Below are positions 1-64,000 of a stretch of DNA of 64,000 bases, in pieces (the first letter of the stretch is position 1; each line of letters begins with the position of its first letter). The DNA comes from Indolivaga alginatilytica. Its GTDB lineage: Bacteria > Bacteroidota > Bacteroidia > Bacteroidales > Dysgonomonadaceae. The stretch lies in assembly GCF_003201355.1 (NCBI RefSeq), contig NZ_QICL01000004.1:62001-126000 (forward strand), read 5' to 3'. The notes below the pieces were generated by a model that made no database searches, had not been told where the DNA came from, and was given only the letters and a program-made list of their open reading frames with translations. Position numbers and translations under genes: made by a program.

Positions 1-2
1 TT

Positions 3-1304
3 TTTTTGATACTATTGATTCTGTCAGTAGCGGCAAGCACCTTTCTCATAGTCCAACACGAATATGTGTATGTCGGCATATTTCTATTATTGGCGATATT
101 CTCCTTAAAGAATCTTTATAGCCATTATAAAAGATTCAATCAAAATATACTTTTCCTGCTCAATGCCTTAGATAATGGAGATTACTCTTTTCACTTTACG
201 GAAGCCAAAACTTCGAAGAGAGAGAAAGAGCTGAATCAGATGATGAACCGCATCAAGGATATATTGACAAAAGCACGAAAAGAGGTAATTGAAAACGAAA
301 AATTCCTGAGCCTTATTCTGGAAAGTGTTTCTACAGGAATCATAATATTGGATCACAACAACAATGTGCATGCAACCAATCGTGCGACCAATAAGTTATT
401 AGGACTGCCTGTATTTACGCACCTTAACCAATTAAATGCTGTTGACGAATCGTTACCTGAGCTTTTTAAAGACTTAGAAGTAAAAGACAATACTCAAATA
501 AAGATTGCCAACGAACGGGAAGAAATCCAGATAAGCCTGCATGTTTCCAAAATAACATTGAAGAAAGGTGCAATGAAAGTTATTACCCTCAATAATATTG
601 GTAATGAACTTGAAGCTAAAGAAATGGAATCGTGGATACGCCTAATTCGCGTAATGACTCATGAAATAATGAACTCAATAGCGCCGATTACTTCTTTAAC
701 TGAAACTTTGCTCTTTTCCTATAAAATGAAATCGGATGAAACATCGGACGATTCCCTTCAAAGAAACACAATAGATGCTCTTGAGACCATTAGTTCTACA
801 GCTAAAGGTTTGATCACATTTGTCGATTCGTATCGAAAATTTACGGGAGTACCAACTCCTCAATTCCGACAATTCGAATTGATTCCCTTATTAGAAAAGA
901 TACTCCGCCTCGAGTCTGCAAATCTGGAAGAGAAAGGCATCGTATCCCATATTATTTATACAAATAAGCAGACTACATTAAATGCCGATGAAGGGCAAAT
1001 AACACAAATACTGGTAAATATAATAAAGAACGCTCTGGAGGCCATAGCAGCCAATCAAGATGGAAAAATAGAGATCAAGGTAACAGAAGCAGAGAATAGA
1101 GTATCAATAGACATTGCAAACAACGGCGAACCTATTCCACAAGAAATTGCCGCTCATATATTTATACCATTCTTCACAACTAAAGACTACGGTACTGGTA
1201 TCGGACTTAGTGTTTCACGCTATATTATGCGACTACATGGTGGAAATCTAAAACACCATACTTCAAACGAATGGACTGTTTTCAGCATGGTGTTTAATGT
1301 GTAA
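3..1304 (+). CDS. Sensor histidine kinase, NtrY-like, 5'-truncated by window edge
   Basis: The frame is open to the window edge, so the N-terminus is missing. The visible part begins with hydrophobic membrane segments, followed by a HAMP/PAS-like linker (ILESVSTGIIILDHNN). The H box is THEIMNSIAPITSL, with the phospho-accepting His near residue 219 of the visible part. The ATPase domain has an N box (NIIKNALEA), G1 (ANNGEPIP), an F box (FIPFFTTK) and G2 (GTGIGLSVS). It should autophosphorylate and pass phosphate to a response regulator, probably encoded upstream of the window. It sits beside the export cluster at 1462-14539, so control of that cluster is plausible but inferred. The gene ends at an AAGGTC-TCA-GACCTTTTT hairpin. 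Confidence 0.9.
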   Translation, partial: FLILLILSVAASTFLIVQHEYVYVGIFLLLAIFSLKNLYSHYKRFNQNILFLLNALDNGDYSFHFTEAKTSKREKELNQMMNRIKDILTKARKEVIENEKFLSLILESVSTGIIILDHNNNVHATNRATNKLLGLPVFTHLNQLNAVDESLPELFKDLEVKDNTQIKIANEREEIQISLHVSKITLKKGAMKVITLNNIGNELEAKEMESWIRLIRVMTHEIMNSIAPITSLTETLLFSYKMKSDETSDDSLQRNTIDALETISSTAKGLITFVDSYRKFTGVPTPQFRQFELIPLLEKILRLESANLEEKGIVSHIIYTNKQTTLNADEGQITQILVNIIKNALEAIAANQDGKIEIKVTEAENRVSIDIANNGEPIPQEIAAHIFIPFFTTKDYGTGIGLSVSRYIMRLHGGNLKHHTSNEWTVFSMVFNV

Positions 1305-1345
1305 GGTCTCAGACCTTTTTATTGCTTTGGTGCAGGGGTGAACCT
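1303..1345 (+). repeat. Dispersed intergenic repeat, copy 1 (terminator-like)
   Basis: It starts inside the kinase stop codon. The hairpin AAGGTC-TCA-GACCTT is followed by TTTTATTGCTTTGG. It belongs to a family of seven copies with the pattern hairpin, then TTTTTATTGCTTTGGCAAG, then a GTAACAA-like tail. This copy diverges after GCTTTGG. It probably serves as the kinase terminator. Confidence 0.7.
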
Positions 1346-1461
1346 ATGTGGTCAATCACAAAGGACAGACACACAGGTCTGCCCATACAAGTAAAATATA
1401 GTATTAGATACTTTGTATTACTTAATATACAATATAGTAAGAGAGTTATTTTCTTATTATT

Positions 1462-3846
1462 TCATTCACTCTTTACCGAATTCACTGGATTTATCTTTGC
1501 AGCTTTCCAGCTCTGGAAACTAACAGCAACGAGAGAGATAAGAGAAACAAAAACACTTGCTGTAACAAACATCCACCAATTTAGATCGGCTTTATATGCA
1601 AAATTCTCAAGCCATTTCTCTATTATAAACCAAGCTACTGGTATAGCTATACAAACAGAAAGTAAAATCCACCTCAACAAACTTACATTAAGCATGGTAA
1701 CAATCTCCCGATTAGTTGCTCCATTTACTTTTCTGATACCGATTTCCTTGGTTCGAGTTTTTATCATAAATGCCATAAAAACAATTAATCCGAGAATAGT
1801 AATAATCAGGCATAGTACCGAAAAGAACTTTATGACCTTTCCTGCATTCAATTCATTTTTATATACAACATTATATGTATCGCTCAGAAATTTATAATTG
1901 ATCGGATAATCAGGATTTATTTTCCCCCAAACCGAGTTCAATGTCTGCATAGCCTGCGTTTCGTGTTCGGGTACAAAACGAATCATAAAACAATTCATAA
2001 ACATATTCCGCTGTAATATTATCATCGGAACAGCATCTTCGTAGACACTGGTATATGTAAAATCGTCTACAACTCCCGATACTACCGCCGATTGAGTATA
2101 ATCGAGTGCACTATGTTCTATTTTTATTTCTTTACCGATAGCCTCTTCGGGTGAAGTAAACCCCAATACTTGTAAAGCTTTCCTGTTAAGGATAATATCT
2201 TCTTTCAGATTCGAAAATATGTTTTCATCTATCCGTCTGAAAAGGAGTTCTTCCTCTTCTTTGAGAGACATTTTTAAAGGAGCAAACATCTTTCCGGCTT
2301 CTATCTTAATGCCATAAAAAGGAAAGAAATCTTCACCCACAACCAATACCGGCAAATGTATCTGCTCTTTTCCTTCGACAGTTGCCCCAATCATATCTCT
2401 GACCGCTGATCCCGGCAGTTGCATAGCTCCGGTTACCGATTCTATTTCGGGATGCTTCAATAATTCATCTTTTAATGATGAATAATTACTGATTATCTCC
2501 GGAGGCTGTTCATCGAAAACAACAATATTACTCTCCATACCTCCAACCTGAGTATTCCTTATCAGAGTAATCTGGCTATTTATCCCAAGAGTTACTATAA
2601 TGATAAAAATCACAATACTATATTGAATAACAAGCATATACTTTACATTCGAAAAAGAAAACCGAATGGTTTTAAGATCAATACGGTCATTGAAAAAGAA
2701 TGTCGATGAAATATTCGAAAGAACAGGAAATAATGAGACAAGAACAGTAATAAATAAAAAGAATAAACAGAGAATTATCTCTTCTCCAATGGAGATAAAG
2801 TTAAAGGATATGGAGAAGTAATCGGCAACAAATACGGAAATCAATTTACCGGCTAATATACCTGCAACTGTCAACCAAAACACCACCTGAATTTCATCTT
2901 TTGCCACCACATAAGACGATGCTCCATTAAATCGCAGTAATTGATAATACCTTTTATTATAAGAAAAGATAACACTGGCATTAAGCCACAAATTAAACAT
3001 TACTATTATAAAAAGTAGCATGTTCGCTCCAATAATAAGATAGATATAATAGATATTGCCATTAGGTTCCATCTCCCTCAGGACATGGCTATGCAGGTGA
3101 ATATCCGCCATAGGCATTAGATTGATCTCAGCACCAGGTCTCTGAGGATTTTCCTTTAAAAAGACATCTGATATTTTCTTCTCTAATTCTGAATAGTTTG
3201 GTCCTTTAGTAACCAAAAGATAAGCATAGAAAAAAGAATTATCAAAATCGGCTTCCCTGACAATAATATCGGTATGGAAATGAGTATTACCGGGCATGTC
3301 CTTAAAAACGCCGGCTATAGAGCATGTCATATTCTGAAACCTGCGTCCACTTAGTTCTATTTTCTCTCCTATAATATCGGCTTTTCCGAATAGCTGATAT
3401 GCCAGCTTTTCGCTAATTACAACACTTCCCGGTGATTTAAAAACTGTTTGACTATCCCCGTTAAGCAAAGGGATATCAAGTATCTCAAAAAGGTTATCAC
3501 TCGAAAAATAAAGATCGGTTATCACTTGCTTTGTTCCCTTGGAAGTAAGAATAGCTGTGTTTATTTTTGACAATTTAAGTACCGCCTCAATTTCGGATAT
3601 ACTTTGCACTATTTGATTAACATTTGTACCATACATACGCCCGTCAGCCTGTTGTCCGTCATAACTCACTGCCATACGAACAATGCGGTCTGCTTTCGAA
3701 TAAAACTTATCAAAGCTAAGTTCTCTTTTTACATAAGTATACGAAACAAGTATACACGCAAACATGAGAGCCAAACCCAACAAATTCACAATTCGAAGGT
3801 TTTTTGTTTTCAGAAAACGCCTTACGACAAATGGAATATTATACAT
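1462..3846 (-). CDS. MacB/FtsX-family ABC transporter permease (1 of 4)
   Basis: This 794-residue inner-membrane protein has a duplicated MacB-type layout. A TM helix near residues 18-40 precedes a large periplasmic core domain, then three TM helices around 275-390. A second TM/periplasmic unit begins near 400, and three final helices carry the FtsX loop EIGIRKVNGAT. It ends in NPVNSVKSE, a tail shared by its three paralogues here (NPVDSIKGE, NPVESIKNE, NPVDTLKTD). Such permeases use a separate ATPase (8721-9401) to drive periplasmic or outer-membrane export rather than transport across the inner membrane. It is the last gene of the run; the gap to the next permease upstream is 26 bp. The substrate is unknown. 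Confidence 0.88.
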   Translation of the reverse strand: MYNIPFVVRRFLKTKNLRIVNLLGLALMFACILVSYTYVKRELSFDKFYSKADRIVRMAVSYDGQQADGRMYGTNVNQIVQSISEIEAVLKLSKINTAILTSKGTKQVITDLYFSSDNLFEILDIPLLNGDSQTVFKSPGSVVISEKLAYQLFGKADIIGEKIELSGRRFQNMTCSIAGVFKDMPGNTHFHTDIIVREADFDNSFFYAYLLVTKGPNYSELEKKISDVFLKENPQRPGAEINLMPMADIHLHSHVLREMEPNGNIYYIYLIIGANMLLFIIVMFNLWLNASVIFSYNKRYYQLLRFNGASSYVVAKDEIQVVFWLTVAGILAGKLISVFVADYFSISFNFISIGEEIILCLFFLFITVLVSLFPVLSNISSTFFFNDRIDLKTIRFSFSNVKYMLVIQYSIVIFIIIVTLGINSQITLIRNTQVGGMESNIVVFDEQPPEIISNYSSLKDELLKHPEIESVTGAMQLPGSAVRDMIGATVEGKEQIHLPVLVVGEDFFPFYGIKIEAGKMFAPLKMSLKEEEELLFRRIDENIFSNLKEDIILNRKALQVLGFTSPEEAIGKEIKIEHSALDYTQSAVVSGVVDDFTYTSVYEDAVPMIILQRNMFMNCFMIRFVPEHETQAMQTLNSVWGKINPDYPINYKFLSDTYNVVYKNELNAGKVIKFFSVLCLIITILGLIVFMAFMIKTRTKEIGIRKVNGATNREIVTMLNVSLLRWILLSVCIAIPVAWFIIEKWLENFAYKADLNWWMFVTASVFVSLISLVAVSFQSWKAAKINPVNSVKSE

Positions 3847-3872
3847 AATATCTATATTATAAGAAATACTCT

Positions 3873-6197
3873 TTACTCTCCTTTTATCGAATCAACAGGG
3901 TTCGCACGTGCAGCTCTTAAGCTTTGCCAGCTTACCGAAAGAAGAGACAACAACAATACTATCAGACCGCAAACTACAAATACCCACCAGCTAAGATCTA
4001 TTTTGTAAGCAAAACCTTCTAACCATCTGCTCATAGCATAATAAGCTATCGGACAGGCAAACACAAATGCGATCAACACTCTGATAAAAGAATCCATATT
4101 CAGCATTCTCAGAATTTCACCTTCGGTAGCACCATTCACCTTTCGGATGCCTATTTCTTTTTCTTTCTGACGAATCAGATAAAGTGACATGGCAAAGACC
4201 CCCATCACCATAATCAGAATAGTAAGTATAGCAAATGCAGATATTATTTGGGAAGTCTTTTCTTCTTTTTCGTATGCCTTCTGGAGGATATCATTTGCAA
4301 ATCGGGCTTCAAAAAGCTCCCCGCCATTATATTTCGAATAAGTATCTTTTATTTTATCTGCTGTTTTATACAAATCTGCTCCCTCTGTTATTTTTACGGT
4401 AATATCCCCTACCCAATGACCAGCCGGAAGTTTGCGTATGCGCATTAATCCCATAGGTTCATGTAATGATTTGAAATTGAAATCACTCACAATCCCAGCT
4501 ATTTGCTGATTATTGTTGTTCCCAAAATTTGCCATGAATGAAACAGAATCGGGATGTAGCGCATTAAAAGCTTTTTGATTTACCCAATAAGTATCATTGG
4601 TTGGTTCTATACCGGTAGGTGATATCTTAATATCGAATATCTTGAAAAATACAGAGTCAACAACTAACTCCTGAAAACTAAACTGTACTCCATCTACCTC
4701 GAAAGAATTATTATTGCTGCCACTAACAGGAGTTCCCTGACTATAAGAAACTAATTCAACCCCGGATATAGTATATAGTATATTTTTAAACCCTACCAAT
4801 CGGGCACTATCCAGAACATTATCCATTATAAAAATACGATCACGATTGAATCCTGTATCATAATTTACAAGGAAATCAGACTGCTGCTTAATAAAGAAAC
4901 TACAGATAAGCAAAACGATAGCTACGATATACTGAAATACAATAAGTAATTTTGAATATTTCGACTTCACTTTACGGGAAAAAGATCCCTTCACTATTTC
5001 AATAGGGTTAAATCCTGATATGATTATAGCCGGAATAAAACCTGCTACAATAGAAATAAATAGGACGAAAATAGTAGCGATACAAATCAGCGTAAAGCTC
5101 AACTGGTCTGATAAGTTTAGATCCGTATTCAGTAGATTATTAAAAGACGGCTCAATAAGAAAAGCCATGAAAAGCCCCAGAATAAAGGTAAAAGAGGTCA
5201 TCAAAAGCGATTCTGTCAATAATTGCAGCATTAAACTCTTACGGCTACAGCCCAGAAGCTTCTTCATCGCTGCTTCTTTTCCTCTGAATCCTGCCTGAGC
5301 CACAGTCATATTAATATAGTTCAACAGAGCAATTACCAATATAAGGATAACAATACCTGTATAGACCGAAATAAGTGTCTTACTATTTGTCCTGAGATTA
5401 GAATACGGCTCATTTATCTCGAAATAAGCATCTTTAAGAGGTATAAATTTAAGATCTTGGGTAAAACCGTCTTTATAAAACCAAAACTCTTTCTTAAATA
5501 ATTCCAATAGCATAGGTGTTTTAGCCGGCAGATCGCTACCCTCTTTTTCCAGAAAATACATAGTGAAACCAAAATTGTATGGAGTTGTCAATATCCAATC
5601 ACCCCCAAAAAATTGAGTAATAGATGCGTAGTTAACAACAAAATCCGCTTTAGGGATCTGCGTATTTTGGGGAATATCTTCCATTATACCTGTAATAGTA
5701 TACTCTACATTATTAATTATAAGATGCACTCCTACAGGATTCTTACCTGAAAACATCTTATTTGCAAATGATTTTGTTACTACAACCGACTTCAATGTAG
5801 AAAGTACCTGCGAGGGATTACCTTCGATCAATTTAAAAGAGAATACATTAAAGAAAGTCGAATCGGCGAACAACGCTTCTGCTTTTACCTTCTGCTGTCC
5901 TTTTTCGCCCAAGACTACAGACATGGGGTGTATTCGGGTATATGCCTCTACTTCGGGACATTTATCTTTCACAAAATCGGCTACTGGATTACCAAATTTA
6001 GAAGACTCGTCATGAGCAAGTAAAAATATCCGATCTTTCTTCTCATGGAAACTATCCACCGACAGTTCCTGCTTTACATATATACCCAATAGTATCACAA
6101 ACGTAAGTGATACTGAAAAGCCAACCACCGATACCAAGGTATATAATTTGTTTCGAGACAGAAACTTCTGGTATATTTTTAAATCTGCTATTCTCAT
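3873..6197 (-). CDS. MacB/FtsX-family ABC transporter permease (2 of 4)
   Basis: The 774-residue protein starts MRIADLKIYQKFLSRN. Its N-terminal TM helix near 20-42 is followed by a periplasmic MacB core, with helices around 275-390 bearing MKKLLGCSRKS. A second core domain follows, then terminal helices with EIGIRKVNGATEGEI and the C-terminal tail NPVDSIKGE. The layout is the same as its neighbours, pointing to tandem duplication with divergence. It probably pairs with the ATPase at 8721-9401. A 122-bp AT-rich gap separates it from the next permease upstream, so an internal promoter there is possible. Confidence 0.88.
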   Translation of the reverse strand: MRIADLKIYQKFLSRNKLYTLVSVVGFSVSLTFVILLGIYVKQELSVDSFHEKKDRIFLLAHDESSKFGNPVADFVKDKCPEVEAYTRIHPMSVVLGEKGQQKVKAEALFADSTFFNVFSFKLIEGNPSQVLSTLKSVVVTKSFANKMFSGKNPVGVHLIINNVEYTITGIMEDIPQNTQIPKADFVVNYASITQFFGGDWILTTPYNFGFTMYFLEKEGSDLPAKTPMLLELFKKEFWFYKDGFTQDLKFIPLKDAYFEINEPYSNLRTNSKTLISVYTGIVILILVIALLNYINMTVAQAGFRGKEAAMKKLLGCSRKSLMLQLLTESLLMTSFTFILGLFMAFLIEPSFNNLLNTDLNLSDQLSFTLICIATIFVLFISIVAGFIPAIIISGFNPIEIVKGSFSRKVKSKYSKLLIVFQYIVAIVLLICSFFIKQQSDFLVNYDTGFNRDRIFIMDNVLDSARLVGFKNILYTISGVELVSYSQGTPVSGSNNNSFEVDGVQFSFQELVVDSVFFKIFDIKISPTGIEPTNDTYWVNQKAFNALHPDSVSFMANFGNNNNQQIAGIVSDFNFKSLHEPMGLMRIRKLPAGHWVGDITVKITEGADLYKTADKIKDTYSKYNGGELFEARFANDILQKAYEKEEKTSQIISAFAILTILIMVMGVFAMSLYLIRQKEKEIGIRKVNGATEGEILRMLNMDSFIRVLIAFVFACPIAYYAMSRWLEGFAYKIDLSWWVFVVCGLIVLLLSLLSVSWQSLRAARANPVDSIKGE

Positions 6198-6319
6198 TGT
6201 TTTTTATATTTAATTTTTCGATAAAAAGAAGGAGAAGTTTTATCTTACTAATAGTCACTTTGCACATGAAAAAAATGTAGAATAGACTTCTCCTTGACTG
6301 AATATTATGGAAACTAAAA

Positions 6320-8683
6320 TTATTCGTTTTTAATAGATTCTACGGGATTAGTCGATGCGGCTTTCCATGTTTGGTAACTTACTGTTAGCAATGCAACCAA
6401 AGCTGATAGAGTTCCTGCCAAAAGAAATACCCATATACTTAAATCTATTTTTACGATAAAGCCATTCAGCCAATTACTTAAGAATAAATAGGATATCGGA
6501 CAGGCTATAAAAAAAGAGATGATTACCCATATCACAATATCTTTATTAAGTAATAGTAAAAGGTCGGTAAGCGTTGCCCCATTTATTTTACGAATGCCTA
6601 TTTCTTTTATCCTTCGCTGAATAGAATAAAAAGCCATGGCATACAATCCTGTTATTGTAATTATAAAAGTTATAACCAAGGCATAGCTTAAAACATTACG
6701 TGTATTGATTTCAGACAAGTATAACTTTTCGTACGTTTCATCCAAAAAATGATATTCGAAAGGAACATGCGGAACAATTTCTTTCCATTTCTTCTCTATG
6801 GTTCTTATTGCTTTTTGAGGATCGCCGGCAATTTTAAAAAATATAGGATTATTTGCAGTGTGCGATGCACTAAGATACATCTGGGGATCGGGCTCTTGAT
6901 GTAGCGATTTTACATATGTGTCTCTTATCACACCCTTCACAATATAGGGTTCACCATCTTTTTCACTAAGCTTTCCCCCGATAGACACTAAACTAAAGGA
7001 CTTTCCAACCGGATCTTTAAGTCCCAAAACCTCAGCAGCACGCTCATTAATAACACAGTAATTTGCACTGGATGAGCTTTCGAGAATCAGCGAGTTTTCG
7101 CCAGCAACAAACTTCATCCCAAAAAGATCAAAATAGTTAGGAGTAACCTCCGATAAGTCCAGCAATATTTGCTCTCCCGTTTCAAGATTCTTTCCACCTA
7201 TCCCATTCCCCATTTTAAAGGGCAAGTTGTATTGTTTTATTGCAACATCTTTGATTGATGGGTCTTGAATCAATTCGTCACGTAAAGCTTTATAGTCAGC
7301 GCCAAAAGCATCCCATCCTTGTACATATATTACGTTTTTATTATCGAACCGTAAATCCTGAGACAGGATATAATCAATCTGCCTAGCCAAAAAGAATACT
7401 ACTATAAGTAAGCAAATAGATGATGTAAATTGTATGATGATAAGTATTTTCTGAAAGGCTGACATCTTCTTTCCTCGAAACTTACTGGTAAGCGTCTCGA
7501 TAATTCCGAATCGGGTCATCTGAAGAGCAGGGAAAGAGCCTGCCAATAGTGCTGTTATAACTATCAGGCAAATAATATATAAATACAATTCAAGAGACAA
7601 GAAATCGATACTTACCTGAGATCCGGTATAACTATTAAAGACAGGTAAAGTAAATACAGCAAGCAATACACCACCAACAACAGAAACCAGAACATACACA
7701 AGTGTCTCTTTATAGAAATCTGATATCAAAGATATTTTACTAGCTCCCTGCGATTTTTTAATTCCTATAGCCTTTGCCCGAATAAAAGAGGTTGAAATAA
7801 ACAGATTCGTAAAATTTATACAAGCAATAATAAGTATAGCAATGGCTGTGGTTAGAAATATAATCAAAAGCTGCTTATCTCCTTTCACTGCACTATCAAA
7901 AGCGGGATCCGTTTTACTAAAATGGATTTCGTTTAAAGGCTCAAGCTTTACATCATTATCCGCACCGTCTAAAAATGAAGATGTACCCAATTTATTAATT
8001 TGAGTAAGTTTCTTCTCAATAGAGTCAAAATCAACATTACAAGGTATAACGAAGTAGGTATCATATGAAAAGCTACTATTCCAGCCCAAATCTTTGAATT
8101 CACCAAACAAAGGAAAAACCATCTCTCCTTGAATATGCGAATTTCGGGGCATATCGTACATTATTGCCGAGACTGTAAATTGAGACCCATGAATCTTAAT
8201 TATTTTACCAATAGGATCTTCATCCTGAAAATATTTTTTAACTGCGGACTCAGTTAGAATCACATTATCGGGAGCAGAAAAAGACGTTCTTATATCGCCT
8301 TTTTTTAAAGGAAAGGTGAAAAATGAAAAGAAATTATGATCGGTAATAAGCACCTTAACACCCCAGTTAACCATATTATTTATAGTTACACCATCGGTTC
8401 GTACTACTACCCTACACATTTGCTCTATTTCAGGAATTTCAGCTGCAGCCAATTCTCCTAATGGTTTGAAAGAGGATGCTGCTTTTATCGGTTCTTCATT
8501 TAAAACAAAACTCTGCACAACCCGATACATTTTATCTCCATTGGCATGGAAATTATCGAATGTCAATTCGTTAATAGCCCATAATCCAACAGTAAGAGAT
8601 ACCATGATCCCAAGACTCAAGCCGCAAATATTCAATATGCCGACAGTCTTTTGTTTGCTAAAATTCCTGAGAAATTGCTTCAT
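6320..8683 (-). CDS. MacB/FtsX-family ABC transporter permease (3 of 4)
   Basis: The 787-residue permease starts MKQFLRNFSKQKTVGILN. It has an N-terminal TM helix, a periplasmic core, helices around 280-390 with KAIGIKKSQGASKIS, a second core, and terminal helices with EIGIRKINGAT. The tail is NPVESIKNE. It lies 37 bp downstream of the ATPase gene, the tightest coupling of any permease here apart from that at 9454. That makes it a likely direct partner of the ATPase. Hetero-oligomeric assembly of the four permeases is possible, but the sequence does not show it. Confidence 0.88.
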   Translation of the reverse strand: MKQFLRNFSKQKTVGILNICGLSLGIMVSLTVGLWAINELTFDNFHANGDKMYRVVQSFVLNEEPIKAASSFKPLGELAAAEIPEIEQMCRVVVRTDGVTINNMVNWGVKVLITDHNFFSFFTFPLKKGDIRTSFSAPDNVILTESAVKKYFQDEDPIGKIIKIHGSQFTVSAIMYDMPRNSHIQGEMVFPLFGEFKDLGWNSSFSYDTYFVIPCNVDFDSIEKKLTQINKLGTSSFLDGADNDVKLEPLNEIHFSKTDPAFDSAVKGDKQLLIIFLTTAIAILIIACINFTNLFISTSFIRAKAIGIKKSQGASKISLISDFYKETLVYVLVSVVGGVLLAVFTLPVFNSYTGSQVSIDFLSLELYLYIICLIVITALLAGSFPALQMTRFGIIETLTSKFRGKKMSAFQKILIIIQFTSSICLLIVVFFLARQIDYILSQDLRFDNKNVIYVQGWDAFGADYKALRDELIQDPSIKDVAIKQYNLPFKMGNGIGGKNLETGEQILLDLSEVTPNYFDLFGMKFVAGENSLILESSSSANYCVINERAAEVLGLKDPVGKSFSLVSIGGKLSEKDGEPYIVKGVIRDTYVKSLHQEPDPQMYLSASHTANNPIFFKIAGDPQKAIRTIEKKWKEIVPHVPFEYHFLDETYEKLYLSEINTRNVLSYALVITFIITITGLYAMAFYSIQRRIKEIGIRKINGATLTDLLLLLNKDIVIWVIISFFIACPISYLFLSNWLNGFIVKIDLSIWVFLLAGTLSALVALLTVSYQTWKAASTNPVESIKNE

Positions 8684-8720
8684 AATTTTCTTTTTCGCTA
8701 GAGATGAAATAGAATACGAT

Positions 8721-9401
8721 TTACATCTTACTTTCTACTTCTGTAATGATTTGCCCGTCAAACAGATTTATGGTACGATGGGCAAACGAAGCATCATGTT
8801 GAGAGTGAGTCACCATCACGATTGTTGCACCTTCCTGATTTAGCTCTGTCAATAAATCCATAACGTCTTTACCATTCTTAGAGTCCAGGTTTCCTGTAGG
8901 CTCATCGGCAAGGATCAATTTAGGGTTGGCAATTACAGCACGGGCAATAGCTACACGTTGCTGCTGACCTCCCGATAGTTGATTCGGAAAATGGCTTGCT
9001 CTGTGGCTAATACTCATCTTATGAAGCGTTTCTTCTACTCGTTTTTTACGCTCTGCTGCTTTTACTTTCAAGTATGTAAGAGGTAATTCCACATTCTCAA
9101 AAACAGTCATCTCTTCTATCAGATTGAAACTCTGAAATACAAAACCGATGTTTCCTTTTCGGGATTGTGTACGTTCTTTTTCTTTCAGATTACCCACTTC
9201 TTTTCCATCAAGCAGATAGTGTCCTGAGGTAGGGTTATCCAACAAACCAAGAATATTCAATAAAGTTGATTTACCGCAGCCCGAAGGTCCCATAATAGCG
9301 ATAAATTCACCTTGAGTTACATGCATGGAAATACCGTTCAATGCAACTGTTTCAACCTCTTCTGTGCGAAATACTTTCTTTAGATCTTTAATCTGTATCA
9401 T
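8721..9401 (-). CDS. ABC transporter ATP-binding protein (LolD/MacB type)
   Basis: This 226-residue cytoplasmic ATPase has Walker A GPSGCGKST near residues 39-47. The Q-loop region reads NIGFVFQSFNL, the ABC signature is LSGGQQQRVAIARA, Walker B with the catalytic Glu is LILADEPTGNLD, and the H-loop His lies in VMVTHSQHDA. Its length matches stand-alone LolD/MacB-class ATPases. It is the only ATPase in a cluster with four MacB/FtsX permeases, so it probably energises all of them. It sits between permeases 3 and 4 on the same strand. Confidence 0.95.
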   Translation of the reverse strand: MIQIKDLKKVFRTEEVETVALNGISMHVTQGEFIAIMGPSGCGKSTLLNILGLLDNPTSGHYLLDGKEVGNLKEKERTQSRKGNIGFVFQSFNLIEEMTVFENVELPLTYLKVKAAERKKRVEETLHKMSISHRASHFPNQLSGGQQQRVAIARAVIANPKLILADEPTGNLDSKNGKDVMDLLTELNQEGATIVMVTHSQHDASFAHRTINLFDGQIITEVESKM

Positions 9402-9453
9402 AATATTGGTTTTTAAATTGTTTATTCAGTAATGAAAAATTTAAGTTTACAAG

Positions 9454-11820
9454 TTAATCGGTTTTTAATGTGTCTACAGGGTTCTGATTGGCTGTATATA
9501 AGCAATTCAGACATACAACAGATAACACAGTGACTAGCACAGCAGTCCCACAGGAAATAAATAGCAGTGGAGACAGTTCTGTTTTCTCTGAAAAATCTTC
9601 CATCCATTTAGCAGCAGCTATAGCGGCAGCTATTCCGCCACAAACAAGTGCGGGAAAAACAATCCACAAATTATCTTTGACAAACAGCTTTAATATATCC
9701 GATATTGTAGCTCCGTTTACTCTGCGTATTGCAATCTCCGATCTGCGGCGATTCACTTCATGGGTAGTATAGCCGATCAATCCGATAAGGGTTATTATCA
9801 GAGTAACAATTCCGCCTATTGTTATTGCATTCAGAAACTGTCGGGAACTGTAATATATCTGCACTATACTATCTTTATATATAGGGAGTGTAATATCTTT
9901 TTCAGGAAATATTTTTTTGAGTACATCATATACTTTTTGAATATTATCAGACTGCAATTCGTTCATTTTTATCAGTATAAATTCAGCCGGTTTATCGGAA
10001 TAGAATATTGCCGACGGACGGCGATCCTCATTGCTGACTGAGCCTATTCGAATATCGTTATACACCCCTACGATACGACAGGCATCATGTTCCGATATGC
10101 GTATATCTTTGCCTATAGCACCATCTTTCCAATTAGCTATTTCTGATAATTTATCTGCAAATTTACGGCTGACTATAACATCTCCCTTATTCGATGTTTC
10201 TTTATCAAAACCTTTACCTTCTATTATAGGGATTTTCATTAAAGAAAGATAGTTTTCATCCGCTCCATATAAATCAGCAATATTAAAAAGCTCTCTTTCA
10301 TCATTAGGCAGGAATACATTATTACCCGATTGACTATAAAAAGGTAACTGATCTGCCGTTGCAATCATTTCCACCTCAGACAAAGCACGAAGCTCGTCAA
10401 TTATTTTTTGCCGTTCGTTTTCATTCATGCCACTGGCTCTGTAATAGAGTAATTTTTCATAATTATAGCCGGGATCAACATTCACCAATACATCGTATTG
10501 GCGTGATACAATAACCAGTAAGGTAACCAGAAAGGTTGTTGTTAGTAATTGAAAAAACAAAAGAGCCATTTTCCACCCACGGCGTGTACCAGTGAGATTA
10601 CGAAAAACAGACGCTACAGGAATGCGTGAAAACAAATACGAAGGTATAAAACCGATAATCAAGGAAATAAGGATACAAATGATTCCTAGAAACAAGCAAG
10701 TGCGAAGGGAGAATAAAGAGTCTACGGATACTGACAAAATTTCTTCTGCTGTGCCTCTGAAACAAAAAATTAAGAGTATCGATATTACCAAAGAAATAAT
10801 CAGGTGAAAAAAAGTCTCTCCAAAAATAAGTTTAGAGATATCCTTTTTTTCAGCTCCATAACATTTATAGATCGATATTACTTTTCCACGGTTAACCAAT
10901 GTGGATATCAAGATCAATATATAATTCATGATGGATGTAAATATCAAAGCAAATGCAATGGCCGATAACAAAAGAGTCATTCGTTTAGCCTCAGGGTTAT
11001 CGCTATTTAGTTTCTCAAGCGGTAATAGTGTGTAAGAAAGATCGATGCCTGCTTTTTTCATATCCTCCATAGATTGATTACGCTCTTGCATCTGACGAAT
11101 GGCAGGAGCCAAACTTGCAGGATCGGTACCGGGCATTAACTTTACATAACCCAAATAACGATCGTTTCCCAGCCAGTCTAGCGAACCATCATACGAGAAA
11201 TTTTTAATTGAGACTAATGACACCACAATATCATACTTTAGATGAGTATTTTCGGGTACATCCTTAAAGATGCCTCCAATAGTGATGCGACGTCCCGGAT
11301 AACTCTCATGCTGAATAGATTGTCCTACAACATTCCCTCCCATCTTTTGGGCAATGCTTTCAGAAACTAATGCATATAAGGGTCGGGCTAATATCTCTTT
11401 TGCATTTCCAACAATCATAGGACGGGGCAATACATCAAAGAAACAACTGTCGGCCATGATAAATGTACCTGTATAATATTTCTTGTCGGGAGTATAGAAT
11501 GGGGTTTTCCACCCCATATACGTAATGCGGGTAGCAGATTCCACTTCGGGCACTTCGGCTTTCATACCGGGGGCTATAGCACCACTTACTTGTACATATT
11601 CCTTAGTCTCTTCATTTCCGGCTGTTCCGACTTTTGCTACTGATTGTATCAGATAGATACGCTCCGAATCGGGATAGAAGTTGTCATAACTAAGCTCAAA
11701 AAACACTTTGGAGATAATTATCAGCCCCACAGCAAGCCCCGTTCCCAGAGATAATATTTTGATGATATTATTCTCTTTCTTTTTAAACAATGATCTTATT
11801 ATCAAATTAAAGTTATTCAT
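9454..11820 (-). CDS. MacB/FtsX-family ABC transporter permease (4 of 4)
   Basis: The 788-residue protein begins MNNFNLIIRSLFKKKEN. It has an N-terminal TM helix, a periplasmic core, helices around 285-400 bearing VISIYKCYGAEKKDIS, and a second core. The terminal helices carry EIAIRRVNGATISDI and the tail is NPVDTLKTD. It is the most divergent of the four in these motifs. It lies 13 bp downstream of the HlyD-type adaptor gene, so adaptor and permease are translationally close. It may be the membrane anchor contacting the adaptor. Confidence 0.88.
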   Translation of the reverse strand: MNNFNLIIRSLFKKKENNIIKILSLGTGLAVGLIIISKVFFELSYDNFYPDSERIYLIQSVAKVGTAGNEETKEYVQVSGAIAPGMKAEVPEVESATRITYMGWKTPFYTPDKKYYTGTFIMADSCFFDVLPRPMIVGNAKEILARPLYALVSESIAQKMGGNVVGQSIQHESYPGRRITIGGIFKDVPENTHLKYDIVVSLVSIKNFSYDGSLDWLGNDRYLGYVKLMPGTDPASLAPAIRQMQERNQSMEDMKKAGIDLSYTLLPLEKLNSDNPEAKRMTLLLSAIAFALIFTSIMNYILILISTLVNRGKVISIYKCYGAEKKDISKLIFGETFFHLIISLVISILLIFCFRGTAEEILSVSVDSLFSLRTCLFLGIICILISLIIGFIPSYLFSRIPVASVFRNLTGTRRGWKMALLFFQLLTTTFLVTLLVIVSRQYDVLVNVDPGYNYEKLLYYRASGMNENERQKIIDELRALSEVEMIATADQLPFYSQSGNNVFLPNDERELFNIADLYGADENYLSLMKIPIIEGKGFDKETSNKGDVIVSRKFADKLSEIANWKDGAIGKDIRISEHDACRIVGVYNDIRIGSVSNEDRRPSAIFYSDKPAEFILIKMNELQSDNIQKVYDVLKKIFPEKDITLPIYKDSIVQIYYSSRQFLNAITIGGIVTLIITLIGLIGYTTHEVNRRRSEIAIRRVNGATISDILKLFVKDNLWIVFPALVCGGIAAAIAAAKWMEDFSEKTELSPLLFISCGTAVLVTVLSVVCLNCLYTANQNPVDTLKTD

Positions 11821-11833
11821 AGTAATATTCTTT

Positions 11834-13084
11834 TTACTTTAAGATTAATTCCTGCACATCACCATATGTGTCGTAAGACGAAGTAATTACTTTCTCGCCC
11901 GATTCAAGACCACTCGTCACTTCGTAGAAGTTGGGATTTTGTCTTCCTATAGTAATTTTACGTCTGATCGCTCTGCTTCCGTCGGGAGTAACAACAAATA
12001 TCCATTGTCCGCCTGTTGTTTGATAAAAAGCACCTCTGGGAATCAGTATAGCATCTACAGGTTGTTCCAATTGCAGATTAATATAATAGGTTTGCCCTGC
12101 ACGGATATTATCAGGGCGTTCGCCTTCGAATATAAAATCAGTTTTAAATTGTTTCTCCCTTACTTCGGGATATACTTTGCGTACACGTAAAGCGAAGTTT
12201 TTGTCCTGACGTTCAAAAGTTGCATCTAAACCGGTTCTTACCCTATCAATATAATGTTCATCAATCAAAGCTTCCACTTTGAAATCAGACAAAACACTGA
12301 TTTGCCCCACTCGTCCGCCTGTTGCAACAGTCTGACCAATTTCCACATCCAGTAATCCCAATTGCCCGTCAACAGGAGCTTTTACATTCAGGTTATCCAC
12401 TCGTTGACGTACCAATGTCAAGTTTCTTCGGATATTAAATAAACTTTCCTCCATTTGATCGACCTGAATTCCCCGATAAATAGAATCTTGTTTTTGACGC
12501 TCCACAACCAGATTACGACCATCAACTGCATAATCATAATCTTCTTTTGCCTGAATAAATTCTTCTTTCGAAGTCAAATTTTCGGAGTACAATTGTTTAT
12601 ATTGCAGGAACTTTCTCTTCTTACGTTCTACATCCATATCCAATTGAAGCTTCTCTTTTTTCAGGTTCAGCTTCTCCTGCTCCATGGCAACCTGTGTATT
12701 TCGAAGGAAATTTTGTTTCTCCGCCAATTGGGCTTCACTATCCAGAATATAAAGATTCAACATCGGATTTGTCAATTGAATAACAATATCTCCCTTGTGA
12801 ACTTCCGAGCCTTCCTCAATCAACTTTTCGGCTACCATCCCCCCTTCAATCGCACTCAATTGTATGGTATTGATGGGCTGAACCTGTCCACTGATACGAA
12901 CATAGTCATTGAACTGTCCCTTCGTTACGGATTGTACACTTACTTTCTGCTTCTCAACATTCAGCTTCGAAGCATGATTGCCGAAAATAAGCCATCCGAC
13001 AGCTATCAACAGGATTATTCCTCCAATCACAAATGGAATATGTTTCTTCTTCAATCCTTTTTTCTTCTCTATAATCGTATCCAT
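11834..13084 (-). CDS. HlyD/MacA-type periplasmic adaptor subunit
   Basis: The 416-residue membrane-fusion protein has one N-terminal TM helix (PFVIGGIILLIAVGWLIFG, about 17-35). A barrel-sandwich/lipoyl half (IQLSAIEGGMVAEKLIEEGSEVHKGDIVIQL) precedes a long alpha-helical hairpin (about 125-230, many K/E/Q heptads). The second lipoyl half follows (VKAPVDGQLGLLDVEIGQTVATGG), then a beta-barrel and a membrane-proximal domain. It would bridge the FtsX permeases to the TolC-type channel encoded next to it. The order adaptor, permease, ATPase, permeases is typical of tripartite export operons. Confidence 0.93.
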   Translation of the reverse strand: MDTIIEKKKGLKKKHIPFVIGGIILLIAVGWLIFGNHASKLNVEKQKVSVQSVTKGQFNDYVRISGQVQPINTIQLSAIEGGMVAEKLIEEGSEVHKGDIVIQLTNPMLNLYILDSEAQLAEKQNFLRNTQVAMEQEKLNLKKEKLQLDMDVERKKRKFLQYKQLYSENLTSKEEFIQAKEDYDYAVDGRNLVVERQKQDSIYRGIQVDQMEESLFNIRRNLTLVRQRVDNLNVKAPVDGQLGLLDVEIGQTVATGGRVGQISVLSDFKVEALIDEHYIDRVRTGLDATFERQDKNFALRVRKVYPEVREKQFKTDFIFEGERPDNIRAGQTYYINLQLEQPVDAILIPRGAFYQTTGGQWIFVVTPDGSRAIRRKITIGRQNPNFYEVTSGLESGEKVITSSYDTYGDVQELILK

Positions 13085-13170
13085 ATCAATATGTAGTTAT
13101 CTATTGTTTCTATTCTCTTTTGAGTAAAATAAAATATTTAATATCATTTCTCAGAACCATAACTAACTCT

Positions 13171-13213
13171 CGTTATTACACTTGCCAAAGCAATAAATAG
13201 TTCTGCGAACTTA
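13171..13213 (-). repeat. Dispersed intergenic repeat, copy 2
   Basis: Read on the minus strand, AAGTTC-GCA-GAACT is followed by ATTTATTGCTTTGGCAAG, then TGTAATAACG. The hairpin overlaps the stop codon of the TolC-type gene, so it probably terminates that transcript before the adaptor gene. If so, the adaptor-permease operon has its own promoter in the 126-bp gap; no clear TAnnTTTG box was found there. Confidence 0.7.
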
Positions 13214-14539
13214 ATCTTCTACGACAAATGGCTCTCCTTTATAATAAGCCACCAACTTAAATTTAAGTTGAAATTTAAGTTGGGAGTTTAACTCTTCAGC
13301 TCTTGCCTGTAGCAGGCGATTTGCACTTGTGTGCAATTCCAATGCACTGATAAGCCCTTCCGAGAACTTACGTTCATTCACTTTCTGGGCAACTTCCATT
13401 GCCTCTGTTTGTTTTTTTGCCTGATAATATTCGTCTACCTGTCCGTTCATGTCTGCAACGGCCTGCTCTATCTCACTGTATAGTACCCGCAATGTTTCTT
13501 CACGCTGCGCTTGAGTTATTACAAGCTGTGCTTTTCCTCTTCTTACTTCTGCTGTACGGGAGAAACCGTTGAAAATAGGCACTCGAACCGAGAATCCAAC
13601 ATATCGCCCCATTTTATTCTTGAACTGATACCCAAATGATGAGTATTCGCTACCATCCATATATCTCGAAAAACCTGTAGAGTATCCACCCTCTACGGCT
13701 ATAGTAGGGAATAAACCTCCTTTAGCCGATTTATATGCTAACTCCTGTACTCTCACTGAAGACTCGGCAACTAAAGCCTGAGGCAGAAACGATTTTGAGT
13801 GCTCGAAAATAGTATATGCTGTTTGATCCGACTTAACGACTATATCCAATGCTCCTGCATCGCCTACTTCAAGAGTTTCATCAATTGGATAATTCATTTT
13901 CTCTTTCAGCAAAATAACCCCTATAATGAGGATATTTTTTTGACGTGTCAGACTGTATTTATTAGCCGCTTCCTGTGCTGTCATTTCTGCCACTTCGGGA
14001 AAGCCTTTCACACCCAGCTCCATCATTCGCTGTACCTGTTTCAAGTTGGATGTACTTTCCTCCAGTTCCTGTTCTGCAAGTTTTACTCTTTCAGTATTAT
14101 ATAATACATTATAGAATGCCTCCATCACTTCGTAAGCTATCATATCTTTGGTATACTCCAACTGTTGTCTTCCCAACAATTTATTCACATGCTGCAATCT
14201 CACTCTCGTAACATTCGCTAACCCATCGAACAGAGTAAGTGATGAGTATAAATTGTAATTATTATTAAACGAATTTATATTGGTGTAGGTATTGGTTTCG
14301 GCATCAAGTCCTCTACCAAAGTTGAAAGAGGCCGAAGTGCTTGCATTGATAGATGGCAACAGCTGCCCTATAGCTTCCAGATAATTCTGATGATAAATGC
14401 TATTCTGAGCTTCCTGTTTACTTCTTCTGGGGCTATTCTTTACAGCATACTCCATGCAATCCATAAGAGTCCATTTTTTCTCCTGAGTATAACCTGTAAT
14501 ACTCATCAGAATAAAGAGGATAGTAGCTACGTATTTCAT
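13211..14539 (-). CDS. TolC-family outer-membrane efflux protein
   Basis: I chose MKYVATILFILMSITGYTQ at 14539 as the start because it opens a clean signal peptide. A longer frame to 14599 adds a polar stretch unlike a leader. The mature protein has two outer-membrane efflux repeats with long coiled helices (residues about 140-200 and 340-420) and short strand segments (FNFGRGLD, GFSVRVPIFNGFSR). It should form the trimeric outer-membrane duct of the tripartite system, receiving substrate from the adaptor at 11834-13084. The length of about 442 residues is normal for the family. Confidence 0.92.
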   Translation of the reverse strand: MKYVATILFILMSITGYTQEKKWTLMDCMEYAVKNSPRRSKQEAQNSIYHQNYLEAIGQLLPSINASTSASFNFGRGLDAETNTYTNINSFNNNYNLYSSLTLFDGLANVTRVRLQHVNKLLGRQQLEYTKDMIAYEVMEAFYNVLYNTERVKLAEQELEESTSNLKQVQRMMELGVKGFPEVAEMTAQEAANKYSLTRQKNILIIGVILLKEKMNYPIDETLEVGDAGALDIVVKSDQTAYTIFEHSKSFLPQALVAESSVRVQELAYKSAKGGLFPTIAVEGGYSTGFSRYMDGSEYSSFGYQFKNKMGRYVGFSVRVPIFNGFSRTAEVRRGKAQLVITQAQREETLRVLYSEIEQAVADMNGQVDEYYQAKKQTEAMEVAQKVNERKFSEGLISALELHTSANRLLQARAEELNSQLKFQLKFKLVAYYKGEPFVVED

Positions 14540-14584
14540 AATAATAATTACATTTTTAGTAAAATATAAACCAATTCTATGCCA

Positions 14585-14631
14585 AAAACGACAAATCACT
14601 AATTCATAACCGATTAGTGATTTGTCGTTTT
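14585..14631. terminator. Perfect 19-bp inverted repeat, bidirectional terminator
   Basis: Arms 14585-14603 and 14613-14631 are perfectly complementary around a 9-nt loop, with A-rich and T-rich ends on both strands. It lies downstream of the porin gene and upstream of the TolC-type gene, and probably ends the porin transcript. The unusual arm length could also serve as a protein-binding site. Confidence 0.8.
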
Positions 14632-14714
14632 CTCAATCATGTAAAATTATTTTACAATGAGTGATTAATTTTTTTATAGTAGTAAGGAAATTCTTGTATT
14701 AAAAATAATACGAT

Positions 14715-15983
14715 TTAATATCTATATTGAAGTGTGACTGTAAAAGTGTTATCCTTCAGATCGTTTGTAAAACGAGTAAGATTATTTGTTTTCTCATTCC
14801 TGAGTATTTCGTAATAAGCTTGTAATTCTACGTTTTTGTAAGCATGCCAGATACCCCCGAACGCCAGCGCATTATATCGTATATCGGCTTCTGTTGTTCC
14901 ATTGAGTCCGATAGCATTACCCGATACTTTCGTGTTAGGATCGTACCAATCGTATTTCAGGATAGCTTCAAAAGGAAGCTTACCGATGTCCTGAATAAGG
15001 ATGGCATATCCACCCAGAAAATTCCGAAGATAGGTATCATTAGAAAGAGTCACCGATGAATTGGGGCTCACCGAACTGTTTTGTGATCCGGGCTGCTGTC
15101 CGAATATATATTCTGCTCTCACTTGTGTTCTCCCGAATGAGTTTAGCCAACTAGCCTGCAAGTCGAAGCCAAGGTATTCCCGTCGGGCAAATCGTCCCAT
15201 ATTACCGCGATCGGAATTCAATACGAAACCACCATCCTGCATCCTGTATACATTTTCGGTTCCCTGATACACACTTCCTAAATAATAAGAAGTTCCCACA
15301 GTTAAAGAAGCATTATTGCCGATTTTTGGAGATGCTGTCAGATGTCCGATAAAATCTCTTCTGCTATTATTTTCCATAGCTATACCATTTCCGGCAACCA
15401 AAGCAGTTTCAAGAGAAAATATATCGAGTGGTACCCCCTCTTTTGTCCTGAATTGTATACTTACTCCTAAATCGCGTTCATTAGGGAACAAAGTGGTAAT
15501 GATTCGGGAACGTTCGGGAGACTCTCTGCGTGAAGAAGAATATCCTATCTCATGTCCGAAAGGGCGGAAGAAAAGCCCTGTTTGCAGAAAGCTCGTTTTA
15601 AACCAGGGATCTTTAATTTTCAGATAAGCATCCCTTATGCCAACAGCTCTTTCTGTCATATCCATTTGAAAAACAACGGCAGCCAATCCTTCTTCGTAAG
15701 TCGTTTTTATACGACCTCGTCGAATACCTACACGATTAAAACCTTTATCGGGGTTTTCATTCGCAGTGCCTATACGCAGATTAGCATCCTTTTGGGCTGA
15801 TATAAATTGGGGTTGAAAGTAGCCGGTAATTCTCACATTATTAAGCCTGCCAACTATTCTCTCCAGATTTTCCACTCTCTTTTCTAATCGTTCAGCATCA
15901 TTTATACTGTCTTTTTGAGCAAAAAGAGAAGTTGTGAATGCTAAGCAGAGAATAGTAAGTAAAATATATTTTTTGAGTTCCAT
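14715..15983 (-). CDS. Porin, phosphate-selective O/P-like beta barrel
   Basis: This 422-residue secreted protein has a signal peptide (MELKKYILLTILCLAFTTSLFAQ) and a short coiled-coil (AERLEKRVENLERIVGRL). A barrel follows, built of alternating aromatic/polar strands (ITGYFQPQFISAQ, GFNRVGIRRGRIKTTYEEG). It ends in the aromatic-terminated strand FTVTLQYRY, the usual outer-membrane assembly signal. It matches the OprP/OprO-like porin family of Bacteroidota. Substrate specificity cannot be read from the sequence. It is monocistronic between a terminator (14585-14631) and a long upstream region. A functional link to the export cluster is unproven. Confidence 0.82.
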   Translation of the reverse strand: MELKKYILLTILCLAFTTSLFAQKDSINDAERLEKRVENLERIVGRLNNVRITGYFQPQFISAQKDANLRIGTANENPDKGFNRVGIRRGRIKTTYEEGLAAVVFQMDMTERAVGIRDAYLKIKDPWFKTSFLQTGLFFRPFGHEIGYSSSRRESPERSRIITTLFPNERDLGVSIQFRTKEGVPLDIFSLETALVAGNGIAMENNSRRDFIGHLTASPKIGNNASLTVGTSYYLGSVYQGTENVYRMQDGGFVLNSDRGNMGRFARREYLGFDLQASWLNSFGRTQVRAEYIFGQQPGSQNSSVSPNSSVTLSNDTYLRNFLGGYAILIQDIGKLPFEAILKYDWYDPNTKVSGNAIGLNGTTEADIRYNALAFGGIWHAYKNVELQAYYEILRNEKTNNLTRFTNDLKDNTFTVTLQYRY

Positions 15984-16066
15984 ATAAGTAATTCCAACTA
16001 TTTAATCCTATATCTTCAAGTTCGTATTTATGTACATAAGTAATTCTAACTATTTAATGCAATGGC

Positions 16067-16130
16067 TTATCAGCATAACTATCTCTGGTTGTTATGCTTG
16101 CCAAAGCAATAAAAAAAGTCTGCGACCTTA
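16067..16130 (-). repeat. Dispersed intergenic repeat, copy 3
   Basis: The minus-strand reading is TAAGGTCGCAGACTTTTTTT, then ATTGCTTTGGCAAG, then CATAACAACC, and the segment continues through AGATAGTTATG. This ~64-bp extent is shared with copies 2, 4 and 5. It lies upstream of the porin start, so here it is not downstream of the nearest same-strand gene. Confidence 0.75.
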
Positions 16131-16453
16131 CAAATATATTCTTTAATTATTATATTCCTATTGAGTGTCGATCTTTTTAATAGATAAGGCTACCGTTAGG
16201 CGAAACACATCGAATCTCTAAAAAAGTGACATTCGTTACAAACGAATCAAAAAATAATCAAGAAGGTAACAAAAACAGCTATAAGGTGTCACTTTCGTGA
16301 TTCATCTAAAATACTGTCTTACAGCAACTAACCTTCTAAAAGGTTACAAAAGTAACAAAAGTAACACTTTTTTCACGAGTTTTATTTTCTCCGGTTTGCT
16401 GTTTACCAATCACCGTTTACTTATAGATAAACTTAACTGCCGATTCGCATTAT

Positions 16454-16518
16454 TTAAGCTCTCAGAGCTTTTTTATTGCTTTGGCAAGTGTAACAAATAA
16501 AGATAGTTATGTTGATAA
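16454..16518 (+). repeat. Dispersed intergenic repeat, copy 4
   Basis: The plus-strand reading is TTAAGCTC-TCA-GAGCTTTTTT, then ATTGCTTTGGCAAG, TGTAACAAATAA and AGATAGTTATG. It lies head-to-head with copy 3 across 320 bp and downstream of the ROK gene's 3' end on the opposite strand. Confidence 0.75.
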
Positions 16519-16561
16519 AATATCGCATTGAATATTTAACGCTACTGAAATGCTTACATCG

Positions 16562-17767
16562 CTATTCTTCGAATATTCTTCTGCGAGCCAGTAAACAACT
16601 ACCCACTATGCCTCCTTTATCTTTTAGCTTTGATAAAATAATATTTGAATCTTTATTAACTAAATTAAGTGAGTATTTTCTGACAGCACTTTTTATAGGT
16701 TGCAGAATATAATCTCCCGACAGAGAAACCGTCCCACCAATAATTACAAGTTCAGGGTTAAATATATTTATTAAGCCTGCTATCTGTCTGCCTAATTTCT
16801 GCCCTACTTCTTCAAAGATATCTATACATAGTACATCTTCCTTGTTTACCGCATCAATGATATCTTCGAGAAATATAGGTGTATGGCTTTTTTCTTTCTT
16901 CAAAAGGATGGAGTTTGCCCCCGCATTTATTCTCTCGAGTAATGTACGGTGGATTGCCAGTCCCGAAGCTTCGGTTTCGAGACATCCCTTTTTCCCGCAA
17001 TGGCAAAGTATCTCATTATCGAATACATTAATATGCCCGAATTCTCCTGCAAAGCCCGATTTTCCTTGATATAATTTACCATCAATTATTATTCCAACTG
17101 CCAAGCCCCAACTTATGTTGATGAAAATAATATTGCTTTCGTTCTTCACATTCCCTACCATATACTCGCCATAAGTCATAGCACGGGTGTCATTGTCGAT
17201 GGAAATAGCGTATCCCAATCGTTCCGCCAGAATATCAGTCAGCGAGCGTTCTTCCAGATAGAATAAGCTGTAACTATACCCCGAGTCGGTATTTACACGT
17301 CCCGATATACTGATGTTTATATTCAGTATTTTCTCTAAGTTTATAGTGAGGCTGTTTATAAAAGACTGTATAATTACGATCAGATTCTCAAAAGACTCAG
17401 TTGTATTCTGCGATGAAAAAGGTACATTCTTTTGCAAATCCAACATCTCGCCTTTAAAGTTCATCAAGGCAAGATCTATTGTAAATTTCTTAATATCTAC
17501 ACCTATAAAATACCCCGAGTCGGGATTTAAACCATACAGATTAGGATATCTGCCTCCTGATGTTTCCAATTTACCATAGTCAGTCAGAAACTCTTCGGCA
17601 CACATCTCCGTTATCAATTTGGTGATGGTAGGTATACTTAGATTCAATTCTTTTGACAGATCAGGAATAGTCGAATTACCATTATTAATATAGTAATTTA
17701 TTATCTTCTTCTTTATAAGTGCATTTTTTGTGCCTTTTGCTATTTCCTGAATAAAATTCTTATTCAT
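16562..17767 (-). CDS. ROK-family transcriptional regulator (NagC/NanR-like)
   Basis: The 401-residue protein has an N-terminal winged HTH (about 18-75; TIPDLSKELNLSIPTITKLI) and a ROK sugar-kinase-like domain. That domain shows GVDIKKFTIDLALMN, the EFGH motif (GFAGEFGHINV) and the zinc signature CHCGKKGCLETEASG. Regulators of this type bind an amino sugar and release DNA. It is divergently transcribed from the sialic-acid locus across a 222-bp gap, so repression of nanA and downstream genes by a ManNAc- or GlcNAc-like inducer is a strong inference. The HTH marks it as a regulator rather than the GlcNAc kinase, which is not in the window. Confidence 0.88.
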   Translation of the reverse strand: MNKNFIQEIAKGTKNALIKKKIINYYINNGNSTIPDLSKELNLSIPTITKLITEMCAEEFLTDYGKLETSGGRYPNLYGLNPDSGYFIGVDIKKFTIDLALMNFKGEMLDLQKNVPFSSQNTTESFENLIVIIQSFINSLTINLEKILNINISISGRVNTDSGYSYSLFYLEERSLTDILAERLGYAISIDNDTRAMTYGEYMVGNVKNESNIIFINISWGLAVGIIIDGKLYQGKSGFAGEFGHINVFDNEILCHCGKKGCLETEASGLAIHRTLLERINAGANSILLKKEKSHTPIFLEDIIDAVNKEDVLCIDIFEEVGQKLGRQIAGLINIFNPELVIIGGTVSLSGDYILQPIKSAVRKYSLNLVNKDSNIILSKLKDKGGIVGSCLLARRRIFEE

Positions 17768-17797
17768 ACTGTGTTTGAGTTATGTTTTTCATTAATG

Positions 17798-17805
17798 CAA
17801 ATGTA
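17798..17805 (-). promoter_or_regulatory. Putative -7 box of the ROK gene
   Basis: On the minus strand TACATTTG matches the Bacteroidota -7 consensus TAnnTTTG, about 30 bp upstream of the ROK start. A TTG at usual -33 spacing is imperfect, so support is moderate. Confidence 0.45.
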
Positions 17806-17911
17806 GCAAAATATTGAATCAATATACCAACAAAAACATGGATCGAAACGTATAATAAGAAATAAATTAACCATCATCGAATTATTAACTAAAATATTTT
17901 ATTAAATAAGC

Positions 17912-17941
17912 TTGATTTAAATATTTTAATTAATATATTTG
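17912..17941 (+). promoter_or_regulatory. Putative promoter of the sialic-acid operon
   Basis: TTG at 17912-17914 and TATATTTG at 17934-17941 are separated by 19 bp, fitting the Bacteroidota -33/-7 consensus. It is 48 bp upstream of nanA and would fall within reach of the divergent ROK repressor. Confidence 0.65.
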
Positions 17942-17989
17942 CAATATAACTTTTCTAATACTATAATAATCTTAAAATACATAATAACT

Positions 17990-18907
17990 ATGGAAAGAAT
18001 AAAAGGATTGATAAATGCACCATTTACCCCTTTTCTTGAAAATGGAGAAATAAACCTTGAACCGATAGAAGCTTACGGACATATGCTAGCCAAAAACGGA
18101 CTGAAAGGAGTCTTTATCAATGGCTCATCGGGAGAAGGTTACCTACTTACGGATGACGAACGAAAGATGATAGCCGAAAGATGGGTGAAAACCACACCTA
18201 AAGATTTTAAAGTAATAGTACACGTAGGCAGCACTTGTGTAAAATCGAGTTTCGAATTAGCCAAACATGCACAGCAAATAGGGGCATGGGCTATAGGAGC
18301 AATGGCATCTCCATTTCCTAAAGTAGCGCGAATTGAAGAACTTGTAAAATATTGCGAAGAAATAGCATGCGGAGCTCCCGAGCTACCTTTCTATTTCTAT
18401 CATATTCCTGCATTTAACGGAGTTTATTTACCGATGGTTTCTTTTCTGGAAGCAGTAGACGGTCGTATTCCAAACTTCGCAGGGATAAAATATACTTACG
18501 AAAGTATATACGAATACAATCAGTGCCGATTATATAAGAACGGAAAATTCGACATGTTGCATGGTCAGGATGAAACGATATTACCTTGTCTGGCAATGGG
18601 CGGAGCAGAAGGCGGAATAGGAGGAACCACAAATTATAACGGAAAAGCATTGACCGAAATTATTACTGCATGGAATGCCGGTAATCTCGAAAAGGCCAGA
18701 GAATTGCAAAACTTCTCACAAGATGTAATAAACGTGATCTGCCATTACAGAGGAAATATTGTAGGCGGAAAAAGAATCATGAAACTGATAGGCTTGGATC
18801 TGGGAAAGAATCGTACTCCATTTCAGAATATGACTGATGAGGAAGAATCTAATATGAAGAAAGAGCTGGAAAACATAAATTTCTTCGAGAGATGCAATAA
18901 ACTCTAA
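17990..18907 (+). CDS. nanA: N-acetylneuraminate lyase
   Basis: A class I aldolase of the DapA/NanA family, it splits N-acetylneuraminate into N-acetylmannosamine and pyruvate in the cytoplasm. I chose ATG 17990 (MERIKGLINAPFTPF); an upstream in-frame ATG would overlap the -7 box. The GSSGEGY motif lies near residues 46-52, the catalytic Tyr is Y137 (FYFYHIPAFNG), and the Schiff-base Lys is K167 (FAGIKYT). These positions match the E. coli enzyme closely, and the length of 305 residues is typical. It is first in the locus and is followed by the epimerase that takes its product. Confidence 0.96.
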   Translation: MERIKGLINAPFTPFLENGEINLEPIEAYGHMLAKNGLKGVFINGSSGEGYLLTDDERKMIAERWVKTTPKDFKVIVHVGSTCVKSSFELAKHAQQIGAWAIGAMASPFPKVARIEELVKYCEEIACGAPELPFYFYHIPAFNGVYLPMVSFLEAVDGRIPNFAGIKYTYESIYEYNQCRLYKNGKFDMLHGQDETILPCLAMGGAEGGIGGTTNYNGKALTEIITAWNAGNLEKARELQNFSQDVINVICHYRGNIVGGKRIMKLIGLDLGKNRTPFQNMTDEEESNMKKELENINFFERCNKL

Positions 18908-18986
18908 AAATCGGAACACCCTAAAAACAAACAATTTAGTCAACAATTTTATTGCTGACAGGACACTCTTATACACTTTTTAAATA

Positions 18987-20195
18987 ATGACAGCTACAAA
19001 TCAATACATAAAAGACTGGGCGGAAAGATATCGAAAAGATCTGATCGAAGATATAATGCCTTTTTGGTTAACCAACGGTTTAGACAAAGTAAACGGAGGC
19101 GTTTACACCTGCCTTAACAGGGATGGATCGCTGATTGATACCACAAAGTCTGTTTGGTTTCAAGGACGATTTGCATTCGTTTGTGCTTTTGCATACAATA
19201 CTATCGAAAAAAATCCCGAATGGCTGAAAGCATCTAAACTGACAATAGACTTTATAGAGAAACATTGCTTTGATACCGATGGTCGAATGTATTTTGAAGT
19301 AACAAATACAGGGCAACCTATAAGAAAACGCAGATACATATTTTCAGAAACATTTGCTGCAATTGCCATGTCTGAATATGCTATTGCTTCGGGCGATACC
19401 GGCTATGCTAAAAAAGCACTTGCCTTATTTAAGAATATGCTAAGGCTAATAAATACACCCGGGTTATTAACACCGAAATACGAAAAGACAGTGGACATGC
19501 AAGGACATTCCCTTGTTATGATTCTGATAAATACAGCGAGCAGAATACGTGAAGCAATTAAAGACCCTAGTCTTGATAGCCAAATCAATGAATCAATAGA
19601 TTCTATTTGTAGAAATTTCATACATCCCCAATTTAAGGCTCTATTGGAAACTGTAGGCCCTAACGGAGAATTTATAGACAGTGCTCTAGGTAGAACCATA
19701 AATCCGGGGCATTGCATCGAAACCGCATGGTTTATATTGGAAGAAGCCAAATTCCGAAATTGGGATGCTGAGATGGTTAAGACTGCAACAACTATTCTCG
19801 ACTGGTCTTGGGAATGGGGCTGGGACAAAGAAAAAGGAGGAATAAGCAATTTTAAAGATTGCAAGAATCTACCTCCTCAGGATTATTCGCATGACATGAA
19901 ATTCTGGTGGCCGCAAACCGAGACTATTATAGCCACTCTATATGCTTATCAGGCAACAAAAAACCCTAAGTATCTCGAAATGCACAAGCAAATTAGCGAT
20001 TATACTTATTCTCATTTTCCGGATAAGGAATACGGCGAATGGTTTGGCTATTTACATTATGACGGAACTGTATCTCAATCAGCTAAAGGTAATCTGTTTA
20101 AAGGGCCTTTTCATATACCGCGCATGATGATAAAATCGTATCAAATATGCCATGAAATAATTACAAGCAATATTACCTCTCCTCAATTATATTAA
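18987..20195 (+). CDS. N-acylglucosamine 2-epimerase (AGE family)
   Basis: The 402-residue (alpha/alpha)6-barrel enzyme should convert N-acetylmannosamine to N-acetylglucosamine. Family hallmarks are WFQGRFAF near 53, NPGHCIETAWF (a conserved His) around 246, and KGPFHIPRMM (second conserved His) near the C-terminus. Bacteroidota use this renin-binding-protein-type epimerase in place of a ManNAc-6-P epimerase, as in the B. fragilis nanLET genes. It lies 79 bp downstream of nanA, so it takes the lyase product directly. The GlcNAc kinase needed next is not in the window. Confidence 0.93.
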   Translation: MTATNQYIKDWAERYRKDLIEDIMPFWLTNGLDKVNGGVYTCLNRDGSLIDTTKSVWFQGRFAFVCAFAYNTIEKNPEWLKASKLTIDFIEKHCFDTDGRMYFEVTNTGQPIRKRRYIFSETFAAIAMSEYAIASGDTGYAKKALALFKNMLRLINTPGLLTPKYEKTVDMQGHSLVMILINTASRIREAIKDPSLDSQINESIDSICRNFIHPQFKALLETVGPNGEFIDSALGRTINPGHCIETAWFILEEAKFRNWDAEMVKTATTILDWSWEWGWDKEKGGISNFKDCKNLPPQDYSHDMKFWWPQTETIIATLYAYQATKNPKYLEMHKQISDYTYSHFPDKEYGEWFGYLHYDGTVSQSAKGNLFKGPFHIPRMMIKSYQICHEIITSNITSPQLY

Positions 20196-20225
20196 CTTTT
20201 TTATTAAATCTAATTATTCACTTCT

Positions 20226-23200
20226 ATGAGAAACTTTTTGGTATTATTATTTTGTTTGTGTCTATCCTTGCAGATAATAGCACAGACAAAGTCGATTACA
20301 GGAACTGTAGTTGACACAAATAATGAACCTATTATCGGAGCAACAGTTACCGAAGCAGGATCAGCAAATGGAACAATGGTCGATATCGACGGACATTTCT
20401 CTCTGGAATTAGCTAAACCCGACAGCAAAATAACGGTTAGCTTTTTAGGATATAAATCTCAAACTATCTCACCACAAAATCAGAACAACTTACGAATTGT
20501 AATGCAGGAGGATTCACAGATTCTGGATGAAGTTATCATAACAGGATATGGAACCAGCCAGAAAAGATCGCTGATGAGTAACTCTATATCTAAATTAGAT
20601 GACAAAGTTCTCAAGACATCGGTAATGGCAAATGCCGCTTCCTCTCTACAAGGTACAGTGAGCGGTCTTCGGGTAATAAATACTTCGGGAAAACCCGGTA
20701 GCAGTCCCAATATCGTATTAAGAGGTGGAGCTTCTATCAATAAACCTCTGGAAGGCCCTCTGGTTGTTATTGATGGAATTATACGCTCTTTGGACGATTT
20801 CAATCCTTCGGATATAGAATCGATTGAGGTATTAAAAGATGCTGCATCTACTGCCATCTACGGATCTCGTGCCAATAACGGAGTTATTCTTGTAACCACA
20901 AAAAAAGGAAAAGAAGGACAATCGCTAGTAGCCTACAAATTTAGAGGTGGACCAAGCTATGCTCGAAAAGGATATAATTTTCTCAATGCCGAAGATTACA
21001 TATACTATAATCGTCTGGGATATAAACGTACAGGGCGTACAGGGATTGATAACCAAAACGGATATGGATTAAACTCGGGGGGACTTTTCTCTCTTGCTAA
21101 AATGACTAACGACAACAAACACCTATTGGGTGAAGGTTGGAAATCGATGACTGATCCTTACGATGAAACTCAAACTCTTATATTTAAAGATTATGGCGGA
21201 CAAATGCGTGAAGATGCTTTCAACGATCCGGCATCTATGCAAGACCATTACTTAAGCTTCTCGGGAGGTTCAGAGAAAGGTACATTCACCTCGACTCTTG
21301 GATACTACAAAGAAGACGGACAGGTTGTAGGTACAAATTATGAACGTTTCAGCGGAACTATCAACGGTTCGTATAAAATCAATTCGATATTAACAGTCAA
21401 TGCGGGAGGTATCTTCTCTCAATCGAGCTCACCTAATTTATGGACAGGTAATAACTCGGGTGAAACGGGCGAGTTCGAGTTATTCTACCGATCAATGAGT
21501 ATCTGGCCTACATGGGATCCTTATGACAAAGACGGCAACCCTGCATCAGGTTTTAGCAAATCGGACGGTAACCCTTTATATTGGAAAGAAAAGCTTAGCC
21601 GTAAAAATAAAACCAGAAAAACAACATTCAATATAGGAGCACAATTAGAGCTAATACCTAAGAAATTATTCTTCAATGAAAACAGTTCTTTGTACTATGT
21701 TGATTACCAATTCGAATCATTCGATAAAAAATTCCAGTTACAAAATCGTGCTACACCCGATAGTAATAGAGAATCGATGTTTAGGTTAACCAAAACCTAT
21801 CAGGTACAACATAATGCAACATTAACATTCACAGAATCTTTTGCCAAGAAGCACAATTTAGATGCCATGATCGGGGGAGAGATATTTGAGAATAACTATT
21901 CTGAATTTTCTGCTGCCGGAAGAGGTGCTCCAAGTGATGACATCCCTACTCTAAACGTAGTTTCGGAGAAAACATCTATATCTTCATCCAAAACGGATTA
22001 CAAGATTGTATCGGCTTTCTCACGTATCAACTATAACTTCAACTATCGCTATATGCTATCACTTGTAGCTCGTTACGATGGTATATCTAAATTATCGGAT
22101 AACCGTTGGGGATTCTTTCCTGGTATTTCAGGGGGATGGAATATGCACGAAGAAGCATTCTTTAAAAATTCCAGCATCGAAAAAACAGTATCTGTTGTAA
22201 AACCACGTATAACTTATGGTACTAATGGTAATGTAAATGGTATTGGCAATTTTGATGTGTACGGTATCTATAAAACTCAGACTGCATATAACGAAAACAC
22301 CGGATTTCTAAATACAGGTGTTGTAAATAATAACTTACGCTGGGAAAAAAGTAAAACTTTTGGTGTTGGACTTGATCTTGGACTTCTTCAAAACCGTATT
22401 TATCTGATATTCGATTACTATAATCGCAAAACAGAAGATTTGCTGACCGACCTTGATTTACCGGGATATACTGGATTCGATTCATTTAAAACAAATTTGG
22501 GAACCATCCAAAACAGAGGTTTTGAGATAGAAGCAAAATTCAACATTCTGAATAATCCAAAAGGATTCAGCTGGGATTTCTCTGCCAATGCAGCCTTTGT
22601 ATCCAATAAGATACTAAAGTTACCCAATAACGGATTGGAGAATAACCGCCAAGGAGGACATGAAATATATGACCCTAAAAGCGGCAAAAACATCTGGGCA
22701 GGAGGATATCAGGAAGGACAACAACTTGGTGAAATATATGCCTACAAGCATGAGCGTTTATTTACAGATTGGGACGATATAAAAGCAAATGCAGCTGATC
22801 GTTACGATGCTATTGGCGAATTATACGGGCCTGATGCATGGAATGCTCTAGCTAATAAAACGGGAAAACAACAAATAGAACCGGGAGATGTGAAATGGGC
22901 AGATTTAAACAATGATGGAATCATAAATTCGTATGACAGAGTAAAAGTAGGAAACATTTTCCCTAACTGGACAGGAGGATTTTCATCGTCACTATCATTC
23001 AAAAACTTCTCACTTTATACTCGTTTCGACTTTGTATTAGGTCACACTATTTATAATGATCTTAAAGCTCGTTCGCTAGGTCAATATCAAGGAACATTTA
23101 ATATCATATCAGAAGTAAAAGATTCTTGGTCGGAAAGTAATCCAAATGCCAAATATCCTAAGTTCTATTATGCTGATCAATTATCGAAGAAGAATATTAC

Positions 23201-23504
23201 TCGTTCCAATAATGGAGGTACTGCCTTACACAACAACAGTTCGTTATTCTATGAAAAGGGAGATTACCTATCACTGAGAGAACTTTCGTTGAGCTATAAA
23301 TTACCTAAAAATTTAATCAGCAAAGCTTATCTGAGCGATATGACACTTAGTGTAACCGGACAAAATCTTTTCTACATAACCGGTTATGACGGTACATCGC
23401 CCGAACCGGCAGTAGATTATCAAGCGAATGGACGTGGCGGTATCGACAACGGACGTTATCCTGTTCCTAGAAGTATATTGTTTGGTATTCAAGTTGCATT
23501 TTAA
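20226..23504 (+). CDS. SusC/RagA-family TonB-dependent receptor (NanO-like)
   Basis: This 1092-residue outer-membrane receptor has a signal peptide (MRNFLVLLFCLCLSLQIIAQ). A CarboxypepD_reg-like domain (ITGTVVDTNNEPIIGATVTEA) comes next, then a TonB plug with PSDIESIEVLKDAASTAIYG and ANNGVILVTTKKGK. The long 22-strand barrel ends in RSILFGIQVAF. With its SusD partner downstream it would import sialic acid or sialoglycan fragments using TonB energy. Its place between sialic-acid catabolic and hydrolase genes supports a NanO-like role; ligand specificity is inferred from context only. Confidence 0.93.
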   Translation: MRNFLVLLFCLCLSLQIIAQTKSITGTVVDTNNEPIIGATVTEAGSANGTMVDIDGHFSLELAKPDSKITVSFLGYKSQTISPQNQNNLRIVMQEDSQILDEVIITGYGTSQKRSLMSNSISKLDDKVLKTSVMANAASSLQGTVSGLRVINTSGKPGSSPNIVLRGGASINKPLEGPLVVIDGIIRSLDDFNPSDIESIEVLKDAASTAIYGSRANNGVILVTTKKGKEGQSLVAYKFRGGPSYARKGYNFLNAEDYIYYNRLGYKRTGRTGIDNQNGYGLNSGGLFSLAKMTNDNKHLLGEGWKSMTDPYDETQTLIFKDYGGQMREDAFNDPASMQDHYLSFSGGSEKGTFTSTLGYYKEDGQVVGTNYERFSGTINGSYKINSILTVNAGGIFSQSSSPNLWTGNNSGETGEFELFYRSMSIWPTWDPYDKDGNPASGFSKSDGNPLYWKEKLSRKNKTRKTTFNIGAQLELIPKKLFFNENSSLYYVDYQFESFDKKFQLQNRATPDSNRESMFRLTKTYQVQHNATLTFTESFAKKHNLDAMIGGEIFENNYSEFSAAGRGAPSDDIPTLNVVSEKTSISSSKTDYKIVSAFSRINYNFNYRYMLSLVARYDGISKLSDNRWGFFPGISGGWNMHEEAFFKNSSIEKTVSVVKPRITYGTNGNVNGIGNFDVYGIYKTQTAYNENTGFLNTGVVNNNLRWEKSKTFGVGLDLGLLQNRIYLIFDYYNRKTEDLLTDLDLPGYTGFDSFKTNLGTIQNRGFEIEAKFNILNNPKGFSWDFSANAAFVSNKILKLPNNGLENNRQGGHEIYDPKSGKNIWAGGYQEGQQLGEIYAYKHERLFTDWDDIKANAADRYDAIGELYGPDAWNALANKTGKQQIEPGDVKWADLNNDGIINSYDRVKVGNIFPNWTGGFSSSLSFKNFSLYTRFDFVLGHTIYNDLKARSLGQYQGTFNIISEVKDSWSESNPNAKYPKFYYADQLSKKNITRSNNGGTALHNNSSLFYEKGDYLSLRELSLSYKLPKNLISKAYLSDMTLSVTGQNLFYITGYDGTSPEPAVDYQANGRGGIDNGRYPVPRSILFGIQVAF

Positions 23505-23616
23505 TACCTAAAACCTATTTACAACCTTGGTAAGTATGACAACTGTTGATTGTTATCAACCAGAAACATATCATTAAATACTTCTATTTACTTAATAACT
23601 AATAAATCAGAAAACA

Positions 23617-25122
23617 ATGAAAAATATATTTATATATATTCTGACATCGCTCTTCCTGCTAAGTGGATGTACAGATTTAGATATTGAGCCGACCAGCGAA
23701 ATTACGGACAAAAACTATTGGAAGACCGAAGAACATTTCGATGCTTTTATGTATGGTATGCACAGTCGGTTCAGAACTCATTCATGGAATTTCTTTCTAA
23801 TGGGTGATGCCCGAAGTGATATTTTTGGAGACCAAGCCTTTGGAGGTGAAGCTTCACAAGGAATGGAAAGATTTCCCTTCAATACACTAAATATAGATAA
23901 TCCGGGGATATCTAACTACGGAGGTTTCTATACAAATATCAATCAGGTTAATCTTTTCATCAAAAAAGCAAATTCAACCAATGTTCTGACCGATAATGCA
24001 AAGGCTTACTATTTGGGACAAGCTTACGCCATGCGTGCTTATTACTTCTTCCAACTATACCGCACATGGGGAGCTGCTGTTTATACAGAAGAACCAAGTG
24101 AAAGTTTCGAAATCGGAAAGCTCGACAAAGCAGCCACTCCTGCAAATGAAATTATGGAGTATATCAAAAAAGATATAGATGCTTCCATTAACTCTTTCGG
24201 GAATGATTACTCGATAAAAAAAGTAAAATCATTGTGGTCTAAACCCGCAGTACTTATGCTGAAAGCCGAAGTATATCTATGGAGTAGTCGCCAGCTTAAC
24301 GGAGGAACTGCGGATGCTGCAAAAGTAAAAGAAACATTACTTGATATTCAAAAGAATGCTCCTGAATTAGCTTTGCAGCCTAAATATACCGATGTGTTCG
24401 ATTACAGTAAGAAGGGCAACAGCGAAATTATTTTCGCCATTCACAATCAGTTAAACGAAGCTAACCTTCTGGGAGGAAGCTATGCCTCCAACCTTCTTCC
24501 GGGAGATTTATACTTACGTAATTACTACGATGAAACCGGCACGAAAATAAATACAGCAGTAGAAAACAACTTCGGGCAAATACGTTTACAAATCAGAACT
24601 ACCAACTATACCCGTTTCAATGATAAAGATTCACGCAAGAGAGCAATCATAAAAGGAGTATATGACTTTGTAGATGGTAAACTGACATTAGTAGGTACAT
24701 ATCCTAAAAAATATCCGGGAACAATGAACGGAAGTGTACGTGTTGCTGCTGACGATTATCCGATCTATCGCTATGCAGACTTACTCTTAATGCTTGCAGA
24801 AGCAAAAGCAATATTAGGAGAAAATCCTGCAAACGAAATAAATGACATTAGAAAGCGTGCATACGGAGATAATTACGACAGCTCGGTAGCATATCCTAAT
24901 CAAGCAATAGATAAGAATGTAAATGACGCCATATTGGAAGAGAGGTTCTTTGAATTTATCCTCGAAGGAAAAAGATGGTACGATTTGAGACGTTTCGGAA
25001 ACGAGTATGTATTTAAACACACACTAGCCGATCCTCTAAAACCACTCCGCCTGCTATGGCCTATCGACAAAAGTACGATAACTAAAAACCCCGCATTGAC
25101 TCAAACACCGGGATATGAATAA
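23617..25122 (+). CDS. SusD/RagB-family surface lipoprotein (NanU-like)
   Basis: The 501-residue protein has a lipoprotein signal (MKNIFIYILTSLFLLSGC), an N-terminal SusD-like TPR region (TDKNYWKTEEHFDAFMYG, AYAMRAYYFFQLYRTWG) and the C-terminal SusD signature ILEERFFEFILEGKRWYDLR. It would cap the SusC barrel and bind the incoming sugar. It is 112 bp from the SusC gene and is followed by a strong terminator, so it likely ends the first transcription unit of the locus. Confidence 0.93.
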   Translation: MKNIFIYILTSLFLLSGCTDLDIEPTSEITDKNYWKTEEHFDAFMYGMHSRFRTHSWNFFLMGDARSDIFGDQAFGGEASQGMERFPFNTLNIDNPGISNYGGFYTNINQVNLFIKKANSTNVLTDNAKAYYLGQAYAMRAYYFFQLYRTWGAAVYTEEPSESFEIGKLDKAATPANEIMEYIKKDIDASINSFGNDYSIKKVKSLWSKPAVLMLKAEVYLWSSRQLNGGTADAAKVKETLLDIQKNAPELALQPKYTDVFDYSKKGNSEIIFAIHNQLNEANLLGGSYASNLLPGDLYLRNYYDETGTKINTAVENNFGQIRLQIRTTNYTRFNDKDSRKRAIIKGVYDFVDGKLTLVGTYPKKYPGTMNGSVRVAADDYPIYRYADLLLMLAEAKAILGENPANEINDIRKRAYGDNYDSSVAYPNQAIDKNVNDAILEERFFEFILEGKRWYDLRRFGNEYVFKHTLADPLKPLRLLWPIDKSTITKNPALTQTPGYE

Positions 25123-25136
25123 ATAGAATCTATCAT

Positions 25137-25166
25137 AAAAGACTGCCTTGTGCAGGGCAGTCTTTT
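25137..25166 (+). terminator. Rho-independent terminator after susD
   Basis: AAAAGACTGCC pairs with GGCAGTCTTTT (11 bp, about 8-nt loop) 14 bp after the susD stop. It separates the uptake/catabolic unit from the hydrolase unit. Confidence 0.85.
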
Positions 25167-25170
25167 ATAA

Positions 25171-25230
25171 TTAAGGTCTCTGAGCTTTTTATTGCTTTGG
25201 CAAGCATAGCAACAAATGATAGTTATAATT
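25171..25230 (+). repeat. Dispersed intergenic repeat, copy 5
   Basis: TTAAGGTCTCTGAGCTTTTT, then ATTGCTTTGGCAAG, CATAGCAACAAA and TGATAGTTAT. It follows the susD terminator at once, giving two hairpins in a row. Confidence 0.75.
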
Positions 25231-25338
25231 CTGAAACACAATATGAGATATTTTCAGTTACTTATCAATAACGAGGCTATTACCAGTAAAGGAAAGTGTT
25301 ATATTTATAGAATATTCCTCGTTACTAAATACAAAACC

Positions 25339-26967
25339 ATGAAAAATTTATTCCTTAGCTTTTTTCTCTTATTATCACTTACAATAAATTCAGCAAGTGA
25401 TACAGTTAAAATAAAAGCGCCTCAAATTCCGATTCTAACCGACAGGCAAGACAATGTCCTATTTTATATCCGATTGGATGCTGCCAACAGCAAAGTTCTA
25501 AACAACGTCAAAGTAAATCTTGACAAGAAGGTAAATCTGAATGAAATAAAATCAATCAAATTATACTACAGCGGCACTGAATGTGTGCAACGTGAAGGCA
25601 AAACATTCTATGCCCCTGTACAATATATCTCTAAAGATGCACCGGGAAATACTTTTGCAGCAAACAGTTCCTACTCTGTAAAGAAGACCGAATTAAGTAC
25701 TCTCAAAAATGAGATTATACTTACAGCCGATCAGCCATTATTTCCGGGTATTAATTATTTCTGGGTGAGTATAGAGATGAAACCCGATGCTTCTTTGCTT
25801 TCTAACGTACAGGCAAATATAACAGACGTTATTCTGGATAATAAATCAGCTATTCTAGCTTTCGATAAAGAGAAATCGATTAGCCGAAAATTAGGGATAG
25901 GCGTTCGCCATGCAGGAGACGACAAAGCTGCTGCTTATCGCATACCGGGTTTGGCTACTTCCAATAAAGGAACTATGCTTGGTGTATACGATGTACGCTA
26001 TAATAATAGTGCAGACCTTCAAGAATATGTTCATGTAGGATTGAGCCGCAGTGTTGACAAAGGTCAAACATGGGAGCCCATGCGCATCATCATGGACTTT
26101 GACGAATACGGCGGACTACCTAAGGCTCAGAATGGTGTAGGCGATCCTGCAATTCTGGTTGATAAAACAACTGGTACTATTTGGGTAGTTGCAGCTTGGA
26201 CGCACGGCATGGGTAATGGCAGAGCATGGTTTAACTCGCAACAAGGAATGGGGATAGATCAAACTGCTCAATTGGTAATGGTAAAAAGTGACAATGATGG
26301 CAAGACATGGTCAAAGCCAATCAACATTACACCTCAACTTAAAGACCCTTCATGGTATTTTCTTCTTCAAGGCCCCGGAAACGGTATCACCATGCAAGAT
26401 GGAACAATCGTATTTGCAAGTCAATTTATAGATTCTGAAAGAATACCTAACGCCGGAATCATATATAGTAAAGATCATGGCAAAACATGGCAAACACATA
26501 ATTATGCCCGAACTAATACGACCGAAGCGCAGGTTGTAGAAATAGAACCGGGCGTGCTAATGCTAAATATGAGAGACAACAGGGGTGGAAGCCGTGCGGT
26601 AGCGACAACCAAAGATATGGGAAAAACATGGATGGAACACCCATCGTCTCGCTCAGCATTACAAGAACCTGTTTGCATGGCTAGCATTATTAAAGTAGCA
26701 GCCAAAGACAATGTCTTAAAGAAAGATATACTATTGTTCTCAAACCCAAATACAACGAAAGAGCGAAAAGATATAACTATCAAAGCAAGTTTAGATGGAG
26801 GAAATACTTGGTTACCCGAACAGCAAATCTTACTTGATGAGGATTACAGTTGGGGATACTCCTGCCTTTCGATGATTGATAAAGAAACAGTGGGCATATT
26901 CTATGAAAGCAGTGTGGCTCACATGACTTTTCAAGCAATAAAACTTTCGGATATAATCAAAAAATGA
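25339..26967 (+). CDS. nanH: Exo-alpha-sialidase (GH33)
   Basis: I chose ATG 25339 (MKNLFLSFFLLLSLTINSAS) for its signal peptide; a longer frame from 25216 begins in the repeat. An N-terminal jelly-roll/lectin-like domain (about 25-185) precedes a six-bladed propeller. The propeller has YRIP at 200-203 (first catalytic Arg) and five Asp boxes: SVDKGQTW, SDNDGKTW, SKDHGKTW, TKDMGKTW and SLDGGNTW. QEPVCMASI and the late GYSCLSMI region carry further active-site residues. It releases terminal sialic acid from host glycans, probably in the periplasm or at the surface. It opens the hydrolase part of the locus. Confidence 0.95.
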   Translation: MKNLFLSFFLLLSLTINSASDTVKIKAPQIPILTDRQDNVLFYIRLDAANSKVLNNVKVNLDKKVNLNEIKSIKLYYSGTECVQREGKTFYAPVQYISKDAPGNTFAANSSYSVKKTELSTLKNEIILTADQPLFPGINYFWVSIEMKPDASLLSNVQANITDVILDNKSAILAFDKEKSISRKLGIGVRHAGDDKAAAYRIPGLATSNKGTMLGVYDVRYNNSADLQEYVHVGLSRSVDKGQTWEPMRIIMDFDEYGGLPKAQNGVGDPAILVDKTTGTIWVVAAWTHGMGNGRAWFNSQQGMGIDQTAQLVMVKSDNDGKTWSKPINITPQLKDPSWYFLLQGPGNGITMQDGTIVFASQFIDSERIPNAGIIYSKDHGKTWQTHNYARTNTTEAQVVEIEPGVLMLNMRDNRGGSRAVATTKDMGKTWMEHPSSRSALQEPVCMASIIKVAAKDNVLKKDILLFSNPNTTKERKDITIKASLDGGNTWLPEQQILLDEDYSWGYSCLSMIDKETVGIFYESSVAHMTFQAIKLSDIIKK

Positions 26968-27000
26968 GTTTATAGCCTCAGTTAACTATAATCACTCACT

Positions 27001-29013
27001 ATGAAACATATACAGTTCCCGTTTCTGTTCTTATTTTTATTATTCTGTTCCGCCTATGCCTATGGCGGAATAGGGCAATTATTGCCTAAGCCCCAGAATA
27101 TAAAAAAGAACAATAATTACTTTCAGATGGATAAAGTATATCTGTCCACTCCTGTATTGCAAAAAGAGTGGGCAGACTTTATCTCCTCAACGGGAGGTCA
27201 GATTGTAAAACAGAGCGAGAAAAAGATAGAAATAATATTGGTTGATGATATACCAACAGCCCTTTACAACAAAGACGAAGCATATACTTTAACTGTAACA
27301 AAGAATAGAATAAAGGTTGAAGCAATTACTCAAAAAGGTGTATACTGGGCGATACAAACACTACGTCAACTGCAAGTAGAAAGCAAAATAAAATCGACCT
27401 TCGAAGGGTGTGAGATTATCGATTATCCTGCTTTCAGAATAAGAGGATTTATGCAGGATGTAGGACGCACCTACATTTCAATGGAAGAGCTGAAAAGGGA
27501 AATCGCTATTCTCTCTCAATACAAAATAAATGTATTCCATTGGCATCAGACCGAAGATTTAGGATGGAGACTCGAAAGCAAAATATTTCCGATGCTTAAT
27601 GACGGTATCAATTATCAACGTATGCCCGGTCGATATTATACATTAAAAGAAGCTCGCGAGTTAGTTGAATTTTGTAAACAACACAATGTATTACTTATTC
27701 CAGAGGTAGATATGCCGGGGCATAGTCTGGCATTTCGTAAAGCATTTCGTCACGATATGCAAAGTAAAGAAGGTATGGCTATTCTCAAACTATTGATGGA
27801 TGAGGTCTGCGAAACTTTCGATGTACCCTATATTCACATTGGTACTGATGAAATAGAGTTTACGAATCCCGATTTTGTACCCGAAATGATCGCCTATATC
27901 CGTAACAAGGGAAAGAAAGTTATTTCGTGGAATCCGGGGTGGAATTACAAACCGGGAGAGATAGATATGACACAACTTTGGAGTTATAGAGGGAAAGCAC
28001 AAGAAGGCATCCCTGCCATCGATTCAAAATTTCATTACATAAATCATTTCGATGCTTTTGCTGATATAATATCCTTATATAACAGTAAGATTTTAAACAA
28101 AGAGCATGGTGATGAAGATCACGCCGGCAGCATAATAGGTATGTGGCACGACAGATACGTAGCATCCGAATATGATTTGCTTATTCAGAATGGCTTCTAT
28201 CCCTCAATGCTAGCTTTAGCAGAACGAGCTTGGCTGGGTGGAGGATACGAGTACTTTGACAAAAATGGCACTATGTTACCTGAAGAAGATTCTCCCGAAT
28301 TTAGATCGTTTCAAGATTTCGAAAACAGATTACTCTGGCATAAGGCCAACAACTTCAAAGGATACCCTTTTGCGTATGTTAAACAAACAAATGTAAAGTG
28401 GCGCATAACCGATGCTTTTCCGAATGAGGGAGAATTAACCAAAGTATTTCCTCCCGAAGAAGTAGAATTAAACAATACATATCAGTATCAGGGAGAAACG
28501 TATAACACCCGAGATGCTACGGGAGCAGCGATTTACTTACGTCATGTTTGGGGTCCTTTTGTTCCAACATTTTATAAAGGCCCTCAACCCGACCATACTG
28601 CATATGCATATACATATGTATACTCAGATAAGAAGCAAGAGGTTGGATTATGGATAAATTTCCAGAATTACAGCCGTTCAGAAAAAGATCTGCCTCCGCC
28701 ACAAGGCAAGTGGGATTATAAAGAAAGTAAGATATGGGTCAATAATGATGAGATTCATCCGCCTCAATGGCTATCGAATCACACAGAAAAATCAAATGAA
28801 ACACCTTTAACAAACGAAAATTTCGAGGTTAGAGAACCCATATCAATTACTCTAAATAAAGGTTGGAATAAAGTTTTACTGAAATTACCTGTTGGCAAAT
28901 TCTCAACTCATGAGATACGACTTGTAAAGTGGATGTTTACCTGCGTTTTTGTAACACCGGACGGAAATAAGGCTGTGAATGGATTAATCTATTCGCCAGA
29001 CAAAAAGATATAA
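27001..29013 (+). CDS. GH20 beta-N-acetylhexosaminidase
   Basis: The 670-residue exported enzyme has a signal peptide (MKHIQFPFLFLFLLFCSAYA), a GH20b-like N-terminal domain and a TIM barrel starting at RIRGFMQDVGRTYIS. The catalytic Asp-Glu pair is D283-E284 in HIGTDEIEF. An extra C-terminal domain of about 200 residues may bind carbohydrate (VWVNNDEIHPPQW). It removes terminal GlcNAc or GalNAc exposed after sialidase and galactosidase action. A homologous hexosaminidase sits in the Tannerella sialic-acid locus. The gene is 33 bp after the sialidase. Confidence 0.92.
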   Translation: MKHIQFPFLFLFLLFCSAYAYGGIGQLLPKPQNIKKNNNYFQMDKVYLSTPVLQKEWADFISSTGGQIVKQSEKKIEIILVDDIPTALYNKDEAYTLTVTKNRIKVEAITQKGVYWAIQTLRQLQVESKIKSTFEGCEIIDYPAFRIRGFMQDVGRTYISMEELKREIAILSQYKINVFHWHQTEDLGWRLESKIFPMLNDGINYQRMPGRYYTLKEARELVEFCKQHNVLLIPEVDMPGHSLAFRKAFRHDMQSKEGMAILKLLMDEVCETFDVPYIHIGTDEIEFTNPDFVPEMIAYIRNKGKKVISWNPGWNYKPGEIDMTQLWSYRGKAQEGIPAIDSKFHYINHFDAFADIISLYNSKILNKEHGDEDHAGSIIGMWHDRYVASEYDLLIQNGFYPSMLALAERAWLGGGYEYFDKNGTMLPEEDSPEFRSFQDFENRLLWHKANNFKGYPFAYVKQTNVKWRITDAFPNEGELTKVFPPEEVELNNTYQYQGETYNTRDATGAAIYLRHVWGPFVPTFYKGPQPDHTAYAYTYVYSDKKQEVGLWINFQNYSRSEKDLPPPQGKWDYKESKIWVNNDEIHPPQWLSNHTEKSNETPLTNENFEVREPISITLNKGWNKVLLKLPVGKFSTHEIRLVKWMFTCVFVTPDGNKAVNGLIYSPDKKI

Positions 29014-29025
29014 GGTCTTTTATTT

Positions 29026-29682
29026 ATGAAAAACACGATTATTTTTATATGTATTTTTCTCTCTTTGAATGGTTTTGCCCAACAGCGTAAGTACTCTACG
29101 TTTTATGAACAAAGAACTTCACTGTTTGAAGAACTATCCATATCGCCGCACGATATTATTTTTCTGGGAAATAGTATTACAAACGGTGCTGAGTGGGCAG
29201 AACTGTTCAATAATAATAAAGTCAAGAACAGAGGCATCAGTGCAGACATTACCCTCGGAGTCTATGACCGGCTTGAAATGATAACAAAAAACAAACCTGC
29301 TAAAATATTTTTAATGATAGGCATTAATGATATTGCAAAAAGTACGGTAGTTGATTCTATAATAATAAATTTTGAACGGATTATAGACAAAATAAAAGAA
29401 GAATCGCCATCAACGCGAATTTATATACAAAGCATATTACCTGTGAACCCTGATTTTGGGATGTTTCAAAGTCATATGAAACCCGATATAATAAAAGAAG
29501 TAAATAACAGGTTGTGTGATATTTCATATACACACAATATTCGATATATAGATCTGTATTCTCATTTTAAAGAAAATGATACGGATAAAATGAACCCGGC
29601 CTATACCAACGATGGTTTACATCTATTGGGAGCAGGCTATATATTGTGGCATAAAATAATATTGCCTTATGTAAACGAATAA
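29026..29682 (+). CDS. SGNH/GDSL hydrolase, probable sialate or acetyl esterase
   Basis: The 218-residue protein has a short signal peptide (MKNTIIFICIFLSLNGFAQ). Block I is FLGNSITNGAEW (nucleophile Ser), block II carries the Gly of NRGISAD, block III is MIGINDIAKS (Asn), and block V is NDGLHLLGAGY (Asp and His). This fits the GDSL-lipase fold used by acetylxylan-type and sialate O-acetylesterases. Placed between hexosaminidase and mutarotase, it probably removes O-acetyl groups that block sialidase or lyase. It is 12 bp from the preceding gene and 8 bp from the next, so it is firmly part of the operon. Confidence 0.85.
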   Translation: MKNTIIFICIFLSLNGFAQQRKYSTFYEQRTSLFEELSISPHDIIFLGNSITNGAEWAELFNNNKVKNRGISADITLGVYDRLEMITKNKPAKIFLMIGINDIAKSTVVDSIIINFERIIDKIKEESPSTRIYIQSILPVNPDFGMFQSHMKPDIIKEVNNRLCDISYTHNIRYIDLYSHFKENDTDKMNPAYTNDGLHLLGAGYILWHKIILPYVNE

Positions 29683-29690
29683 GCAAAGCG

Positions 29691-30893
29691 ATGAAAAAAA
29701 GTACAATTCTTATAAGTCTTCTTGTTTTGGCGATCATCTTTTTATCTCAGAGAAAAATGATAAACAACTTAAGCAATAAGATATTTAAAACAGAAGAAAA
29801 AACCGAAAACGATATGAAAACAATTATAAATTGTGAGCCACTACCCGACCTACCCATTCAAGGAGGGGTATCAGCTCCATTTACCGGAGTCTACGAAGAT
29901 AAATTAATTGTTGCCGGAGGATCTAACTTCCCCGATAAACCGGCATCAGAAGGAGGTGTAAAAGCATTTTACAATGACGTTTTTGTGCTCGACATATCCG
30001 ATAATGCAACGAATAAATCATGGATAAAATGCGAAGCACTTCCCTACGAAGCAGCATATGGAGCTTCTGTCTCCACACCCAAAGGACTGGTTTGTATTGG
30101 TGGACAAAACAAAGACGGTTCGTTAACTAACGTAACCCTTATTAAGTATGACGTAGATTCTATTATCTTTACAAAACTGCCTCAATTACCAGCAGGTCAT
30201 TTCAACGGAGGTGCATCCCTTATCGGCTCAACAATATATGCTACGGGAGGGGTAAGCAGTAACAAAACAAAAGGATTCATCTTTACGCTTGATTTGGATA
30301 AATTAGAAAATGGATGGACACAAATTACAATACCTACGGACTATGAACGTCAACAACCCGTTGTAGTTGCACAAAACGGTCAATTGTTTGTAGCAGGAGG
30401 TTACGATGAAGCGGAAGCTAAAGTGTTTACAAACATCATAAGATATAACCCTGAGAAAAAACAATGGGATAATGTTTCCGAAATTGATGCAGGAAACAAC
30501 ACCATAAAAACATTTGTTGGTGCAGCCGGAGTTCCCTACAAAGCGGATCAGATTCTATTTATGGGAGGAGTCAATTACGACCTTTTTTCATCTGCATTAA
30601 AGCGGATCAAAAAAACTAAAGAAGCGCAAGAAAACGGAGATACTGCATTGGCTGATTCTCTTAAGCTAGTAGGAAAAGAATACATGAGCCAAGAGATTGG
30701 CTGGTATAAATTCGAAACAGAATTAATATCACTTAACCTGAAAACCAATAGTTGGGAAACACTCGGAGAGTTTCCACAATTGGCTCGTGCAGGAGCAGGC
30801 GTTGCTATCCAGAAAAACAAAATCTATATTATCTGTGGAGAATTAAAACCGGGAAGCCGTACAGCAGAAGTAAATTGTATTACTATTAAATAA
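29691..30893 (+). CDS. nanM: Kelch-repeat sialic acid mutarotase (NanM-like, cyclically permuted)
   Basis: The 400-residue protein has an N-terminal hydrophobic leader and kelch propeller repeats with Gly-Gly doublets: IVAGGSNFPDKP, GLVCIGGQNKDG, IYATGGVSSNK, LFVAGGYDEAE, ILFMGGVNYDL and IYIICGELKPG. This matches the cyclically-permuted mutarotase family known from Bacteroidota. It should speed interconversion of alpha- and beta-anomers of free sialic acid in the periplasm, helping uptake of what sialidase releases. Tight spacing within the hydrolase operon supports the role. Confidence 0.88.
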   Translation: MKKSTILISLLVLAIIFLSQRKMINNLSNKIFKTEEKTENDMKTIINCEPLPDLPIQGGVSAPFTGVYEDKLIVAGGSNFPDKPASEGGVKAFYNDVFVLDISDNATNKSWIKCEALPYEAAYGASVSTPKGLVCIGGQNKDGSLTNVTLIKYDVDSIIFTKLPQLPAGHFNGGASLIGSTIYATGGVSSNKTKGFIFTLDLDKLENGWTQITIPTDYERQQPVVVAQNGQLFVAGGYDEAEAKVFTNIIRYNPEKKQWDNVSEIDAGNNTIKTFVGAAGVPYKADQILFMGGVNYDLFSSALKRIKKTKEAQENGDTALADSLKLVGKEYMSQEIGWYKFETELISLNLKTNSWETLGEFPQLARAGAGVAIQKNKIYIICGELKPGSRTAEVNCITIK

Positions 30894-30976
30894 AATCACA
30901 GATACTTCGTAAATCACAACAGAGATATAACTCTAAAGCAGGGCACTTTAAATTATCATCTACTTAAACATACCAT

Positions 30977-33571
30977 ATGAAACATTACTATCTACTAATT
31001 ATTTGTCTTTTATTTCTTGGACAGAACCTTTCGTCCAGAGACAGAGTATCACTTAATGAAGGTTGGCGATTTAAGAAACTCGACTCTACTGAAATAAATC
31101 ACACGCTCGACTATGCAAAAATAAAACAATGGGTTCTTCCTTCGGGAAATAAATTCCTTGTAACATCAAATAAGCCACAAAAACCAACGGGAAACCTCGA
31201 CGGTGGAAAGTACGCCCAATACGGTTATGATGATAGCGGTTGGAGACAATTAAATCTTCCTCACGATTGGGGAATCGAAGGTCCCTTTGTTCAGCAATAT
31301 CCGGGAGAAACAGCCAAGTTACCTTGGTTCGGAGTGTCGTGGTATCGCAAAAGTTTAGATATAAATGCATCCGATGCAGGAAAACAATTTTATCTGGATG
31401 TAGACGGAGCCATGTCTTTTTCTACAATTTGGTGTAATGGACATTTTGTTGGAGGCTGGCCTTATGGCTATGCATCTTACCGTATAGATTTGACTCCCTA
31501 TATGAAAGCAGGAGAAAAAAATGTGATTGCAATACGCCTTGACAATCCCGATGAATCTTCCAGATGGTATCCGGGAGGAGGTATCTATCGTAATATCTGG
31601 CTAACGAAAACCAATCCTGTAAGTATTGCTCAATGGGGTACGTTTATTACAGCCACAGATATAAGTAAAGAGAGAGCCACATTGAATCTAAAAATGAACA
31701 TAGATAATGTTAACTCGGCAAAAGATCAGATAAATGTAAAAACCGAAATATACAATGTAGACAAACAAGGTAATCCTACGGGAAAACCTCTGGTTATTGA
31801 TAATACACCTCTAAAATTATCGGGCAAAGAAAGTCTACTTGAAAAATCACTGACTTTAAAACAGCCTGTTTTATGGGATATAGATAATCCTCATTTGTAT
31901 GTAGCATCAATCACTCTACAAAAAAACGGAAAAGCAATAGATACATACAATACTGTTTTTGGAGTAAGAACCATTGAGTTTAAAGCAAATGATGGTTTTC
32001 ATCTGAATGGCAGACGGGTTAGGCTACAAGGTGTATGTATGCACCACGACTTAGGTGCATTAGGTGCAGCCTTCAACTACCGAGCTATGGAGCGTCAGTT
32101 AGAAATTCTTCAAGAAATGGGTGTAAACGTCATCCGTACGTCACACAATCCACCTGCACCCGAAATGCTTGATCTATGCGACAAAATGGGATTTCTGGTT
32201 ATCGACGAATTTATAGATACATGGGTAGTTCCTAAAAAGAAAAACGGCTATGCTATCTTATTTAACGATTGGCATGAACAAGACCTAAGAGCATTTATGC
32301 AACGTGATAGAAATCACCCGAGTATAATCATGTGGAGTACAGGAAATGAAGTAGGCGAACAAGGCTCTGCCGATGGTATTCGCATTTCTAATCTTCTTAC
32401 TTCTATTGTTCACGAAGAAGACCCAAGCCGTCCGGCAACAATAGGATGCGACAATCCGAATGCAGCCTTCAACGGTTTTGAGAATACGACAGATATATTC
32501 GGCTTCAATTATAAGCCTCATCTTTATTCTAAATTTAGTGCAGACCGTCCAAACATTCCATTCTATGGAAGTGAAACAGCATCATGTATAAGTACTCGTG
32601 GCGAATATCTATTCCCCGTAGACGATGATAAAAGCGGAGGTAAAATCGGATTCCAAATGAGTTCTTACGATTTATATGCTCCCGATTGGGCATCACCTCC
32701 CGATACCGAATTTAAGGGACAAGATCAGGCTAAAGCCAATGCCGGAGAGTTTGTATGGACTGGATTTGACTATCTGGGAGAACCTACCCCATTCACCAGA
32801 GACTTGACTGTTCTTACAAATTATCACAATCCGATTGAACGTGCTAAAGCCGAACAAGCCTTAAAAGAAATGGGTAAAATAGAAGTACCTTCCCGTAGCT
32901 CGTATTTCGGGATTGTAGATTTAGCTGGCTTCAAGAAAGACCGTTTTTATATCTATCAGGCACGCTGGCGTCCCGATCTTCCTATGGCTCACATTCTTCC
33001 ACATTGGAATTGGTCTGAAAGAATAGGTCAGGTAACACCCGTTCACGTATATACTTCAGGCGATTCAGCAGAATTATTTCTGAATGGAAAGTCATTAGGT
33101 AAAAAGATTAAAGGCGAATATGAATACCGTTTGCGATGGGATGATGTAGTTTACGAACCCGGTGTAATTGAAGTTGTTGCCTATAAAGACAATAAAGTAT
33201 GGGCATCCGATAAGATAAAAACCAGTGGAGATGCTTATCAATTAAAAGTGGATGCTGATAGAAATACAATGAAAGCCGATGGGCAGGACTTGATATATGT
33301 AACCATAGAAATCAAAGATAAAGAGGATCTTTTTGTTCCCAGAGCTAACAATCTGGTACAATTTGAATTATCAGGAAATGGAGAAATAGTTGCCACTGAT
33401 AACGGAGACCCTACCAGCCATGAGCCTTTTCAGAATAAAAATATAAAAGCTTTTAATGGTAAATGCCTCGTTATTATTCGCTCCATTAAAGGGCAAACGG
33501 GCAATATTCAGTTAAAAGCCATTTCAGAAGGATTAAAAAAGGAAATTATAAACCTTAAATCGATAGATTAG
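30977..33571 (+). CDS. GH2 beta-galactosidase with C-terminal DUF4982-like domain
   Basis: The 864-residue exported enzyme has a signal peptide ending near SSR. A sugar-binding jelly roll follows (LPHDWGIEGPF, WYRKSL, YPGGGIYRNIW), then an immunoglobulin-like domain and a TIM barrel. The acid/base is E458 in WSTGNEVGEQ and the nucleophile is E533 in FYGSETAS. C-terminal domains (VHVYTSGDSAELFLNGKSLG) resemble DUF4982 and an Ig-like module. It would remove galactose exposed once sialic acid is gone, before the GH20 enzyme acts on GlcNAc. It is 83 bp downstream of the mutarotase. Confidence 0.92.
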   Translation: MKHYYLLIICLLFLGQNLSSRDRVSLNEGWRFKKLDSTEINHTLDYAKIKQWVLPSGNKFLVTSNKPQKPTGNLDGGKYAQYGYDDSGWRQLNLPHDWGIEGPFVQQYPGETAKLPWFGVSWYRKSLDINASDAGKQFYLDVDGAMSFSTIWCNGHFVGGWPYGYASYRIDLTPYMKAGEKNVIAIRLDNPDESSRWYPGGGIYRNIWLTKTNPVSIAQWGTFITATDISKERATLNLKMNIDNVNSAKDQINVKTEIYNVDKQGNPTGKPLVIDNTPLKLSGKESLLEKSLTLKQPVLWDIDNPHLYVASITLQKNGKAIDTYNTVFGVRTIEFKANDGFHLNGRRVRLQGVCMHHDLGALGAAFNYRAMERQLEILQEMGVNVIRTSHNPPAPEMLDLCDKMGFLVIDEFIDTWVVPKKKNGYAILFNDWHEQDLRAFMQRDRNHPSIIMWSTGNEVGEQGSADGIRISNLLTSIVHEEDPSRPATIGCDNPNAAFNGFENTTDIFGFNYKPHLYSKFSADRPNIPFYGSETASCISTRGEYLFPVDDDKSGGKIGFQMSSYDLYAPDWASPPDTEFKGQDQAKANAGEFVWTGFDYLGEPTPFTRDLTVLTNYHNPIERAKAEQALKEMGKIEVPSRSSYFGIVDLAGFKKDRFYIYQARWRPDLPMAHILPHWNWSERIGQVTPVHVYTSGDSAELFLNGKSLGKKIKGEYEYRLRWDDVVYEPGVIEVVAYKDNKVWASDKIKTSGDAYQLKVDADRNTMKADGQDLIYVTIEIKDKEDLFVPRANNLVQFELSGNGEIVATDNGDPTSHEPFQNKNIKAFNGKCLVIIRSIKGQTGNIQLKAISEGLKKEIINLKSID

Positions 33572-33596
33572 AGTCGGTTAAAAACTATTTAAAGCT

Positions 33597-34838
33597 ATGA
33601 AATTAGAAAATAGAACAATCTACCCATGGGTTGTCGTGGCATTGTTATGGGTTGTTGCACTGCTAAACTATATGGATCGGCAGATGTTATCGACCATGCG
33701 AGATGCTATGATGATAGATATTACGGAGTTAGAATCGGCTGCAAATTTCGGTCGTCTGATGGCGATATTTTTATGGACTTACGGGCTTATGAGCCCTGTT
33801 GCAGGAATAATAGCCGACAAAATAAGCCGTAAATGGTTAATAGTAAGCAGCCTTTTCGTTTGGTCTTTAGTAACACTATTGATGGGGTATGCCACCAGCT
33901 TCGATCAACTGTATGCCCTTAGGGCATTAATGGGACTGAGTGAGGCTCTTTATATTCCTGCGGGACTATCGTTAATAGCCGATTTTCATTCCAATAAAAC
34001 CCGATCTCTGGCAGTTGGTATACATATGACTGGCTTATATACGGGTCAGGCAATTGGCGGTTTCGGCGCTACAGTAGCAAAAGCATACTCATGGGAAGCA
34101 ACCTTTCATTGGTTTGGTATCATTGGTGTTATATATAGCATTATATTAATTCTTTTCCTGAGAGATAAGAAGGTCGTAGAACAACCTGTAAAAACAGATA
34201 AGCCAGTAGAAAAGATACCCATATTCAAGGGGCTGACTATGCTAGCTGCAAATGTATGGTTCTGGGTTATTTTATTATATTTTGCAACACCTAGCTTGCC
34301 AGGTTGGGCGACTAAGAACTGGCTCCCTACTCTATTTTCATCGAACCTGTCGATTGATATGGCACACGCCGGCCCCATGTCTACCATTACCATAGCTGTA
34401 TCTTCTTTTATTGGGGTTATTCTTGGAGGAATATTATCCGACAAATGGGTACAAAAGAATATAAAAGGACGTATCTATACAGGTGCAATAGGATTGGGGT
34501 TAACTATACCATCTTTGCTTTTCTTAGGATTCGGTCATAATTTACCTATGATTATCGGAGGAGCTTTATGCTTCGGCTTCGGATATGGAATGTTTGATGC
34601 CAATAATATGCCTATACTTTGTCAGTTTGTATCGTCCAAATATCGTGGTACTGTTTATGGCATTATGAATATGACTGGCGTATTTGCAGGAGCATTTATC
34701 ACCAATCTCCTAGGAAAATCGACCGACTCGGGAACTCTTGGAAATGATTTTGCCATGTTGAGTATTCTTGTGTTTATAGTACTTTGTGTTCAACTATTAT
34801 TCTTGAAACCCAAAGTTGCTAATATGGAAGAATCATAA
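33597..34838 (+). CDS. nanT: MFS transporter, probable sialic acid permease
   Basis: The 413-residue inner-membrane protein has about 12 TM helices. The MFS signature region is NYMDRQMLSTM in TM1 and DKISRKWLIVSS after TM2, with a central loop (DKKVVEQPVKTDKPVEKIP) and a matching DKWVQKNIKGRIYTG in the second half. It resembles anion:cation symporter-type MFS proteins, which include the sialate transporters of Bacteroides and Tannerella. As last gene of the locus, 25 bp after GH2, it would move sialic acid into the cytoplasm for NanA. The substrate is assigned from context. Confidence 0.82.
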   Translation: MKLENRTIYPWVVVALLWVVALLNYMDRQMLSTMRDAMMIDITELESAANFGRLMAIFLWTYGLMSPVAGIIADKISRKWLIVSSLFVWSLVTLLMGYATSFDQLYALRALMGLSEALYIPAGLSLIADFHSNKTRSLAVGIHMTGLYTGQAIGGFGATVAKAYSWEATFHWFGIIGVIYSIILILFLRDKKVVEQPVKTDKPVEKIPIFKGLTMLAANVWFWVILLYFATPSLPGWATKNWLPTLFSSNLSIDMAHAGPMSTITIAVSSFIGVILGGILSDKWVQKNIKGRIYTGAIGLGLTIPSLLFLGFGHNLPMIIGGALCFGFGYGMFDANNMPILCQFVSSKYRGTVYGIMNMTGVFAGAFITNLLGKSTDSGTLGNDFAMLSILVFIVLCVQLLFLKPKVANMEES

Positions 34839-34852
34839 AGAATCTCATAAAT

Positions 34853-34890
34853 AGTAAGCGCCCGACATTTGTAAATATCAGGCGCTTACT
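34853..34890. terminator. Bidirectional terminator between convergent genes
   Basis: AGTAAGCGCC (34853-34862) pairs with GGCGCTTACT (34881-34890), with further pairing inside. It lies between the MFS gene and the oppositely oriented hydrolase gene and can serve both. Confidence 0.8.
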
Positions 34891-34906
34891 ATTTATATAA
34901 TATAGG

Positions 34907-35566
34907 TTATTGAATAAATTCTACCAAATCATCGAATAGAACATCTGTATTTATAATATAACTACCATGATCATGATTTTTCATAATTTTCAATTTCGCA
35001 TTTGGCATTATCTTCACCATATCTTTGAAACCTTTGCGATAGAACAATTCATCTTCTGCCGAAACAACTAACGTTGGAGTCTCTATATTTTTTAATTCTT
35101 CTAATTCTATATTTGGCTGCTCTAACATCATTCTGACTAAAGGGTCTTGAGTTTTCTCGTATTCATCAACCAAAGATTTGTATATATGCTTCTTAAAATC
35201 CGTCGGTTTTAAGTTTACTCCCAGAAGTATCATCTTATAGAATAAATCACGATGCTTTATCGCCAATAATAAGGCAATAATTGCACCATCACTAAAACCA
35301 ACTATCGATAGCCTTTTCAATTCTAGTTTTTCAATCAATTGAAAAATATCCTCAGCCATTGTCTCATAAGTCCAGTCTTTAGTTTTAGTGCTGTCTCCAT
35401 GATTTCTACTATCCACAGCATACACCGTAAAATTGAGCTTCAACTTATCAATTAGAGGATCAAAAATATGAAGATCTTCTCCATTACCATGTAAGAGGAT
35501 AAGAGGATCACCTTTACCTGCTTTAGTATAATTCAGCGTAATATTATTAACATCTATCTTCATCAT
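34907..35566 (-). CDS. Alpha/beta hydrolase
   Basis: The 219-residue cytoplasmic protein has the canonical fold. The oxyanion region is LILLHGNGEDLHIF, the nucleophile elbow GFSDGA (Ser near residue 93), the Asp strand PTLVVSAEDELFY and the catalytic His NHDHGSYI. It is slightly short for the family, with a small cap. No substrate can be inferred. It is a single gene, convergent with the MFS transporter. Confidence 0.85.
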   Translation of the reverse strand: MMKIDVNNITLNYTKAGKGDPLILLHGNGEDLHIFDPLIDKLKLNFTVYAVDSRNHGDSTKTKDWTYETMAEDIFQLIEKLELKRLSIVGFSDGAIIALLLAIKHRDLFYKMILLGVNLKPTDFKKHIYKSLVDEYEKTQDPLVRMMLEQPNIELEELKNIETPTLVVSAEDELFYRKGFKDMVKIMPNAKLKIMKNHDHGSYIINTDVLFDDLVEFIQ

Positions 35567-35573
35567 AAAATAA

Positions 35574-35613
35574 TTAAGGTCTCAAACCTTTTTATTGCAT
35601 TAGTAAGTATAAC
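35574..35613 (+). repeat. Dispersed intergenic repeat, copy 6 (diverged)
   Basis: TTAAGGTCTCAAACCTTTTT then ATTGCATTAGTAAG and TATAACA. The hairpin and core are recognisable, with substitutions in the GCTTTGGC word. Confidence 0.65.
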
Positions 35614-35736
35614 AGCCTCCTCTTAATCTCCCCTATTTAGAAGGGTTGGGAGGCTTTATTTTTTTCATCTATTTATAAAAGCTGTTATTTATAAATAGAA
35701 AATAAAAGTAGCTATATTCTCCAAGATTTTATAATC

Positions 35737-35772
35737 TAAGGTCACAGACTTTTTATTATTTGGCTGCAAAGG
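35737..35772 (+). repeat. Dispersed intergenic repeat, copy 7 (degenerate)
   Basis: TAAGGTCACAGACTTTTTAT then TATTTGGCTGCAAAGG. Only the hairpin and first half of the core are kept. Confidence 0.5.
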
Positions 35773-35889
35773 TAAATTACACTCTTTATCCTTCAGAATG
35801 AGTATCCGCAAAAGAAAAATTATATATTTGTACTCGAAATCATAAACATTCGTGCTTTGAGAATAATTCTCTTATATATTACTGCTTAA

Positions 35890-35955
35890 TATTAGCCTTT
35901 AATACCACAGGCTAATATATTTTTCATTTGAGTAATTCAACTCAAATGAATTTTT
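35890..35955 (+). terminator. Two consecutive hairpins with T-tracts
   Basis: TATTAGCCT/AGGCTAATA (35890-35917) is followed by TATTTTT. TTCATTTGAGT/ACTCAAATGAA (35923-35950, 6-nt loop) is followed by TTTTT. No plus-strand gene lies just upstream, so they may end an unannotated short RNA starting near the TATATTTG box at 35823, or act as a leader attenuator. Confidence 0.5.
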
Positions 35956-36074
35956 CATTATCAAAATTTATTATCAGTTTACGATATCCTTTTAAAAGGC
36001 TACCGCTTAACTATTACCGAATCTTTATTGACCGTTTCTACACGATTCGATCAATTGATTCATATATGCATTAA

Positions 36075-36788
36075 ATGCAAATGGAAAATTCCGAAAAAGA
36101 TATTAAGCAGACTAATTCAAAAGAATTAAAGACAAATAAGAAAGTAGTTATAAATTTCACATGGGAGGTTATACCGACAACTACTCCCTTATTTAAGAGA
36201 AAATGCAGTAAATGCAGAAGTAGTAACCTTTATTATTGCAGCAATAAATTCAGACTAAACTCTCAAAAAAAGAGCATTGATGTATGGCTGATTTACAGAT
36301 GTGTAAAATGTGATAATACATGTAATATAACAATTCTCTCTCGAACAAAGCCCGAACTTATTGACAAAGAATTGTATCATAAATTCAGTATGAATGACGA
36401 GAATACAGCTTGGCAATATGCGTTTGATCCTGAAACGATAAGAAAAAACAGCATGGAACTCGATTATAGTAATATCGAATATGATATAATTCATGAAGGT
36501 ATTATGCTTGAAGACATCTTGAATATAGAAGGCGATTTAGTTGAATTTGAAATAAAGACCAGTCTAAATCTCAATCTGAAATTAACTTCAGTTATTAGAA
36601 GATGTTTCGACATTTCACTAAACCAATTAGAAAAGATGCTGAGTGCAGGTGTAATAACTATTCTACCATTAGGATCTGTAAATAAATGCAAGGTTAAAGA
36701 TGGTATAACAGTCACAGTAAATCAAGGAAAATTAAAAACATACTTCGAGAAAGAAAAAGATAAAGAGTCTTCAATCCCGAATTCATGA
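36075..36788 (+). CDS. DUF1062 family protein
   Basis: The 237-residue cytoplasmic protein has the DUF1062 pattern: a Trp-Glu start (FTWEVIPTTTPLFKRKC), then a four-Cys zinc-ribbon-like arrangement (CSKCRSSNLYYC and RCVKCDNTC). The core FRLNSQKKSIDVWLIYRC lies between the Cys pairs. The second half includes IRRCFDISLNQLEKML, an S4-like pattern that may bind RNA. Function of the family is unknown. An alternative start two codons later (MENSEKD) is equally possible. Confidence 0.75.
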   Translation: MQMENSEKDIKQTNSKELKTNKKVVINFTWEVIPTTTPLFKRKCSKCRSSNLYYCSNKFRLNSQKKSIDVWLIYRCVKCDNTCNITILSRTKPELIDKELYHKFSMNDENTAWQYAFDPETIRKNSMELDYSNIEYDIIHEGIMLEDILNIEGDLVEFEIKTSLNLNLKLTSVIRRCFDISLNQLEKMLSAGVITILPLGSVNKCKVKDGITVTVNQGKLKTYFEKEKDKESSIPNS

Positions 36789-36870
36789 GGTTTTATCATC
36801 TTAATATTTTAATTTATACCTTTACTCTATATTTAAAAAGAAGTCCTATCTATATATACTATTACTAAAG

Positions 36871-37443
36871 ATGAAAGAAATTCTGATCACTTATGCTGTA
36901 AAAGATGAGTTTATGCCCGTAACTCTCGAAGGCTATAAGATAAGATATGTTTTAACCGGAATTGGAAAAGCTAAAGCAGCAATGAAACTAACTGAGGCTA
37001 TTTGCGAAAAGCGTCCCGATTTTGTATTGAATATGGGAACATCAGGAACATTAAACCATACTATTGGAGACGTGTTTGTTTGTAGACGCTTTGTTGACAG
37101 GGACTTTCAGTCTGTAAAACTTCCAGGGGTTGAGTTTGAAATAGATTTTAACTCTCTACTTTCCGAAAAAGGAATAGCTCTAAATTGGATATCCTCAAAC
37201 GGACAAACAGGTGTATGCAATACTGGTGATAGCTTTGTTACGCAAGCCGAATTTATAGAGGGAGATGTTGTAGATATGGAAGCATTTGCTCAAGCCATTG
37301 TTTGCGAAGAATTCAACGTTCCCTTTATTGCAGTTAAATACATTACAGATATTATAGGACAAAACTCGGTCAAACATTGGGAAGACAAACTAGCTGATGC
37401 CCGTAAAGGATTAGATGCTTGGTTTAGAAACAAAACAGTATAA
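36871..37443 (+). CDS. Nucleoside phosphorylase-superfamily protein (MTA/SAH nucleosidase-like)
   Basis: The 190-residue protein shows the PNP/UDP superfamily core. VLTGIGKAKAAM comes first, then FVLNMGTSGTLNHTIGDVFVC, CNTGDSFV and the ligand-binding VDMEAFAQA motif, where Glu and Asp contact ribose and base. It is shorter than the usual ~230-residue MTA/SAH nucleosidases, lacking some N-terminal strands, so the exact substrate is open. It lies 82 bp after the DUF1062 gene with no terminator between, possibly co-transcribed. Confidence 0.78.
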   Translation: MKEILITYAVKDEFMPVTLEGYKIRYVLTGIGKAKAAMKLTEAICEKRPDFVLNMGTSGTLNHTIGDVFVCRRFVDRDFQSVKLPGVEFEIDFNSLLSEKGIALNWISSNGQTGVCNTGDSFVTQAEFIEGDVVDMEAFAQAIVCEEFNVPFIAVKYITDIIGQNSVKHWEDKLADARKGLDAWFRNKTV

Positions 37444-37650
37444 CACCTATATATTTGAATAATAGAATCTATGACAATTTGAAGTAAAAGAAGCGAGAAT
37501 ATTATGATGTAAAAAGAAAAACAGGCGAAAAGCCTCACCTTTGTCTCTTTACCGATTACTTTTCGCTACTTACGAATATCTTTTGTAACCTTCAGTCTAA
37601 TTAATCTGTTAATATTTTTAGAATAGGGGAAAACTTAAACAGAGCCAAGC

Positions 37651-37668
37651 TTTTACAATATTGTAAAA
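37651..37668. promoter_or_regulatory. Perfect 18-bp palindrome upstream of S9 peptidase gene
   Basis: TTTTACAATATTGTAAAA is fully symmetrical and ends 5 bp before a TAACTTTG box (37674-37681) that fits the -7 consensus. It occupies the space where -33 contacts would fall, so a repressor or activator site is likely. The peptidase ATG is 39 bp further on. Confidence 0.55.
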
Positions 37669-37720
37669 ATGAATAACTTTGAGGGAAAAATTTGGTAAAA
37701 ATTATCAATCTATATAACGA

Positions 37721-39820
37721 ATGAAATACAAATCTATTATGGCGATTGCTTTGAGTGCCGGAATGTTAGCTTGTGGCTCAGGTAAAGAGAAAACCGAAGA
37801 TACTAACGAAGCACCTTTGATCGGAAAATCTGCAATAAAAATTACAGATGGTGTAATGACCCCGGAGGCTTTGTATAGCTTTGGGCGTGTGAGCGATGTG
37901 CAGGTATCTCCTGATAACGCTAAAGTGCTTTACGGTGTTACTTATGTGAGCGTTGAGCAGAATAAGACCAACCGCGAATTGTTTACCATGAATGTGGATG
38001 GAACAGACAATAAGCAGATCACTAAAACACCAAAGAGCGAAAATAATGCTGTTTGGGTAAAGAATGGTTCTAAAGTTGCGTTTTTAAGCAGCGAAAGCGG
38101 ATCTTCTCAAATATGGGAAATGAACGTCGATGGAACAGATCGTATTCAGATCAGTGATGTAAATGGCGGAATTAATGGTTTTACTTACTCCCCCGATGGA
38201 AAAAAAGTACTTTATATCAAAAATGTAAAATACGGAGAGCGTGCAGTAGATAAATACCCCGATTTACCTAAAGCTTCGGGTCGTATCATTGACGATTTGA
38301 TGTATAAACATTGGGATGCTTGGGTAGAAGAAGTACCCCATCCTTTTATTGCTGACTTCGACGGCGAAAAATTAGTAAACGATCTTGATCTTTTAGAGGG
38401 AGAGCCTTGTGAGTCGCCAATGCTTCCTTCGGGCGGTATAGAGCAGCTTGCTTGGAGTCCCGATAGTAAAACGGTAGCTTATACTTGCCGTAAGAAAAAA
38501 GGGCTGGAATATGCTTTATCTACAAATTCGGATATCTATTTCTATAATCTCGATACTAAAGAGACTCGTAATATTACCGAAGGTATGATGGGATATGATA
38601 TAAACCCAACGTTTTCATCGGATGGTAAGTATGTTGCTTGGCAAAGTATGGAGCGCGACGGATACGAATCGGATAAAAACAGATTGTTTGTAATGGATTT
38701 GTCGTCAGGCGAAAAAATATATGTAACTGAAAATTTCGATTATAATACCGATTTTGCAGTTTGGAGCAAGGATAATCAAAGTATGTATATTGTATCGTGT
38801 GTCGAGGCTAAGACTCAAATATTCCAAGCTTATATTCATACAAAAGAAATTAAAGCTCTGACTAAGGGTGTACATGATTACGAATCGTTTGCTATTGCAG
38901 GTGATAAACTGATTGCTCTTCGCCATTCGATGTCTCAGCCAAATGAAATCTATTCGGTGAGCACTTCAACAGGAGAGGCAGCTCAAATAACGCATGAGAA
39001 TAAAGAAATACTTGACCAAATAACAATGGGTAAAGTAGAAGAGAGATGGATTGCTACCACCGATGGTAAGAAAATGTTGACATGGGTAGTATATCCACCA
39101 AACTTTGATGCTAATAAAAAATACCCGACATTACTTTATTGCCAGGGAGGACCGCAAAGTACAGTGAGTCAATTCTGGTCATATCGTTGGAATTTGCAGA
39201 TGATGGCTGCTAATGGTTATATTATTGTTGCACCTAATCGCCGTGGACTTCCTAGCTTTGGCAAAGAGTGGAACGAGCAGATTAGTGGAGATTATGGAGG
39301 TCAGAATATGAAAGATTACCTTTCAGCAATAGACGAGCTGGCTAAAGAGCCATTTGTTGATAAAGATCATTTAGGTTGTACCGGTGCCAGTTATGGAGGA
39401 TTTTCGGCATATTGGTTAGCGGGTAATCATAATGAACGTTTTAAAGCATTCTTAGCTCATGCAGGTATTTTCAATCTGGAAGCTCAATACTTGGAGACAG
39501 AAGAGATGTGGTTTGCCAATTGGGATTTGGGAGGATCATTCTGGGATCGCAGCAATTCTATTGCTCAGCGTTCGTATGCTAACTCACCTCATCGTTTTGT
39601 TGAAAAATGGGATACTCCAATCATGATTACTCATGGTGAGTTTGATTTCCGTATCTTGGCTTCACAAGGTATGATGGCATTTAATGCTGCTAAATTGAGA
39701 GGGATTCCAACTCGTATGTTGATATTCCCCGATGAAAGCCATTGGATAGCTCAACCTCAAAATGGAATTTTATTTCAGAGAGAGTTCTTCCGTTGGTTTG
39801 ATCAGTGGTTGAAAAAGTAA
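37721..39820 (+). CDS. S9 family prolyl oligopeptidase-type peptidase (lipoprotein)
   Basis: The 699-residue enzyme has a lipoprotein-type leader (MKYKSIMAIALSAGMLACG). Its N-terminal WD40-like beta-propeller carries TolB-type repeats (LFTMNVDGTDNKQIT, IWEMNVDGTDRIQIS). The C-terminal alpha/beta hydrolase domain has a catalytic triad of S557 (GASYGGFS), D642 (HGEFDFRI) and H674 (DESHWI). It fits the DPP/acylaminoacyl-peptidase branch and would trim peptides in the periplasm. It is a single gene ended by a strong terminator. Confidence 0.93.
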   Translation: MKYKSIMAIALSAGMLACGSGKEKTEDTNEAPLIGKSAIKITDGVMTPEALYSFGRVSDVQVSPDNAKVLYGVTYVSVEQNKTNRELFTMNVDGTDNKQITKTPKSENNAVWVKNGSKVAFLSSESGSSQIWEMNVDGTDRIQISDVNGGINGFTYSPDGKKVLYIKNVKYGERAVDKYPDLPKASGRIIDDLMYKHWDAWVEEVPHPFIADFDGEKLVNDLDLLEGEPCESPMLPSGGIEQLAWSPDSKTVAYTCRKKKGLEYALSTNSDIYFYNLDTKETRNITEGMMGYDINPTFSSDGKYVAWQSMERDGYESDKNRLFVMDLSSGEKIYVTENFDYNTDFAVWSKDNQSMYIVSCVEAKTQIFQAYIHTKEIKALTKGVHDYESFAIAGDKLIALRHSMSQPNEIYSVSTSTGEAAQITHENKEILDQITMGKVEERWIATTDGKKMLTWVVYPPNFDANKKYPTLLYCQGGPQSTVSQFWSYRWNLQMMAANGYIIVAPNRRGLPSFGKEWNEQISGDYGGQNMKDYLSAIDELAKEPFVDKDHLGCTGASYGGFSAYWLAGNHNERFKAFLAHAGIFNLEAQYLETEEMWFANWDLGGSFWDRSNSIAQRSYANSPHRFVEKWDTPIMITHGEFDFRILASQGMMAFNAAKLRGIPTRMLIFPDESHWIAQPQNGILFQREFFRWFDQWLKK

Positions 39821-39839
39821 AGATTAAAAGATCATATGG

Positions 39840-39875
39840 AAATAATATCCCAAAGAATACTTTGGGATATTATTT
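39840..39875 (+). terminator. Rho-independent terminator after S9 peptidase
   Basis: AAATAATATCCCAAAG and CTTTGGGATATTATTT form a perfect 16-bp stem with an AATA loop, 20 bp after the stop. Confidence 0.88.
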
Positions 39876-39986
39876 CTTCTCATAAGCCATTTGAGTAATT
39901 GTTGCTTAATAATGTCTGATAATGAAATGGATAATGAATGTTTGTATTGTAAAATGATTTTTTTTATAAAAAAACGTTAGAAATGT

Positions 39987-40017
39987 TTGGAGAAAACGAA
40001 AAACAGACATATCTTTG
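39987..40017 (+). promoter_or_regulatory. Original chromosomal promoter of the tRNA-Asp gene
   Basis: TTG at 39987-39989, a 20-bp spacer and TATCTTTG at 40010-40017 match the Bacteroidota consensus. It lies 50 bp before the truncated tRNA half and outside the element, so it is the promoter that served the gene before integration. Confidence 0.75.
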
Positions 40018-40067
40018 CATCGCATTTCAGAGGAAATGTCACTTCAGAAATGAAGTAAAACAAAAAT

Positions 40068-40109
40068 GGTGTGGTAGTTCAGTTGGTTAGAATACCTGCC
40101 TGTCACGCA
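40068..40109 (+). pseudogene. Truncated tRNA-Asp 5' half (left attachment site)
   Basis: It is identical to the first 42 nt of the intact tRNA-Asp at 55620, ending just after the anticodon loop (CTGTCAC, anticodon GTC). The 3' half is replaced by unrelated element DNA. It still has the original promoter upstream and a terminator downstream, so a short RNA may be made, but it cannot be a tRNA. Confidence 0.88.
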
Positions 40110-40151
40110 AGAAATAAAGATTAAAACAAGACTGAAAGTCTATTAAATATC

Positions 40152-40185
40152 AAGCAATTACAATAAAATGTAGTTGCTTTTTTTA
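40152..40185 (+). terminator. Terminator closing the truncated tRNA half
   Basis: AAGCAATTAC/GTAGTTGCTT followed by TTTTTTATTG. It closely resembles the terminator behind the intact tRNA (AAGCGATTAC/GTAGTCGCTT at 55715). The element end thus carries a relative of the tRNA terminator. Confidence 0.75.
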
Positions 40186-40189
40186 TTGA

Positions 40190-40211
40190 GTTCAAGTTGT
40201 AGTTCAAACAA
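40190..40211. other. Possible integrase arm-type sites, left end
   Basis: GTTCAAG (40190) and GTTCAAACAA (40202) resemble the paired GTTCAAAC words at 55321 and 55333 near the other end. Their position just inside both attachment sites suggests arm-type integrase binding sites. Confidence 0.4.
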
Positions 40212-40261
40212 GTCTTTTTATTCAAGACAGATTAATATTTTATTGGTAATTTACTTTGTTT

Positions 40262-40438
40262 TTAATTTAACCTTAATCTACTATTGATTTCATATTCCGT
40301 TTTCTCAGGGTCTTTATCTTTTATGAATAACGGTTTAATACATGTTGAGAAAAAGCTAATAATTAACATGATTATGAAAACTACATAAAGTATTCTTTCT
40401 TTTCTTTCATCTTTTTGTTTACTCATATTCTTCTTCAT
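40262..40438 (-). CDS. Small single-pass membrane protein, unknown
   Basis: A 58-residue frame has a basic N-terminus (MKKNMSKQKDERKERI), one hydrophobic helix (ILYVVFIIMLIISFFSTCI) and a charged C-terminal tail. It starts 17 bp after the stop of the 143-residue gene on the same strand, fitting the end of the 42614-40262 operon. I do not recognise it. Clean start, helix and spacing argue for a real gene. Confidence 0.5.
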   Translation of the reverse strand: MKKNMSKQKDERKERILYVVFIIMLIISFFSTCIKPLFIKDKDPEKTEYEINSRLRLN

Positions 40439-40455
40439 CTTTTTTTCTTGGCAAT

Positions 40456-40887
40456 TTAATTTTTAGGATTTTGCATTGCATATACAACAGAGATAAACAC
40501 ACCACGTACTGAACTATATATGTCATACTCTTTATTGCCTGTTCTATAAACAAAATGTTCATCTCTTATTATAAGAGAAACATCTTTATTTATAAAGACA
40601 TGATTACCCACACCTCCATAATAATAATTTAGAGATTTATTCTCACTATACTTAAACAATAATCTTTTTGCTTGTGCATAAGTATTCTCATCTTTGAATA
40701 AATCTGTTTTATAACACATTAAGAGACTATTTTCAATGGTATAAAATAGAACTTCCCCACAACACCCCATAGCTCCAGCTTCTGCAAACTCTGCATAAAT
40801 AATATTAAAAACAGAAAGTTTATCAAGTATTTCTCTTGATAATTCAATTTCATTTATACTCTCACTTCTAACATCTTCGTTCTTCAT
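40456..40887 (-). CDS. Hypothetical protein, 143 residues
   Basis: This is an unrecognised soluble protein without signal peptide. It contains EAGAMGCCGEVLFYTIENS and a later LIIRDEHFVYRTGNKEYDIYSS beta-rich part. It is 6 bp from the zinc-ribbon lipoprotein gene and followed by the small membrane protein, so it belongs to the same operon. No function is claimed. Confidence 0.6.
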   Translation of the reverse strand: MKNEDVRSESINEIELSREILDKLSVFNIIYAEFAEAGAMGCCGEVLFYTIENSLLMCYKTDLFKDENTYAQAKRLLFKYSENKSLNYYYGGVGNHVFINKDVSLIIRDEHFVYRTGNKEYDIYSSVRGVFISVVYAMQNPKN

Positions 40888-40893
40888 TGGTTA

Positions 40894-41331
40894 TCATTTT
40901 TTTTTAATTCTTTCATCATCACTTTCTTTTTTCAGACAATCACCACAATAATCATCTGCAAAATATTTAGATTCTCCACAAATGGGACAAGTATTATCAT
41001 TATCAGAATTATCTACTTCATAATCTAATATTGTAACCAAATACCTATACCCTTTATCAGAAGTAAACCTAGCTATACCCTTACTAATATCAGGTGGGGT
41101 AAAATGACTATTATCTAACCAACCTCCATTAGACCAATATATTTTTACAAGTTTATCATCTTCTATCTCAATTTTTAAAGTATATGTTGATTTTGAACCT
41201 GTCTTAGGATTATAGTAATTTATTTCTGCATTATATTCTCCATCAGAATAAACATACCTATTACTGTTCCCCTTACATGATAGCAAGAGGAACAGAACAA
41301 AAATAGGGATAAGTGATAATTTTGATTTCAT
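40894..41331 (-). CDS. Lipoprotein with C-terminal zinc-ribbon-like motif
   Basis: The 145-residue protein has a lipobox (MKSKLSLIPIFVLFLLLSC). A beta-rich middle contains YYNPKTGSKSTYTLKIEIED and VKIYWSNGGWLDNSHF. It ends with CPICGESKYFADDYCGDC, two CxxC pairs typical of a metal-binding ribbon, and a charged tail. A zinc ribbon on an exported lipoprotein is unusual. The gene is 7 bp from its upstream neighbour within a run of small exported or membrane proteins. Function unknown. Confidence 0.65.
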   Translation of the reverse strand: MKSKLSLIPIFVLFLLLSCKGNSNRYVYSDGEYNAEINYYNPKTGSKSTYTLKIEIEDDKLVKIYWSNGGWLDNSHFTPPDISKGIARFTSDKGYRYLVTILDYEVDNSDNDNTCPICGESKYFADDYCGDCLKKESDDERIKKK

Positions 41332-41338
41332 ATTATCA

Positions 41339-41848
41339 TTATTGTTTACCTCCCATTAGTTTATATACAATTGCACCAATGGTAAAAATAATTGCAAGTG
41401 CTGTATAAATAGCATTATCTCCTAATGTTGCAAAAAACCAATATATCTCACTTAGAGCAGGTAAAAATAAGGTCACTATTCCTGCAATAACACTATGGCT
41501 AAAAGCAATAATAGCTGTCCATAAGTGATATATTGTTCCCAATATCCACATGATAGAGTTAAATGTTTTCATATAATTAATTCTGTGTTCAATTTTTATA
41601 TTCGTGGCTCTAGTATTAATGTCAGAAATATTGTCTGTTACATCATTTAATCTATTGTCATTGATTTCAATAAATCCTCCAAGAAATAATGACATGGGTA
41701 ATACTTCTAAATCATTTACTGGCTTTACTCCAATGTGTCTACCTGATATTAACTTTAGTTTAACTTCATTTTTGTAAATCTCTATAACTTCATATCTTCC
41801 AATATGGGCTATATCTGTAACAATCATTCCTAATTTTATATTATTCAT
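41339..41848 (-). CDS. Membrane protein, unknown, 169 residues
   Basis: A soluble N-terminal half of short strands (GRYEVIEIYKNEVKLKLISGRHIGVKPV, SH3-like in appearance) is followed by three hydrophobic helices in the C-terminal half (about 98-118, 120-140 and 147-165) and a KLMGGKQ end. Membership in the operon is shown by 17-bp and 7-bp gaps. No family recognised. Confidence 0.6.
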   Translation of the reverse strand: MNNIKLGMIVTDIAHIGRYEVIEIYKNEVKLKLISGRHIGVKPVNDLEVLPMSLFLGGFIEINDNRLNDVTDNISDINTRATNIKIEHRINYMKTFNSIMWILGTIYHLWTAIIAFSHSVIAGIVTLFLPALSEIYWFFATLGDNAIYTALAIIFTIGAIVYKLMGGKQ

Positions 41849-41865
41849 AGTTCGACTTATTACAA

Positions 41866-42201
41866 TTATTGTCCCTGTCTTTTCTGTTGGTCAACTCTCC
41901 AATTGTAGACAATATTCTGAGAGTTAATGTAAAACATATACCTATTTACAACAGTAATATATCCAAAATCGGGAAAGTATGCTCTTTTTAATTGTTCAAA
42001 AGTTAGAATTTCACCTCCATTTCCATCAGAAGAAACTGAGGTTGGGCTTCCCCAAGTTAATAACAAATCATGTTTAGATGAATCTAACCATGAATCCATA
42101 TCTTGTTTAAACTCTTGTTGTCTATTTATTGATGTTTTTCTTGTTGTGTTGCAACTTAGCAGCAAAGAGAGAATCATTATTGCGTATAATATTTTTTTCA
42201 T
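41866..42201 (-). CDS. Small lipoprotein, unknown, 111 residues
   Basis: The lipobox is MKKILYAIMILSLLLSC. A short helix (FKQDMDSWLDSSKHDLLLTWGSP) is followed by a beta stretch with GNGGEILTFEQ. The pattern 'LLxxWGxPT…GG' resembles small exported lipoproteins seen in many Bacteroidota, possibly with a SmpA/BamE-like fold. Its start overlaps the upstream gene's stop by 4 bp, indicating translational coupling. Confidence 0.62.
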   Translation of the reverse strand: MKKILYAIMILSLLLSCNTTRKTSINRQQEFKQDMDSWLDSSKHDLLLTWGSPTSVSSDGNGGEILTFEQLKRAYFPDFGYITVVNRYMFYINSQNIVYNWRVDQQKRQGQ

Positions 42202-42614
42202 TTTGTATATTTTATTTGTAAATATTGGAAATTATTATCTTCGTCATATAACAATTTAGTACTAATAGCTTTATCCTTAATATAGTCTATCCATTCATAG
42301 GGAGAAAGAACAATAGCACTTTCATTATAACCTTCAATCAGACCTAATAATATATCTTTATGCTTAGGTATAATCACTATTCTTGTGCATGTATCACTAT
42401 TTTTAAAATAATAAATGAAAACTACATAATCATTTGCTGCACCTATAGAATAGGTGTCTTTATCTGGGTAAGAAGAAGATACTATAAATTTGTGATGACT
42501 ATTGGCTAGACTTTGTTTAACTTCTTGTTTTGAATCCCCAAGATTAGGCAAGGTCTGTGTAAAACTTTTTATTGTAAAAAATATTACAATTAATAAAAGA
42601 AGAGTTCTTCTCAT
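42198..42614 (-). CDS. Exported hypothetical protein, 138 residues
   Basis: I chose ATG 42614 (MRRTLLLLIVIFFTIKSFTQ), which opens a signal peptide; the frame extends to 42701 without a sensible N-terminus. The mature part is DSKQEVKQSLANSHHKFI…YVVFIYYFKNSDTCTRIVI, a small alpha/beta protein of unknown role. It is the first gene of a six-gene operon, 42614 down to 40262, whose products are almost all exported or membrane-bound. Confidence 0.58.
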   Translation of the reverse strand: MRRTLLLLIVIFFTIKSFTQTLPNLGDSKQEVKQSLANSHHKFIVSSSYPDKDTYSIGAANDYVVFIYYFKNSDTCTRIVIIPKHKDILLGLIEGYNESAIVLSPYEWIDYIKDKAISTKLLYDEDNNFQYLQIKYTK

Positions 42615-43022
42615 TTCTTTGTATTCAATTCTGCACCATGATAACAAAGTAAGGCATGGTACTAACCTTACAGTAATCAGAGGTATCACCACAACACCCA
42701 AGTCACAATAAGTTAGCCCATGCCTATAACATGAACATTCACTTATTACTGTTGTGACTAATTTTGAAAAGTGGTGATTTCCTGATTACAACGAGTAATA
42801 AAGCAAAATGCTTTATATTAATTATGTCCTAAATTCTTATTTCTTCATAAGCAAACAATTAATGTTAGTTCAACAAAAATATAAATTATTGTTGATAACA
42901 AAACTATCAGTTCAAGAGAATGTCAAATTAGAACATGAGGCATGAGCTTATTTCTTGCACCTTTGGCACAAATATAAAGTAGATATTAATAGGTGGGGTA
43001 TTTCTGCAACCTTGCAGATTGT
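42615..43022. other. Gene-free region upstream of the lipoprotein operon
   Basis: No gene is seen in these 408 bp. An interrupted inverted repeat (TTATTACT at 42743-42750 and AGTAATAA at 42794-42801, with further partial pairing) could end the 421-residue gene's transcript or bind a regulator. A promoter for the operon must lie here; I could not place one. Confidence 0.4.
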
Positions 43023-44288
43023 TTAGAAGTTTTCATAATCAAGATCATCAATGATGAAGTAGTCTGAGTCATCATAAGAAAAACTAGTATTCCATTTTAC
43101 CAATGTTCTATCTAAAGAAATTAACTTTGGGCAGCCTCTATTTCCTGTGATATAATAGTTATTAGCTATCTCATCTTCAAATTGGGATAAAAAGGCTTCT
43201 TTTATTCTACTGCATTTTTCATTGATGGAATTCTCAACAGGATTACAAATATCATCAATGCTTTTACCTATGCCATCAATATTTTCACGGTTAGATATAT
43301 CATTGTAAATATAATGTAGCTCGTGTTTATATTGAGAAAGGTTTTTGAACATTATACCCTCTGGGTGTCTTAGGAATAAGAAATATACAGCTTTAGGTAA
43401 TGGTGTCATCTTGATTTCAAGATTGTTATATTCGGGTAAGAATATTCTATAATCTTGATCTATGTTAATTGTACTGAGTTCTTTGGTCAGATAGTGCTTC
43501 TTAAAAGCCTCCACTTTACTAATCTTGTGTTCATAATTAGCCTCAATAAGGCATAACACATCTTTCAATGCAGATTTAAGTTTTGTTTCCTGATCTACTT
43601 TAGAAACTTCTTCCATAATCAATCTTAATAAAAGCTTCTCATGTCCAGACTGAATTAATAAACTAATTGCTTTACGTGTATTATCTATAAAATAATGATC
43701 AAAACCACCATCAATAAGGTATTCATCTCTGTCATAATTACTGAAAGTAGGAGAAAAGTTTTCATAATCATCACTTCTGCCTTCAAAGAATATTTCTACA
43801 TTTTCAAAAAATGTCCTTATCTCCTCCAATAACACACTACTATTATTTGCTTCTAAAGAACAGAACAGAAACATTTTAAGTGAATAGCTATAGATTAATA
43901 GACCATTTGTTATTTGTTCCAAATCTGAGTGGTCAAAAATTTGACTAAAGAACCTAGTGTATGATACTGTGTCAATATTCAGACTATTAGTTAGATCAAT
44001 TGTATTTAGGTCTAAATCTGGATAATGATAATGTAATGACTCTTTTAATCTATCAGACTCTTTAGACCATTGTTTTACCAATTGAGGAATATATATAAAG
44101 TTAAACTGCCCTGCTTCTCCATAGAGAAACTCTTGCCTAATCCTTATTTTATCAAAATAGAACAGCTCTTGATATATCTCTGTATTTTGAAAAAGAGAGT
44201 TTAAAACCTCATTATATTCTCTCTCAACATATAATATTTGATTACTAGGTAAGGAAAAAGGTAGTTTATCTGCTTCTATTAAAATCAT
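43023..44288 (-). CDS. Orphan hypothetical protein, 421 residues
   Basis: This large acidic cytoplasmic protein has no signal peptide or membrane helix. It is mostly helical, with an N-terminal IRIRQEFLYGEAGQFNFIYIPQLV segment. The C-terminal part contains ATXXLFLRHPEGI-like YFLFLRHPEGIMFKNLSQYK and an alternating region before NNYYITGNRGCPKLISL. The RHPEGI…L…Y pattern recurs in some uncharacterised Bacteroidota proteins. It stands alone between two intergenic regions. No function claimed; it counts as cargo of the element. Confidence 0.6.
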   Translation of the reverse strand: MILIEADKLPFSLPSNQILYVEREYNEVLNSLFQNTEIYQELFYFDKIRIRQEFLYGEAGQFNFIYIPQLVKQWSKESDRLKESLHYHYPDLDLNTIDLTNSLNIDTVSYTRFFSQIFDHSDLEQITNGLLIYSYSLKMFLFCSLEANNSSVLLEEIRTFFENVEIFFEGRSDDYENFSPTFSNYDRDEYLIDGGFDHYFIDNTRKAISLLIQSGHEKLLLRLIMEEVSKVDQETKLKSALKDVLCLIEANYEHKISKVEAFKKHYLTKELSTINIDQDYRIFLPEYNNLEIKMTPLPKAVYFLFLRHPEGIMFKNLSQYKHELHYIYNDISNRENIDGIGKSIDDICNPVENSINEKCSRIKEAFLSQFEDEIANNYYITGNRGCPKLISLDRTLVKWNTSFSYDDSDYFIIDDLDYENF

Positions 44289-44555
44289 CCTTCACATATA
44301 TTTAGACTATCAAATGTAAAAATAATCTGTATATATATTATGTTGTCAAATGGCTAACATCAGAAATTCATCAAAAATAGGGGTGAATGACCTTACCTGT
44401 GCATCAACCCTCATAAAAGAACATTACAATATATAATGATGGATTTTACCCAATGATGATTTTATTGTAGAATGGTCTCTATTGGGTTTCTGATATTCAC
44501 ATATTATCTAATCCTATATTATATCCTTATTATTATTCCTGTATAGTAAACTGTA

Positions 44556-44602
44556 GACACTTTTTTGTAAACCTTATATATAGTCTTTTACAAAAAAGTG
44601 TC
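44556..44602. repeat. Perfect 16-bp inverted repeat, shared with 51190
   Basis: GACACTTTTTTGTAAA (44556-44571) and TTTACAAAAAAGTGTC (44587-44602) flank a 15-bp AT spacer. The right arm recurs exactly at 51222-51237 with a diverged left arm. There is no T-tract after the stem on the minus strand, so an operator or promoter-linked site is more likely than a terminator. Confidence 0.6.
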
Positions 44603-44676
44603 CATTGTATGAACTAGGAGCAGAAAAACATAATACCTCAAACCTAAAGAAAGAAGGTCTGAGGTACTATTTATTA

Positions 44677-45087
44677 TTATGCTGCACCAATTACACCAGA
44701 CAAACTAAACTGCCCTAAAGAGGCTTGATTTTGTTGGATGAAAGGTTCTTGAATATAGCTAGGTTGCATAGAGTGGTTCTCTATAGCCTTTTCTTCTGGT
44801 GAATAGACATAAGTATGAAATAAGGTCAGAACCTCACCAGTCTCTTTATTTACATACTCATAAGGCTCACATTCTACTTTATCTACATTACCCGGTAATT
44901 GCTTACCCAATAAGGTTTGGCATACCTGTAAAGGGAATGAGGTTGAGATACTTGTTTTGTTGGCTGTAAGGTAAAACTTACCTGTTGTTTCTGATTGAAC
45001 TAGTCTTAGCTCTCCCTGAATTTCTAATGCTACAAATTGTTTTCCATCTTTTGATTCACATTGTTTGAATCCTACAATTATTACCAT
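44677..45087 (-). CDS. Hypothetical protein, possibly ssDNA-binding, 136 residues
   Basis: The protein is beta-rich over residues 1-95 (VIIVGFKQCESKDGKQFVALEIQGELRLVQ, KFYLTANKTSIS, VECEPYEYVNKETGEVLTL). A disordered Gln/Ser-rich tail follows (EPFIQQNQASLGQFSL). A small OB-like core with a flexible tail resembles phage and plasmid ssDNA-binding proteins, and the element also carries helicase and Sak4-like genes. This is suggestion only; no motif is decisive. A TACCTCA/TGAGGTA hairpin follows the stop. Confidence 0.5.
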   Translation of the reverse strand: MVIIVGFKQCESKDGKQFVALEIQGELRLVQSETTGKFYLTANKTSISTSFPLQVCQTLLGKQLPGNVDKVECEPYEYVNKETGEVLTLFHTYVYSPEEKAIENHSMQPSYIQEPFIQQNQASLGQFSLSGVIGAA

Positions 45088-45198
45088 AATACTAATTTTT
45101 GCAAGTTGATTTTAAGTGAGATACCTCACAATGAAAGATTATCTTTCACCAACAATTAGTAAGGGTTGAAGGATGGTTAGAAAAGTAAATATAATAAT

Positions 45199-45237
45199 CC
45201 CCTGCCAGATTTCCTTTTTTATAAGAGATGGCAGGGG
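45199..45237. terminator. GC-rich hairpin in AT-rich intergenic DNA
   Basis: CCCCTGCCA (45199-45207) pairs with TGGCAGGGG (45229-45237). It lies between the 343-residue gene's 3' end (45368, minus strand) and the 136-residue gene, and probably terminates the former. Confidence 0.65.
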
Positions 45238-45367
45238 GAGCTTGTTTATTTTAAAAATTGGTGGGTGTTGATATGGGGGCATTCATGTTTTCACATACCT
45301 CAAAGGAATATTTACCCTCTGAAATTTTTATAAAAAATAAAAATCATAAATATTCCTTTATTAACAC

Positions 45368-46399
45368 TCATCTACTTTTAAAATCAACTTTTTCCACAAT
45401 TATAGGTAACTCTTCATTCAAACCCTCGTATATTCTAATTACATGCTCTAGGTTGATTCTCATATATGTTTTCTCTAATAAAATAGCCTTAATGTTATTT
45501 AAGCAAGGTGTAATTGCATTCACTAGAGCAACAACAGACATATTTTTTCTATGTGGACTAAGAATTTCTAATAACGGTTTGAAAAAATTATTCTCCATAT
45601 CAAATGGATTAAAATTACTATCTTCTAAATGAGGTGCAAAGTGAGTTCTGTATAACTCATAAACTTTCCTTAATAATTCCGTAGATTGCATATCTGTAAG
45701 CTCTTCCATGTCTTGTGCAAATACAGTCATTGATCTTTGAAATTGTTGTAGATCCCTTGATAAACTTGTTGTATATAAAGAAGAATTAGCCTTAAATTCA
45801 TTAATGTTTTGAATCAAAGTCTCATAAATGCTTGATATTTTTGTTGTATATCCTACTGCTTGATTAGAAATGTTAACAGACTGTTTCCAATCAATATTTT
45901 TATTTTTAAGCTCAATATATTCTAATAGATCATATTTATCAAAAGAACTAAATATAGAGCCTCTTAGTATGATTTGTAAAATTGGATTAGGAATATTACT
46001 ATCCTCAGGAGTAAGTTGATTCTTAAAACTTGTTAGGGATTCTATTTGAGGTATAAATGCACCTTGTAGAGAATATAGTTCCGCTACCCACCTATTTCCT
46101 ACTTTAGTAATCCTTTTCTTATTACTAAAATATCCAATTATTTTATCTAATCCTACACCTAAAAATAGAGTTACAATAGGTATAATTACATTTAGGATAT
46201 TAAAAATATTACTATTATCATTCTCTGCTTTCTCATTTTTCTCTTGTATTACACCATTAGTATTAGTAGATGTAATGATAGAATCATTCTCAACCCCAAT
46301 TGTAGTCTTCAGTGTGTCTTTTAGATGATTTACAGTGTCAATATTAGCTTGTGCCCCTATGCTAAACAAGATTAGAATAAAAAAGATGTAATTCTTCAT
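45368..46399 (-). CDS. Membrane protein, unknown, 343 residues
   Basis: A signal-like N-terminus (MKNYIFFILILFSIGAQA) leads to a polar linker and one TM helix (NVIIPIVTLFLGVGLDKIIG, about 70-90). A long helical cytoplasmic region of about 250 residues follows (LQQFQRSMTVFAQDMEEL and others). The layout resembles a membrane-tethered helical effector, and it lies 330 bp downstream of the cyclase-like gene on the same strand. No family recognised. A link to the cyclase is conjecture. Confidence 0.6.
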   Translation of the reverse strand: MKNYIFFILILFSIGAQANIDTVNHLKDTLKTTIGVENDSIITSTNTNGVIQEKNEKAENDNSNIFNILNVIIPIVTLFLGVGLDKIIGYFSNKKRITKVGNRWVAELYSLQGAFIPQIESLTSFKNQLTPEDSNIPNPILQIILRGSIFSSFDKYDLLEYIELKNKNIDWKQSVNISNQAVGYTTKISSIYETLIQNINEFKANSSLYTTSLSRDLQQFQRSMTVFAQDMEELTDMQSTELLRKVYELYRTHFAPHLEDSNFNPFDMENNFFKPLLEILSPHRKNMSVVALVNAITPCLNNIKAILLEKTYMRINLEHVIRIYEGLNEELPIIVEKVDFKSR

Positions 46400-46729
46400 T
46401 TGTGTAAAATTAAAACTGCAAGATAGATAAATTTTTTAAGATTTCATTTTTTTCTAAAACCACTTTTCTAAATTTCATTTTGTGCATTCAGTAGGTTTAT
46501 TTTAGATAATCATTATGATATTAACTATGATTTCATTGAATTAAAGACAGAGCTTCACAATTGTAGATTTTATAAAAATAAATTTAGTATCTAGTTTCAC
46601 CAGTGACAAATTAAAAGATGATGAGGTAAGGTATTTTTCTTCAAACTCTGCATGGGATATATACTAATTGTAAATCTTTAAAATATAATTACCTAACTTG
46701 ATCCCAATGTATAATATAGCTTTCATTCC
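46400..46729. other. Gene-free gap with 24-bp repeat
   Basis: It contains AATTAAAGACAGAGCTTCAC (start of a 24-bp word at 46539-46562), which recurs with one mismatch at 47923-47946 on the far side of the cyclase-like gene pair. No gene was seen in this gap. Confidence 0.5.
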
Positions 46730-47425
46730 TTAACCAAGATTCAGTTCATCAAATTTATCAAATATTTTAAGTGTATTATCAATATATTTCCTTGGATTAC
46801 CAGAAGTTATCCTCTTTCGATCTTCAATCTTACTTCTCATCTCAGCAGAAGTATTTAACTCCAATATTGTATAATCAATATTCATGTGTTTTCTATAACC
46901 ATACTTAAAAGGAGTGTCAATTTCTTTGAAATACCTTTTGTATTTATTTGAAATATATTTATTTTTCTTAATAATATAATCTTCAACAGAATGATGAATA
47001 ACAATACCCATATATTGAAGATCCTCTTGTAGAAGAAAAGCATTAACTATTGGTTTCCCACAGAATATTTTGCGATCCCTATAAACAACTATTTCTCCAT
47101 AAGCAATAGACGCTTTTAGAGGAATTTTTCTCCGAATTGAATTTCTCATAAAGCGTCTTATAAATTGAATGAAATTTCTAAATTCTTCAATTGAATCTGA
47201 TTTTGTAAAGATAAATATACTGTCAGAAAAAGTGGTACATAGAATATGTTTTTCACTAATTTCTTCATCATTGTCTGATGGTAAAATCTTATTGAGGCTA
47301 ATAAGCATCTTATGGATATCTTCTGTTGAATTACTAAATACATAATCTTTAAATCCCAAGATATCAAAATATGCAACAAATCTATTATCTATAGATTTCC
47401 AAATTGGTTGATCTTTAGTTGTCAT
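46730..47425 (-). CDS. Class III nucleotide cyclase-like protein
   Basis: The 231-residue protein shows the class III cyclase layout. A first metal-binding Asp is D21 in FVAYFDILGFKDYV. A second is D68 in CTTFSDSIFIF, 47 residues later as in true cyclases. IPLKASIAYGEIV then matches the 'GIgihtG' strand, and FCGKPIVNAFLL matches the 'GxxVNxAaRl' helix with N128 kept. The transition-state Arg after that Asn is not obvious, so altered chemistry or loss of activity is possible. Such short stand-alone cyclases occur in anti-phage signalling (Pycsar PycC). The gene starts 13 bp after the 123-residue gene. Confidence 0.6.
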   Translation of the reverse strand: MTTKDQPIWKSIDNRFVAYFDILGFKDYVFSNSTEDIHKMLISLNKILPSDNDEEISEKHILCTTFSDSIFIFTKSDSIEEFRNFIQFIRRFMRNSIRRKIPLKASIAYGEIVVYRDRKIFCGKPIVNAFLLQEDLQYMGIVIHHSVEDYIIKKNKYISNKYKRYFKEIDTPFKYGYRKHMNIDYTILELNTSAEMRSKIEDRKRITSGNPRKYIDNTLKIFDKFDELNLG

Positions 47426-47438
47426 ATTTAACTAATTA

Positions 47439-47810
47439 TTAATCTGGTATAACTTCTATTTTTATAAATTCACTTGGCATATTAGATAATAAGGCACCTA
47501 TAAAACGACCTTGAATATGAGGTCTTTGACTTGTATACCCATCAATGTCAATATTATGTTCATCATAGCATGCAATTACTTGAATGATATTATTTTCTTT
47601 CTCATCTAAGAATAACATTACTTTTTCATTCCAATCTTTATCTATATGGTTAATGAAAGATTCCAGTTTTCCAGTATTTTTCATTGGTCTCATTTTAACA
47701 GTCCATGTCTTAAAATCATATTTGGAATTATCTGTATTCTTATTTACAGCATCCAATATAAGTTTAATTAATAGCTTTGCATGATTGTCCTTTGTGTAGA
47801 TTTTTATCAT
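47439..47810 (-). CDS. Small hypothetical partner of cyclase-like gene, 123 residues
   Basis: A soluble alpha/beta protein starts MIKIYTKDNHAKLLIKLILDAV, with VMLFLDEKENNIIQVIACYDE and a C-terminal PSEFIKIEVIPD. No known motif, signal or membrane helix. It is 13 bp upstream of the cyclase-like gene on the same strand, so the two almost certainly form an operon. It could be a regulator, sensor or effector of the cyclase-like protein. Confidence 0.55.
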   Translation of the reverse strand: MIKIYTKDNHAKLLIKLILDAVNKNTDNSKYDFKTWTVKMRPMKNTGKLESFINHIDKDWNEKVMLFLDEKENNIIQVIACYDEHNIDIDGYTSQRPHIQGRFIGALLSNMPSEFIKIEVIPD

Positions 47811-47928
47811 TATTTGAAGTTTTAGTTAAAATTGAAAGTAACACATAAATCTTCATAAGATATTAAATTCTGAATATGTTATAAAACAGGGAAATGCATC
47901 ACTAAATCATATAAATAATTGTAATTAA

Positions 47929-47972
47929 AGACAGAACTTCACAATTCTACAAATAGAGATGAAGTCCTGTCT
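47929..47972 (-). terminator. Hairpin downstream of PIN-like gene
   Basis: AGACAGAACTTCA (47929-47941) and TGAAGTCCTGTCT (47960-47972) pair over 13 bp with one wobble. It sits 140 bp after the PIN-like stop. Its left arm is part of the 24-bp repeat shared with 46539-46562. Confidence 0.6.
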
Positions 47973-48114
47973 ACTTGGTTCAACTTGCAATCAAAACCAA
48001 ATACCTTTTGGTTATCTGTCAAATCTATTATTCAAATTTATATTAACATGACCTGAATAACATTGTTTTATATGGAGGTGGTAGTACTAAAAAAACTTAA
48101 ATATTAGATTATAT

Positions 48115-49113
48115 TTATTCAAGGAAGGCTGTAATAAATTCTTTTGGCTTTAATCCTAAAGTAGGTATTCCTAATTTTTGATAAGTCTCTGTAGCTTTAT
48201 AATGGCATTTATCATCTATTGTGATGAAATAGTCACATTGTGCTCCATAAAACACATGGAGAGCATCATCTAGTAAATTAGAGAATTTATCGTCAGACTT
48301 AAATCCTTTTAAATCTAGTTTAAAATATGTGTCTGTTATTTTTTGATAATCTTCATTTTTACTTGTTTTTGTCTTAGGCAGGTAGGGTTCTAATATATTA
48401 TCAAACTCTAGATATAAAGGTGTAGTAGAAATACTTTTGTCAACTTCTCTCAACATTTTTTGTTGTTGTTTTAGATTTGATCTAGCCTGGTTTATATATT
48501 TTTTTAATGATTTATAAATTGTAAAATCTTTTTTCGCATTATTTGAGAAATGGTATATATCCTCACACAATGCAAGCATATTCATATATATTTTTGTCTT
48601 AGGAAACATAACATTGAATATTGAATTAGCTTTGTATACATTCTTAAAACTGGAAGGTATTTCTATGGACTTCATTAGATTTAGTTGTGCATTCCAAAGC
48701 CCAGTATCATCCCAACTACACAATTCTGAGTATGAATCAGCTAATAAACTATTTTCGTCCAGTGCTGAACCAAAAAAATCTTTTACATCTCTATAATGCC
48801 AAGTTACTTTTTCATGACCCCAATATTGAACAATAGATAGATTATTTGTTAAACGTTGTAAGGTTGAGATATGTCCATTGATAAAATTAGGGTTATTCCT
48901 ATAACCTCTTATTAAATCATTAATATGTGCATTTGAATAGGGGCAAATAATTTCTCCTTTTAAAATAAAATCTTCAATTTTAGAGAAAACTATTTGCTCT
49001 TCTTCCTCTAAAGAATCTATATGTTCAATTTTATTGAATATATTCCAATCAAGATATACGTATTTACTCATAATTGAAGAGGTGTAATTTAGTCTACTAA
49101 TAATATTGGACAA
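48115..49113 (-). CDS. PIN-like domain protein, candidate RNase
   Basis: This 332-residue protein has PIN-type acidic motifs at the two ends. The N-terminal strand is KYVYLDWNIFNK (D22), and the C-terminal LLDDALHVFYGAQCDYFITIDDKC is followed by GIPTLGLKPKEFI, the usual last strand. The region between is a large helical insert. PIN enzymes cut RNA using clustered Asp/Glu and metal. No antitoxin-like gene is adjacent. A start at M15 (MSKYVYLDWN, 49071) is also plausible. As element cargo it may act in defence or addiction. Confidence 0.6.
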   Translation of the reverse strand: MSNIISRLNYTSSIMSKYVYLDWNIFNKIEHIDSLEEEEQIVFSKIEDFILKGEIICPYSNAHINDLIRGYRNNPNFINGHISTLQRLTNNLSIVQYWGHEKVTWHYRDVKDFFGSALDENSLLADSYSELCSWDDTGLWNAQLNLMKSIEIPSSFKNVYKANSIFNVMFPKTKIYMNMLALCEDIYHFSNNAKKDFTIYKSLKKYINQARSNLKQQQKMLREVDKSISTTPLYLEFDNILEPYLPKTKTSKNEDYQKITDTYFKLDLKGFKSDDKFSNLLDDALHVFYGAQCDYFITIDDKCHYKATETYQKLGIPTLGLKPKEFITAFLE

Positions 49114-49151
49114 GACAGAGTTCTATATAAAAAACAAGCAGAACTCTGTCT
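49113..49151 (-). terminator. Hairpin downstream of DUF3871 gene
   Basis: AGACAGAGTTCT (49113-49124) pairs perfectly with AGAACTCTGTCT (49140-49151) between the DUF3871 stop and the PIN-like start. Its AGACAGA word recalls the hairpin at 47929. Confidence 0.6.
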
Positions 49152-49184
49152 AAATCATATATCAAATGTAATGAAAACTTAGAC

Positions 49185-50237
49185 TTATTCAATAAACCAC
49201 CTATACTCACTATCCCCTTTTAGAGCAGATGCTACACCATTTACAAACTCAGTACCATTAGCAGCCCTGTTTAGAAATGAATCAATGTAGCTGTTCTTAT
49301 TAGCCCCTGTAAAGAGATTATATACTTTCCACAGATTAATAGAATTGTCATTGTTCCTACAAAAAGCATCATCTTTATAATAGTTCCTAGCAATAATATT
49401 CAAATGCCCATCATTAAAATCTAGGTTGGGTAATTGTTTCTGTTCTTTTGATGGTAAGCACTGGTATAATCTTGATTTTCCTGCCAGTTGTGCAAATTGA
49501 TGTTCTGTGAGGCTGTAATTCTTAAAGGTGTTCATTAATTGCAGATGCTTGGAAACATTATAAAGCTGAAACATCTGAATTACCTTATTGATTAGCTCAT
49601 TACAATTTAAGGCTCTGAGTTCTTCCTTAAAGCCATCTGTTGAAACACAGAGATTGCAACATACCATATTCTTGAATCCTATAAAGACTTTGAACTTCTC
49701 TACACTTTTCTTGCTGTACAGGTTTTCATGGTTATAGGCTCTCACACCACCAATAGACAAATTTAAGAGGTTACCCTCAATATCTTCATGTATGGTGGGT
49801 ATCTCCATTACAAAGGCTGCTCTTTCATAGTATAAGGTTTTATCTTGATCAAGAAGCTCATTCACCGATTTATGAATAGCATCTGGGGTTCTGCCTTTAA
49901 TAAGGTGAGATACTCTTATTTCTGGTGCATCTATCCTCTCATTAGGAAATACTTTTGTTGCTGCTTCATAGACTGTTTCAATAAAATTGGTATGACTAAT
50001 AGTTACTTCATTGTCTTTGCTGAAAACAGGAATAACACAATCTTGTTTCAGATGTTGAAATGTGACTTCTTTGGTATTAGCTTCTATAAAGGGAGTTCTT
50101 TTGTCTGATGTTCTAACTTGTGTAATATTTTGAATTGTATTAGATTCTTCAATGATTACAGCTTCTTCTATTATTCTGTTGTGAGTTCTGAATGATAAGG
50201 GCAAATTACCCTGCCTTATTTGTAATACTTGTTCCAT
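49185..50237 (-). CDS. DUF3871 family protein
   Basis: The 350-residue protein looks like the DUF3871 family common on Bacteroidota mobile elements. Features include APEIRVSHLIKGRTPDAIHK, LNLSIGGVRAYNHENLYSKK, CCNLCVSTDGFKEELRALN and QFAQLAGKSRLYQCLP. The SIGGVRAYN/KVFIGFKNMVCCN region is the most conserved. The family resembles phage DUF932-type proteins, function unknown. Its start codon overlaps the end of the Sak4-like gene by 32 bp, indicating coupling. Confidence 0.68.
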   Translation of the reverse strand: MEQVLQIRQGNLPLSFRTHNRIIEEAVIIEESNTIQNITQVRTSDKRTPFIEANTKEVTFQHLKQDCVIPVFSKDNEVTISHTNFIETVYEAATKVFPNERIDAPEIRVSHLIKGRTPDAIHKSVNELLDQDKTLYYERAAFVMEIPTIHEDIEGNLLNLSIGGVRAYNHENLYSKKSVEKFKVFIGFKNMVCCNLCVSTDGFKEELRALNCNELINKVIQMFQLYNVSKHLQLMNTFKNYSLTEHQFAQLAGKSRLYQCLPSKEQKQLPNLDFNDGHLNIIARNYYKDDAFCRNNDNSINLWKVYNLFTGANKNSYIDSFLNRAANGTEFVNGVASALKGDSEYRWFIE

Positions 50238-51096
50238 GATGATTTATATTTTGATTGTTAATATTATTTGTTGATTTAGTTTGCCTAGATTGAAGTAATG
50301 TTTTCTGTTTGGCAAAATCAGTAGCCAGAAGTTTATACCATTCTGGATATTGATTGTAGATTGTTGTCAATTGATCTAATGAGGTTGTTTCTTTGATCTG
50401 TCTCTTTACATCATCTACCTTAAGACCAGAATTACACCAATCCAATATTTTAGTTCCTGTTGATTCATCTACAACAAAACTAGACTTATCCATAAACAGA
50501 CCTGTCCTGTCTTTACTTGCTTTAGCTTGATGGTGAATATCAATATCCAATACTGTGGTGAATTCATAATCTATCTCATTCCTCTGAATTGCTTTAAGAC
50601 CAATCTTTTCTACTGTGGTTTTATTATCCACAGTTTTAATGATATAATCCTGTTTTGTTCTGATGGTACATATTATATGACAAGGGGATTGTAAGAGCTT
50701 TTGAACAAACATATTGTACAAGGGTGTTATCTTGTTCCAGTTGGTAAAACTGTTCCCAGAAAGGGAACTATGGAGTTGTAGGAGGTAATGCCAACAATGA
50801 CTAATGGAGTCAATGATTATAACCTCTATATTGGACTTCTCACATAATTCTATGGCTGCAATATATCTTTCTGGTGAAAATGGCTGGGAAAGGTTCAAAA
50901 CCTTGAAATCTCCAATATGGGAATAGAGTTCAATACTGTTCTCAGAGTCTATGACTGCAACATTAGACAAGTTACCATTGCATAGTCCTTTGGCTATCAG
51001 TAAGGCACTCATAGACTTTCCTGAGGAGGAACAGCCTTGTAATGCCATTTTGATTTTTGATGCTTTTCTTTGGGTGGGTTTTAGTTCTAAATTCAT
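50206..51096 (-). CDS. Sak4-like RecA-fold ATPase
   Basis: The 296-residue ATPase has Walker A GCSSSGKS at 21-28, a Walker B-like strand IEVIIIDSISHCWHY, and a RecA-like TIRTKQDYII strand with LKAIQRNEIDYEF and VLDIDIHHQAKASKDRT. This is the layout of phage 'AAA_24'/Sak4 single-strand annealing ATPases. The Asn-rich C-terminal tail is probably disordered. Paired with helicase and a possible ssDNA-binding protein, it suggests element replication or recombination. Confidence 0.78.
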   Translation of the reverse strand: MNLELKPTQRKASKIKMALQGCSSSGKSMSALLIAKGLCNGNLSNVAVIDSENSIELYSHIGDFKVLNLSQPFSPERYIAAIELCEKSNIEVIIIDSISHCWHYLLQLHSSLSGNSFTNWNKITPLYNMFVQKLLQSPCHIICTIRTKQDYIIKTVDNKTTVEKIGLKAIQRNEIDYEFTTVLDIDIHHQAKASKDRTGLFMDKSSFVVDESTGTKILDWCNSGLKVDDVKRQIKETTSLDQLTTIYNQYPEWYKLLATDFAKQKTLLQSRQTKSTNNINNQNINHHGTSITNKAG

Positions 51097-51140
51097 AATT
51101 TGGGATTTTAGTGGTTATTGTTTTTGATGGAACAACAAAA

Positions 51141-51172
51141 AATCCATGATAGGGGTGAGTCTATCATGGATT
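51141..51172 (-). terminator. Hairpin between helicase and Sak4-like genes
   Basis: AATCCATGATA (51141-51151) pairs perfectly with TATCATGGATT (51162-51172). It lies downstream of the helicase stop on the minus strand and may end or attenuate that transcript. Confidence 0.6.
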
Positions 51173-51189
51173 ATATTATTGTAAATAGT

Positions 51190-51237
51190 GAACACTTTTT
51201 TGAAAAACTATATTATAGCAGTTTACAAAAAAGTGTC
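51190..51237. repeat. Second copy of the island inverted repeat
   Basis: The right arm TTTACAAAAAAGTGTC (51222-51237) is identical to 44587-44602. The left arm GAACACTTTTTTGAAAAAC (51190) is diverged. It lies between helicase and Sak4-like genes. Confidence 0.6.
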
Positions 51238-51250
51238 TATATATGAGATG

Positions 51251-54001
51251 TTATTCTATTGTTCTTATTTCATTCTTATATTCACGTCCTTCTAATGTTA
51301 TTGTTGAAACAGGCATATAGTCCTCTAGTGGTTGAGTTGACTGAATATACATATCAAATTCTTGACCTATTATATCACATTCATTTAATAATACAAGATC
51401 ATCATAATTTTCTTGTCTTACATATTCATATTTATAGAGTAGATCTATGCCTGTTCTTTTCTTGGGTAACTCAATAATCTCAATATATTCAATATTTATA
51501 TTTTCTGTTTGGTCTGTATTGGGTATAGGTTTATCTATGTGAGATTTTCCTGTTTTAATAAAGAATGTCTTTTTTAGCTCTTTATATATTTTTACTAGTG
51601 CATCATTCTTATTATCTGGATTTAATGAATCAAATTTTCTAAATACCTTGTAAGATTCATCTTTCATTATATTAACTATAGTTCTTATAATAAAATCTGT
51701 TTCAAAATCACTAAATGGATTCTCTGAGAAACTATTAAAATTTGAGTAAATATATTTTTTACCATTGTTTTCTTTTATGAAAACAATTTTTTCTAGTAAC
51801 ATTTGGTATAGCTTATATAAATTCAGATAGGTTTCAATAAGATTATTTTCTCGGGCATTATTTGTGAGTTGTTCATTGCTATATATCAAGGCATTTGCCA
51901 TACAACATAATAAATAATCTTCTCCTTTAAATGGAATGTCTATTACATGACCTGATTGATCTTTTTGAAAATAATTGTCATGCAACCTTTTATTACCTTT
52001 TATTGCTTTTTGGAAGAAAGCAATAATATGTTGCTGAAAGGGTTTGTTTGATTTATATATCTGGGTATAGTTGTTAGCCCATGATATTGTATTTGAAAAA
52101 ATATTCCTTTCAAAGTCTTTATATAAAATGTAGTCACATATTTCAAATTTGTTCTGATGTTCCTCTGAATTATAAATATCCATGAATAAATTATATAAAT
52201 AATCATGCAAATGCCCATCTTCTATAACTACTTCTTCTGTAGGTTTTGAAATAATACTTTTTAGTCTACAATTTACAAATTGATTATTAAAAGCTGCCCA
52301 GATCATATAAGCTGATAAATCTTTTCCAAAAATTGCATACTTACTATAAAGGAACTTTTCTCCCCATTTCAGCATAAATTCATCTTTGGATGGATACCTA
52401 AGAGATGGCAAATATTCCCTTTCCCCTGTATCAGTTTTTTCTAGAACAAGATCTATTTCCTTTTTAACATCTGCATAGATTAGACCATACTTCACTCTTA
52501 TAATTGCTTCTTGTTCTCCAAGTCCAATTTGGCTATATTCTGAATAATAATCTAAATCTTTCTCAATATTAGTTTCTTTCAGTTCCTCTAAAATAGGAAT
52601 GTTAGGTAGTTTATGTATATATGAATTATAAGGGTCATTTATATCAGGAATAATTAACTGTGTAGGTGTAGGCATTATTACATATATATCTGCTTTTTCC
52701 CTAGCTCTTGCTAAAGATTGAATAATAGGTATTGTGCCATTACTAAATATACCTAAATTGTTATTGTTGAAATTTTTACTACTTGGAAAGCTATTTGGGA
52801 GTATTATCACATAAGCACTATCTTCGTGTTCTATACTTATCCCTGTACTAAACATTGTACCTATATTGCAGTAATCTTTTAAAAACTTTCCCTCAAACTC
52901 TATATTCTCAAAATTGTTTTTATCTAAACTCTCAAAATTGTCTTCTGAGATACTAAGATTTATTTTCCATTTTTTATCTTGAATTAAGGACTTTAGTTCA
53001 TCATTATTTAGGAATAGTTGTACTATTTTTATTGCATTATCTTTTGAGTATGATAATATATTCAAATGCTGATGTTCTTTTATTATTTTCTTGAAGAACT
53101 CTACATACTCATCACTCTCAAATTTATAATTTCTTTTTCTGGTTAAGAACAAATGCAAATTACTCAGTTTTTCAGTCTGTTGAGTTCTTACACTTTCATA
53201 TATATGTAGTTTCTTATCTGTTAATTCTGCTAGATAATTTATAACTGTTTTTGATGCTTCATTAAATGTTGCACTCAGAATAAAGCTTTTATGTAATACT
53301 CCACTGGTTTTAAATTTCCAAAGGTTAAAGATTAACTCTTGTTTAAAGTTTTGTATTCCTGCATGAATCTCATCAAATATCAAAATGATTTTTCTACCCT
53401 TATCTTTTGCATAATCTATAATTCCTTCAAGATACTTACTTTTAATTGAACTTTGTTCCATAGCATCATCTCCCGGATTTCCCAGAAGACAATTTATAGT
53501 CATTACATGTATTCTAGACCTTTTGCCATAGTTTATATTATTGGGGCTACTTGCTTTCTCACTATTGATACCTCGTTCTTTATAAGGAATTTCAACTAAA
53601 TTGTTATAATCGGGAATCTTAATATGGTTTATCTCTTTTTGTATTAAAGAGATGTACTGATTGATCAGAGATTTGTAAGGTACAGCAAAAATAACTGTAT
53701 ATACAGGAGCATCAGGTCTTGGAAATTTAGGTAAAATATAATTTTTTGCAACTTGAATAGCAAAAGTGCTTTTGCCTTGACCAACAGAGGAACTTATGAC
53801 AACTGTGTTAGATACCTTATCATTATAGAAATTCGGTTTTATTACATCTGTCAAGTATTTTCCAGATGGAATATCTATTGGTTCTTTTGAAAATTCTAAA
53901 CCAAAAAAGTCTGATTCTGTAAGCTTTACATAATCAATAGGTTTCTCAAATATTTCAGTCTCTAATACATCATAGGAAGTATTGTATTGGTTATTCTCCA
54001 T
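51251..54001 (-). CDS. DExH superfamily 2 helicase, origin-binding-like
   Basis: The 916-residue protein has Walker A SSVGQGKST at 71-79, motif Ia AVPYKSLINQYISLI and DEIH at 210-213 (IILIFDEIHAG). Motif III is LSATF, then FSTGISIEHEDSAYVIILP, and motif VI is QSLARAREKADIYVI. The DEIH box and arginine-finger pattern resemble the herpesvirus-origin-binding-protein group of SF2 helicases found in phages and satellites. The ~450-residue C-terminal part has no recognised domain. It is probably the replication helicase or initiator of the element. A hairpin separates it from the integrase gene upstream. Confidence 0.75.
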   Translation of the reverse strand: MENNQYNTSYDVLETEIFEKPIDYVKLTESDFFGLEFSKEPIDIPSGKYLTDVIKPNFYNDKVSNTVVISSSVGQGKSTFAIQVAKNYILPKFPRPDAPVYTVIFAVPYKSLINQYISLIQKEINHIKIPDYNNLVEIPYKERGINSEKASSPNNINYGKRSRIHVMTINCLLGNPGDDAMEQSSIKSKYLEGIIDYAKDKGRKIILIFDEIHAGIQNFKQELIFNLWKFKTSGVLHKSFILSATFNEASKTVINYLAELTDKKLHIYESVRTQQTEKLSNLHLFLTRKRNYKFESDEYVEFFKKIIKEHQHLNILSYSKDNAIKIVQLFLNNDELKSLIQDKKWKINLSISEDNFESLDKNNFENIEFEGKFLKDYCNIGTMFSTGISIEHEDSAYVIILPNSFPSSKNFNNNNLGIFSNGTIPIIQSLARAREKADIYVIMPTPTQLIIPDINDPYNSYIHKLPNIPILEELKETNIEKDLDYYSEYSQIGLGEQEAIIRVKYGLIYADVKKEIDLVLEKTDTGEREYLPSLRYPSKDEFMLKWGEKFLYSKYAIFGKDLSAYMIWAAFNNQFVNCRLKSIISKPTEEVVIEDGHLHDYLYNLFMDIYNSEEHQNKFEICDYILYKDFERNIFSNTISWANNYTQIYKSNKPFQQHIIAFFQKAIKGNKRLHDNYFQKDQSGHVIDIPFKGEDYLLCCMANALIYSNEQLTNNARENNLIETYLNLYKLYQMLLEKIVFIKENNGKKYIYSNFNSFSENPFSDFETDFIIRTIVNIMKDESYKVFRKFDSLNPDNKNDALVKIYKELKKTFFIKTGKSHIDKPIPNTDQTENINIEYIEIIELPKKRTGIDLLYKYEYVRQENYDDLVLLNECDIIGQEFDMYIQSTQPLEDYMPVSTITLEGREYKNEIRTIE

Positions 54002-54004
54002 AGA

Positions 54005-54038
54005 TTAGGGGTTTGTTTAGTTAGGAATAAACCCCTAA
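54005..54038 (-). terminator. Terminator after the element integrase
   Basis: TTAGGGGTTT (54005-54014) pairs with AAACCCCTAA (54029-54038). It lies 47 bp beyond the integrase stop on the minus strand. Confidence 0.75.
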
Positions 54039-54084
54039 AGTATGAAAATTGTAAATACTAGATATTGTTTAGAGAGACTTTATT

Positions 54085-55299
54085 CTACAACAAATTCTTC
54101 ATTGCCTCATCAATCTGTTCATTCTCAAAGCTGTTTAGGTATATTTGAGTAGTTTTTAAATCTGAGTGACCTAAAGTTTCCCCAATCAAAGCTATATTGA
54201 CACCAGAGTTCTTTAGGATAGTAGCATAGCTGTGCCTACTCACATAGGTAGTCAGATTTGCATTAATCCCTGTTATTTTAGCAATCTCTTTTAATGACCT
54301 GTTGACTTTGAGTAATACTTTTTTCCTCCTATTATATTTCTGCATTTCAGTATTGTGAATGGCTTGATTGAGAATAGGGAAGAGAAACCCACTTGTTAAA
54401 CTCTCAGAAGAATACTTTTGAAGTATAGCATTTGCTTCTTCACATAGAGGAATATTGATTTTCTTACCTGTTTTCTGTCTTACATAAATAAGCCTACCCT
54501 CAACAATATTGTTCTGTTTCAGATTAGCAATATCTGAGAAATTGATTCCACTACAGAAATAACTGAATATAAATATATCTTGGGCAAACTGCATATATTC
54601 TCCTTCTTTTGTTAAATCCAAATTCATTATTATTTTGATATTGTCTTTGGATATAGCCCTTTTCTCTGTTTTGATGCTGAATTTTGAGACTTTGAACTCA
54701 TCAAAGGGATAAGTTGCTTTCTTGGCATGTTTAGCCTCTATAGCCTTGTTGTAAACACTCCTGAGAGTTCTAAAGAACATACTCATGCTTGTATCTACAC
54801 AACCTCTCTGTCTTAAATATTTCTCATAGCCTTTTAGGAAATCCAAATCAATATGAGAAAATGGAATATCCAGTTTGTTGTTGGTAAACATCTCTATAGA
54901 CCTTAGAGAGTCTTTGTAGATCCTTGAATTACCTATTCTTCCAGATTGTTCAAATTCAGTTACTAGCTCTTTGTAGAACTCTCCTACAGTTTTGATTATA
55001 TGTTTTGATTTAGGTGCAATGAGTGTAGATGCTGTAAATTCCTGATCTTCTGATTTTAGTTCTAATATTCTTTTCTGATATTCAGCTTCCTTATCTAATA
55101 TGATTTTCAATATTAAATCTTTGTTAGGACAATTTGATTTTGGTCTATTTTTATCAAAATCCCAAAATTGTGGATTAACAGAGATTCCTAAGCTTTTATA
55201 CTTAGACTTTCTATTCATACAGATTCTTAGCATAAGGGGACTTTCTCCATTTGAAAGTTTTTTGTTTTTATAACATACTACATTTACTGTTGTACTCAT
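54085..55299 (-). CDS. int: Tyrosine integrase of the tRNA-Asp element
   Basis: The 404-residue recombinase has an N-terminal arm-binding domain (VNVVCYKNKKLSNGESPLMLRICMN), a SAM-like core-binding domain (about 105-205) and a catalytic domain. Motifs: YFCSGINFSDIANL, where the usual Arg I position is not Arg, as in several Bacteroidota integrases; Lys in VRQKTGKKINIPL; TYVSRHSYAT with Arg II; GHSDLKTTQIYLNSF with His and the nucleophile Tyr. It lies just inside the right attachment site and should catalyse integration and excision at the anticodon region of tRNA-Asp. Confidence 0.92.
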   Translation of the reverse strand: MSTTVNVVCYKNKKLSNGESPLMLRICMNRKSKYKSLGISVNPQFWDFDKNRPKSNCPNKDLILKIILDKEAEYQKRILELKSEDQEFTASTLIAPKSKHIIKTVGEFYKELVTEFEQSGRIGNSRIYKDSLRSIEMFTNNKLDIPFSHIDLDFLKGYEKYLRQRGCVDTSMSMFFRTLRSVYNKAIEAKHAKKATYPFDEFKVSKFSIKTEKRAISKDNIKIIMNLDLTKEGEYMQFAQDIFIFSYFCSGINFSDIANLKQNNIVEGRLIYVRQKTGKKINIPLCEEANAILQKYSSESLTSGFLFPILNQAIHNTEMQKYNRRKKVLLKVNRSLKEIAKITGINANLTTYVSRHSYATILKNSGVNIALIGETLGHSDLKTTQIYLNSFENEQIDEAMKNLL

Positions 55300-55320
55300 G
55301 ACTTAATTATTTAAGTCTTG

Positions 55321-55340
55321 GTTCAAACACTGGTTCAAAC
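55321..55340. other. Possible integrase arm-type sites, right end
   Basis: Two GTTCAAAC words, 55321 and 55333, spaced 12 bp apart, lie upstream of the integrase start. A related pair lies just inside the left end (40190-40211). Confidence 0.4.
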
Positions 55341-55540
55341 AAATCACTTGAAATCCTCTTTAAGACTAACTTTTGGTAGCTTAATCAATCAATGAATTTT
55401 TACTATTATTTCATCTATATTTATTGGTTATTCTACTCAAATTACTTGTGACAACACTGATTCTTTACCTCTAACACCTCCTGTAATCTTCTCATAATCA
55501 ATAGTGATTAAAAATAGTTTAAAAAAACTTCTTCTAACTC

Positions 55541-55571
55541 TTGGAGGTTACAGAAAACTACACTACTTTTG
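55541..55571 (+). promoter_or_regulatory. Element-borne promoter driving the rebuilt tRNA-Asp
   Basis: TTG at 55541-55543, a 20-bp spacer and TACTTTTG at 55564-55571 have the same architecture as the original promoter at 39987-40017. The distance to the tRNA is almost the same (48 versus 50 bp). The surrounding sequence is unrelated to the chromosomal one, so the element supplies a functional substitute. Confidence 0.7.
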
Positions 55572-55619
55572 CAATGCATTTGGGAGAAAATGCTACTCCT
55601 AAAGAGTATTTTTAATAAT

Positions 55620-55693
55620 GGTGTGGTAGTTCAGTTGGTTAGAATACCTGCCTGTCACGCAGGGGGTCGCGGGTTCGAGTCCCGTCCATACCG
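55620..55693 (+). tRNA. tRNA-Asp (GTC)
   Basis: This is a complete cloverleaf of 74 nt. Acceptor GGTGTGG pairs with CCATACC (one G-U), the anticodon stem CCTGC/GCAGG encloses CTGTCAC with anticodon GTC, and the T arm is GCGGG-TTCGAGT-CCCGT. The discriminator G is followed by CC; the final CCA is not fully encoded. Its first 42 nt lie inside the right 45-bp repeat and come from the element; the 3' half is chromosomal. Confidence 0.95.
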
Positions 55694-55714
55694 CCTTATA
55701 AAACATTGATTTTC

Positions 55715-55747
55715 AAGCGATTACGATTAAAGTAGTCGCTTTTTTTA
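55715..55747 (+). terminator. tRNA-Asp terminator
   Basis: AAGCGATTAC pairs with GTAGTCGCTT (one wobble), followed by TTTTTT. It lies 22 bp after the tRNA and resembles the hairpin at 40152. Confidence 0.85.
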
Positions 55748-55891
55748 TGTGCCTATATTTGGGATTGACATAGAAAAACACGGTTTTCTAAGCTATTCTT
55801 ACACGGGTTGAGTTGAAATGTTTACAAATAGTTTACACTTGATTTAGGGGTTTACAAATAATTTTTAATTGTAAATTTTTAAACAAAGATT

Positions 55892-57145
55892 ATGGCGACA
55901 TTTAAAGAAGTAGTCAGAAAAAGAAGAGGTGACGGAATGTATGCAGTTTACATTCGGGTAACACACAACCGTAAGATTGATTATATCAAGACGGATATGT
56001 ATGTGCATGACGGACATCTAAAGGGTGGAGAAATTACCGACCAGATCGTGAGAGCAAAATGCTCTATCAGAATTAAAGAGTTTTTGGATAAACTGAATTT
56101 GAAGGACACGGATAACTGGACGGTAAAGCAAGTGATGGAGTTTATCAGCAGTAATGACAAAGTTCTGTTTTATCCGTACTGCGATGAATTTGTTAAGAAT
56201 TTAAGAGGGAAAGGTAGGGATAAGACCGCCGAAGGGTACGAAGATGCGATCAAGTCATTCAAGAAGTTTTTTACCGACACTAATCTGGCTTTTCAGGATA
56301 TAAAGAAGAAAGATTTAGGAAAATGGATTGAAACCCTTATGGAAACAGCAAGGGCAAAGCAGAAATACCCTTCCAACATGAAGGCAATATTTGACGCAGG
56401 ACGTGATAAGTACAACGATTACGAGGATAATGTAATTTTTATTGCGAATAACCCATTTTACAAATTAGAAATTCCAAAATGTGATACTCCGCATAAGAAG
56501 GCTACCGATACAGATAGTATAAGGAAATTGTTTTCAGCCAATCCAAAGGGAGAAAGAGACGAAATAGCTCAGGATGTTGCTAAACTAATGATTTATATGG
56601 TCGGTATAAATACAATAGATTTATATGACATGGAGGACTGGAGATTCGAGGGCGGTAAATTACGTTATAACAGGCATAAAACAAGAACAGTAAGAGAAGA
56701 TAAGGCATATACGGAGGTAACTGTCAGACCAGAGATTTTGTATTTATTTGAAAAGTATAAAGGTAAGAATGGTTATCTGTTTAACTTTAAACAAAGATAT
56801 AGTACACCTAAAGGATTCTATGAAAATGTAAATAAGGGTTTGAAGCAGATTTGCGATGATGAAGGTATAAAAAAAATGACGACTAATACTTTGCGTCACT
56901 CTTGGGCTACTGTTGCCAAGAATTACTGTAAAGCATCGGATGAATTGATTGACTTTTGTTTGGTTCATGCTCCCGACAAGAAATTAGCTTGGAAGTATAT
57001 AGATGTAGACTACTCACCTATTGATGAATTGAATAATCAGGTTTTAGATGTAATTTTTAATCCGAAAGTGGATAAAGGAAAGAAAAAGAAAGGTGGTAAG
57101 AATAAAGAGGAAGAAAAGTCAGTAATTAAGGAAGAAGCAGCATAA
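55892..57145 (+). CDS. Tyrosine recombinase/integrase of a second element
   Basis: The 417-residue protein has an arm-binding domain (MATFKEVVRKRRGDGMYAVYIRVTHNRK) and a SAM-like domain. The catalytic domain has MVGINTIDLYDM at the Arg I position, NRHKTRTVRED with Lys, TNTLRHSWATVAKNY with Arg II, and HAPDKKLAWKYIDVDY with His and Tyr. The Lys/Glu-rich tail is unusual. It reads away from the tRNA-Asp gene just upstream, so a second element appears anchored on the 3' side of the same tRNA. Its far end is outside the window. Confidence 0.85.
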   Translation: MATFKEVVRKRRGDGMYAVYIRVTHNRKIDYIKTDMYVHDGHLKGGEITDQIVRAKCSIRIKEFLDKLNLKDTDNWTVKQVMEFISSNDKVLFYPYCDEFVKNLRGKGRDKTAEGYEDAIKSFKKFFTDTNLAFQDIKKKDLGKWIETLMETARAKQKYPSNMKAIFDAGRDKYNDYEDNVIFIANNPFYKLEIPKCDTPHKKATDTDSIRKLFSANPKGERDEIAQDVAKLMIYMVGINTIDLYDMEDWRFEGGKLRYNRHKTRTVREDKAYTEVTVRPEILYLFEKYKGKNGYLFNFKQRYSTPKGFYENVNKGLKQICDDEGIKKMTTNTLRHSWATVAKNYCKASDELIDFCLVHAPDKKLAWKYIDVDYSPIDELNNQVLDVIFNPKVDKGKKKKGGKNKEEEKSVIKEEAA

Positions 57146-57161
57146 AATAATGAATTGTAAG

Positions 57162-57190
57162 AAGGAGAGCCGAAAACGCTCTCCTTTTTT
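57162..57190 (+). terminator. Terminator after second integrase
   Basis: AAGGAGAGC-CGAAAAC-GCTCTCCTTTTTT, 17 bp after the stop. Confidence 0.88.
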
Positions 57191-57212
57191 GTTTTAAATC
57201 TGACTGGGAATT

Positions 57213-57782
57213 TTAGTTATACATACCTTTATTACGTTTAAAGGCACATACAGGACAAAGAGGGTTATCGCAAGGTTCACTTTCTTCTAACATTTCCTCA
57301 AAACTAGGTATTTTGGAAGAAAGAAGCTCGGCGAGGTCGGGAATTTTTTGGGAAATCACTTTTGCTAGTTCGGGTGGTAACTGGTCTAAATCAGGCACTT
57401 TACCTCCATTTTCTATGAGGCTTTTTAAAACTATTAAGGCTTCGAGAGGTGAATCGACAGATAGTTTGACAACCTTTACATTGCCCTTGTTCCTGTAATT
57501 TTCAAAGGCTTGTATTATAAGTCGTGAGATTAAATCATTTTCCCTCATTGCGTTCGTAAGTACTTTGACTGCGGTATCAAATATCTGAGGATTTTGAAAG
57601 TTACCGACATTTACAGAAATGCCTTGCATAACATCTTCTTCGTTTATAGCACCTCCCAGAACTAATGCAAAAGTAGTTTCATCATCCACAGCGTAAATGT
57701 ATTCGTGCAAGAGTTGTACGCTTTCAATAACGTTATCAAACGCTTGATTACCTGTTGTTGCATTTTGTTTTTTAGTTCCCAT
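57213..57782 (-). CDS. Hypothetical protein with C-terminal Cys motif, 189 residues
   Basis: The acidic helical protein contains TTFALVLGGAINEEDVMQGI, a Pro/Leu repeat-like region (VPDLDQLPPELAKVISQKIPDLAELLSSKIPSF) and a C-terminal CDNPLCPVCAFK metal-binding-like motif. No family recognised. The gene is alone, convergent with the second integrase. Confidence 0.55.
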   Translation of the reverse strand: MGTKKQNATTGNQAFDNVIESVQLLHEYIYAVDDETTFALVLGGAINEEDVMQGISVNVGNFQNPQIFDTAVKVLTNAMRENDLISRLIIQAFENYRNKGNVKVVKLSVDSPLEALIVLKSLIENGGKVPDLDQLPPELAKVISQKIPDLAELLSSKIPSFEEMLEESEPCDNPLCPVCAFKRNKGMYN

Positions 57783-57843
57783 AAAATTTCGTTTTATTAA
57801 AATTAGATATATTCGAGTTTTATTCTCGTCAAAATCGGTTTAC

Positions 57844-58692
57844 CTATACTGCTAAATGGAGTTTTCCGTATGTGGATTTGACTTCTTTAGTATTGTTTTG
57901 GTAGCGGCAAATATAGGTCTGTGTCGTTTTGATGTCTTTATGTCCCATTAATGAACAGACCAAAACAATATCCAAAGTGATTTCATAGTTGGTAGTCGCA
58001 AAGGAACGGCGGGCATCGTGGCTGGAGATAAATTTATATTTGGCTCCTGTTTCGACTTTTCCTGCCCTGACGATCTTTACTTCACTATTTATTCCTGCTT
58101 TTTCGCAAATCTGCTTAATAACTTTGTTAAAAGTCTTTTGTGCGTATTTGAAGTTCATTTCTTCATTAATAAGTTGTTCTGTAACGGGGCAACTAATAGT
58201 GTGTACAACATTTTTCGTTTTTTGTGCGAAATATATTATCTCGGAATTAACTATATTGGTGCTATTCAAATGTATTACATCGGAATAACGCATACCTGTA
58301 AGGCAGGATAATAGAAACTGATTGCGTATTGTATGCTCGATTTCATTTTCGGGCTTATAATTTATAAGCAACTGAATTTCATCTAATGTAAGGTATGTGT
58401 TGATTACTCCTACTTTTTTAAGTGTAAGTATATCGGCAAAATCCTGACAAGGCAAATTTATTGCCTCACTGTATTTATTCAGGATAGCTTTGATATGGGC
58501 ACAATAGGTTCTAGCCGAGTTTTGCGATACTTCGTCTAACAGGTATTCGACAAATTCGATCAGAAATAGTTTTGTAAGGTCGTTCCAATCGACTTCTGTA
58601 TTATTGTTGTAGCTTTTCAGATGGTCGAGAACGTATCTTTCCCTAAAGTACTTTTTCTGAAATGCGGTTGTGAATTTTATATTTAGGTTCAT
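57844..58692 (-). CDS. Short tyrosine recombinase, 282 residues
   Basis: It lacks an N-terminal arm-binding domain and starts directly in the SAM-like domain (FTTAFQKKYFRERYVLDHLKSY). All catalytic residues are visible: Arg I in LTGMRYSDV, Lys in FAQKTKNVV, HDARR (His and Arg II), GHKDIKTTQTYI (His and Tyr). It is a complete, probably active recombinase. The 16-bp gap from the 81-residue gene suggests an operon with a recombination-directionality or DNA-binding factor. Confidence 0.85.
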   Translation of the reverse strand: MNLNIKFTTAFQKKYFRERYVLDHLKSYNNNTEVDWNDLTKLFLIEFVEYLLDEVSQNSARTYCAHIKAILNKYSEAINLPCQDFADILTLKKVGVINTYLTLDEIQLLINYKPENEIEHTIRNQFLLSCLTGMRYSDVIHLNSTNIVNSEIIYFAQKTKNVVHTISCPVTEQLINEEMNFKYAQKTFNKVIKQICEKAGINSEVKIVRAGKVETGAKYKFISSHDARRSFATTNYEITLDIVLVCSLMGHKDIKTTQTYICRYQNNTKEVKSTYGKLHLAV

Positions 58693-58708
58693 GGCTTTAT
58701 GTTTTTAA

Positions 58709-58954
58709 TCAATTTTTTACTAAAGTGTCAAACTGAATGGATTTTACAAAGTCGATAATCTTCTGATGATGTTTGTCGGATATTTCGACAAGTTTACCTG
58801 TTGATTTATCTACCGATTCATTCAACGCACAGTTTAAGGTACTACGGTCTATTTCAATTCGTAGTGCTATTTTACTTATATTGAAAAATCCTAAACTCCA
58901 ATTGTGTTTAAGATATTTCCATGCCTGTTCAAAAGTAAGTTCATTTTTATTCAT
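58709..58954 (-). CDS. Small DNA-binding-like protein, 81 residues
   Basis: A helix-turn-helix-like stretch is seen (FFNISKIALRIEIDRSTLNCALN) with basic flanks. Its size and place just upstream of a recombinase gene fit an excisionase or regulator, but no family match is certain. A 20-bp tandem repeat ends 4 bp upstream of its start. Confidence 0.55.
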   Translation of the reverse strand: MNKNELTFEQAWKYLKHNWSLGFFNISKIALRIEIDRSTLNCALNESVDKSTGKLVEISDKHHQKIIDFVKSIQFDTLVKN

Positions 58955-58958
58955 AGTC

Positions 58959-58998
58959 TTGGTTTTTACGAAAAGTCATTGGTTTTTACGAAAAGTCG
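58959..58998. repeat. 20-bp tandem repeat upstream of the 81-residue gene
   Basis: TTGGTTTTTACGAAAAGTCA (58959-58978) is followed at once by the same word ending in G (58979-58998). It lies in the leader of the small DNA-binding-like gene, and could be a protein-binding or recombinase arm site. Confidence 0.75.
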
Positions 58999-59072
58999 TT
59001 AATAATGAAATGGCATACAATTATTTCTATGATGATTGCATGCCATATTCTAGTGATATAATTAGAAGGTTG

Positions 59073-59246
59073 TTAAATCAAATCTATACTATTGTTGGAA
59101 CAAGGTTCAATTTGCATACGATCTTTGGAATCGACAACGATATGCAGTTTTCCGTTTTGTTCGTAAATAAAATATTGCCGACATCCGATAATAATTGTTA
59201 ATCGGTCGGCTTGCTCGGCATCTTTAAGATCGACTTGATAATTCAT
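59073..59246 (-). CDS. Small hypothetical protein, 57 residues
   Basis: The frame begins MNYQVDLKDAEQADRLTIII and ends QIEPCSNNSIDLI. It starts 6 bp after the integrase stop on the same strand, the usual operon spacing. Alternating hydrophobic residues suggest a small beta-rich fold (QYFIYEQNGKLHIVVDS). No family recognised. Confidence 0.5.
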   Translation of the reverse strand: MNYQVDLKDAEQADRLTIIIGCRQYFIYEQNGKLHIVVDSKDRMQIEPCSNNSIDLI

Positions 59247-59252
59247 ATTAAT

Positions 59253-60155
59253 TCAATTTTGGGGTCTAGGTTTAAAAAAAGATTTATCAGACATAAACCT
59301 TGCATTATCACTCTTTTGTATTCTTATATACTTAAAAAATGATTCTTGTGTTGTATGTCCTGTAAGAAGCATTATCCTATACAATGGAATATTCTCAGGT
59401 TGAGAAGCAAAATATAGGTTTGTTGCAAAAGTTCGCCTCCCAGTATGGGGAGTAATTAGTTCATACAAAGAATATACACGTTTATATAATCTTTCCCCTC
59501 TTGTTTTTTCTACTGTAATTGGCTTTGTTAAATTAGCTTTTAAACATATCCTTCGTAATGTTAACCCAAATGATTGTTGTGACGGACTTTGAGGTAGCTT
59601 ATATTTGTATTTTTCTAATATGTTTCTTACAACTGGATGTATTGGTATTTCAACTATATAATTTGTTTTCTGGGTTCGAACCACTATATTAGTACCTATT
59701 ATATTAGGGCTTCTAAGATTGATTGTATCGCTAAAACGAAGTCCAGTATAGCACATTAAGACAAAATAGTCTCTTACGACTTCCGCTTTAGGAGATAATC
59801 TTTTCACGTCAATTATGGCTTTTATCTCTTTTTCAGAAAGAGCAATCGTCTCAGGAGCTTCCCCCTTTACAATAATCGACTGGTAGCCAGAATCAATTTT
59901 AAATTCACGACTTGCTTTATTTAGTATAGTTTGAAGTATTTGAAACTTACATCTGATAGTATTTGGACGGTATTTTTTTGGATGTTGCCTAAGAAATTCG
60001 ACAAAATTCTCAGTGGTATGTTCGGTAAAATCAGAAACTTTTAGGTTTTTATTAAATTTTATTATTAATTCCTTAGTAACTCTGAGTCTATTTTTATACC
60101 TATCGCCACGCAGAGTTGTAGCTATTAATTTATCAATAAATTCTGTTATTTTCAT
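59253..60155 (-). CDS. Tyrosine recombinase, 300 residues
   Basis: A SAM-like domain (KITEFIDKLIATTLRGDRYKN) is followed by a catalytic domain with Arg I in CYTGLRFSDT, Lys in RTQKTNYIV, HTGRRTFAT (His and Arg II) and GHTTQESFFKYI (His and Tyr). All catalytic residues are present. It is the fourth recombinase within 6 kb. The two short recombinases (this and 57844) are about 560 bp apart on the same strand and not closely similar, so they are not a recent duplication. Confidence 0.85.
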   Translation of the reverse strand: MKITEFIDKLIATTLRGDRYKNRLRVTKELIIKFNKNLKVSDFTEHTTENFVEFLRQHPKKYRPNTIRCKFQILQTILNKASREFKIDSGYQSIIVKGEAPETIALSEKEIKAIIDVKRLSPKAEVVRDYFVLMCYTGLRFSDTINLRSPNIIGTNIVVRTQKTNYIVEIPIHPVVRNILEKYKYKLPQSPSQQSFGLTLRRICLKANLTKPITVEKTRGERLYKRVYSLYELITPHTGRRTFATNLYFASQPENIPLYRIMLLTGHTTQESFFKYIRIQKSDNARFMSDKSFFKPRPQN

Positions 60156-60166
60156 ATTATTTGTTT

Positions 60167-60394
60167 TTAGTTATACCGAAATGCGTTTAATTCAGATGCT
60201 TTTTTTCCGTATTTTGCTTTACAAAGGGCATCTGCATATTTTTCAGAACACCATTCACAAAATAAATTGTTACTGTCGGCTATATAGAATCGTGTTTTTG
60301 CATTTATTCGTATTACACCATTGTAGCCTCGAATAATCTTTGTAATTATCCAATTGTCGCTATTTATAACTGCTTTGATTGATATTTTTTTCAT
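60167..60394 (-). CDS. Small hypothetical protein, 75 residues, leader-motif gene
   Basis: I chose ATG 60394 (MKKISIKAVINSDNWIITKI) because the shared leader AAACCTCCGACAA ends directly at this ATG; a longer frame to 60457 would read through the leader. It contains ITKIIRGYNGVIRINAKTRFYIADS and CEWCSEKYADALCKAKYG, with a Cys pair. No family recognised. Confidence 0.6.
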   Translation of the reverse strand: MKKISIKAVINSDNWIITKIIRGYNGVIRINAKTRFYIADSNNLFCEWCSEKYADALCKAKYGKKASELNAFRYN

Positions 60395-60408
60395 TTGTCG
60401 GAGGTTTA
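60395..60408 (-). promoter_or_regulatory. Shared translational leader, copy before 60394
   Basis: TAAACCTCCGACAA directly before ATG, one A shorter on each side of the core than the 63938 copy. Confidence 0.78.
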
Positions 60409-60438
60409 ATTTGATTTTTGATTGATTTACTCGGCTGC

Positions 60439-60654
60439 TTATAATAAGATGCACCATTTACAGTTACCGTCTTTGGTTATCCATGTTTCGGTATAAGATA
60501 CTTCTTTACGCCAACCGTTGAGATACCAGACGTATGATGTTTTGGCTTGAATTGCATCGGAATCCATCATTATTATTTCATGTACTGTTATCTCTGTGTC
60601 GCCTCTTTCAGTCAAAAGGTCGGACACAATTCTTTTTGCTTCATTATCAGTCAT
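60439..60654 (-). CDS. Small hypothetical protein, 71 residues, leader-motif gene
   Basis: Starts MTDNEAKRIVSDLLTERGDTEITVHEIIMM. The C-terminal half is strand-like (TSYVWYLNGWRKEVSYTETWITKDGNCKWCILL). The leader AAAACCTCCGACAAA ends at its ATG. Unknown family, apparently an element accessory gene. Confidence 0.6.
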   Translation of the reverse strand: MTDNEAKRIVSDLLTERGDTEITVHEIIMMDSDAIQAKTSYVWYLNGWRKEVSYTETWITKDGNCKWCILL

Positions 60655-60670
60655 TTTGTCGGAGGTTTTA
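60655..60670 (-). promoter_or_regulatory. Shared translational leader, copy before 60654
   Basis: TAAAACCTCCGACAAA directly before ATG, identical to the copy at 63938 over 15 nt. Confidence 0.8.
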
Positions 60671-60693
60671 ATTAATAAATTTGGTTGAAAAAA

Positions 60694-61503
60694 TTATAAT
60701 TTGTTTAATTCCTTATTTGTTGCTGTAATTACCAACAATCCTGCTTCTAACACTGAACCAGAGACATCAATAAGGCTGTTCATGCGATTTATAAATTTGT
60801 CTCCTTCGCCGTGTTGGTTTAGTGGATCACAGGTAACTAATTCGGGCATAAATATCTTTATATCGCAGCATTTGCCGATAGCTCTTACATATTCGGTGTC
60901 GCCTCTCCTTTTGGCTACCATTTTACCGTATTGGATCGCTTCTTTCCTTTTGTCGGCAGGGAAATATGAAGTGTTCGAGATATTAGAGTTATACCAATTT
61001 TCGACAAACATCGCTGTACCACCGTGATTGTGACCTAATCCGAAGGTATTTACTACATATCGGGGTTCGCCTACTGTGGTGTAGGTGTGTTTGCCGATAA
61101 TGAGGTAGTTGTTGGGCTTTTCTTGAAAGTTTCGTAACTGACATTCTTTGGTGTGTACTTCGTCGCCTTCTCGTATGATTCGGTTGCCAGTCCAATATGG
61201 GAGGTTTTCGGCTGCATTACGAACTTCCTTTATCAGTGCCTTCATAGGATTTAAACCTGATTTACCACAATTTCTTTCACTCTGCTTTATCTTTCTCCAT
61301 AGTTGTCCGTTGTGGTAGAAGTAGGTTTCCCTGCAATTATACTTTTTTACTTTGAAAGCAATTTGTACCTCACTGTATTCTAGCTTTTGGAGGTTTACAG
61401 TAATGGTTTCCTGTTCTACTTTGGTTCTTTGTAGTTTATGTTTACTACTCGGAAAGTAGGCTGTCTCGTATTTGAGATTAACTTGTATTTGAATATTTTC
61501 CAT
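60694..61503 (-). CDS. Hypothetical protein, 269 residues, leader-motif gene
   Basis: ATG 61503 (MENIQIQVNLKYETAYFPSS) is preceded exactly by AAAACCTCCGACCAA; the frame to 61563 reads through the leader and overlaps the upstream gene. It contains YHNGQLWRKIKQSERNCGKSGLNPMKALIKE, TFGLGHNHGGTAMFVENWYN and KDKFINRMNSL-like GDKFINRMNSLIDVSGSV. It is probably a mobile-element protein of unknown role. Confidence 0.62.
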   Translation of the reverse strand: MENIQIQVNLKYETAYFPSSKHKLQRTKVEQETITVNLQKLEYSEVQIAFKVKKYNCRETYFYHNGQLWRKIKQSERNCGKSGLNPMKALIKEVRNAAENLPYWTGNRIIREGDEVHTKECQLRNFQEKPNNYLIIGKHTYTTVGEPRYVVNTFGLGHNHGGTAMFVENWYNSNISNTSYFPADKRKEAIQYGKMVAKRRGDTEYVRAIGKCCDIKIFMPELVTCDPLNQHGEGDKFINRMNSLIDVSGSVLEAGLLVITATNKELNKL

Positions 61504-61518
61504 TTGGTCGGAGGTTTT
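61504..61518 (-). promoter_or_regulatory. Shared translational leader, copy before 61503
   Basis: AAAACCTCCGACCAA directly before ATG. It supports the downstream start choice for the 269-residue gene. Confidence 0.8.
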
Positions 61519-61528
61519 ATGTTTCAGA

Positions 61529-62026
61529 TTAATAGTCTTGGTCGGATTCTTGCGAATGTTCAAAATAGATTTCGGGTTCGGACGTTACGTTATAGATATA
61601 GTTCCCGAATTGTACCAGTAATGCACCTTTGCCGTAAAATTGTTTTTTCATTCCTTCGGGGCTTCCCGTTGCACTGAAATTAGCAAAGGGGGATAAGTCT
61701 ATATTGCTTTCCGCTAAGTGGCGTAAAGGGCGTTTTTTTGCATCCCTTGCATACGGATTGATATAAGATAGTTTGTCTGTTATTTGACAAAGGGTTTCAA
61801 AGTCCATAACTGATAAATCATATTGCAATCCGTTTTGGTCGATTAATAATAACTTTCCGTGCAGATAACATATTTCATCATAAATTGAAGTGTCGGATTT
61901 GATTTTCAAACATGGCTCGCTCACATATTCTGACGGTTCGCCTATCCAGTTGGTAAGTTTCTCCAGTCGGTTTTCTACTTGTTCAAATAGTTCGTTGTAT
62001 CGCTCGTTGAATGTTTTTGTTTCCAT
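61529..62026 (-). CDS. Hypothetical protein, 165 residues
   Basis: It starts METKTFNERYNELFEQVENRLEKL. A middle strand region (CYLHGKLLLIDQNGLQYDLSV) and a GSPEGMKKQFYGKGALLVQFG C-terminal part follow. Its leader is a diverged form of the shared motif (CCCCGACCAGAATT before ATG). No family recognised. Confidence 0.55.
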   Translation of the reverse strand: METKTFNERYNELFEQVENRLEKLTNWIGEPSEYVSEPCLKIKSDTSIYDEICYLHGKLLLIDQNGLQYDLSVMDFETLCQITDKLSYINPYARDAKKRPLRHLAESNIDLSPFANFSATGSPEGMKKQFYGKGALLVQFGNYIYNVTSEPEIYFEHSQESDQDY

Positions 62027-62054
62027 AATTCTGGTCGGGGATTATTAAATTGTT

Positions 62055-62234
62055 TTATTTCTCGGCTTCGTTATAATAGATTGTTAAAGTCCAGCCTTTA
62101 GTAGATTCAGATTGTAGAATTTTCATAATAACACATCGTCCGTCTGTTGTATTATCAGTAAGCCATTCGTTTACACTATTTTCAAGTTTCTCTACTTCGT
62201 TGTGAGTGAATATTTTAATTTTCTGTTTATACAT
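62055..62234 (-). CDS. Small hypothetical protein, 59 residues
   Basis: The frame begins MYKQKIKIFTHNEVEKLENS and ends TLTIYYNEAEK. It is found between two well-supported genes on the same strand: 3 bp after the 269-residue gene and 28 bp before the next. Strong coding bias and tight spacing support it. No family recognised. Confidence 0.55.
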   Translation of the reverse strand: MYKQKIKIFTHNEVEKLENSVNEWLTDNTTDGRCVIMKILQSESTKGWTLTIYYNEAEK

Positions 62235-62237
62235 GAT

Positions 62238-63047
62238 TCATTTTTTTAGTTGATTTTTCGCTTCCCTAAATTCGTTTTTACTGTCCTCAAATTTTGCTGC
62301 TACTGCTTCACAAATGGCTTCCAGTTGTGCAGTAGTAGCTTCTTTAATCCATTCGTAATTTTGATATACAGGTGTTTGCGTGATTTCCCCGTTCTGTAAG
62401 TCAATGGCAATTGACATTATTTCTGTACCAAAATCGGCAATGATGGCTACATACTGAAAATTGAGTTCTAGTGCCAGAATATCGACTGTTACGGGTTCGA
62501 GGTCTGCACTTTCCCATGTGGTGCAAATCTGATTATCTTGAAAATTGACACGGTATAATTGTGTCATAGTTAAGTTGTAGCCATCTTTTTGGAGTTTTTC
62601 TTCTACAAAATGACGGGGATTTATTACAGTGTAACCACCTTCAAAAACGATATTATTATCTTGAACTACATATCTAGTCAGCTTTTGAAGGGTAAAACTT
62701 TGCATTGCTTTTTCGCCTCCAAAATAAAGATGTGCTGTGTCGATGGTGTCAATTGCGTTCGATACGTCCAGTTTGTTCATGTTGCGAGTGTTCCAATAGT
62801 CGTACCCTGCCATTTTGCAAATTTCCCTGAGCTTAATTGTCTTGTAATCTGCTTGGCAAATGAAGTATTTATATGCTTCGGTTCTCAACTCTTTGTCTGA
62901 CTTGCTATTCTGGTCGATTGCATCAAGTATTTGGTAACTCAATTCTTTGTATTCAACTTCATAATCCTTACTTTGGATATAGTTGATTACTGCCTGACGG
63001 AATTTTTCGGATTCCGTCAGGTATTGTTTGTAGGTTAGATTTTTCAT
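62238..63047 (-). CDS. Hypothetical protein, 269 residues
   Basis: An acidic cytoplasmic protein starts MKNLTYKQYLTESEKFRQAV. It contains REICKMAGYDYWNTRNMNKLDVSNAIDTIDTAHLYFGGEKA and a beta-rich VYRVNFQDNQICTTW-like stretch. It starts 3 bp after the stop of the frameshifted gene, indicating one operon. Unknown family. Confidence 0.6.
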   Translation of the reverse strand: MKNLTYKQYLTESEKFRQAVINYIQSKDYEVEYKELSYQILDAIDQNSKSDKELRTEAYKYFICQADYKTIKLREICKMAGYDYWNTRNMNKLDVSNAIDTIDTAHLYFGGEKAMQSFTLQKLTRYVVQDNNIVFEGGYTVINPRHFVEEKLQKDGYNLTMTQLYRVNFQDNQICTTWESADLEPVTVDILALELNFQYVAIIADFGTEIMSIAIDLQNGEITQTPVYQNYEWIKEATTAQLEAICEAVAAKFEDSKNEFREAKNQLKK

Positions 63048-63050
63048 TGT

Positions 63051-63937
63051 CTATACTGAATAATTGGTTAATAAATCTTTTATTTTCCATTCTGCGGAGG
63101 GGTAGGCTTGCCAACATTCGTTGTTGGGCGACCATCGGAAACCGCTACTTTTGAGGGCTGTTCTCATTTTCTCGTCAGGTTTTGAGGGGAAAAACAATTT
63201 TATCCGATTTTCGGCAATGTCTTTTTCGACTGTTACCCCGTTGATGGTATAGGATTCGTTTTCTTTCCCTTCGGCATCGAGGCGTTTTTGCAGTTCGGCG
63301 ATTCGGGCTTCTGTATTTTTGATTTTGGCATTGTTATTAGATAATTGCCATGTCTGAAACCCTTTTTTCTCATAAGAATATGTCGGATTGAGAAGTATAT
63401 AAGCAGTTGCTTTTGAAATACCGAAGTTTGTCAATTCGTCAGAAACTTCTTCCTCTGTTAGTTTTTTGTTACGAACAACTTTGTTTATGGCTTTCATTGT
63501 CTCTTGCCATTCTTTTAGCTCGGACAATTTTTCTTCCTGTTCTTCGATCTCTGAACTAAGGGAGTAGTTTTTCTTTTTCTCCCATCGTTTTACTCTTTGG
63601 GTAATATTCTCACGCCATTCTGAAAACCTTTTATAATGATTGTCAGCCCAACGATTCAATTTTTCCATTCTTCGGACAGGGAAGTTTGATGCACCCGAAA
63701 TAAACGATGAATAAATGGGTGTCTGTGAACCGAGCCATGCACGATATAGTGAAATGTATTTAGTTGTTACCCAATCATGGTATTCGGTAGGGATTTGTGA
63801 CAGTAGATTTTTGACAGTAGATTTTTGAGGTCGTTCGAGTAATCGTTTATATTTCGTTCTGCGGTTGCCTCTGGGTTTGAATAAATGCCACTGCAAGCTC
63901 TTACTGCTAGGTCTTTTAAATCTCTAATTTCTTTCAT
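63051..63937 (-). pseudogene. Gene broken by a 14-bp tandem duplication (290-residue ancestor)
   Basis: The shared leader AAAACCTCCGACAAA ends at ATG 63937, which opens MKEIRDLKDLAVRACSGIYS. After NDYSNDLKNLLS the frame meets a tandem 14-bp duplication (63799-63826), shifts and stops 12 codons later. Removing one unit restores an uninterrupted 290-residue frame continuing QIPTEYHDWVTTKYISLY. The rest carries coiled regions and a C-terminal GVTVEKDIAENRIKLFF…LKSSGFRWSPNNECWQAY segment. That 'GFRWSP' motif occurs in phage and mobile-element DNA-modification or antirestriction-associated proteins. It may be a phase-variable or recently inactivated gene. Confidence 0.75.
63799..63826. repeat. Exact 14-bp tandem duplication
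   Basis: On the plus strand GACAGTAGATTTTT occurs at 63799-63812 and again at 63813-63826. Fourteen is not a multiple of three, so each gain or loss of a unit shifts the frame. Confidence 0.95.
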
Positions 63938-63954
63938 TTTGTCGGAGGTTTTTA
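63938..63954 (-). promoter_or_regulatory. Shared translational leader, copy before 63937
   Basis: The minus-strand mRNA reads TAAAAACCTCCGACAAA directly before ATG. The same word precedes ATGs at 61503 (CCAA end), 60654 and 60394. It contains ACCTCC, the sequence of the 16S anti-Shine-Dalgarno itself, so it cannot pair with the ribosome in the usual way. Confidence 0.8.
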
Positions 63955-64000
63955 TATGATTATTTAGTAATATTTTGAAATGAAATAGTTTGATGCTTTG

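Follow-up and report, generated by a model that had tools for sequence, protein, structure and literature searches.

A gene within a tailed-phage prophage of Indolivaga alginatilytica is split between two reading frames by an exact tandem duplication of 14 bp. It is very likely that this single event inactivated what was an accessory gene of the prophage, most plausibly through slipped mispairing during replication. The reading is built on the duplication, the change of frame, an intact relative of the gene and a conserved N-terminus. Positions without a prefix refer to the window, that is, the whole stretch of 64,000 nucleotides that was analysed, and the main features are collected in Table 1.

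Table 1. Features of the split gene and its surroundings (window positions).
Feature	Position	Strand	Remarks
First 14-bp unit	63799..63812		GACAGTAGATTTTT (plus-strand order)
Second 14-bp unit	63813..63826		identical to the first unit
5' fragment	63767..63937	minus	ATG 63937, 56 codons: 42 conserved N-terminal codons and an out-of-frame tail of 14
3' fragment (body)	63051..63797	minus	248 codons from QIPTEYHDWV and a stop codon; homologue of the intact relative's body
Leader	63938..63953	minus	AAAAACCTCCGACAAA before the ATG; core common to six other module genes
Next gene	62238..63047	minus	269 aa; start 3 bases past the stop of the broken gene; without leader
Prophage part within the window	55892..64000		IMG/VR provirus of 71,200 bp, continuing to about contig C4:189091

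An earlier note on this DNA had reported the duplication as exact, and the two units do agree letter for letter; with the flanking bases, the period-14 self-match covers 17 bases (span 63798-63828). The 28-bp string formed by both units occurs once in the 5.12-Mb host genome. Exact tandem copies with a period of at least 12 were absent from 30 first-order Markov shuffles of the window, while the real window holds two, and four exact tandem copies were counted along 136 kb of the same contig; the 14-bp duplication exceeds chance expectation, and other short tandem duplications are present on the contig too. The window also has an exact 12-bp tandem duplication (AAATTTAAGTTG twice, 13259-13282) of in-frame length, located within the ORF at 13211-14599. 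Farther along the contig, TTTTGATTACGGAT stands twice as an exact 14-bp tandem repeat (L025:10361-10390, contig C4:188361-188390) just ahead of the gene for the prophage repressor (L025:10399-11091), and the two copies could be paired operator sites. The corresponding provirus in IMG/VR agrees at every one of the 12,843 bases compared and carries the same two units; it is probably the same strain and not an independent allele. Since the sequence comes from one strain only, and the genome and IMG/VR records may share reads, an assembly or sequencing error in a genome that truly has one unit has to be considered, but we regard it as improbable: usual reads are longer than the 31-bp span of the repeat, which is thus easily spanned, and genome completeness stands at 99.99%, with contamination at 0.54%.

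Reading from ATG 63937 gives MKEIRDLKDLAVRACSGIYSNPEATAERNINDYSNDLKNLLS and then enters the duplication. A length of 14 does not divide by three, so translation stays in the proper frame only up to codon 42 and ends at 63767, once 56 codons have been read. The body of the gene lies in the -1 frame relative to the 5' fragment and is clean, with no further stop or frameshift across its 248 codons. The two parts add up to the 290 codons counted in the earlier note (42 + 248).

What the unbroken gene looks like can be seen in a relative from the same host family (L004:1396-2280, genome G012), which reads MKTIQDLKQL...NDLNDLLEQIPSDYHSWV... in a single frame of 294 codons and whose protein is identical to one from IMG/VR (L027). 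The alignment to this relative is gap-free at the join of the two halves, with 55% identity and a pN/pS of 0.52 over the N-terminal 42 codons and 67% identity and a pN/pS of 0.28 over the 248-codon body; by these ratios both halves look protein-coding and constrained; synonymous sites are near saturation in this comparison. The repeat is absent from the matching site in the DNA of the relative, and this, together with the gap-free alignment across the join, marks the two-unit state as the derived one. Among 101 genomes of the host family and 393 of the host order, this was the one close intact relative, the remaining relatives being distant, and no other close relative came up in IMG/VR, whether the query was the body, the intact relative or the neighbouring gene. 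The relative also bears on programmed or tolerated frameshifting, in which a -1 slip at the A5 run would yield some full-length product, lengthened by about five residues. Two features would suit such a slip, namely AAAAA within the unit and a body frame offset by exactly -1 from frame 1, but frame 1 has no proper X XXY YYZ heptamer at the site and the relative needs no frameshift, and this explanation seems to us barely credible.

The gene following the body may be affected as well. It is possibly translationally coupled to the broken gene, and the frameshift might lower its translation, because it starts 3 bases past the stop of the body and lacks a leader; a homologue of this gene also adjoins the intact gene in L004, but it is placed before and not after it.

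At the site of the duplication, TCAAAAATC and a near-copy, TCACAAATC (8/9 letters), sit 14 bases apart, and a slip between them would yield exactly the 14-bp unit. As a consequence, the usual product of about 290 residues, with N-terminal helices and a C-terminal half of the kind labelled DUF3560, would not be made, while a truncated protein might still be produced from an internal start. The earlier suggestion of a fresh null mutation is in line with an intact relative lacking the repeat, an N-terminal motif now cut off and 248 codons that have stayed open. The allele is probably recent, because no other stop or frameshift has appeared across the 248 downstream codons, a dating drawn solely from the open frame. 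The gene could be restored if one unit were lost, presumably at the ordinary rate of a two-copy repeat and not at that of an evolved switch.

The start of the gene, which had been assigned on account of a shared leader, is supported from two sides: the core CTCCGACMA precedes seven minus-strand genes of the module, the broken gene included, and the L004 gene has the same beginning behind its own variant of the leader. The strict 17-base form (AAACCTCCGACMAAATG) has three copies in the genome, all within the module, and the element in G012 has its variant, AAACCCGACCAAA, before four genes, among them the intact relative. The longer string ACCTCCGACMA(A) stands right before the ATG in the seven genes, on the minus strand, from the window (60394-64000) on to L003 (67400 on the scale of the window); it resembles the 16S 3' end (CCTCC) and not a Shine-Dalgarno sequence. 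Judged from sequence, the leader has the look of an expression signal that is specific to the element and changes in a concerted way, the variant in G012 being uniform. Promoter-like matches near the gene showed no excess over shuffles. The leader also argues against the body being a shorter functional gene with a start of its own, such as TTG 63896 or an internal ATG. The open frame of the body does extend as far as TTG 63896, across sequence that lacks homology, and some distant relatives (L017, L012) are missing the N-terminal motif, but no leader lies ahead of such a start and the closest relatives retain the N-terminal segment, which makes a shorter gene highly improbable.

Cut off from the body, the 42 N-terminal codons contain a motif that reads roughly A..AF.GTSFSPE.RA and is kept in distant relatives from other genomes of the host order Bacteroidales, on phage contigs and on a Paracidovorax plasmid. 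An AlphaFold2 model of the intact relative places helices at residues 4-15 and 22-42 (block pLDDT 77-92), and the break falls in the turn preceding the helix at 46-65; with a pTM of only 0.47, the relative placement of the parts is uncertain. A Foldseek search of this model against the PDB returned no match with an E-value below 0.001 and hence no fold-based function.

Over most of its length the body matches a mobile-element protein family represented by PHROG 19458 (E = 3.1e-32, residues 63-264) and PHROG 6744 (E = 1.8e-30, residues 120-265), and this copy, whose frame is not intact, is a broken relative of that family. PHROG 19458 is labelled ‘primase’ (e.g. Faecalibacterium phage FP_Toutatis AUV56753), a word from the annotation alone; Pfam and NCBIfam revealed no primase domain, and sequence searches of Pfam, NCBIfam and the PDB left the protein without a family assignment. 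DUF3560 itself gave no match in Pfam at E = 0.01 and did not reach the gathering score, yet tblastn matches carry the DUF3560 annotation. These DUF3560 plasmid proteins, some of them labelled ArdC, align to the C-terminal half at 31-39% identity, and for most of them the alignment is confined to that half. The plasmid search gave matches on 353 plasmids, about half of them conjugative, and the relative in Sinorhizobium fredii adjoins a gene named psiB. The context hints at a mobile-element protein, perhaps a factor in DNA metabolism or host takeover; the papers retrieved on DUF3560 offered mentions only.

In the surrounding element, PHROGs identify genes for terminase, major head protein, tape measure, endolysin, repressor and exonuclease, and tyrosine integrases lie towards one of its ends; such genes together in one stretch mark it as a temperate tailed phage. 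Its boundaries were computed from the contig range of the IMG/VR record. Four tyrosine-recombinase genes are clustered at one prophage end (54085-55299, 55892-57145, 57844-58692 and 59253-60155). The same genome harbours a sibling prophage on another contig (C20:52349-53935, L036; L040-L042), the terminase of which is 85% identical. The broken gene is absent from this sibling, nor did blastn find in it any counterpart of the leader-bearing module to the window side of 66909. Because a sibling prophage in the same genome does without the gene, we consider it accessory and its loss tolerable, and the site marks a prophage gene of that kind. It also matters for annotation, where the one broken gene would appear as two unrelated ORFs and the N-terminal segment of the family would be missed.

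The earlier note had also raised phase variation, in which slippage would add and remove copies of the 14-bp unit at a rate high enough to turn the gene on and off in a population. An exact repeat with a 17-base self-match can indeed contract, but there are only two units, the gene is accessory, the matching site in L004 has no repeat, and a gapped pattern admitting one to three units retrieved from IMG/VR the two-unit allele only, in one record. With no one-unit or three-unit allele in the collections searched, this part of the earlier note finds no support, and we consider phase variation unlikely. A selected reversible switch that keeps the accessory prophage protein off in most lysogens and on in few is, we think, very unlikely. 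If other unit numbers appeared in cultures, this would have a bearing on regulation in gut-type prophages. Nothing found shows on/off switching, and the change is best read as a real but ordinary, probably recent knock-out mutation. In the literature searched on slippage, on phase variation in prophages and on short tandem duplications, nothing had a bearing on this site.

Compared with known systems, the site shares with repeat-based phase-variable genes that the frame depends on how many copies there are of a unit whose length is no multiple of three. Many short units are the usual make-up of known contingency loci, whereas here there are two long ones, no allele variation is seen and the relative lacks the repeat. 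Closer are the spontaneous short tandem duplications made by slipped-strand mispairing, of which classical E. coli lacI mutations are an example: both have an exact adjacent copy, a frameshift, a short direct repeat where the slip is predicted and the potential to revert, and the present case differs in its 14-bp unit and its location in a prophage gene.
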